33,923 nt of DNA, from positions 1-33,923 of the forward strand of contig JAGLRO010000045.1 in assembly GCA_023136245.1 (NCBI GenBank), given 5' to 3'. The notes under the pieces were generated by a model. The model was given only the letters and a program-made list of their open reading frames with translations, was not told where the DNA came from and did not search any database. This document shows, one piece after another, positions 1-33,923 of the stretch. The position numbers were made by a program, and so were the translations under genes. Positions within the stretch are counted from its first letter, which is position 1, and each line of letters begins with the position of its first letter. This DNA is from Candidatus Heimdallarchaeota archaeon (GTDB taxonomy: Archaea; Asgardarchaeota; Heimdallarchaeia; Heimdallarchaeales; Heimdallarchaeaceae).

Positions 1-1079
1 TCTGATGATAATGAGTGACTTTTAACTAAATTTCTGAAATATTGTGGTTCAGCTGAAGACCAATGATATAATGCGTATTCTTCATTAAATTCTTGAAGGA
101 AGGATAAGAAAGATTGCATCATTTTTCTTTCTTCTTTTGGAGATTCTGCAAGGAAAGAAAGATAATCTAATTCTCCATCTTTTCTTACAAGACAACCAAT
201 TAACCAGATAAAATTATGATGGGAAGATCCTTCTATATCTACAAAAAGCTCCACCTTAGATTTTGGAAGCTTAACTTTTTCTCTGATTATTTCTTCTTTT
301 TTTACAATTGATTTTGCTTGAAGATGGATGTATTCTCTTTCAGACCTACTTCCTATATCAATAGGTATGGAATTAAATTCTAAATTAGCTAAAGAGATAA
401 CATCATCAATTCCTATTTCAGATAATCTATGCTTTATTCTCTTACCAATTCCACTAATAAGAGTTAAATCATTGGTTTCTTTCGCGATTTTTCTGCAATA
501 CTCTCTCCATTCGCATATTCTACAATCTCTCGTATAATTTGGAGATATTTTCTTTTCATTCTTTTTTATTGATTCAATCTCAGGAAGATCAAGCAATAAT
601 TGATCCATATATTTATCTACTGAAATCTTGACATCTATTCCATTCTTTCTAACTTTAAAATAGTCAACATCGGACTTATGAGAATCTCTGCTAAGGTAGA
701 CGATATAAGTCCCTTCCATCATTAGTGGTTTTCGCAAATGTTTCCTATCTCCAAGAAATTCAGGGATATAAAGGAAAGAGCCGAAAATGCTTTCTCCATC
801 CTTTTTTGAAAATCTACTTACTTTTGCAATATAATTCTCAAAACCAACCCAAGCTTGGTTAATTATTTCTTTTCCACTATTCATCTGTTTGAATGTTTTG
901 TCTAATTGTTCATTGATTTTACTTTTATTGAAATTAAACTTCTTTGTGGATTTTCTCCTTTGTTGAATTATTGGGTGAATTCTCCTTTCATCTTCAGGTC
1001 CATAATGATTCAAGTATAGGAGCATAGAACACCTGTAGAATAAGCGAACATCATAGTGTGTTATTTGCATCATGATCAT
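1..1079 (-). CDS. TM0106-family RecB/Cas4-like nuclease with RNase H-like (YprB-type) region; C-terminus truncated by window edge
   Basis: Open minus-strand frame from ATG ~1079 to the window edge, not in the ORF track because it has no stop in the window. Reads MIMMQITHYDVRLFYRCSMLLYLNHYGPEDERRIHP...PNYTRDCRICEWREYCRKIAKETNDLTLISGIGKRIKHRLSEIGIDDVISLANL...KVELFVDIEGSSHHNFIWLIGCLV. Shows the Cys cluster of Cas4/RecB-like nucleases, a helix-hairpin-helix segment and the VDIEG motif of the RNase H-like domain. Confidence 0.75.
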   Translation of the reverse strand, partial: MIMMQITHYDVRLFYRCSMLLYLNHYGPEDERRIHPIIQQRRKSTKKFNFNKSKINEQLDKTFKQMNSGKEIINQAWVGFENYIAKVSRFSKKDGESIFGSFLYIPEFLGDRKHLRKPLMMEGTYIVYLSRDSHKSDVDYFKVRKNGIDVKISVDKYMDQLLLDLPEIESIKKNEKKISPNYTRDCRICEWREYCRKIAKETNDLTLISGIGKRIKHRLSEIGIDDVISLANLEFNSIPIDIGSRSEREYIHLQAKSIVKKEEIIREKVKLPKSKVELFVDIEGSSHHNFIWLIGCLVRKDGELDYLSFLAESPKEERKMMQSFLSFLQEFNEEYALYHWSSAEPQYFRNLVKSHSLSS

Positions 1080-1120
1080 CTAATTTTAAGTGTCTGATTT
1101 TTTATCTAGAGAAACATTAC

Positions 1121-2509
1121 TTACAGGTTTTTTAAGATTGTTTCAATTCCTTTTTCAATCCCTTGAAGTAGCAGAAATCCTCTTGGACTTTCCCTTGTTG
1201 TAATTTCACCTGCAATGTTTGTTAACATTATCTTCTCAATTTCTTCCATGTTTTTTGTGTGGCCTAGTGTCCAAATAAGCTTTGTATACGCTGCTGATGG
1301 TAGCATGTTTTCTCCTTCTATAACTCCTCTTGCAAGCATATCGCGTCCAGTTTCATATACTCTTAGCTGGACAAAACCATAAAGAGGTTCAACAACCATA
1401 ACTACTGGGATTTCTTCTTCTTGACATCTCTCAAGTGCAGGATAAACATCGGTCCCAACGTGAGCAAGACCTGTTCCTATCATAACAACACCGTGATAAC
1501 CAAGATCAACCATTGAATCAAGCATGTCAGGATTCATTCCTGGATAGAAGTAGAGCATCCCAACCCGAGGATCAATTTTTGCATCTACATAGAAATCATC
1601 AACTGGTTTTCTTGGAGAAATATCATCCTTAAACCATGTTACTCCAGTATCATCTATTTTGCCTAATGGTATATCTGATAAGGTACGAAAAGTATCTCTT
1701 CTAGCTGAATGCATCTTTCTACATCGAGTGGCTCTATGAATGAGATTATAACTATCACTTGGAGTTCCATGCATACAAATAGTAACTTCTGCAAAATTTT
1801 CATATCCGGAAAGTTTAGCAGCATAAAGAATATTCCTTGGTCCATCTGAAGATGGTCTATCAGAACTTCTCTGACTTCCAACAAGTACTACAGGAACAGG
1901 AAGATTTCTTAGGAAATAGGATAGAGCGCAACCTGTTACGCACATGGTATCAGTTCCATGACCAATTATTATACCATTAGCTCCCTGTTCAATTTCCTTA
2001 CCTATAGCTTCAGCTGTTTTTACCCAGAACTCAGGTCTGAAGTTTTCACTTAGAATTTGATAAAGAGTTTTGGGTGTTAGATTTACAGTTGAAGTTAATT
2101 CAGGTACAGCAGAAAATAATTCCTCCGGAGTAAAAGCTGGAAGAACTGCCCCTGTTCGATAATCTAACCTAGATGCTACAGTCCCACCTGTTCCTAGAAG
2201 AGTGACATTAGGAAATTCTTTTTTAAACTCTACATTGATATGTGGAAGTTGATAATGTCCTTTTTGATAACCAACTTCTTCAATTATAGTTTGATCATCA
2301 ATTAAGACACCTAAATTGTAACCTGTATCTACTTTCAAAGTGATGTAATTATCGTCTGTATGTTGGCTTCTTGGTAGAAGTAAACCTTCGTATCTTGCAT
2401 CTCCCTTACTAACATTAACTTTACTCCATGTTCTGATTTTATCCTTTATTAATCGTTCTCGTAAAGGACCTCTATATCCTTCAGGTTCATAATTATTCGA
2501 ATCAGTCAT
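1121..2509 (-). CDS. gatD: Glu-tRNA(Gln) amidotransferase subunit D (asparaginase-like)
   Basis: 462 aa; asparaginase motifs LLGTGGTVASRLDYRTGAVLP and GIIIGHGTDTMCVTG; abuts gatE. Confidence 0.97.
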   Translation of the reverse strand: MTDSNNYEPEGYRGPLRERLIKDKIRTWSKVNVSKGDARYEGLLLPRSQHTDDNYITLKVDTGYNLGVLIDDQTIIEEVGYQKGHYQLPHINVEFKKEFPNVTLLGTGGTVASRLDYRTGAVLPAFTPEELFSAVPELTSTVNLTPKTLYQILSENFRPEFWVKTAEAIGKEIEQGANGIIIGHGTDTMCVTGCALSYFLRNLPVPVVLVGSQRSSDRPSSDGPRNILYAAKLSGYENFAEVTICMHGTPSDSYNLIHRATRCRKMHSARRDTFRTLSDIPLGKIDDTGVTWFKDDISPRKPVDDFYVDAKIDPRVGMLYFYPGMNPDMLDSMVDLGYHGVVMIGTGLAHVGTDVYPALERCQEEEIPVVMVVEPLYGFVQLRVYETGRDMLARGVIEGENMLPSAAYTKLIWTLGHTKNMEEIEKIMLTNIAGEITTRESPRGFLLLQGIEKGIETILKNL

Positions 2510-4462
2510 TTATACATCTTCCTGTGTTGAAATTGCGTTTTGAATTGCTTCTACGATAAATTTACCAGTATAGGAATAACCTATTGATCTAAGTATTTCT
2601 CCTGAAATTTTGGGTACAACCCAATCAAAATATTCTTCATCATTTTGCAATTTATCCAAATTAAAATTCTTTATTTTTAAAGTAATCATCTTTTGTAATT
2701 CGTTTTCTGATACAGGTTCTGTCTTCAATAGTTCTTTCAGTTGCTCGTTAGATAATGCAGGATTATTAATCAAAGAATCAATTGCGATTTGGATTTGTTC
2801 TGGTAAAATGTATTTGTTTGAAAGATTCTTTGCAAGCTTATCAGTCATTTCTCTTGTAAGTATAATCTTCTTTCTTCTTTTTTCTCTTGGAAGTTCAATT
2901 AACAAATTATATGAGATGTTAGCACCTAAAGAGAGTTTTTCAGTATACTCATAAAACGATTCAACCTTCTCATCCCTGATGAGTAAATCAACTTTATCTT
3001 GAGAGAGATTATGCTTTGTTTTCAAATCTTCATAAATCTCCCAAGGACGCTTACCTATTTCTTTAGTCATTTCTTCAATTTTCTCCAATGAGATAACAAC
3101 AGGAGGTGTGTCGGTATCAGGATAAATTCGATCTTTACCGTGAATAACCCGTAGAAATTCTGAATTTCCAGAAGGTAATAATCTTCTTGTTTCTTGAGGG
3201 ACTCCATCCAATGCTAGTTTCACTCTTTCAACAATCTTCTTCATTGCATGCATTGCTCTTTTTTCCGAACCTACAACTACTACAAAAGCATCATCACTTT
3301 CAGGATTCAATATACTGCATATCTCACTATATTTTTCAGAATCAATCTTGAGCTGACTTATGTGCTCTGATTTGCAACGAACAGAATCTGGTTCATTTTC
3401 ATCACTATGATATTGTTCTCTTCTCGGTATTCCAGTTATTAACATGCTTTTTTCAAAAATCTCTAATCCAAAATCTTTGCTTGGTTGAACCTCAATTCCA
3501 AAGATTCCTTTCATTTTTGGAAAAATTGTTGCAAAAGCTTTTTTCTCTGTTTCTAGCTTAAACAAGTGTGAGATGTCAACATATGTGTGCTCGAAATCCT
3601 CTACTTTTAAATGTCTCTTCTGCATCTCTTTCTTTATCTCAATCAAAGTATACTGTCTAACAACTTCATAACGACACATTTTATCAAAAATTCGTAAATC
3701 TTGAACACCTTTGATTTCAACTCTGTCTCCCCCAGTTATACTAATGTTTACATCCTGTCTTGCAGAACCAATACCTCTTCTTCCAATGCGACTAAGTCTT
3801 AGCACTCGACCTATTTGTTTTGCAGTTTCAATTAGCTCCTCAGGTGTATCAACATCTAAATATTCAGTAATAACTTCAGTGAGAGGAATACCCAATCTAT
3901 CTAAATTAAAGTATACTGTTCGATTCGAAGTGTCATCCCAATTGACTCTTCTCGCTGCGTCCTCTTCAATATGAACATTTGTTATACGTACCTTTTTTCC
4001 ATTGACTGGTACCCAACCATCCCTTCCGCTAATAAAAGTTCTTTGAAAACCTGTCGTAATAGACCCATCAAGATATTGTTTTCGATTAACTGAAACTTCC
4101 TCAGCAAATGCTGAACAATTAAAGTAAGCCGAAAGAAGAAATCCTTTTCTTATTGCATCCATATCTGGGAAGAAAGGAGGAGTTTCATCCATCTCATATG
4201 TACAAGTGTTTCTTTCATTTGCAAAATAAATTACTTTGTACCCTTTCTCGAATTCTACTAACATGCCAGGATCAAAATCTCCCATTTCTCCCAATACAGG
4301 TCTAAAATATCGGTAGAAACTATATTCCATTGTTTCAGGATCTTCCTCTAGAATTGGAGGACAGTTGCAGAAGAGCTTTCGATCTGATTTAATCTGATGA
4401 TGAACTTCCAAACCTGCATGAAAGCCTAGTTTTTTGAAATCGAGATTATTCGGGTCGATCAT
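2510..4462 (-). CDS. gatE: Glu-tRNA(Gln) amidotransferase subunit E
   Basis: 650 aa; GLEVHHQIKSDRKLFCNCPP, GSARQDVNISI, YPDTDTPPV; archaeal GatE domain order. Confidence 0.97.
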   Translation of the reverse strand: MIDPNNLDFKKLGFHAGLEVHHQIKSDRKLFCNCPPILEEDPETMEYSFYRYFRPVLGEMGDFDPGMLVEFEKGYKVIYFANERNTCTYEMDETPPFFPDMDAIRKGFLLSAYFNCSAFAEEVSVNRKQYLDGSITTGFQRTFISGRDGWVPVNGKKVRITNVHIEEDAARRVNWDDTSNRTVYFNLDRLGIPLTEVITEYLDVDTPEELIETAKQIGRVLRLSRIGRRGIGSARQDVNISITGGDRVEIKGVQDLRIFDKMCRYEVVRQYTLIEIKKEMQKRHLKVEDFEHTYVDISHLFKLETEKKAFATIFPKMKGIFGIEVQPSKDFGLEIFEKSMLITGIPRREQYHSDENEPDSVRCKSEHISQLKIDSEKYSEICSILNPESDDAFVVVVGSEKRAMHAMKKIVERVKLALDGVPQETRRLLPSGNSEFLRVIHGKDRIYPDTDTPPVVISLEKIEEMTKEIGKRPWEIYEDLKTKHNLSQDKVDLLIRDEKVESFYEYTEKLSLGANISYNLLIELPREKRRKKIILTREMTDKLAKNLSNKYILPEQIQIAIDSLINNPALSNEQLKELLKTEPVSENELQKMITLKIKNFNLDKLQNDEEYFDWVVPKISGEILRSIGYSYTGKFIVEAIQNAISTQEDV

Positions 4463-4551
4463 TTGAACTGAATCAAAAGAAAATTTTTCGTTTTATTAAG
4501 TTTCTTTAATATGACATGAAAAAACGAATCGTCCATTATTATTACCAAGAA

Positions 4552-4571
4552 GTAAAAAAAGTTTTATAAAC
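4552..4571 (+). promoter_or_regulatory. BRE/TATA-like archaeal promoter for the small GTPase
   Basis: agtaaaaaaagttttataaa about 35-40 bp upstream of ATG 4602. Confidence 0.5.
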
Positions 4572-4601
4572 AATAACAGTATGTTGTTTTTAGAAAGAAC
4601 G

Positions 4602-5132
4602 ATGACAAGCTACAAGTATACTTTCAAGATTCTCTTACTAGGCGATGGTGCTGTTGGAAAAACAAGTCTAGTTCAGAGATTTATTCATAATAAATTTCAA
4701 GCTGGATATCTTATGACTATAGGAATGGAGCCCTATTCTCGATTTGAGACAATCAAAGATACTCGGATCTGTTTGCAACTTTGGGATATAGCAGGACAAG
4801 ATCGTTTTGCTTCTATGCGTCAGATATTTTTCAAAGGGAGTCTAGGAGCTCTTGTTACTTATGACATTACTCGTCGTCAATCTTTTGAAAATCTACAAAC
4901 ATGGATTAAAGAAGCTAAAACGGAAAGTCCCAGAATCATGTTGATGCTTGTAGGGAATAAAAATGACCTTGATGATTTGCGAGATGTTTCTACAGAAGAG
5001 GGCAAAAAATATGCTGAAGAATCTGGATGTATCGGATTCATTGAAACATCAGCAAAGACAGGTGACAATGTAGCAGACGCATTCTTAGTCATGGGTGAAG
5101 AAATTCTCAATGGAATAGAAACCAGACTATAG
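4602..5132 (+). CDS. Ras/Rab-like small GTPase
   Basis: G1 GDGAVGKTSL, G3 WDIAGQDRF, G4 NKND, G5 ETSAK. ATG 4602 preferred over ATG 4581 because a TATA-like tttataaa at ~4562-4569 would place the TSS near 4590. No C-terminal prenylation Cys. Confidence 0.95.
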   Translation: MTSYKYTFKILLLGDGAVGKTSLVQRFIHNKFQAGYLMTIGMEPYSRFETIKDTRICLQLWDIAGQDRFASMRQIFFKGSLGALVTYDITRRQSFENLQTWIKEAKTESPRIMLMLVGNKNDLDDLRDVSTEEGKKYAEESGCIGFIETSAKTGDNVADAFLVMGEEILNGIETRL

Positions 5133-5158
5133 ATTATTGAGATTTTCCAACTTTAATT

Positions 5159-5635
5159 TTATTTAACTTCCTCTTGTGATTCAGCTAATTGTTGCCTTAT
5201 TCTTCTTGAGCTGATGATAATCCCATCTTCATCATATTCAAAAGGAATAACTAAAATTAGCAGTTGATCCAAACCATCAAGTGCTCTCAATTTATTTATA
5301 TCCACTGCTGTCGGATAAGTCTCTTCAGTTACAACAATCCCTTCAGCTTCTGGTGATTGTAATGCAAAACCGTATCTATGATCAATAGTTATTATTTCAA
5401 ATTTTTTACAACCTCTCGAGATTAAATGTTTTCGAAGTTCATCCTTTCGTTTCTCAAAAGGTTCCATTAAATCAATATTAGAATCGCTTCTTCGTAGACT
5501 CTTAGCAAATTCATCAGTTGTTAAACCAACTCTAATAAAATTCCCGAGACTCATAGCTGCTTCTAATAGTGCCTTATGACCAGTATGGAGATAATCAAAA
5601 GTTCCTCCCATGATAACTTCATCTAACCATGGCAT
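5159..5635 (-). CDS. coaD: Archaeal phosphopantetheine adenylyltransferase
   Basis: MPWLDEVIMGGTFDYLHTGHKALLEAA nucleotidyltransferase GGTFDxxHxGH motif and C-terminal ISSRRIRQ. ATG 5635 with upstream AAAGGTG (SD-like) preferred over TTG 5662. Confidence 0.93.
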   Translation of the reverse strand: MPWLDEVIMGGTFDYLHTGHKALLEAAMSLGNFIRVGLTTDEFAKSLRRSDSNIDLMEPFEKRKDELRKHLISRGCKKFEIITIDHRYGFALQSPEAEGIVVTEETYPTAVDINKLRALDGLDQLLILVIPFEYDEDGIIISSRRIRQQLAESQEEVK

Positions 5636-5709
5636 ATTCGCACCTTTAGCAAAATAATACAAACATCCATTGCTATAAATTTTCCTAAATTACGTGATTT
5701 ACAAAATAA

Positions 5710-5800
5710 TGGTGCCCCGAGCCGGAATCGAACCGGCATCTAGGGAATTTTGCTCATAAAGATCCACAATCCCCAACGCTAACCGTTACGCCATCGGAGC
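5710..5800 (-). tRNA. tRNA-His (GTG) with 16-nt intron (5748-5763) at position 37/38; CCA encoded
   Basis: Minus strand: GCTCCGA TG GCGTAACGGTTAGCGT T GGGGA TTGTGG[ATCTTTATGAGCAAAA]T TCCCT AGAT GCCGG TTCGATT CCGGC TCGGGGC A CCA. All stems pair and a canonical BHB splice motif can be drawn (central helix TTGT/GCAA, 3-nt bulges GG^A and AA^T). Confidence 0.9.
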
Positions 5801-5899
5801 ATTATACTGGAGCTTTTATTATCCGTTTTTAAGAATATTGTTTTTTACTATACTCCTATCAATGGTTATGTTTTTATTTCTATTTATTTCAAGTACTCT

Positions 5900-6376
5900 A
5901 TGAGTTCAGGGAAACTGGTGGTTCAGCTTCATAATTTTAGTAGTGTAAATCTTTGCAGAGAATTTGTGAAAATAGCTCTGGGAGTAGGAGCTAGAGACAT
6001 AATATTCTCAAAAGCAGTAGGGGCTGGAGCAACTACAGGAGTTCCAGTTGCACAAAAAATAGCTCACTCAAAACAAGCAAATCTACTTTATTTGCAGGAT
6101 TTAACAGATACAATAGAACTGTTAGCGCCTGATGAAATATATCTATTCATCAAGAGACCATTTTCGAAGACAGTGTTTGATCCTGATAAAATAGCAAAAT
6201 CATATAACGAAGGAAAAACAATACTTCTAGTATTTGGAGGAGCAGAACCAGGATTGACAAAAAAAGAACTAGATAAGGGAATACCTGTGTATTTTGACAA
6301 AATAAATGAAATAGGGTGCTTAGGAGAAATAACTCTAGCACTATATCTGATGAGAAAAATTATAGAAAGAAACTAG
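5900..6376 (+). CDS. SPOUT-superfamily RNA methyltransferase-like protein (COG4080-like, often annotated 'RecB-family nuclease' in archaea)
   Basis: 158 aa; VQLHNFSSVNLCREFVKIAL start, LLVFGGAEPGLTKKEL and IGCLGEITLALYL resemble SPOUT motifs. Confidence 0.62.
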   Translation: MSSGKLVVQLHNFSSVNLCREFVKIALGVGARDIIFSKAVGAGATTGVPVAQKIAHSKQANLLYLQDLTDTIELLAPDEIYLFIKRPFSKTVFDPDKIAKSYNEGKTILLVFGGAEPGLTKKELDKGIPVYFDKINEIGCLGEITLALYLMRKIIERN

Positions 6377-6909
6377 AAAAGTTCATCTTCAGAAACCATC
6401 AGACGAACAAGATTACTGAAAGCTTTTTCAGTATTAGTACCATCTAAAGCAGAAGTAAAAAGAAACTCAGATTGTTTGTATTTACTGCACAAATCTTTCA
6501 AATCTTGCTCAGTGATTTTGAGATCTTTGAGATCACATTTGTTAGCAAGAAAGATGATAGGTTGGTCACCAACTTCTTTAGTGAAAGATTCAACCCAAGA
6601 AGGGAGATTCTCAAAAGTGGTTAAGTTAGAAGCATCACAAACGGCAAGAGCGCCTTTACTGCCAAAGAAATATTTACTGCGAATCTGTTTGAAAACGTCT
6701 TGACCACCGATATCCCAAATAGCTAATGTTACTATGTTGTGTAGATACTCTACTTCTTTTTTCATTATTGTTGTTCCCAATGTTATCTGATACGATGGAT
6801 CGAATAGATTTGTCACATATCTCCTTACTAGTGATGTTTTTCCTACTCTTGCATCTCCTATCAGAACTATTTTGTTCGTTATATGTAACTTCCTTGACAC
6901 TTCACTCAC
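6373..6909 (-). CDS. Ras/Rab-like small GTPase
   Basis: G1 GDARVGKTSLV, G3 WDIGGQDVF, G4 NKCD, G5 TSALDG; GTG start. Shares the palindromic CTAG stop with the convergent upstream gene. Confidence 0.94.
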   Translation of the reverse strand: MSEVSRKLHITNKIVLIGDARVGKTSLVRRYVTNLFDPSYQITLGTTIMKKEVEYLHNIVTLAIWDIGGQDVFKQIRSKYFFGSKGALAVCDASNLTTFENLPSWVESFTKEVGDQPIIFLANKCDLKDLKITEQDLKDLCSKYKQSEFLFTSALDGTNTEKAFSNLVRLMVSEDELF

Positions 6910-6965
6910 TTCTTTACTACTTGTGCTCTTTCTTACTGATAATGTTTACTGTTATGGTAATTCTT

Positions 6966-7820
6966 TTATTTTTCGGCGTAGAATTTTGCTGCTCCGTACC
7001 CTACAACTTGCCTTTTGTCTCCTGAAGCATCTCCTGAAGTTGCATATTTGAGTATCTCAGCTTTTGTTCTTCCCATTTTCTTTGCTGCTTCCATCGTTGC
7101 CGCTATTGGTCCATGTCCACACATTGATACGTTCAGTCGATATTTTATATCATACATTTCCTTTGTTTCCATCTTCTCAATTGCATCTAGCACTTGTTTG
7201 TCTTGTTTAGTTGCTTCCTCATGTGTCATAAAATGTGTGAAATCACTGCTTGCTATAACTATTACGTCTTCTTCTGAGCACGCTTTACTTATCACTTCAC
7301 CCAACATGATGCTTGAATCCAAGCTTTGGTTTAGTAGAGAAATTGGTACGAATTGGAATTTTTCTTGCATTACATATTGAAGAAAAGGTAATTGCACCTC
7401 TATCGAATGTTCTCTAGCATGTGAATTATCATTTCTACTTATCTTTCCTGAACTTTCTACTATTTTATCTATTAACTCGTTATTAATCTGTACATTTCCC
7501 AATGGCGTTTCCCAAGCTTCTACTTTGTCAGGTACGCCTATTTCAGCACCCATTCCAGTGTGGTTTGGTCCAAATATAATTATTGTTCCTGGTTGCTTGT
7601 ATTTGCTCAATTCTAGGTAACTCCATGCTGCTACAGGACCACTGTACATATATCCAGCATGTGGAACTAATAAGAATGGAATAGTTTCATCTATTTTTGA
7701 TTCTTCGCTGGGTAATGCCTGAGGTCCCAACGAACTCATAAAGCTCTCTTCTATTGATTCAACCAATTTATCAGCATTTCTTTTATAAAATGAACCTGCA
7801 TAATGTGCTGGTCTTATCAT
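6966..7820 (-). CDS. MEMO1-family protein (AmmeMemoRadiSam system protein B)
   Basis: MIRPAHYAGSFY, FGPNHTGMG, HAREHSIEVQLPFLQ, SSDFTHF, MCGHGPIAA. Confidence 0.95.
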   Translation of the reverse strand: MIRPAHYAGSFYKRNADKLVESIEESFMSSLGPQALPSEESKIDETIPFLLVPHAGYMYSGPVAAWSYLELSKYKQPGTIIIFGPNHTGMGAEIGVPDKVEAWETPLGNVQINNELIDKIVESSGKISRNDNSHAREHSIEVQLPFLQYVMQEKFQFVPISLLNQSLDSSIMLGEVISKACSEEDVIVIASSDFTHFMTHEEATKQDKQVLDAIEKMETKEMYDIKYRLNVSMCGHGPIAATMEAAKKMGRTKAEILKYATSGDASGDKRQVVGYGAAKFYAEK

Positions 7821-7859
7821 AAGTCAACATAATGCTTCTAATAAAAAAATATTCCGTAC

Positions 7860-10193
7860 TTATGGTAGAACAGAAAAATCAAGATTCATATCCTTCAAAA
7901 GTGAAACATATTTTCTTCCTGCTTCGGAATAGAGAGCCGTTCCATTTATTTGTTTGATTCTTATCTTTCTTTGTGCTTCTTCTTTCGTTTGAGTTACATA
8001 TTCTTGTATAGCACTAAAGATAAACATCAATGTGTGTGAATCATTGAATTCAGGTAAGATTTCTATGTTGTTTACATAAGTCACTTTTTCTTGTTTCTTG
8101 AAATGAAGTGCTGCAGCAGGTTCCCCATTCAAGAGTATTAATTCCGCAAAATCTGTTGGTAAGGATTTCAAGAAGAACTGTCTTATTTTGAATCTCTTCA
8201 ATAGAAAGTTCCTGTATAGAATCAATAGAGGATCATTTCTTGGCAAATATGTCATGATTACTTGATCAATGTCCTCCTTTTGATAAATAAATGCAACAGT
8301 CGATTTTTCTACATCTTTTGACGTGAATTGAACATCTTTCTCTTCCTCAATAAATCTCCCAGACCTTACTCCTTTAGATGCGATCAACTCTTTTAGATAA
8401 ACTTCAACTTGTGTGTTTGATAAACCAGTTATATTCGCAATTTGATTGATTGTCAGAGGTAGGTTAGTTGACAGGATACGATTGATTATTTCTACCCATG
8501 CTTGTTTCTGAGTATCTATACGCTTTACTTTAATATTTCGTAAAAATTTAGACTTCGACAGCCAAATGGCTTGATTTGATATTGATTTAGATTGAATAAT
8601 TTCATGAGCATTTTCCAAACGAAGTAATGCAGAAAGCAGAACTCTGTCAGAGAGTTTCAATGATTTTCTTAGTTGTTCAAAACTTACCCTTTCCTTTTGC
8701 TTAACTAGATTCAAAATTCTCTCTTCTAGAACACCTAAATGCCTAGAGGGGCTCAATTTAGAGTAAGTTAAATAATCTTCAGCTGTAATGTAACCTCTTG
8801 TAAAAGCGCCAAATTTACCAATAACAATCTGTCTGTCAATAATCATTTGATTGATCATCTGTTGCCTTCCCTGTCTTACTCTTATCATCAAGGAATTAAG
8901 AGGAAGGGGAATACCTAAGGATGATAAACCATGTAAAATCTCAGCTTTATTATCATATTGTCTCTTCTTTTGCAAGAACTGAGATGTGAGTAAGTAAGGA
9001 AAAATCTGATTCCATGAGATTAGATTCTGACTTGTTTCTGTTCCTGAAAGTCGCGAAATGTGGTAAACAAGACCAGCTGATCGTTTTGAGTACCCTCTTT
9101 GGGTCATAATGTTAGCGATTTCTACAGATTGTTTTTCAATGAGCTCAGATTGTAATTGTGGAAAAACAAGAATTTTCCCTTTGTTTTCTGAAAAACCTTG
9201 TATATTTCTTCGTATTTCTTCCTCTAGATTTGAATATTCATTGGTTTTTCTTAGATTAATAATGTGAAGATTATCTCCTTTAATTTTATAATCAAATGAA
9301 CATACAGGTTTTCCTGAAACAATAACAAGATCCTTTTGAATATCTTCTAATAGCATAAAATCTGCTGATGCCCAATACTCAGCATAAGGATCATTTGAGG
9401 GTATAATCGTAATTTCCTTCTTCTTATCTTGTGAATCGTGCTCTAGAAAATTCTGCAAATAATCCAATTCATCAGAAGAAAGAAAAGCTTCATAACTAGA
9501 ATTCTCAATGAAATGTCCTCTGATTATTTTCTTGTTTTCATACAGTTCTATGATACTTGTACTAACCCTGCCACCTGATAATTTCAACATATTAGTTATT
9601 TGAGGGACTGTAATTGGACCAAAACTCATAATCGTACGAAGAATCAATTCGGTTACAGCTAATGATTTACTCATAGTATCAGAATCTATTATTAAATTAG
9701 TGCTATATATTGTCCAATTTGTTCCATCATAAAACATGAAAACCTGAAAATTTGTTCTTAGTTCTGCTAAGATATCCATTACTTCATCTTTGGATAATCC
9801 AAAATGTTCTATTATCTTCAAACGAGTAGCTGAACCTTCATCATTTAAAAAATCAAGAACTTTCTTTGTATTCTGGTTCTTATATTCAAATTCATCTTTT
9901 AACAAACTGAAATAGTAATAAGCGAGAATCTCTTTTCCAACATAGACTAGCTTTCCTTCTTTAAATGGAGCTTGAACTAAATGCTTATTCTTGACCAAAG
10001 AAGGTATTAATGAAGCTGAGAACGTCCTCATTCTTGTGAAAAGAGATTCAGGATCTTGAAATTGTCCTATGTTATTAATCAGTGAAATCGCATGACCATA
10101 ATTTATTCCCTTATACTTCTGAATCAAACCTTGTTTCTCTGCAACATAGAGAGCTAATTGTTCAAGATTTAAGGTTACATGTTCTACTGCCAT
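7860..10193 (-). CDS. AlkZ/YcaQ-like or Lhr-CTD-like tandem winged-helix protein (putative DNA glycosylase-related)
   Basis: 777 aa; N-terminus AEKQGLIQKYKGINYGHAISLINNIGQFQDPESLFTRMRTFSASL resembles the AlkZ/HTH_42 N-terminus with a QxQ motif (Q44-F-Q46). Two winged-helix plus beta-barrel-like modules (RGHFIE...IIPSNDPYAEYW and SGRFIE...YLPRNDPLLILY). Confidence 0.6.
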   Translation of the reverse strand: MAVEHVTLNLEQLALYVAEKQGLIQKYKGINYGHAISLINNIGQFQDPESLFTRMRTFSASLIPSLVKNKHLVQAPFKEGKLVYVGKEILAYYYFSLLKDEFEYKNQNTKKVLDFLNDEGSATRLKIIEHFGLSKDEVMDILAELRTNFQVFMFYDGTNWTIYSTNLIIDSDTMSKSLAVTELILRTIMSFGPITVPQITNMLKLSGGRVSTSIIELYENKKIIRGHFIENSSYEAFLSSDELDYLQNFLEHDSQDKKKEITIIPSNDPYAEYWASADFMLLEDIQKDLVIVSGKPVCSFDYKIKGDNLHIINLRKTNEYSNLEEEIRRNIQGFSENKGKILVFPQLQSELIEKQSVEIANIMTQRGYSKRSAGLVYHISRLSGTETSQNLISWNQIFPYLLTSQFLQKKRQYDNKAEILHGLSSLGIPLPLNSLMIRVRQGRQQMINQMIIDRQIVIGKFGAFTRGYITAEDYLTYSKLSPSRHLGVLEERILNLVKQKERVSFEQLRKSLKLSDRVLLSALLRLENAHEIIQSKSISNQAIWLSKSKFLRNIKVKRIDTQKQAWVEIINRILSTNLPLTINQIANITGLSNTQVEVYLKELIASKGVRSGRFIEEEKDVQFTSKDVEKSTVAFIYQKEDIDQVIMTYLPRNDPLLILYRNFLLKRFKIRQFFLKSLPTDFAELILLNGEPAAALHFKKQEKVTYVNNIEILPEFNDSHTLMFIFSAIQEYVTQTKEEAQRKIRIKQINGTALYSEAGRKYVSLLKDMNLDFSVLP

Positions 10194-13100
10194 TTATTTC
10201 ACCAGTGATTGGACAGCTATTCCGTTTATTCTTTCTATTATGAGCGAATCAGTATCAGTAGTATAGAATTTAGGTATGGTTTCGAGTGCATTTATTACAT
10301 AGTTGAAAACGACTTCAGATTGAACCCAAGGAGCCAATACAAGGTTGTTAACCGTTGTTCGTCTCTGATTAATCTCCTTTACTTTGCATTGTGCAGCTAT
10401 TCTTTGATTAATCAAGATATTGTAGTTATCTTCAGATATGTCAAAACGTTCTGGATAATCTTCTCTTAATATTAGATTTGCAATATCATTCGGATGTAAA
10501 ATGTAAAACAATTTACTATCTTCTTTTGAAACTATTCCTAATTTTGTTTCGTCCCTCTTTTCGAACATCTCTAGGTCGTTATAATTTTCCTTGGTTATGT
10601 AATAGAAATGAATATCATTTTCTACAAATCTACCAACAAGAATCTTTTCTTCTTCAATTAAATCAGCTAAAATTTCTCTGATTTTAATCTTTGATAGGAT
10701 ACCTGGAATTGAACTTCTTTCCGCAATCTGAGCTTCAGTGGATACTCCCAAACTATTGACTATGTCATAAATATATCTAGTTCTCACTGATGAAATTTCT
10801 TCATCAAATTCCGGTATGAATGAACTTGAATCCCAATACTCTTGTGGTTCATTTAGATTATTGATTGACTTAACACTAATCATCATATTTGTTTCTAGTG
10901 CAGATAAAGCTGATTTGAGTGAAACGCTAGCTCCTTCCCATTGATTTGTTAGTTCTTGAAAATTAATATACCCTTTTTTGATCTTATTGTGAACTTCTTG
11001 AGTTTCTGGTAAGATTTTCTTTCTTCTTCTTAATCCACTTTTCCTATATCTTGCTGAAGTTAAAGAATACACTTTTCCTCCCTGATATATTATTCTTCTT
11101 TCTTCAAGGAGTTTGTTGATTATAAACACTACAATAACAGGCATTGTATCAGGAAATCTTGAAAGTATCTCTTCGAAACTGAGAAAACCAAAATGGTTTA
11201 CAAGCTGAACTAATCTCTCTTCATTTAAAGCTTCACTCTCTCTTCTTAACCACAACTTATCCAGAACGAATTTGTCTATAATTTTCTTGGGGAAGACTCT
11301 GGTTATTGATTCACCACCGACTAATGTATCTTTAATAAGTCTGAAACCAGTCTTAATGAAAGTGTCCTTGATCAAGGAATTTGTCTTAGATAAAACTGAT
11401 CTACCATTAATGTCTTCGATTTGGAGACTCAGCACACGGTGAATTTTTCGTGTATACCTTACAAGTTCTGCTGCGATTTTTTGTAAAATGAGAGTGTGAT
11501 AAATCACTTCATCATCTAATTTCAGGTCGTAGATCTGAAGATATTGACCCTTGTATAATTTGTATTCTAATGAACCAATTACTTCTCCATCCAGTAATAT
11601 TGGATCTATCAAACCCTCTCCATATACATCTCTTAGATGAATCCTTAAACCAAGTTTTGTGAATGGATCATCTCGAGCAAGAATAACTACTTTTTCATCT
11701 TCTTTGAGTGCAGTGTTTATAAATTCATGTTTTAATTTTGTAATTTCTTTGAATCTTTCAAATGTCATATAATAATTGGTTTCTCGTTCAGTTAATTTTC
11801 TTTCAATTATCTTATCTTTCTCTAGGAGAATCTTGATGATTTTCTCAATGTCACTGTACTTGAATCCTAATGTGTGTGTTAGTTCCACTAGTGATACTGG
11901 ACCTAATGATTCTATAAAATTTCGTAATAAGAATTGTTGACTTTGAGAATAGGTAGGAAGATTCCCAGAAGGAAGATATCTTGAAGAAAGATCATAAACA
12001 TTAGGAATAAACTGCCGAGGTAGATATGAATCAAATGAAAAAGATTTTCTAATAATATGTAAGGATTTATCCAAAATCATTAAACTCTCTTGAGCGACAT
12101 CATCATCTATTTCTGTAAATTCTTTTATTTCTCGTTTAGTTAAAGGTCCATATTTTCTTAAAGAAGCAAGTATTTTCTCTTCCACACGAGAGAGTTGGAA
12201 ACTATCCTTGTAAGCAACATAATAATATGGAAACATTGTTCTACTTACATATCCTAAACGATTATGACTCAATCTTCCTTGAATCAATTCATTCTGATTT
12301 ATTAGTTCTCTAATCCAATCAACATCAAAATTTTGGATACGTATTGCAAGTGAATTTAAATCTTCGATTGACCCAAAAGTATTGAGAATATTCAGTACAT
12401 TTTCTTTACCTTCAAGTTTTTGTTTGAAATAGTAATCAACAGTAAAATAGTAATGAATATAGTTCAATTCTTCAGGTGTTAGAATGATTGATTCAGGTTT
12501 TCTGCTACTGAGATTTCTTAGTAATTCTCTATCTTCTAACCTGATATATTGTGGTTCAATGCTTCCTTCTATAATCTGACCCTTCAATATTCGATTTCTT
12601 TGCTCTAATTCAAAAAGAGCTCTTGTAACCTTGTCCTCTTCAATTTTCAAATAATCAATTATTTGAATAGATGTTGAAGGACCATGAACCTTTAGATATC
12701 GTAAAACTATTTTCTTTAAACATTCCTCAGGATCAAGTCTTTTAGCTTGACTAATTAAATTGGATGGAACAAGATCTGCTGTTAAAATGTACTTCCAAGT
12801 ATTTCTTCCTCCTATAATCTCGAAATTCGATCGAGAAATAATCATCGTTTGTTCTAGTTTTTCTAAATGTGATTTGATTGGTTCAGCAGTTTCATTGAGA
12901 TCTTCAGCAATTTCTTTTGATGAAAGAGGATGTTTCTTCTGAAGTAAGCTAAGAATTTTATCATCTAATTCTGTCGTTTCCAAAGTTTTCGCATATATGT
13001 TCCAGAAAACCGGATAATCATTAATAGGGATTGCTCTTCGTTCTCCTCTTCCAATGTTTACATCAAGAATTTCTCCATTATTATGGAGAGCAAGAGCCCA

Positions 13101-15920
13101 TGCTCTAATTTGTTTGGGATCACTAATACATAAATGATAGATACTAGGAGGGACGCTTTCGATGGTTCTTATGGGAGTAAGGACTCTTATTGCACTCCTC
13201 AACTGTTTGAGAGAAGAGATAAGTAAGCTTTCATTTTTATAACTTCTGTTATCAAATATCCGTTTTACAAGCTCTCTATCGAACAATATTTCTTTTGTTC
13301 CTTCTTTGCCAAATACCTTTGCAAGAACTTGTTGATGCAATTCTCTGAGTAAAGCACTCCTATCTGATATTTGAACAATGTCTGCTACTCCAAGAAGTAC
13401 TATTCCGTGTGCGAATGGACTAGGAATGTCAGAGAGTGGAGTTATGTGATATTCAAATTCTCCTTGTTGGAGTTTGCGAATTACAGCTTTAGCATTTTCC
13501 AAATCCATATAATCTCGTAAAATCTCTCTATAGGTTTCTTTGATCACACAGAAAGCATCTTGTTCTCTTATTGTAGTGAATATTCTCCTTGCATAGAGAG
13601 ACTGTCTTGATAGAGGAACACTTCGATTTGCACTTCGTCGTAGTACCATCAGTGCTCTACTGGCTACGTGTCTAAATCTAGTTTGAAATAGCTCTGTGTT
13701 TATAATCGCTTTTTTGAGTATATTTTCTAGATTTTCAGAAGTTACTAGTTCAGGTATAAGAGTGGTGTCAATTATTTTGTCAATTGGTAGCATCAATAAG
13801 AAACCATTATCATTAACTGCAGAAGCAACATCTGCATCAATTGTTTGTCCAATTTCGAAAGCAAAAAACCTTGACAATGCATCATTTACTCTCCTACCAT
13901 AAAGTGCATGAAAAACTATATTCATTCTTCCTTGTGGATCAACAAAGGATTCTATTAGTAATCGTTTATCACTTGGTACCATATTTAAAACAGCTAGTTG
14001 CTCTTTGATATATTCAATAATCGTTTTAGCGATTACATCATCACACTGAAATGACCTTTCTATCCATTCTTTTATTCCTTCTTCATCATCATCTTGGATT
14101 TTCTGAGCAACAACTTCTATAAATCTCCCAATCTGTTGAGAAAGCTCAAAGGATCTTGGAAGTTCTTCTCCAACCCAATTAGGTATGGTTGGTCTTCGAC
14201 CAAAAGCTTCTGATACTACGACTCTTGAACCTACTGTTCTCTTGAATTGATAAGTATGACTTCCCAAAACGAAAATATCTCCAGGTGATAATCTTTCAAC
14301 AAATTTCTCTGAAAGAAACCCTATACGAGTTCGGTAAGTTTCTAGTTCAACTCTAAAATCAGCACTTTCTGGAATTGTTCCTATATTTGTATAGAAGATT
14401 AACCTAGTTCCTTTCTTTTTTCCAAATGAATTCTCTTTATGATCATACCAGATTTTTCTGTATACTTTTCTTTCCTCAACCTCTAAATTGTATCCTCCAA
14501 GATATTCGAGAACATTGATATAGTCTACGAAACTCAAATCTCGATAATTGTATGATCTTTTTATCATACTATAAGCATCATCAACATTCCATCTCTTTGC
14601 TAAAGATATACCAACAATGTACTGAGCTAAGACATCTAAACAATTGTTTGGTATTTGCACCTTATCGATATCATGGCTATATGTACTCTTTGTCAGCACA
14701 GAACATTCGATAGCATCGTCTCTGTCTGTTACTATTAGACGCCCTTTAGCTAATCGGTCAAGGGAATGACCACTTCTACCGACTCTTTGTAAGTATTTAG
14801 CTACTGTTTTTGGAGAACCTATTTGGGAGACTAGCTCTACACTTCCAATATCAATACCTAATTCTAAAGACGTTGAAGTAACAGCTGCAATAAGTTCGTT
14901 GTTTTTCAGCTTATCTTCTACATCCAATCTTATCTCCCTTGAAAGACTAGAATGATGAACTGCAATCGCTGGAGCATACTCATCCCCAAGAAATTCTTTT
15001 AACTTGAAAGCAACACTTTCTGCTCCTTTACGTGTATTCGTAAAGATGATTGAAGTTTCATGATCTAGAACAAGATCAGATAATATAGAGTAAATTCCTT
15101 CTTGTACCATAACATAGGGAGTATGAAGAAGATCTGAGACAGGGCTTCTTACAACAAGATCTAGTTTTCTTTGAGGAGGTAGGTTAGCTATGAAACAATC
15201 GTTTTCTTTTCCTTTTTCATTTCTCCCAACAAGAAATCTTGCAATTTCCTCTATAGGTGCTTGCGTTGCAGATAAACCTATTCTTGTAAAATTATTCTCT
15301 GCAATCTCTGACTGCAAATATTCTAAGAATAATGAAAGTAGAGCTCCTCTCTTATTCGAACTTACTTCATGAATCTCATCTAAGACCACCCACCTGACGC
15401 TTTTCAGATGTAGAGAAAACTTAGGAGAAGTTAGAATCAACCCTAAACTTTCAGGTGTGGTTATGAGTATATGTGGAGGTGTTTTTAGCATTCGAGATCT
15501 TTCAGCTTGTGTTGTATCACCTGTCCTTACAGCAACCCTAATTTTCGGAGTCACTATATTATTGGATGCTGCTAAATCCTGTATCCCTTGTAACGGTTCT
15601 TCCAAATTTTTTCTTATATCGTTACCAAGTGCTTTAAGTGGTGAGATGTATAATATGTATATTTGATCCTTCAAACTACCTTTCTTTGATTCAATAAAAA
15701 GCTCATTTATCGCAGCAAGGAATGCAGCAAAGGTTTTACCAGAACCTGTAGAACTGAAAACTAAAGTGTTTTTTTTCTTATGAATTGAAGGAATCGCATA
15801 TAGTTGAGGTTGAGTGAACCCTCTAGCAAATCGACTAGTAAACCAATCCTTTATCTCTTTAGCAAGAAAAGAAAATATTTCTTGTGTGGTAGCTGGTTGA
15901 TCAAGATAATGAAGGGTCAT
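10194..15920 (-). CDS. lhr: Lhr-type superfamily 2 helicase with long C-terminal winged-helix/AlkZ-like extension
   Basis: 1908 aa; Walker A SSTGSGKTFAAFLA, DEIH box VVLDEIHEVSSNKRG, STSLELGIDIGSVELVSQIGSPKTVAKYLQRVGRSGH; C-terminal half has many winged-helix segments and beta-barrel-like segments (ARDDPFTKLGLRIHLRD; HPNDIANLILRED). Confidence 0.95.
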   Translation of the reverse strand: MTLHYLDQPATTQEIFSFLAKEIKDWFTSRFARGFTQPQLYAIPSIHKKKNTLVFSSTGSGKTFAAFLAAINELFIESKKGSLKDQIYILYISPLKALGNDIRKNLEEPLQGIQDLAASNNIVTPKIRVAVRTGDTTQAERSRMLKTPPHILITTPESLGLILTSPKFSLHLKSVRWVVLDEIHEVSSNKRGALLSLFLEYLQSEIAENNFTRIGLSATQAPIEEIARFLVGRNEKGKENDCFIANLPPQRKLDLVVRSPVSDLLHTPYVMVQEGIYSILSDLVLDHETSIIFTNTRKGAESVAFKLKEFLGDEYAPAIAVHHSSLSREIRLDVEDKLKNNELIAAVTSTSLELGIDIGSVELVSQIGSPKTVAKYLQRVGRSGHSLDRLAKGRLIVTDRDDAIECSVLTKSTYSHDIDKVQIPNNCLDVLAQYIVGISLAKRWNVDDAYSMIKRSYNYRDLSFVDYINVLEYLGGYNLEVEERKVYRKIWYDHKENSFGKKKGTRLIFYTNIGTIPESADFRVELETYRTRIGFLSEKFVERLSPGDIFVLGSHTYQFKRTVGSRVVVSEAFGRRPTIPNWVGEELPRSFELSQQIGRFIEVVAQKIQDDDEEGIKEWIERSFQCDDVIAKTIIEYIKEQLAVLNMVPSDKRLLIESFVDPQGRMNIVFHALYGRRVNDALSRFFAFEIGQTIDADVASAVNDNGFLLMLPIDKIIDTTLIPELVTSENLENILKKAIINTELFQTRFRHVASRALMVLRRSANRSVPLSRQSLYARRIFTTIREQDAFCVIKETYREILRDYMDLENAKAVIRKLQQGEFEYHITPLSDIPSPFAHGIVLLGVADIVQISDRSALLRELHQQVLAKVFGKEGTKEILFDRELVKRIFDNRSYKNESLLISSLKQLRSAIRVLTPIRTIESVPPSIYHLCISDPKQIRAWALALHNNGEILDVNIGRGERRAIPINDYPVFWNIYAKTLETTELDDKILSLLQKKHPLSSKEIAEDLNETAEPIKSHLEKLEQTMIISRSNFEIIGGRNTWKYILTADLVPSNLISQAKRLDPEECLKKIVLRYLKVHGPSTSIQIIDYLKIEEDKVTRALFELEQRNRILKGQIIEGSIEPQYIRLEDRELLRNLSSRKPESIILTPEELNYIHYYFTVDYYFKQKLEGKENVLNILNTFGSIEDLNSLAIRIQNFDVDWIRELINQNELIQGRLSHNRLGYVSRTMFPYYYVAYKDSFQLSRVEEKILASLRKYGPLTKREIKEFTEIDDDVAQESLMILDKSLHIIRKSFSFDSYLPRQFIPNVYDLSSRYLPSGNLPTYSQSQQFLLRNFIESLGPVSLVELTHTLGFKYSDIEKIIKILLEKDKIIERKLTERETNYYMTFERFKEITKLKHEFINTALKEDEKVVILARDDPFTKLGLRIHLRDVYGEGLIDPILLDGEVIGSLEYKLYKGQYLQIYDLKLDDEVIYHTLILQKIAAELVRYTRKIHRVLSLQIEDINGRSVLSKTNSLIKDTFIKTGFRLIKDTLVGGESITRVFPKKIIDKFVLDKLWLRRESEALNEERLVQLVNHFGFLSFEEILSRFPDTMPVIVVFIINKLLEERRIIYQGGKVYSLTSARYRKSGLRRRKKILPETQEVHNKIKKGYINFQELTNQWEGASVSLKSALSALETNMMISVKSINNLNEPQEYWDSSSFIPEFDEEISSVRTRYIYDIVNSLGVSTEAQIAERSSIPGILSKIKIREILADLIEEEKILVGRFVENDIHFYYITKENYNDLEMFEKRDETKLGIVSKEDSKLFYILHPNDIANLILREDYPERFDISEDNYNILINQRIAAQCKVKEINQRRTTVNNLVLAPWVQSEVVFNYVINALETIPKFYTTDTDSLIIERINGIAVQSLVK

Positions 15921-15948
15921 TCTGTTATTTTTATGATTAAGATTTTAG

Positions 15949-15956
15949 TATAAATA
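15949..15956 (-). promoter_or_regulatory. TATA box-like element for lhr
   Basis: TATTTATA on the minus strand about 32 bp upstream of the lhr ATG, implying a near-leaderless transcript. Confidence 0.5.
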
Positions 15957-16018
15957 CTTCATCGTGTCAGAGATATGCGGACGGTAATACATTTCTTATT
16001 CTTCAGAATTAAGTGCTT

Positions 16019-16513
16019 CTAAGTGGATTCTGTGGGTTTTTTTCTTCCCCACTCCATAACGAATGCGGACTCACCATCACGATAATATTGCTTATACTCT
16101 TTTTTAATGTAATATCCCAGTTTTTTGTACATTTCAACAGCAGCAACATTAGAAACTCTAACCTCAAGATATATGGATTCAACATTATGTTCAATCAATT
16201 TCTGCATTCCATACTTCATAATTTCTAAACCATAACCTTTCCTTCTGTATTCTGGAAGAACTGCTATAGAAATTATATGACCCTTGGATGGATTTAATCC
16301 AAGAAACGATGAAAACGGACGTTCGATTCGAGAAAGAGAGTAACCTATGGTTTTTCCATTATCTTCACCCACAGAACATGCAAAACCATTTTCAGAGAGA
16401 ATCTTGTAGAAGAAATCAAAAGAATAGTTTTCTGGAAGACATAAGCGGTTAATCTTGATTATATCATTGATATCACCAAGTTCTGCTTGCCGTACTGTGA
16501 ATGCATGTTCCAT
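16019..16513 (-). CDS. rimI: GNAT N-terminal acetyltransferase, RimI/Ard1 (NatA-like)
   Basis: VRQAELGDINDIIKINRLCLPENY, ISIAVLPEYRRKGYGLEIMKYG, LEVRVSNVAAVEMYKKLGY. Confidence 0.92.
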   Translation of the reverse strand: MEHAFTVRQAELGDINDIIKINRLCLPENYSFDFFYKILSENGFACSVGEDNGKTIGYSLSRIERPFSSFLGLNPSKGHIISIAVLPEYRRKGYGLEIMKYGMQKLIEHNVESIYLEVRVSNVAAVEMYKKLGYYIKKEYKQYYRDGESAFVMEWGRKKPTEST

Positions 16514-16628
16514 TTAGAGAGCCTCTGATATAGAAATTATTATTCTTTTTTCAATTTTTTGATGAGTCGCTAAATTCACAGTTTTAATAATGTTCATAAA
16601 CTGGTGAAATGTTAGTAAAATTCAACAA

Positions 16629-17897
16629 ATGAATCACAGCAATAATCCAGATGAATTAGCAAGCGATATTGTGAAAAGATTCCAATATACTACTAGCATG
16701 CTTTATCATTGGATTGAGTCTTTTGGATTAGAAGAAACTTTGAATCTTTTAGAAAACATAAGAAAACCTTTTGATTCTCTATGGGTTCAAGTAAATTCAA
16801 GTCGAATTGATTTTGATTCATTAATAGATATATTCGAAGAAATGGAATTTGAGGTAAAAAAACATCCTTGGTTCGAAGACTTTATTGTTGTAAATGTAAA
16901 GAAACAAAAAATTGAAGGTGATGTACTAGAGCTACCTGTAGTAAAAGTAGATCGAGAATCAGCTTCAAATATTTCATTGGGAAAAGATGTAAAAACAGCC
17001 TCTATTACAAGCCACAATAGCTTTTTGCAAGGGGACAAAACAAGAATTATGGATTTTACTGGAAATATCATCGCACTAGGGAATGCTTTAGTTAACAGTA
17101 AAGAGATTTCTTCATTAACTCAGAGAGCGGTAGTAAGAGTAACAGATTCTTTAGGATATGTTCCACCTATAACAGAGCTGAAGGAATATAGAAAAGGATA
17201 TTTCAGCATACTTACACCTCCTCAAACAATAGGAGTAAAATCGCTGAACTTAGGTTCCAGAGATAACATTTTAGTTATATCTGGAGACAGAGGAGAAGTA
17301 GCAGGGTACATAGCTGAGTTAACCAAACACAAAAATCCAATAACTGTCGTTGCTAGAAGTCAAATGCAGCTCAAAGCGATCACAAAACAAATAGAAAGAA
17401 TAAAAACTAAAGCAATCCGAGTGATTCATTCTTCTTTTCTTGCATTTTTGAACGAAAAAAACGATATAAGATATACTTCTGTATATCTTGAACCCCAAAA
17501 CTCACGAACAGCTGTGATACCAACTTTTGCATCGAATCTTAGTTTACGTCGATTACAAAAGATGTCAAATAGACAAATCAAGACTATAACACAACTTTAT
17601 CGAAGCCTTCATACTGAATCATCAATATCCTATGTAACACATTCTCTTGATTATCTTGAGAATGAAACAGTGTTTCAGAATATTCTTGAGAAAGCCTATT
17701 ACACCAGTCAAGATTTTCCTGATGACCTAAGAAAGCTTCAAGAAAGGAAAATATTATCTTCAAGATTTTCACATATGTCAAAATTACTTGATTTAGCTGA
17801 GGAACAAGAATTATCATCCATTTATCTTGATCCCATGAAAATCAAGAATATTGGGGGATTTATTGCTAAATTTAGATTTAAACATAAATCAGCTTGA
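16629..17897 (+). CDS. PUA domain/NSUN (Nop2/Sun) RNA m5C methyltransferase homologue, predicted catalytically inactive
   Basis: N-terminus MLYHWIESFGLEETLNLLENIRKPFDSLWVQVN...EVKKHPWFEDFIVV, PUA-like middle segment, Rossmann-like NILVISGDRGEVAGYIAELTKHKNPITVVARS, LEPQNS at the DAPCSG position, YVTHSLDYLENETVFQNIL at the YSTCSxxxxENExVV position, GGFIAKFRFK at the C-terminus. No cysteine in 422 aa. Confidence 0.8.
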   Translation: MNHSNNPDELASDIVKRFQYTTSMLYHWIESFGLEETLNLLENIRKPFDSLWVQVNSSRIDFDSLIDIFEEMEFEVKKHPWFEDFIVVNVKKQKIEGDVLELPVVKVDRESASNISLGKDVKTASITSHNSFLQGDKTRIMDFTGNIIALGNALVNSKEISSLTQRAVVRVTDSLGYVPPITELKEYRKGYFSILTPPQTIGVKSLNLGSRDNILVISGDRGEVAGYIAELTKHKNPITVVARSQMQLKAITKQIERIKTKAIRVIHSSFLAFLNEKNDIRYTSVYLEPQNSRTAVIPTFASNLSLRRLQKMSNRQIKTITQLYRSLHTESSISYVTHSLDYLENETVFQNILEKAYYTSQDFPDDLRKLQERKILSSRFSHMSKLLDLAEEQELSSIYLDPMKIKNIGGFIAKFRFKHKSA

Positions 17898-17898
17898 A

Positions 17899-18465
17899 TT
17901 ACATAAGATGTGTATCAAGTTCATTTACTAACCAGATGAATGCTTCTTTTATTCCCTTCCCATGTAGAATACTTGTATCGAAAACAGCAAAAGTGCGATC
18001 TTTCAAATCCAGATGCAAACCCAACATTTGTATAAGAAGTGGAGCTTCAACTGCTCCTGGAAGATCTTGTTTATTCGCCATAATTAGCGTAGGAACATTT
18101 TCCATATATGGGTTGTTAAATACATGAGTCTTCAGAACATCTCTTGCTTCAGGGAGTCGTTCAATGTCCGCTGCATCTATAACGAAAATGACAGCACTAC
18201 ATCCTGGATAATGTGCTTCCCATAAGAAACGAAAATGTGACTGACCAGCAACATCAATTGCAGTAATGGTCCAACCTTCGAATTCAAATGACTCGATGTT
18301 CTGTCCGATAGTAGGTGTAAGGTTTTCTGCAAATCTACCAAATCTCATAAAACGAGTCAATGTGGTTTTACCAGCAGCATCTAAACCTAAAATTAGTATC
18401 TTAGCCTTTTGCTCTCTCTTTAACTTGGCTCTCAACCATGATGAAAATGACCCGAACATGCTCAT
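17899..18465 (-). CDS. Arf/Arl-like small GTPase
   Basis: MSMFGSFSSWLRAKLKREQKAKILILGLDAAGKTTLTRF, TPTIGQNIESFEFEGWTITAIDVAGQSHFRFLWEAHYPG, ANKQDLPGA. Confidence 0.95.
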   Translation of the reverse strand: MSMFGSFSSWLRAKLKREQKAKILILGLDAAGKTTLTRFMRFGRFAENLTPTIGQNIESFEFEGWTITAIDVAGQSHFRFLWEAHYPGCSAVIFVIDAADIERLPEARDVLKTHVFNNPYMENVPTLIMANKQDLPGAVEAPLLIQMLGLHLDLKDRTFAVFDTSILHGKGIKEAFIWLVNELDTHLM

Positions 18466-18505
18466 TTGCAGACATTCCGTATTGTTATTCTACTTTTCGG
18501 AAGTA

Positions 18506-18514
18506 TTTTATAAG
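18506..18514 (-). promoter_or_regulatory. TATA-like promoter for the Arf-like GTPase
   Basis: AAAAAACACTTATAAAAT on the minus strand about 40-45 bp upstream of ATG 18465. Confidence 0.4.
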
Positions 18515-18801
18515 TGTTTTTTTCCTACCTTCTGTCTGTTTAATTTGGTGTCAATTTCTTATTAAAGTTTTTCCAGATATGCAACTGTTTGGATAGATAC
18601 TTAACTTCTTTCTACAAAATTTCCGACTAAATTCTGCAAATATATTTGTATTAAAAGAATTTCATTAAGAGGATTAATTTATTTGGCTTAATTCCTTCTT
18701 CAGATTCTCATATAGTATAATTCCCCAATAACTAAAAATTTTTAATATGAAATTATGGTTTGAATGATGTAGCCTCTATCTGTGTGTTTTGGTGAATTGG
18801 A

Positions 18802-19113
18802 ATGACACTTAAGTCGAACAAAGAAACTGAATCTCTTGAAATCATCTCAAAAAAAGTCAAGGTTGGTCCCGATCGATTAACAAGGTTTGAGCGTGCCAGA
18901 ATCGTTGGAGCTAGAGCTTTACAATTAAGTATGGGGGCACCTATTCTTTTTAGAATTGAAGAATATGAAAATAAATCCCCTCTAGTAATAGCTGAAATGG
19001 AACTTAGAACCAAAGTTTTACCGTTGAGTATTAGAAGAGAACAACCAAACAAAACTTATCAAATTATTCCATTACAGAAACTAAGAGATATACAAGCATT
19101 AAGAGAACTCTAA
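18802..19113 (+). CDS. rpoK: DNA-directed RNA polymerase subunit K (Rpb6 homologue)
   Basis: LTRFERARIVGARALQLSMGAPILF...VIAEMELRTKVLPLSIRRE. Confidence 0.95.
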   Translation: MTLKSNKETESLEIISKKVKVGPDRLTRFERARIVGARALQLSMGAPILFRIEEYENKSPLVIAEMELRTKVLPLSIRREQPNKTYQIIPLQKLRDIQALREL

Positions 19114-19183
19114 ATTGTTTCATCTTGAACATCGAAGGAAACAAATAAAAACACATAACAATGCAATAAAGTGAGTGACAAAA

Positions 19184-19489
19184 ATGGTCAAAATACCAGA
19201 TACAATGTTCAAATACTGTCCAAACTGTGGAAAACATGTTACTATGAAAGTAAAACAAGAAAAATCTGCTAGAAGAGGGGGAGGATTATCTGCAATGGCT
19301 AGAAGAGAAAAAAGAAGCAGAAGAGGATATGGTAATCAAGGAAGATTCAGTAAACGTCCAGTCACTCAAACAAAAATGGCTTCAAAGACATCCAAAAAAG
19401 TTGACTTACGATTGACTTGTCCTGATTGTAGCAAGAAGTGGGTTCTTTCGTATCCACGAGCAAAGAGAGTTGAAATGATTAAGAAATAA
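19184..19489 (+). CDS. rpl44e: Ribosomal protein eL42 (L44e)
   Basis: MVKIPDTMFKYCPNCGKHVTMKVKQEKSARRGGG...LRLTCPDCSKKWVLSYPRAKRVEM; two CxxC zinc ribbon halves. Start at ATG 19184 (ORF track uses 19175). Confidence 0.95.
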   Translation: MVKIPDTMFKYCPNCGKHVTMKVKQEKSARRGGGLSAMARREKRSRRGYGNQGRFSKRPVTQTKMASKTSKKVDLRLTCPDCSKKWVLSYPRAKRVEMIKK

Positions 19490-19495
19490 CTTTGT

Positions 19496-19533
19496 AATTA
19501 TTTTTTTCTCTCATGCAAGTCTTTTTTCTTTAA
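19496..19533 (+). terminator. T-tract terminator-like region after eL42
   Basis: atttttttctctcatgcaagtcttttttcttt directly after the eL42 stop. Confidence 0.45.
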
Positions 19534-19583
19534 GTTAATATCATATAAAATATTTTAAATAGAATTCAAGGTTTTGCTTCTCT

Positions 19584-20726
19584 ATGAGCATTCTTTATGA
19601 ATTTGAAGGAAAACAACTATTCAAAATTAATTATATCCCTGTTCCTCGGTTCAAGGTTTATACAGGAAAAGAAAGTATTGAAGAGTTTGCAAAAGAGCTT
19701 GATAGCAACGTTATGATGGCTAAAGGTCAAGCTCTTTCAGGAGGAAGAGGAAAAGCTGGATTGATCAAGAAAGTTACAAAAGATGAAGCTGATGACTACA
19801 TTAAAAGTATTATTGGGAGAGACCATAGAGGAAAACCAGTGGAAACAGTCTTGTTAGAAGAACCAATGGAAATTCAAAAAGAATATTATCTCGCTGTAAT
19901 GTTAGACAATGAATCAGGTAAATATCTAACATTAGCTAGTTCACGAGGGGGAGTTGATATTGAAGAAATTGCAGAAAATTATCCAGATGAAATTTATAGA
20001 GATACTCTAGCTATAGACGATGAACCTCTTCCCTATCTTTTCATGAATCTTGGGAAGAAACTTGGTTTTAGTGCACGAACATTAACATCGTTTTCAAATA
20101 TCATGACAAACATGATTAACATGGCAAAAAAACTAGATCTAACTCTTGTTGAAATTAATCCTTTAATTCTTACTCCACAAAATCAAATTATCGCGGCAGA
20201 TTCTAAAGTAGTGATAGATGGGAATGCGTACTATAGACAAGAAAATATAGCTTCTCTCAAATCACAGAGAGATCGATACACAGATTTAGAATTCGAAGCT
20301 AATGAAGCGGGTATCAGCTATGTTCAACTTGATGGAGAGATTGGAATTATTTCAGGAGGTGCAGGTTTATCCATGGCAACATGTGATCTTCTTGAATTCT
20401 ACGGAAGTTCTCCTGCAAATTTCCTTGATGTAGGAGGTGGAGCTGATGAAACCAAAATTGAAAAATCATTAGAAATTCTCTCCAGACAAGATGTTAAAGG
20501 GATTTTTATCAACTTCTTTGCAGGGATTACAAGATGTGATGATGTTGCTGAAGGTATAATCAATGCATCTAAGAAATTCAACATTGAAGCTCCAATTGTT
20601 ATTCGATTAGTTGGAACAAATGATAAAATTGGAATCAGAATTCTTGAGGAAAATGGAATCAAAGCTTACAGTGAGATGGAACCAGCTGCGAGGAAAATTG
20701 TAGAGTTGGTTGAAGGAGGAAATTAA
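19584..20726 (+). CDS. sucC: Succinyl-CoA ligase (ADP-forming) subunit beta
   Basis: ATP-grasp; [79 protein letters not shown]. Confidence 0.97.
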
Positions 20727-20727
20727 G

Positions 20728-21594
20728 ATGGCAATTCTGTTAGATGAAAATACTAAAGTTATAGTTCAAGGTATTACTGGAAAACAAGGAAGTTTTCATG
20801 CAAAATCTATGATAGATTATGGAACAAAAGTAATTGCAGGTGTTACACCTGGTAAAGGTGGTCAAGAATTTCTTGGTCTTCCAGTATTTGATAGTATGAA
20901 AGAAGCTGTTAAAGAAACACAAGCTACAGCTTCAGTGATTTTTATTCCAGCAAGGTTCACCTATTCAGCTGCATTGGAAGCAATAGATTCGGGTATTAAG
21001 CTTCTTACGATCATTACCGAAGGAATACCAGTGAAAGATACAGCGAAAATTAAACAAAAAGCTATAAAAAATAAAGTTGTAATGGTAGGTCCGAATTGTC
21101 CAGGATTGATAACTCCAGGAGCAAGTAAAATTGGTATTATTCCAGGAGAGATATGCTCTCCAGGAAATGTAGGAATTGTTAGTCGAAGTGGTACTCTGAC
21201 ATATGAAATCATTCAGAATCTTACAGTGAATGGATTTGGACAATCAACTTGTGTAGGTTTAGGAGGAGATCCCATTAAAGGAATCGGCTTCAATGAATGT
21301 CTGAAATGGTTTGAAGAAGATCCACAAACCAAGCAAATTATCTTAGTTGGAGAAATTGGAGGAACAGGAGAGCAAGAAGCTGCTGATTTAGTAAAAAGTG
21401 AAATAACAAAGCCAGTCTTTGCATTTATTGCTGGACAAACTGCTCCACCAGGAAAGCAGATGGGACACGCAGGTGCTATAGTGCATGGTAAATCAGGAAC
21501 AGCTCAAGAAAAAATGAGAATACTTGTTGAAGCTGGAATTACAACAGTTAGAACCTCAAGCGAAATTCCTATCAAGATTAGGGAAAGTATCTAG
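20728..21594 (+). CDS. sucD: Succinyl-CoA ligase subunit alpha
   Basis: [62 protein letters not shown]. Start at ATG 20728 with GGAGGA upstream (ORF track uses 20710). Confidence 0.97.
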
Positions 21595-21613
21595 ATACTT
21601 AGAATACTAGTCA

Positions 21614-22870
21614 TTAAGGTATAAGAGGAGTATCGAATGTTTCATTATATGATCCTGGAACATTAGGACCAAATCTCTGGTGTACAACATAAGAAATATG
21701 GATTGTTAACGGTAGGGTATTATTATATTCTACCAAATCAAATACTAACGATCCACCTAGTCTCAAGTCTCCTTCTTTTTGGTAGAAAGAAAACCATTTC
21801 ATTATAGAAATAATTGTATCATTCTTTATTCCATACACTACAAAATCTTTCAGTACTTTATTCCATGACCCATCATGATTGAAGTGAATTGTAAAAGGAA
21901 GAAAAACAATATCCTCAAGAACAATATAGTTTCCTGGGTTTGTTGGATTCTTTAAAACGATATCTACTATTCCTGTATCGACACCAGGTTTTCGTATAGC
22001 TGTATCTAATATAGGAACGGAAATAATAAGAGCTACAATAATTGAGGTATAGATTATCACTTTTCTCCTTTTCTTCTTATCAACAAATAACTCTTTGAAA
22101 TACTTCTTTGTGTTACTCCAAAATCCAATGAAAAGAAGTTTAAAACTAAATTGTCTTTTAACCTTTTGAGAGTCATCTACAATACTCTCATCTGCATCTT
22201 TAGTTTCGTCTTCTTCCGTTTTCTTCTCTGATGAATCCTCCTTTTCCTTATCGTTTTTCTTTTTATCATCAGGAGTAAATATTAAGTACAAAAATATAGC
22301 TACAATTAGAGCTAACAGAATATATCTGATTGCAGGAATGTCAGTCATCCATAAACGAATGTATCCTAATTTAGGAATTAGGAATTTTGTCTTTCCTGCT
22401 ACTGCTTCGTAGGGAATTAGCTTTGTTGAAGAATTATACCAATCAAGATAATCATTAGAATCATAGTTATCTCCACTGACTCTATAATAATAATGATCCC
22501 CTGTAGAATCTGTTATTATAGTAATATTGACTACTCTATGGATTATAAGAAGGTTTGAACTGAAATGATAATCAGAATTGTAGACTATTACATCACCTAG
22601 TTCAATTTTATCAGGAGCACTCTTGTATATCAGAAACATATCTCCCTTGTCATATGTTGGACACATCGAAGAATTAGGACAAGGTCCGTTTTCTATTACC
22701 ACTAAAGATACACCAAGCACTCCTCCAAACATCATTCTTACAACTAAAAAAATAAAGACAGCTGCCACAATCATTATAATTATTTCTTTTATATTCACTT
22801 TCCTAAGGTATTTTGATAAGGAAGAAGACATTGTATGATTTCTTTCCGATACATTATAAAATGTTTTCAT
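21614..22870 (-). CDS. Signal peptidase I (S26B/archaeal-ER type) with long C-terminal extension
   Basis: SSMCPTYDKGDMFLIYK (Ser motif), GDVIVYNS, LLIIHRVV (His motif), YYRVSGDNYDSNDYLD; then a charged linker, second TM (KVIIYTSIIVALIISVPIL) and ~130-aa extracytoplasmic domain. ATG 22831 is an alternative start. Confidence 0.85.
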   Translation of the reverse strand: MKTFYNVSERNHTMSSSLSKYLRKVNIKEIIIMIVAAVFIFLVVRMMFGGVLGVSLVVIENGPCPNSSMCPTYDKGDMFLIYKSAPDKIELGDVIVYNSDYHFSSNLLIIHRVVNITIITDSTGDHYYYRVSGDNYDSNDYLDWYNSSTKLIPYEAVAGKTKFLIPKLGYIRLWMTDIPAIRYILLALIVAIFLYLIFTPDDKKKNDKEKEDSSEKKTEEDETKDADESIVDDSQKVKRQFSFKLLFIGFWSNTKKYFKELFVDKKKRRKVIIYTSIIVALIISVPILDTAIRKPGVDTGIVDIVLKNPTNPGNYIVLEDIVFLPFTIHFNHDGSWNKVLKDFVVYGIKNDTIISIMKWFSFYQKEGDLRLGGSLVFDLVEYNNTLPLTIHISYVVHQRFGPNVPGSYNETFDTPLIP

Positions 22871-22920
22871 TCAATAATGGAAACTACAAATTTATAACAT
22901 CAATTACGAAACATAAAGTG

Positions 22921-23235
22921 ATGAGAAAAGCAATAAAATTCGCTCCATTATCAAAGATATCTTTTCAAAAGCAGCCACAAAAGAACTTAGAAGTAATTTT
23001 AGTTGTAAAAGGGTATCTTCCCGATTCTGCATCACAATTAAAGGATGAAGAAGTCCTAATGAATGAGAATGAAAAAGAAGTACACATAAAAATTCTAATT
23101 CAAAGAGATCCATCTGTGATGGCAATGCAAGTTATCAGAAATTTTGTAAAAGAAATTCCTTTAATTTTTACTAGAGAAGGAAAGTGGAAAATAAAATGCA
23201 ATGACAAAACACTAGAAACAGATGTAACCATATAA
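22921..23235 (+). CDS. Hypothetical protein
   Basis: ~104 aa from ATG 22921 (longer in-frame ORF from 22813 overlaps the divergent signal peptidase gene). No recognised family. Confidence 0.5.
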   Translation: MRKAIKFAPLSKISFQKQPQKNLEVILVVKGYLPDSASQLKDEEVLMNENEKEVHIKILIQRDPSVMAMQVIRNFVKEIPLIFTREGKWKIKCNDKTLETDVTI

Positions 23236-23320
23236 AGGTGAAAAACTGCTAAAAATCCCGACAATAATTATTACGCGATTTGATACAAATCTTTTAATAT
23301 AATATTATAATTCTTACTCA

Positions 23321-23662
23321 ATGAGTATAGATCGTGATAAACCACTTATTGAGCTTTCTCTTGAATACCTAAAGAATTTTGGAACAATAACACATGATTT
23401 ATCTTTAATCCAGGGTCCAAAAAAACACTCCATTGATTTTCTTATTATCATAAAAGAACTGTTAGTTGGAGTTTGGGTTTTAGATTGGAGAAGAAGTGTA
23501 GGAACTGACAAAATAATTCACATAGAACGTTTAGTTCAACGATCTAATTTGAGTGGGGGATTTGTTATAGCAAATAATTTTTCACCAAATGCAAGAGATT
23601 TAGCAAACCAAACAGATACTTTGGAACTGATAGAAAAAGCTGAAATTTTGTATCATACATGA
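23321..23662 (+). CDS. Small protein resembling a PD-(D/E)XK/Mrr-type nuclease core, possibly degenerate
   Basis: 113 aa; HSIDFLIIIKELLVGVWVLDWRRSVGTDKIIHIERLVQRSNLSGGFVIANNFSPNARDLANQTDTLELIEKAEIL has the D...(D)xR and downstream a/b pattern of Mrr-like domains. TATA-like cttttaatata about 30 bp upstream. Confidence 0.4.
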   Translation: MSIDRDKPLIELSLEYLKNFGTITHDLSLIQGPKKHSIDFLIIIKELLVGVWVLDWRRSVGTDKIIHIERLVQRSNLSGGFVIANNFSPNARDLANQTDTLELIEKAEILYHT

Positions 23663-23669
23663 AGTTAGA

Positions 23670-24374
23670 TCAATTTTGTTTGCTACCGCATATTGGACAA
23701 TAATAGGAATTCACAGGAAGTTGTTGTCCGCAACGAACACAGAAAACATTTGATTTGAGTGTTTCTTGAGCGATAATGAATAGAATTTCAAAAGAACGAT
23801 GAATTAAATCTATAATAGCAAGAAATCCATTAATTGCTGTCTCTTGATAATCTTCATTCTTTAATTTTTTAGCATTTAACTTACATCTAGAGAAAGCATA
23901 TAGAGCTGTTGGAATTTTATTTAAGATTAATTCTGCTTCATTTTGTAGTTTTTCAGGAAACATTTCTCTTGATCCAGCAGATGCGAATTCAAAGAAATTT
24001 TCATAACTTTCTAAATCTTCAAAACATGCTTTTATACTGGCATCTGATACTAATCTTTTTACAAACTCTTTAGGAGTGCCAGTTGTACTAATTTTTGAGG
24101 ATTTAGAATCAAAGATAGCATGACCTTTTCCTTCCATTTTGGAATCATCTACAAACCAAAGTAAATCATAGAAGAGATTTTTGTTTTCTTCATACACTCT
24201 TACAACTAATCTAGAAGGGACAACCTCTCGAAGACGAAAACCATAGTATGTGTACTGCTTTTTACTGTCATCAGAAAAGGCTGTTGGATAAAGCGTGCTA
24301 CTGCTGATGGTGCCTTCATATATTGCACTAATTGCTCGAAAAATTATATTTGCAGCAGCATCCATTGTAGTCAT
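23670..24374 (-). CDS. Hypothetical protein with C-terminal zinc ribbon
   Basis: 234 aa ending CVRCGQQLPVNSYYCPICGSKQN. Confidence 0.75.
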   Translation of the reverse strand: MTTMDAAANIIFRAISAIYEGTISSSTLYPTAFSDDSKKQYTYYGFRLREVVPSRLVVRVYEENKNLFYDLLWFVDDSKMEGKGHAIFDSKSSKISTTGTPKEFVKRLVSDASIKACFEDLESYENFFEFASAGSREMFPEKLQNEAELILNKIPTALYAFSRCKLNAKKLKNEDYQETAINGFLAIIDLIHRSFEILFIIAQETLKSNVFCVRCGQQLPVNSYYCPICGSKQN

Positions 24375-24534
24375 TTATTTAGAGACACACACAAATATAA
24401 ACAATTGTGAATCAGCAACCTTTTGATATTATGGACGTATTATGTAATTTTATCAGAAAAACAATCGCTACTCTTTTAAGTAACAAATCACATAAAATGA
24501 CTTGATTACTTTAAATCTAAAAGGTGAAAAAAAT

Positions 24535-24939
24535 ATGAAAAAACGAGCAGTGTCTCCAGTTATTGCAACCGTTCTTTTAATTGCACTAGTTACAGCAGCA
24601 GCAGCTATTGTATTCTTAGTAGTAATTCCAATGTTGACCCCTGCAAATGCAATATTAACTGAAGTATCTAGTATTGATCAAGGAGATGGCAATTTCTCAA
24701 TAACAATAAGAGCCGCAGCACAAGCTTCTGATGTAGTATTTAATGGTACGGTGGCAGTGAGTCCAACAGTAACTTATCTAGCAGTAAGTTCTACAACTCC
24801 AGTGACGATTGAAAACGGAGAATCAAAAGACATAACTATTATAGGTTCATTCAGTTCAGGCGTGAAATGTACAATAACACTCACATTTATTGCTGGTGGT
24901 ACGGAATTCTCATCAATTATTGAAGTTACACCAACATGA
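24535..24939 (+). CDS. Archaeal type IV pilin
   Basis: MKKRAVSPVIATVLLIALVTAAAAIVFLVVIPML class III signal/pilin N-terminus. ATG 24535 preceded by AAGGTGA (ORF track starts upstream at 24502). Confidence 0.9.
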   Translation: MKKRAVSPVIATVLLIALVTAAAAIVFLVVIPMLTPANAILTEVSSIDQGDGNFSITIRAAAQASDVVFNGTVAVSPTVTYLAVSSTTPVTIENGESKDITIIGSFSSGVKCTITLTFIAGGTEFSSIIEVTPT

Positions 24940-24940
24940 T

Positions 24941-24978
24941 TCTAAGAAGATTTTTTATTTCTTCTTTTTTATTTTCTT
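24941..24978 (+). terminator. T-tract terminator-like region after the pilin gene
   Basis: tctaagaagattttttatttcttcttttttattttc just 3' of the stop. Confidence 0.4.
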
Positions 24979-25037
24979 AATTTATTCATTGAATTACATA
25001 AACACATATTTATTTAGTATTGTGAAAATCTCAACCA

Positions 25038-25751
25038 ATGATGCTCAATCATATAAGAGATATTGAGAAATCTGAAGAATTAAAACAAATTCTACAGAAT
25101 TTTTATGGGGAACATATCTCGATTCAAGAATTTATTGAATCTATGATTGTATCAAAAAACGCAAAAATTAGCTTAATTCAGCATAAAGAGAAAAATATCG
25201 GATATATAGTTTGGTTGATTGAAAAGGAGAAAGAGGAAGGAGAAGAAGGAGGAAAAATCATAAAAGCTTTTGTAATCGATGATATGGTTTTTTTGCCAAA
25301 ATACCAAAAGATGGAGAATGCTAAAGAACTAATTTCTGAATTGGATAAACATGCAAAAGAACAAGGATGCACTTTGATTGAAATAACTCTTCCAAGCCCA
25401 TCTTTCTGGTTAATTCCAATCTTCATTCAAGAGGGAGATTATTCATCTTCAGTTCTGCGGGTAAGTAAGGAATTACAGAAGAAGACTGAATTTGTTCAAA
25501 TCTATAATGTAGTCATCAAGGGATTGAAACCTGAATTGACCGAAGTAATGGTTTCAAGAAATGAGGAATATCATCTAGAAATTATTGAAGAACCAATGGA
25601 TTACAGAAGAATAATTGAAGAGGGGTATAATCCTGAAATTGTTAGTATGATCTTCTATGTTGAGGATGAAAAAATGGAGGAGAAACTAAATCAGATAAAC
25701 GAAATTGCAGAATGGCAAGAATATTCATTTTCTCTAGTAAAGAACCTTTAA
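25038..25751 (+). CDS. GNAT-like N-acetyltransferase domain protein
   Basis: KISLIQHKEKNIGYIVWLI...IKAFVIDDMVFLPKYQKMENAKELISELDKHAKEQGCTLIEITL resembles GNAT beta4-beta5 and motif A region. Confidence 0.6.
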   Translation: MMLNHIRDIEKSEELKQILQNFYGEHISIQEFIESMIVSKNAKISLIQHKEKNIGYIVWLIEKEKEEGEEGGKIIKAFVIDDMVFLPKYQKMENAKELISELDKHAKEQGCTLIEITLPSPSFWLIPIFIQEGDYSSSVLRVSKELQKKTEFVQIYNVVIKGLKPELTEVMVSRNEEYHLEIIEEPMDYRRIIEEGYNPEIVSMIFYVEDEKMEEKLNQINEIAEWQEYSFSLVKNL

Positions 25752-25761
25752 TATCTTAATT

Positions 25762-26472
25762 TTAGACTTTCAATATTCCATTAATGATATCTCTTGTTTC
25801 TTTTGGCTTATTCGTTATAATTCCATCAACTCTTTTCTTGATTAATTTTCTAATGTCTTTTTCCCTATCAATGGTCCAAGGATAGACTTTTTTTGAGTTT
25901 TTGTGATAATATTGAACTTGTTTTGAATTAAGTAGCTTATGAAAAGGATTCATAGCTGAAACATAATCTAAGTTAGAAATTTTCTTGTTTTTTGCCGTTG
26001 GAAGAACGTAGAGAAAAGCTAGACTATATCCAAGAGTCATGTCTTTTAGAGTATTTATTACCTCAAAAAGAAATGAGCTAACTATTATTTTCGAACTATC
26101 TACTCCAATACTCTCCAACATATCCTCAAATTGCTTTTTTGTTATTGGACATTTGATTTCAACATTAAAACTAATAGACGGTAGAAACTGTTTTAGCACA
26201 TCATCCAGTATAGGAATGGGGTCTCCATTTGGAAGAGATAACTGTTGGATTGTTTCCAGCTTTGTTTTGGAAATTACATACTCCTCTTCATCTAGTTTGA
26301 TAATTCCATCATGATATACTATAAAATGACCATCTTTGGTTATGTGTGTATCTAATTCTATCATGTCAGCTTTTTGCGATATTGCAAGTTGAAATGCTGC
26401 AAAGGAATTCTCATATGCTTCAATTGAAGAACCTCTATGCGCGATAATTGAAGGATAGCGATAGTCATTCAT
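25762..26472 (-). CDS. Glycerophosphodiester phosphodiesterase family protein
   Basis: IIAHRGSSIEAYENSFAAFQLAISQKADMIELDTHITKDGHFIVYHDGII; NVEIKCP. Confidence 0.95.
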   Translation of the reverse strand: MNDYRYPSIIAHRGSSIEAYENSFAAFQLAISQKADMIELDTHITKDGHFIVYHDGIIKLDEEEYVISKTKLETIQQLSLPNGDPIPILDDVLKQFLPSISFNVEIKCPITKKQFEDMLESIGVDSSKIIVSSFLFEVINTLKDMTLGYSLAFLYVLPTAKNKKISNLDYVSAMNPFHKLLNSKQVQYYHKNSKKVYPWTIDREKDIRKLIKKRVDGIITNKPKETRDIINGILKV

Positions 26473-26585
26473 CTTGATTGTAGTAGGTGTAATAATAGAT
26501 TAATTTTGTGCTCATTTTTCTCTTTTAGAAATTGATAGTAATCACTTCTCGACATCTTTTTAAAAACATTAACTTGTGTTGCTAC

Positions 26586-27839
26586 ATGGAATATAAAATT
26601 AAAGACATCAGTTTAGCAGAACAAGGAAGAAAAAAGATAGATTGGGCAGAATCTAGGATGCCAGTTTTAATGAACTTGCGAAAGGAATTTGCTAACACAA
26701 AACCACTTGAAGGAATGAGAATTGCAGGATGTCTTCATGTTACTAAGGAAACAGCTGTTTTGGTTGAAACACTGATTTCAGCTGGAGCGGAGTTATCATG
26801 GTCGGGGTGTAATCCTCTTTCCACAAAGGACGATATTGCAGCTGCACTAGCAGCAAATAATATACCTATTTTTGCATGGTACGGCATGTCAACAGAGGAA
26901 TTCTACTGGGCAATTGACAAAGTACTTGAATTTAAACCAACCTTGACACTGGACGATGGAGCCGATTTAATTTTCCGAGTTCATTCCGAATTTCCAGAAC
27001 TCTCAGAAGATATTATTGGTGGTACAGAAGAAACAACAACAGGTGTTCATAGATTGAGAGCAATGGAAAGAGCTAGTAAACTTCTTTATCCAATTATTGC
27101 AGTTAATGATGCTGAAACAAAAAGTGACTTTGACAATGTGTACGGAACAGGACAATCAACTCTTGATGGAGTCTTAAGATCAACAAATATAATCATAGCT
27201 GGTAAAATTGTAGTGATAGCAGGTTATGGTCATTGTGGAAAGGGTTTGGCAAAAAATGGTTCCGGTATAGGTGCGGATATCATTGTTACTGAAGTAAACC
27301 CTATTCAAGCACTAAAAGCAGCAATGGATGGTTTTAGAGTGATGAAGATGGATGATGCTGCAAAGGTTGGGGATTTGTTTATCACAGCGACTGGCATGAA
27401 AGATATTCTAGTAAAGAGTCATTTTGAGAATATGAAAGATGGTGCAATAATCTGTAACACAGGTCATTATGATGTTGAAATAAACATAACTGATTTAGAA
27501 AACTTAGCTAAATCTAAACGAGAAATAAGAGAAAATAATGAAGAATATACTCTTCAAAATGGCAATAAAATCTATTTGCTTGCAAAGGGAAGATTGGTCA
27601 ATTTATCTGCAGCAGAAGGTCATCCTTCAGAAGTTATGGATATGTCTTTTGCAAACCAATTACTCAGCTTAATTTACCTTAAAGAAAAAAGTGCAATTCT
27701 AGAAAAGAGGGTGTATGATATTTCAAGAGAGCAAGACGAAAAAATCGCTGGTCTCAAATTAGAGTTGATGGGATATCAAATCGATAAATTGACTGAAGAA
27801 CAAGAAAAATACAAAGATGCATACTTCGAAGGAACATGA
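26586..27839 (+). CDS. ahcY: Adenosylhomocysteinase
   Basis: YKIKDISLAEQGRKKIDWAESRMPVL, GMRIAGCLHVTKETAVLVETL, GKIVVIAGYGHCGKGLAKNGSGIGADIIVTEVNP. TATA-like ctttttaaaaac at ~26555-26566 supports ATG 26586. Confidence 0.97.
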   Translation: MEYKIKDISLAEQGRKKIDWAESRMPVLMNLRKEFANTKPLEGMRIAGCLHVTKETAVLVETLISAGAELSWSGCNPLSTKDDIAAALAANNIPIFAWYGMSTEEFYWAIDKVLEFKPTLTLDDGADLIFRVHSEFPELSEDIIGGTEETTTGVHRLRAMERASKLLYPIIAVNDAETKSDFDNVYGTGQSTLDGVLRSTNIIIAGKIVVIAGYGHCGKGLAKNGSGIGADIIVTEVNPIQALKAAMDGFRVMKMDDAAKVGDLFITATGMKDILVKSHFENMKDGAIICNTGHYDVEINITDLENLAKSKREIRENNEEYTLQNGNKIYLLAKGRLVNLSAAEGHPSEVMDMSFANQLLSLIYLKEKSAILEKRVYDISREQDEKIAGLKLELMGYQIDKLTEEQEKYKDAYFEGT

Positions 27840-27945
27840 TGGCTTTGTAGTCTTAGCGTTTTACTCTTTTTCCCTTCATTTTGTTTCCACAAAATTTTTA
27901 GGATAGAGCTTTCATATAAGAGATATAAGATAAGGGGATTAACCA

Positions 27946-29286
27946 GTGATTAAGAATCTTCTAATTCTAACAACCTACGGTCAAATATTTTATAGTCAAG
28001 AATTTGAAAAGACTGAAGAAGCTGTTGATGTTGCGCTTACTGGTGGTTTAATGAGTGCCATCTACTCAATGGCAACAGAAACACAAAGAGAAAAAATATC
28101 TGAATTCGAACTTGTTACTTCAAGAATCATATTTCAAGAAGAAAGAACCGATCTTCTGTTCGTTATAACTGTCGATAAAAGAATGGACTCGAAAGACACA
28201 TATGAACTTCTAAACATGATTTCAAAACGATTCTTCGAGAAATATGGTGAAATAAGGATAGATGGTCTGGTTTTAACTGATTTTGAAGTAGATGCAACAG
28301 AGATTATTTACAAGAAGCTTTGGTATTTGGACACACAAAAGAGAAAATTCCGAATTTGGGATTACTTAGGAACTATTCTTGTCACTCTAGCAATTAGTTG
28401 GTACATGGTGTTAGTTTTTGGTTCAGCTCCCTTTGCAGGAATGCCTGAATTCGGTATAAAGACGTTTGTTTGGGACGGAATATTAGCTAATTTAACAAAT
28501 CCAATTGGTCTAACGTTGCAGTTACTTCTATTAATAGCTGTAATTGCAATACCAGCAATAGCAATTTATCTTTTGTTTAAGTTCACTTATGCTAGAGATA
28601 TCTTCAGATTTATCAGAGATTATGTATCACGTCCGACACGTGCGAGTTACTCTGAACTACTTCCGAATTACTTCCTTTTCAATATTCTAGTTTCTTTCTT
28701 ACTTTATACTAGCTTCATGATTTTTGCTGGAGGATATGCTTCTGAACTAAGAGTTCTTTCTTTATTCCCCGGTGGACTCCTAGGTGAAAAATTCGCAAAT
28801 GAATTTGATTTTCTAAATATCCTTCAAAGTTTACAAGTAAGTGACATAATGGATCAAATCGGATTAGGAATAATTACATGGGCTACTTGGGTGTTTATAT
28901 TTCCACTTGGCTATTCACTAATACTTGGAGAAAAAAGATGGAGAAAAATATACAAAAACGCTGTTTATATCACTTCAATTGCAATTCTCTTTCTATCAGT
29001 TAGTTATATTTTCAGTGGAGTTAAGTATCTAGAAGCAATTGGTTTTAATCCTCGAACGCCTAGTTTATTTGAAGCAGAGAAGAATTCTTTACTCTTTACT
29101 CTTACAGTTCATTTACCATTGAATATATTCGTCTTTGGTTTTATTCTTTTTATGGGAATAGGAGTTAACAGAGTTACTCCATCAAAAACTAGAGTTCCTT
29201 CGATCGTAGCACTGTTTGTCTCACTCTATTTTACCATGATTGTTCAGAGAATTATCTTCTTCATGCTATTTGCACCTACGACGTGA
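27946..29286 (+). CDS. Longin-like domain fused to ~7 transmembrane helices
   Basis: GTG start; IKNLLILTTYGQIFYSQEF...ALTGGLMSAIYSMATE...FELVTSRIIFQEERTDLLFVITVDKRMDSKDTYELLNMISKRFFEKYG, then seven hydrophobic segments. Confidence 0.6.
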   Translation: MIKNLLILTTYGQIFYSQEFEKTEEAVDVALTGGLMSAIYSMATETQREKISEFELVTSRIIFQEERTDLLFVITVDKRMDSKDTYELLNMISKRFFEKYGEIRIDGLVLTDFEVDATEIIYKKLWYLDTQKRKFRIWDYLGTILVTLAISWYMVLVFGSAPFAGMPEFGIKTFVWDGILANLTNPIGLTLQLLLLIAVIAIPAIAIYLLFKFTYARDIFRFIRDYVSRPTRASYSELLPNYFLFNILVSFLLYTSFMIFAGGYASELRVLSLFPGGLLGEKFANEFDFLNILQSLQVSDIMDQIGLGIITWATWVFIFPLGYSLILGEKRWRKIYKNAVYITSIAILFLSVSYIFSGVKYLEAIGFNPRTPSLFEAEKNSLLFTLTVHLPLNIFVFGFILFMGIGVNRVTPSKTRVPSIVALFVSLYFTMIVQRIIFFMLFAPTT

Positions 29287-29377
29287 CAATATTAGTGGAG
29301 GGTGACAGTTTTCTTCCTTTTAATCATAAAGTTTTAAATTTGATAAGTTAGATATAAGGAAAGACAAGTGATGAGCA

Positions 29378-30550
29378 GTGTTTAGATTTATTGTTAGATT
29401 CTTTTTTCATAATAGAAAAAGAACATATCAAGCAATTCTAACGTTGACCTTAGCATTAGTTATTTACATTGCGACAATCCTTCTAGTAAGAGGGTATGCA
29501 AGCAACATCAGTGGTATGGCTACAACCATTCAACCATCAAATTTCTTATTATTGGTTGAAAATGGAAAGAGCTTGTCAGAAAGTAGAATCAATCAAGAAG
29601 TATATTCATTCTTAGAAGAATACTCTATTACAACACCAAATGTTGAAGTCATACTTCCTCAAATTTATCTCCCTGTCTTAGTAAAAGGAGAAACGGGGGA
29701 GAGTAGATTAACGCATTTACGTTTATTGAATTTCACAACCTTTGAACATTTTCAACATCATAGTTATACATATCCTGTTTCTGAACCAGGAGATAATGAA
29801 TTAATTATGGGGCAACATATGAAGTCTCAATTAACTTCAGGCGTTGGAGCACAAATTCAAATTGAAATAGAAAACCTCTATGTAAATAGTAGTTTTACAA
29901 CTTCTTTCATTGGAAATTATACAGTTAAGAATATAATTGAATCTGGTCATGAATATGATATTGAAATCTTAGGATCAATCGAATATTTTCAATTCAATGT
30001 AACTCTAGATTATTATTCAATTATTGAACTACGAGTACTTGATACAAGAGAAATAGAAACTATCAAAGAAGAGATACTTGATGAATTTAATTTTCTAGAA
30101 ATTATTGAAGAAAAACAAACACAGAATTTCATCAATTACGCAACTGAAGAGGTTATTCAGACATTGACACTTTTGCAAATATTATTTTTTGTTCTAATGT
30201 TAATATCGATTACCTATAGCATTTATACTTTAGTAAAAGAGAGTGAAGAAGAAATCTTTATTCTGAGATCTATTGGTTCAACCAACACTCAAATTGTTGT
30301 ACTTTTTATGATGCAAGCATTATTTATAGGTGTTATCTCAGCAGTTCTTTCTCTCATTGTGGGGTATTTAGCTGTTAGTGGGATAGTTGCTTCAGTATCA
30401 GCTTTTATAGGCTTACCATTCTTAGCACTAAGAATCGATCTACAATTAATTGGTGTAATATTTTTATTCTCAGTATCACTTTCATTGGTTTCAGGGATTT
30501 ATCCAGCAATAAATGCTGCTAAAATAAGAGTAATCAAGGAGGAGCTCTAA
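29378..30550 (+). CDS. FtsX/MacB-like ABC transporter permease
   Basis: N-terminal TM, extracytoplasmic domain, then VLMLISITYSIYTLVKESEEEIFILRSIGSTNTQIVVLFMMQALFIGVISAVLSLIVGY and SGIYPAINAAKIRVIKEEL. GTG start. Confidence 0.9.
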   Translation: MFRFIVRFFFHNRKRTYQAILTLTLALVIYIATILLVRGYASNISGMATTIQPSNFLLLVENGKSLSESRINQEVYSFLEEYSITTPNVEVILPQIYLPVLVKGETGESRLTHLRLLNFTTFEHFQHHSYTYPVSEPGDNELIMGQHMKSQLTSGVGAQIQIEIENLYVNSSFTTSFIGNYTVKNIIESGHEYDIEILGSIEYFQFNVTLDYYSIIELRVLDTREIETIKEEILDEFNFLEIIEEKQTQNFINYATEEVIQTLTLLQILFFVLMLISITYSIYTLVKESEEEIFILRSIGSTNTQIVVLFMMQALFIGVISAVLSLIVGYLAVSGIVASVSAFIGLPFLALRIDLQLIGVIFLFSVSLSLVSGIYPAINAAKIRVIKEEL

Positions 30551-33500
30551 ATGGACTTACATAAAATCTTCCTTTATAATTTGCTACCTAAGAAGAGGAT
30601 ATTCATTGCTTTTATTGGATTCTTAATTAGTTCTACAATAATTACTGGTGGTGGAATCCTTATGCTAAATATCATTGAGTCCACTTCTTCATACCTCGGA
30701 GAGAGTGAAGATGTGCTTGTTTTATCGAATCCGAGAGCTTCTACACCGTATACTAGCATACTTCCTATGGATCTTGCTGAAACAATCAACTCTCTTTATG
30801 GTGTAATTGATGTTAGTCCGGAAGTAATGACAGCAGCAGTGTATAAGCAAACAGCTGTCTACTTCAGAGGTGTGGATGTCACAAAATTCGCAGATTTTAT
30901 GGACGTTGAATATCTTGATGGTGGTTATCCAATAGATAGAAATGACACCTTTGATGTAAGTATTGGAATAAACTTTGCAGAAAGAAATAACCTTGAAGCT
31001 GGAGATTTCTTAACAGTTTTCTCTACAAGATCTGATTCAGCTCTTGAATTACGAGTAAAATCTATCTTTTATTCGGGTACTTTATTGGATGATGAAATCA
31101 TAGCACCTCTATGGATTGGGCAATTCTTCTCTTTTGAATCTTACAATTATATAACACATATAAGGGTTAAAATTGATTTGGAGATAATCCCTGATAAAGA
31201 AATCTTGCGAGAGATAGTGAATAGTGAACATGAACTTACTGTTAATGTATTTACTCCTTGTAGCTTAGAAGAATTAAATGGTACTCTTTATATCAGAAAT
31301 ACTAGAGGAGACATTTTACGGGAAGAAATTTTCTACAATACAGATATTGTTCAATTGGTTCTTCCTTTCGGAGAATATGAACTACAAGTAGAGATTGGAA
31401 ACGAATTTTCTGAACCTCTTGAAATTATTCTGTTGTCTAACTTAACAAAGAATATTTACGTGCCATATATTCAAAGGGAGGTTAAAATAAGAGTTGTCAC
31501 AGATGAAGATGAACCTATAGAAGGTGCAAGAGTAAAGATTTTCAAACAAAGTGTTGAAGAAAGAGCTTTATGGAGTGACTCTTATACTAAATATACTGAT
31601 TCAAATGGAGAGGTTTCATTTATAGTTAGCAACGATAGTTACTATGCTGAGGCTACATATGAGAGATATAGGAAAGGTGTTGCATTTGTCACTACAGATG
31701 TAAATAATATTGAGATTGAACTAATAGATAGACACCCCAGTATTTCTGTAAATTCTCCAACAAATTTTAGCATATTCATAGGTAAGAGTCTTAATATCTC
31801 TGTGAGTGCTACTACTGGATATTCAATCTATTTTTATACAGATGGAAATCTTTTGACAATTCAAGAGTATTTTTTGAATCTAGAAGGAGAAAGACCTCCA
31901 CCCAGCATAAATGTACCTTTTGAAGTAGGACCACATTCAATCACTTTTGTTGCATATAATGAAGATTATCCAGGGAGTGGAGATAAAAGTAGAAATTATG
32001 CAGAAAAAACAGTCTATTTCACTATGTCACAGGATTTTCCCGTGTATTTTACTTTTAACAAAGTGATGAACGGATCGCAAATACTTCCTTTAAGTACATT
32101 AACTTTCAATAGCTCACTTTATTTCAGCAAAGACATTCTATATAGATGGGATAGTGATACATGGAAAGAAGTATTATATAATTCAATTCCTGCTCCACCA
32201 GAAATCGGCATCCACAAATTAACTCTTAAAGCTGAAACTGAGGATTTTTCAAGGTCTTGGGTCTTCTACTTTTCAGTAACAAATATAGTTGATTTCATCG
32301 GAATTTTGGGGATGTCTTCGTTTAAAATTATTAAAGGGGAATCACCCATACAGGTCTGGTATGACAAATTAGCTTCATCTGTATTGTTCCATTGGGATAG
32401 TGATATTGATATTTCAGTACCTCAAGATGGAATAATTTCAGCACAAAACTTAAGTGATGGATTTCATTCGCTAAATTTATCCATCTATAAGAACTCTCAA
32501 TGGTATTTCAAAACATACGAGATTAAAATTGATAATTTTGCTCCTAATATAACATTAAGTGTTGTAAATGGTACATCTTTAGATACTGGTAGCATAATCA
32601 GTTTTATACATAATGAAACTCTTTCTTGGTTGAAATATACATGGGACAATCAAGCATTTTCAAGAGTTTACAACAATAATATCACAGTACCTGAAGAAAA
32701 TGGAATTCATTCCTTGAAAATTACTGCATGCGATTTAGCAGGTAATTTGATAAATTACTTTTTTGAGTTTACTATCGTAAACTTCACCGGAGGATCACCA
32801 ATAGATTTCTATTTGTTTCATGAATATTCGGGATTTTTGAATCAGAATTTTATTGATCTAAACATTATAACTGATCTATTCTACTTTTCAATTGAATACA
32901 ACATAATTGGACCAATAAACTTGACAGGTTTACTATTAGAATCAAAACGGATTCATCTTTATCCAGGATTATATACCTTGGAAATTATCTTTAGTTTAAA
33001 TATCTTTGAACATAGAACAAGAACCTGGAATTTTGAAATATTCAATCATTTGAATTCTTCTCTTCTAACATCGCAGTTTCTAAATAGCACATATTCTGGA
33101 GATATTTTAGTTACAGTACCCTATTTTGATTTTACTTCATTGTTAAATGAAAACTCATCATTATTTTTAGTAGATGGGAGATACGATTTAACTCATGAAC
33201 TTGCAGAATTTCCAGGGGATATATTCAATCAGGAACTTATATTTGACACACTACATGCTACCATGACAATAATTTCTCCAGATTTTGGAAATGAAGAAAT
33301 GACTGTTCTTCTTGAGCTTTCAAGTGATGCGGTTGAAATCTATTTTAGCTTAGATTTGGAAACTATAGTATACAAATACGAAGGAGAAGTTTTTCTAGAA
33401 TACAGTTCTCCTGGAAAACACACAATTTCATTTACTCTGATTGATTGTTGTTACATTCAAACTATATCAGTTTATACGTTCTATGTTGGATTGGAATATT

Positions 33501-33923
33501 TAACAATGAATCTAACAATTCAAACGAAATCAGGAGATAATATTATTCCATACACAAATCTAAGTTTAGCAGTAAATAGCATCTACAATGGTACAGAGTA
33601 TATTATTACTTCAGATGTAGATGGGAGGGTTTATTTCAATATATTTCCAGGAGAATTTTACGTTTCTTTGAATATAGGTCTTCAAAATTATATTTTCACA
33701 TTTAACTCAAATGAAGGTTTAATTCAATCAATTTTCATTGGTCTGGCTAATGTTACTGTGATTGTACAAGACTATTATGTAGGAGTTCCAATCAGAGACC
33801 AGTATTGTATCATCAGAGACTATTCAGGGAATCGAATCAAAACTGTAAAAGCTGATCATGAAGGAAAAGTTGATACTACTTTAAATTTAGGTAATTATAT
33901 TTGTTATTTCCCACGTTCAAATA
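30551..33923 (+). CDS. Second FtsX/MacB-like permease with very large Ig-like/CnaB-like ectodomain, truncated by window end
   Basis: Open frame from ATG 30551 (abutting the preceding TAA) to the window edge, >1120 codons, absent from the ORF track because no stop is present. MDLHKIFLYNLLPKKRIFIAFIGFLISSTIITGGGILM..., MacB-PCD-like segment, then WD-containing Ig-like repeats and CnaB/carboxypeptidase-regulatory-like segments. Confidence 0.85.
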   Translation, partial: MDLHKIFLYNLLPKKRIFIAFIGFLISSTIITGGGILMLNIIESTSSYLGESEDVLVLSNPRASTPYTSILPMDLAETINSLYGVIDVSPEVMTAAVYKQTAVYFRGVDVTKFADFMDVEYLDGGYPIDRNDTFDVSIGINFAERNNLEAGDFLTVFSTRSDSALELRVKSIFYSGTLLDDEIIAPLWIGQFFSFESYNYITHIRVKIDLEIIPDKEILREIVNSEHELTVNVFTPCSLEELNGTLYIRNTRGDILREEIFYNTDIVQLVLPFGEYELQVEIGNEFSEPLEIILLSNLTKNIYVPYIQREVKIRVVTDEDEPIEGARVKIFKQSVEERALWSDSYTKYTDSNGEVSFIVSNDSYYAEATYERYRKGVAFVTTDVNNIEIELIDRHPSISVNSPTNFSIFIGKSLNISVSATTGYSIYFYTDGNLLTIQEYFLNLEGERPPPSINVPFEVGPHSITFVAYNEDYPGSGDKSRNYAEKTVYFTMSQDFPVYFTFNKVMNGSQILPLSTLTFNSSLYFSKDILYRWDSDTWKEVLYNSIPAPPEIGIHKLTLKAETEDFSRSWVFYFSVTNIVDFIGILGMSSFKIIKGESPIQVWYDKLASSVLFHWDSDIDISVPQDGIISAQNLSDGFHSLNLSIYKNSQWYFKTYEIKIDNFAPNITLSVVNGTSLDTGSIISFIHNETLSWLKYTWDNQAFSRVYNNNITVPEENGIHSLKITACDLAGNLINYFFEFTIVNFTGGSPIDFYLFHEYSGFLNQNFIDLNIITDLFYFSIEYNIIGPINLTGLLLESKRIHLYPGLYTLEIIFSLNIFEHRTRTWNFEIFNHLNSSLLTSQFLNSTYSGDILVTVPYFDFTSLLNENSSLFLVDGRYDLTHELAEFPGDIFNQELIFDTLHATMTIISPDFGNEEMTVLLELSSDAVEIYFSLDLETIVYKYEGEVFLEYSSPGKHTISFTLIDCCYIQTISVYTFYVGLEYLTMNLTIQTKSGDNIIPYTNLSLAVNSIYNGTEYIITSDVDGRVYFNIFPGEFYVSLNIGLQNYIFTFNSNEGLIQSIFIGLANVTVIVQDYYVGVPIRDQYCIIRDYSGNRIKTVKADHEGKVDTTLNLGNYICYFPRSN
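31835..32765 (+). repeat. Tandem Ig-like protein repeats (~82-83 aa period) in the permease ectodomain
   Basis: LYRWDSD (W codon 32147), LFHWDSD (W 32393), KYTWDNQ (W 32642) each followed by a GxH[SK]L strand; W-to-W spacing 82 and 83 codons. A more divergent copy (YFYTDGN...GPHSITF) precedes them. Confidence 0.75.

Follow-up and report, generated by a model that had tools for sequence, protein, structure and literature searches.

We analysed a 33,923-nucleotide stretch of DNA (the window), which is contig C205 of a Candidatus Heimdallarchaeota metagenome assembly of 2.27 Mb, 264 contigs and 83% completeness. The window genome is labelled G000 and the related genomes G001 to G023. Codon choice was scored at silent sites, namely four-fold plus isoleucine sites, with the purine (R) or pyrimidine (Y) state read on the plus strand. 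The signal described here is centred within a gene for a Ras-like small GTPase and spreads into its two neighbours, a MEMO gene and a DUF2122 gene, the latter convergent with the GTPase gene and overlapping it at 6373-6376. The features of the locus are:

5642 to 6721, plus strand purine-rich: left arm, R 0.86 over 137 silent sites, from segment scoring
5900 to 6376, plus strand: DUF2122 gene, convergent to the GTPase gene (PF09895, 9.5e-22)
6373 to 6909, minus strand: Ras-like small GTPase, 178 aa (PF00071, 2.4e-36)
6700 to 6726, minus strand: GTPase codons 62-70 (LAIWDIGGQ); a displaced 3' remnant in G020 (WDIGGQEV) and a 3' half in G015 start with homologous sequence
6721 to 6727, no strand: flip point between GTPase codons 61 and 63, from the silent-site listing and changepoint
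6727 to 7632, minus strand purine-rich: right arm, plus-strand R 0.19 over 134 silent sites, from segment scoring
6966 to 7820, minus strand: MEMO gene (PF01875, 2.1e-78)

The preliminary description of this DNA had reported an abrupt switch of codon dialect inside the GTPase gene, near 6724. Its codon counts were reproduced almost exactly, and the signal proved stronger than reported. Codons 1-62 use ATA for isoleucine (6), GGA for glycine (3), ACR for threonine (7), GTR for valine (7, against 1 GTT) and AGR for arginine (4); codons 63-178 use ATY (6), GGY (6), ACY (7), GTT (6) and CGY (2) for the same amino acids. Coding-strand R is 0.97 in codons 1-61 and 0.02 in codons 62-178, with a changepoint at codon 62/63 (LLR 46.9) that was matched in 0 of 1000 permutations. 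The last purine-side silent site lies at 6721 and the first pyrimidine-side site at 6727 on the plus strand, placing the flip within 6 bp. A switch statistic computed from 30+30 silent sites either side of a candidate point reaches 0.97 at the flip, compared with a maximum of 0.67 among 5000 permutations of the window's silent sites, and the purine and pyrimidine segments score 71 and 58 against permutation maxima of 46 and 26.

The skew is greatest at the flip and fades away from it. At four-fold and isoleucine sites the plus strand is 98% purine in 6400-6700 and 16% purine in 6700-7000; in successive 300-bp bins the purine share runs 71, 86 and 98% from 5800 to 6700 and 16, 19, 31 and 42% from 6700 to 7900. 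Outside the flip zone no 300-bp bin on the contig exceeds |z| of 3, and nothing comparable occurs elsewhere in the window, so such swings are not routine along the contig. A zone of ~1.9 kb had been proposed; a skewed zone does exist, but it extends over 5642-7632 (~2 kb) and fades with distance instead of ending at gene borders. A model of a saturated centre with exponential tails gives an amplitude of 1.00 and decay lengths of ~703 bp on the left and ~738 bp on the right. Skew is back at background within ~1-1.5 kb of the flip, and a replichore-scale skew of the kind found at a replication origin or terminus is therefore not seen.

The flanking genes bear on whether the pattern follows the DNA strand or the gene, as a strand rule had been suggested. 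DUF2122 is purine-ending, with R of 0.73 in codons 1-79 and 0.85 thereafter (isoleucine codons 13 ATA, 1 ATT and 1 ATC), and MEMO is likewise purine-ending, with R of 0.69 in codons 1-142 and 0.76 thereafter. MEMO, the GTPase gene and the oppositely oriented DUF2122 gene thus obey a single sign-flip rule with similar decay on both sides, and DUF2122 is the one gene that tests the rule across gene orientation. The rule breaks down in the 91-bp gap upstream of DUF2122 (5808-5899), which is pyrimidine-rich on the plus strand (R 0.34). Purine richness along whole sense strands does not describe the contig either, as the GTPase sense strand flips and the sense strands of the other genes are ~0.5 purine. 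Two-fold sites show no consistent A:G or T:C shift (G fraction 0.18-0.38 inside versus 0.25 outside, C fraction 0.26-0.39 versus 0.24, all from small samples), and four-fold G+C is ~0.14-0.22 inside the zone and 0.16 outside. With two-fold sites and G+C unchanged, only the purine/pyrimidine (transversion) choice clearly moves. Inverted or mirror repeats at the flip centre amount to short, chance-like pairs, a search for structured RNA at the flip site returned nothing beyond tRNA-His, and promoter- and terminator-like sites occur at shuffle level.

Comparison of orthologous loci, which had been suggested as a check, indicates that the flip is not a property of the protein. The gene order gatE-Ras1-coaD-DUF2122-GTPase-MEMO-p777 is kept in most relatives (Ras1 and coaD are inverted in G022), and their GTPases are 63-78% identical. 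Most of these relatives have no GTPase flip, so the flip does not follow from the GTPase protein. G003 has a weaker flip at codons 67/68 (R 0.73 to 0.18-0.19, LLR 13-14); in a concatenated-protein tree it lies beside G006, which has no flip, with the window genome on a separate branch. Between G003 and G006 the silent transversion rate is 0.30 in the GTPase gene (19/63) versus 0.10-0.14 in p777, DUF2122, coaD and gatE, an excess of ~2.5x over background, and 17 of the 19 transversions are polarised, with purine in G003 before the flip and pyrimidine after it. MEMO shows 0.24 for the same pair, unpolarised. The G011-G008 pair has the same tendency (11/75 silent transversions in the GTPase gene versus 0.05 in p777, 9 of the 11 polarised). 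From this polarised excess in close pairs the process looks recent and directional. Pooled P-type ATPase pairs show no clear substitution excess near the flip.

A sister clade has an insertion point just where the window has its flip. In G020 the GTPase beside MEMO is intact but chimeric (L020:8041-9202 and L082:58-1154): relative to sister alleles its codons 67-177 are 84-87% identical and its codons 21-61 are 89-92% identical. A native-like 3' half lies displaced on another contig, beside DUF2122-coaD-Ras1-gatE, where it begins at TGGGATATTGGTGGACAAGAAGT (WDIGGQEV) and is 91-94% identical to G011, G012 and G008 and 87% to G016. The simplest reading of these sequences is that an insertion at the flip spot restored the GTPase with a 3' half of its own; its two junctions are assembled on different contigs. 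The chimeric gene has no purine side in its 5' half (0.51), and the genes at both visible ends of the insertion are pyrimidine-rich on the GTPase coding strand, which is not the pattern predicted for a break centre. The two assembled ends carry unknown genes only, with no integrase, endonuclease, recombinase or intein match, and the flip sites as a whole yielded no nuclease, intein or recombinase.

Other relatives are also altered around this gene. In G001, 1.1 kb of DNA bearing a secreted-type gene has been inserted between the GTPase and DUF2122 genes (L014:8557-9802), and beyond it the last 20 codons of the GTPase survive as a remnant; G015 has a GTPase 3' half starting at GGQEV. A TnpB/OrfB-like gene, recognised by eye, occupies the expected GTPase place next to MEMO in G015 (L203:157-1410). 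In G011 (contig C11) a second GTPase copy is separated from DUF2122 by 5.2 kb of inserted DNA, which holds three long genes similar to one another (L208:474-5734). The window genome has a single LAGLIDADG_3 match, on another contig (G000:C202:4441-4728), within a 1086-codon open frame that is likely an intein.

Flips recur in other genes. With a threshold of LLR above 9, and in a scan that reached about a quarter to a third of the 2.27 Mb window genome, 4 of 483 of its genes have a purine-to-pyrimidine changepoint; a Lokiarchaea-dominated control set of 293 genes has none above that threshold in either direction. The P-type ATPase of the window genome flips at MTGDG^VNDA (LLR 13.0), and those of seven other species (G001, G005, G008, G009, G011, G012 and G015; LLR 25-45) flip at or within ~12 codons of the same point, with bases that differ between species. 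The pooled profile places the flip within about six codons, and the flip-bearing genes other than that of the window genome have the same fading shape, with decay lengths of 440-1290 bp. The flip is slight or lacking in G002, G004, G007, G010 and G014. Among paralogs, L255 and L256 flip near the same motif (LLR 7.9 and 12.8), and in the window genome's paralog on L148 the largest change comes further along the gene, at codon 675 of 730 (LLR 11.1). This recurrence is the strongest support among the other sites, although the seven species are related and the flip may reflect a single origin that was then maintained. The TFB gene of the window genome flips at codon 93 (R 0.77 to 0.30), with weak flips also in G013 and in G023, the latter a more remote relative, and Ras1 of G021 flips at codon 48 (LLR 26).

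The flip sites sit in conserved coding motifs of conserved genes (WDIGGQ, TGDGVND); judged by eye, the flip centres share no DNA motif. The P-type ATPase and TFB orthologs examined contain no intein-like insertion, and IMG/VR yielded no viral carriers of the GTPase or TFB. A general flip at all small-GTPase DxxGQ motifs was considered and rejected, as the effect at such motifs is only weak (0.075 +- 0.040). In a first scan of the window genome and related contigs, every switch above 0.5 ran from purine on the left to pyrimidine on the right; G001 and G022 have some switches of opposite sign, near -0.6, and the extreme segments of these two genomes are partly short, repetitive or transposase genes, so that these counts are not strong evidence. 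We note that the purine-left/pyrimidine-right arrangement is its own reverse complement; inside a gene, a DNA rule and one based on coding direction would therefore give the same polarity. The divergent gene upstream of the P-type ATPase was rejected as a strand-rule test, being too distant and with the cold clade looking similar.

Further breaks in composition or assembly were seen in the course of these comparisons. In G022 two adjoining ABC permease-like genes (L124:7930-10024) have purines at 83-84% of their silent sites, and the second flips strongly (LLR 30) close to its end. The thermosome gene of the window genome (L065:2691-4352) changes in the opposite direction, from 6% purine in its first 110 codons to 38% after, and the GlyRS-like gene that follows TFB (L034:8992-9588) has a 3' end that is 91% purine at silent sites. 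Contigs break near flip sites inside TFB in G008 (C71/C198; codons 125-171 overlap) and inside a P-type ATPase paralog in G013 (C191/C221; codons 679-724 overlap); these could be structural variants or ordinary assembly breaks.

We propose, with a probability of roughly 0.4, that recurrent site-specific breakage or insertion followed by strand-polar repair or gene conversion best explains these data. A fixed point, opposite strands on each side, similar exponential tails and recurrence together point to repeated breakage or insertion with repair running outward. The flip would mark a place where a sequence-specific event keeps recurring. That event would most likely be a double-strand break or the arrival of a mobile element whose target is the DNA encoding a conserved protein motif, in the window LAIWDIGGQ of the GTPase. 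Each event would be repaired by homologous recombination or gap synthesis outward from the site, over an exponential tract of ~0.7 kb. Such repair would be strand-polar, the 3'-ended strand on each side gaining or keeping purines and the outward-synthesised strand becoming pyrimidine-rich; purines on the 3'-ended strands would place them on the plus strand in the left arm and on the minus strand in the right arm, at constant G+C. Repeated events could saturate the silent sites as purifying selection preserved the protein.

The footprint, its return at the same sites in other genomes and the G020 insertion site are direct observations. From them we infer a break, a nuclease or integrase that would make it, and a biased step that may be either mutation or conversion. 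At the molecular level the bias might arise from mismatch correction during strand invasion, or from a polymerase that tends to mispair pyrimidines with pyrimidines while filling gaps. Mismatch processing is not pinned down by gene content, since the window genome encodes NucS as well as MutS family proteins. The preliminary description had raised a recombination or conversion junction and a strand-bias inflection, and both the conversion and the strand-bias ideas survive here in modified form. A simple junction between two dialects is insufficient, as the far ends fade exponentially, the arms are native and the flip recurs at the same codon elsewhere.

Selection on transcripts, also among the causes raised in the preliminary description, offers a different account, which we regard as unlikely: a need for purine-rich RNA would act on the sense strand before the flip and on the antisense strand past it, perhaps protecting overlapping convergent transcripts from early termination, such as DUF2122 read-through running into the MEMO-GTPase transcript at 6724. 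The convergent overlap of DUF2122 with the GTPase gene fits this account, the same polarity inside a gene is predicted, and one report describes sense-strand purine bias as selected in bacteria to avoid Rho (PMC13323073). Yet the gene downstream of TFB is co-directional, as it is at the P-type ATPase loci with a visible downstream neighbour, so that a convergent partner is absent there; the signal also peaks at one point with an exponential fade, and sense strands elsewhere in the contig are ~0.5 purine.

A local replication effect, in which a small initiation, termination or fork-collision site has its first kilobase copied with strand-specific bias, is in our judgement rather improbable. It would account for a sign flip at a point, since leading strands are treated oppositely on either side, and it corresponds to the replication-linked strand-bias inflection suggested previously. 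The zone, however, spans only ~1 kb per side and the skew is gone within ~1-1.5 kb, an unusually short range. Flips inside conserved protein motifs, their coming and going between sister species, and the presence of several such sites per genome argue against it as well.

Ranking next, and also improbable, is an imported dialect, whereby the arms would derive from a mobile element or donor with biased strands that left a mosaic. G020 lends this some substance, having replaced its 3' half at the same site, followed by a gene with a pyrimidine-rich plus strand. Both window arms, however, consist of host genes that resemble those of relatives to an ordinary degree; the arms fade instead of ending and would require two donors of opposite bias, and the P-type ATPase flip has been kept in seven other species even as the bases themselves turned over. 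Chance clustering or a chimeric assembly joint at 6724, for which a 264-contig, 83% complete metagenome assembly gives some grounds, is very improbable given the permutation tests, the intact GTPase protein, the same gene order in most syntenic relatives and flips at the same sites in independent genomes.

Recurrent breakage or insertion with strand-polar repair would, if true, have wider implications. We tentatively suggest that Heimdall-type archaea may have an undescribed break or insertion system acting at conserved motifs, with repair that imprints purines on the 3' strand over ~1 kb each side; the candidate target spots are the small GTPase, the P-type ATPase and TFB, and possibly Ras1 and the thermosome. 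Silent sites by themselves would then preserve a fossil map of break hotspots, showing without experiment where archaeal chromosomes have been repeatedly broken or invaded. It would give Asgard archaea a first map of such hotspots, tied to motif-targeting mobile elements. The signature is clean (purine/pyrimidine only, a sign flip, ~0.7 kb decay) and could help to separate strand-polar conversion from a mispairing polymerase in archaeal recombination. In such genomes, a within-gene break in codon usage is not necessarily a sign of horizontal transfer or misassembly.

Our literature searches found no published description of such a purine/pyrimidine flip, and each of the known systems that resemble it does so in part. 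The proposed mechanism has a precedent for each of its two halves, in human meiotic break hotspots (PMC7615360) and in fungal homing sites (PMC5378118). Gene-targeting integrative elements restore their target with their own 3' end, mainly at tRNA genes. The chimeric gene and displaced native 3' remnant of G020 at the flip site are similar, but the target here is a protein-coding GTPase, and these elements are not known to produce a purine/pyrimidine flip. GC-biased gene conversion likewise shifts composition in a gradient around a site, on the scale of its conversion tracts; here, in contrast, G+C is constant, purine is favoured on one strand and the sign reverses at the centre. The Rho-avoidance bias shares the dependence of silent purine/pyrimidine choice on strand, but it is a whole-gene sense-strand rule in bacteria (PMC13323073), whereas the archaeal sense strand flips within a gene. 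In fungal mitochondria, diversity gradients surround mobile self-splicing introns and homing endonuclease sites, and error-prone repair or co-conversion has been proposed (PMC5378118). Those sites share with ours a conserved coding motif, patchy occupation and an effect that rises towards the site; their gradient is one of SNP density over ~70 nt with no strand flip reported (PMC5378118), and the archaeal flip sites show no intron, intein or endonuclease. Human meiotic break hotspots (PRDM9/SPO11) are flanked by strand-asymmetric mutations, C>N and A>N on the forward strand, that are rare (PMC7615360), whereas the archaeal flip is a gain of purines by transversion, near saturation, at protein motifs and read from sequence alone.

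Follow-up and report, generated by a model that had tools for sequence, protein, structure and literature searches.

Does a protein that has the layout of an NSUN-family RNA m5C methyltransferase but not a single cysteine among its 422 residues still work as an enzyme, or has it been kept for another purpose? The question is raised by a gene located at positions 16629–17897 on the forward strand of a 33,923-nucleotide contig of Candidatus Heimdallarchaeota archaeon (the window, by which we mean this whole stretch of DNA). Domain-only annotation would label such Cys-less genes m5C methyltransferases, and no NSUN-family pseudoenzyme was found described in the literature searched. The reading that we favor, with a probability of roughly 65%, is that the protein represents an old Asgard pseudo-methyltransferase that probably still binds RNA, has a repurposed pocket, and acts independently of the active PUA-containing NSUNs (PUA-NSUNs).

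Domain Architecture

The open reading frame, Pfam and phmmer searches, and an alignment with PhNSun6 agree on an NSUN6-type protein, i.e., one in which an RRM-like segment, a PUA domain, and a Methyltr_RsmB-F core are all found in one chain. The PUA domain (PF01472; residues 104–173, positions 16938–17147; E = 5.8e-6) and the Rossmann methyltransferase core (PF01189, Methyltr_RsmB-F; residues 206–356, positions 17244–17696; E = 1.3e-6) score over the Pfam cut-offs. The RRM/ferredoxin-like RNA-recognition segment (residues 27–89, positions 16707–16895) matches the RsmF/B ferredoxin-like family PF22458 under its cut-off (E = 6e-4) and aligns with the RRM of PhNSun6. At the C-terminus, GGFIAKFRFK (17853–17882) corresponds to the strand that reads FIAKL in active NSUNs.

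The closest solved relative is PhNSun6 (PH1991) from Pyrococcus horikoshii (PDB 5zvd), matched over residues 27–355 (phmmer E = 1.4e-21), so that the homology extends over the full RRM-like, PUA, and Rossmann layout, as the preliminary description had read it. The family profile yields E = 1.9e-23, and a profile-profile comparison with active PUA-NSUNs yields 99.9% over 345 columns (E = 3.8e-32). The fold assignment rests on these profiles, as a single-sequence AlphaFold model of the window protein was unusable (pLDDT 33).

Loss of Catalytic and SAM-Binding Residues

In NSUN enzymes, the cysteine of motif VI attacks the substrate, whereas that of motif IV releases it (PMC6409601). Both are replaced in the window protein, at the very positions given in the preliminary description. 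Motif VI, YVTHSLDYLENETVF, begins at residue 335 and contains the tripeptide THS (17637–17645); within the former motif as a whole (YVTHSLDYLENE, 17631–17666), His338 (codon 17640–17642) aligns with the nucleophile Cys327 of PhNSun6. The former motif IV, LEPQNS (residues 287–292, positions 17487–17504; LEPQNSRT to 17510), has Asn291 in place of the release Cys280, and its Asn-Ser-Arg is fixed in the window's family. Since NSUN chemistry uses both cysteines, m5C catalysis is unexpected here, and we infer that the window protein would be unable to make m5C.

The SAM pocket is affected as well. Among its PhNSun6 residues (Asp207, G213-G214-K215, Asp233, and Asp277; SAM contacts listed in PMC6393295), only G213 is kept, as Gly222; Lys215, Asp233, and Asp277 are replaced by Val224, Ala242, and Glu288, respectively, and the AAPGGK loop is lost, the former motif I reading VISGDRGEVA (residues 216–225, positions 17274–17303). 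The window protein does share with PhNSun6 the ENE of motif VI and the threonine preceding the nucleophile position.

The nucleophile cysteine is absent from all 38 Cys-less proteins and present in all 53 active PUA-NSUNs examined; the release cysteine is absent from 35 of the 38 and again present in 53/53. The active Asgard proteins (e.g., L046 and L054), from the same phylum and with the same domain order, differ in retaining both cysteines and the SAM motifs in all 53 cases, with aspartate at the D233 position in 52/53 and at the D277 position in 53/53; the acidic SAM-ribose contact is gone throughout the window's order. The old nucleophile site is occupied by His in the window's family (f1) and the other families of its order (f2–f4), by Asn or Ser in f7, a family of the same class, and by Pro, Glu, Ile, or Thr in f21–f24. 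The complete lack of cysteine, correctly noted for the window copy, is not a family trait: most orthologues have one to four cysteines elsewhere, and only very few others have none.

Several Cys-less proteins deserve separate mention. Three of them (L027, L028, and L092) retain the motif IV cysteine although the nucleophile and the SAM motifs are lost; a DNMT-like use of this cysteine was considered and rejected given the lost SAM motifs. Four f7 copies (L029, L060, L062, and L077) look intermediate. Two of these, L060 and L062, retain the SAM-ribose aspartate (in AID), L060 also having a VLDLSVGHG loop, and by these motifs they may bind SAM without either cysteine. A SAM-dependent N-methyltransferase activity in f7, considered because of an NPPS motif, was rejected for L029 and L031, which have no ribose-binding acid.

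Distribution in Asgard Genomes

The Cys-less gene was found in 52 Asgard genomes, including that of the window, from three separate groups of families: 23/24 genomes of f1, 13/13 of f2–f4, 9/9 of f7, and seven genomes of f21, f23, and f24. In three genomes (G026, G172, and G174) the gene piece ends at a contig end, leaving motif VI outside the part read. No PUA-NSUN was found in f5 and f6, also of the window's class, at the search sensitivity used. An Asgard affiliation agrees with ESCRT-II EAP30, which scored above the cut-off in 21/21 genomes searched vs. 0/14 controls, and with the presence of several small GTPases in the window. Archaeal NSUN6 homologues had been reported from hyperthermophiles only (PMC6393295); the present survey extends NSUN6-type proteins to many Asgard lineages.

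That the window copy is a pseudogene decaying in one genome only, or an artifact of assembly, has a negligible probability. Nothing in the window copy points to it, and the one sign of erosion comes from the orthologue L006 in G018, where an in-frame TAA precedes the C-terminal end, due to either an assembly error or a recent truncation. Against this stand the occurrence in 52 genomes, full-length reading frames, and dN/dS values for close pairs of 0.04–0.29, similar to 0.06–0.19 for the active proteins (two counting methods). The loss is thus fixed among orthologues rather than confined to one decaying mutant with Cys-bearing relatives, and dN/dS is well below 1: the Cys-less family is under purifying selection. 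In these respects, the survey bears out the proposed NSUN/PUA paralogue that is conserved but catalytically dead.

The active PUA-NSUN has a different distribution, being present in 21/24 genomes of f1, 0/13 of f2–f4, and 1/9 of f7. Its near-constant absence outside f1 speaks against an obligate partnership with the Cys-less protein. Searches of the assembly to which the window belongs, 83% complete, did not recover it; this assembly does contain two other NSUNs with intact cysteines, one RsmB-like and one MJ0026-like. Two observations concern the active copies themselves. G024, from the window's genus, carries two of them (L050 and L051), and L083 from G060, the sole one found in f7, sits on a long branch of its own, apart from those of f1, and was possibly acquired by transfer.

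Other systems offer examples of conserved RNA methyltransferase paralogues in which the fold outlived catalysis, namely, Trm6 (with Trm61) and METTL14 (with METTL3). These belong to other methyltransferase families and form dimers with an active partner, whereas the active paralogue of the Cys-less NSUN is often missing. By analogy, the Cys-less protein could serve as a subunit without catalysis of its own, guiding either a second NSUN or some other modification enzyme. Candidate partners exist, as the window's genome has its two intact NSUNs and nearly all relatives contain related NSUN cores, but the gene clusters of 21 loci showed no shared NSUN neighbor, and the nearest active paralogue is absent from most non-f1 genomes with the dead gene. 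We therefore regard a subunit role as quite improbable.

Origin of the Cys-Less Family

Trees were built without the three motifs, so that the cysteine sites could not drive the result. In the unrooted tree, all 37 Cys-less rows fall on one side of a single branch (98/88). When the tree is rooted with non-PUA NSUNs and includes PhNSun6, they form a clade (95/90) nested among the active PUA-NSUNs, although this tree has a single non-Asgard PUA outgroup and the branches of the window's family are long; the active Asgard proteins remain outside the clade. Leaving out groups in turn gave 87/86, 97/94, and 100/97 for three pairs of groups. We conclude from the profiles and trees that the Cys-less proteins descend from active archaeal NSUN6-type enzymes. 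A recent duplication of the active copy within f1 was considered as a source and is disfavored, by a test of grouping the dead and active f1 proteins (AU p = 0.03).

Whether catalysis was lost once or several times is a separate matter. Several independent losses, with Cys-less genes as their parallel products, would agree with the different residues found at the cysteine sites of different groups. When analyzed alone, f1 and f7 do not group together (a tree constrained to unite the two is nevertheless not rejected, with AU p = 0.41), and a grouping of f7 Cys-less proteins with the one active f7 copy is not rejected either (AU p = 0.36). On the other hand, the full trees recover one clade with the motif columns removed, derivation from the active copy of f1 is disfavored, and Ser339 and Asp341 are shared by all the groups. 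Parallel losses are therefore unlikely, and one ancient loss is the best reading of these data, albeit not a proven one.

Selection on the Former Active Site

The preliminary description called SAM motif I degraded. This holds in so far as most SAM contacts are gone, but the term is misleading, as conservation is higher in the former motifs than elsewhere in the protein. The 28 proteins from the window's order, about 22% identical between families, share only 12 invariant positions. Seven of these are among the 30 residues that make up the former motifs I, IV, and VI (Fisher p = 3e-6): Asp220, Gly222, His338, Ser339, Asp341, Glu344, and Asn345. The enzyme already had Gly222, Glu344, and Asn345, while Asp220, His338, Ser339, and Asp341 are new. 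His occupies the nucleophile position in 28/28 proteins of the order. Ser339 and Asp341 are common to all 38 Cys-less proteins, whereas the active relatives have Thr at the Ser339 site in 52/53 cases and never Asp at the Asp341 site (n = 53). A decaying site is expected to rank with the least conserved parts of a protein; the concentration of invariant residues in the former motifs hence suggests that the pocket was rebuilt rather than eroded, and its strict preservation probably reflects a new use.

Such constraint might also indicate a new enzyme, with the conserved Asp/His/Ser/Asp set as the binding site for a different cofactor or as the center of another RNA reaction. The seven invariant positions, with the histidine retained in the entire order and the Ser/Asp pair in the entire family, speak for such an enzyme. 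However, the residue at the nucleophile site varies by group, leaving no family-wide common chemistry, and RNA contact or folding could equally produce the same constraint. We consider this explanation rather unlikely.

RNA Binding and Possible Function

PhNSun6 methylates C72 of tRNA, its PUA domain reading the CCA end; CCA and N73 are contacted by N98, Y112, and E174, and by Y41, Q107, and S190 (PMC6393295). These contacts are partly kept in the window protein. The counterparts of N98 and E174, Asp108 and Glu183, are invariant in the window's family, and the active Asgard copies also carry Asp at position 98. Tyr112 and Ser190 are not conserved. The first 100 residues have a mean net charge of −8.4 in the window's family vs. 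+0.5 in active proteins, and the PUA domain −1.6 vs. +3.1. The retained PUA and RRM, together with Asp108 and Glu183, suggest RNA binding, perhaps to tRNA ends; the acidic N-terminal half and the lack of counterparts to Tyr112 and Ser190 suggest that this binding is changed or weaker. A plain RNA-binding role for the window protein is plausible.

The favored scenario may be outlined as follows. The ancestor was an archaeal NSUN6-type tRNA m5C72 methyltransferase, from which the RRM-PUA-Rossmann layout was retained. With the loss of the nucleophile cysteine (always) and the release cysteine (nearly always), m5C would no longer be made, and the PUA/RRM half would continue to bind RNA, most likely tRNA acceptor ends. 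The former active site would have been rebuilt around Asp220, Gly222, His338, Ser339, and Asp341, with Glu344 and Asn345 kept, into a pocket that may now hold RNA or a ligand. Within the translation machinery, the protein would serve as a factor that binds tRNA or other RNA, or as one resembling a chaperone. Its action would be independent of the active PUA-NSUN, which is missing from most carrier genomes outside f1; the same absence from most lineages keeping the dead gene argues that the Cys-less protein is not solely a partner of the active one. A bolder version, which we find doubtful, is that the NSUN site was converted once, early in Asgards, into a pocket for a new ligand or chemistry, giving a neofunctionalized factor that replaced the m5C72 methyltransferase in most lineages. 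With an old, constrained pseudoenzyme spread over the closest archaeal relatives of eukaryotes, nature has provided an experiment on the role of an NSUN scaffold without methylation.

Gene Neighborhood

In the window's family, the typical order is an Lhr-like helicase, a GNAT protein, the Cys-less gene, an Arf-like GTPase, Rpb6, L44e, and a succinyl-CoA ligase. Most loci of this family preserve the gene order that places the Cys-less gene next to rpoK (Rpb6) and L44e; small differences concern L115, which is rearranged, and L114, L117, and L118, where the Rpb6 frame is uncalled. In addition, rpoK occurs near the Cys-less gene in two f4 loci.

A zinc-ribbon protein adjoins the Cys-less gene in f3 and f7. 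A GNAT-like protein of about 240 aa adjoins the Cys-less gene or lies near it in f4 (L124, L125, and L126) and f7 (L127–L129), while in f1 it is situated about 7 kb away (25038–25751 in the window). For these shared neighbors (the zinc-ribbon cluster c1 and the GNAT cluster c4), the between-family matches reach no better than 1e-5 to 1e-7, too weak to be taken as proof of orthology.

On the reverse strand of the window, two adjacent genes (7860–10193 and 10194–15920) encode a 777-aa protein and the Lhr-like helicase of 1908 aa. The former clusters with the helicase by similarity and has winged-helix matches, and the pair is kept upstream or downstream of the Cys-less gene in the seven f1 loci examined. 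The 34 kb contain three small GTPase genes, at 4581–5132, 6373–6909, and 17899–18465; the last, of the Arf family (Pfam Arf, 3e-43), is the convergent 3′ neighbor of the Cys-less gene.
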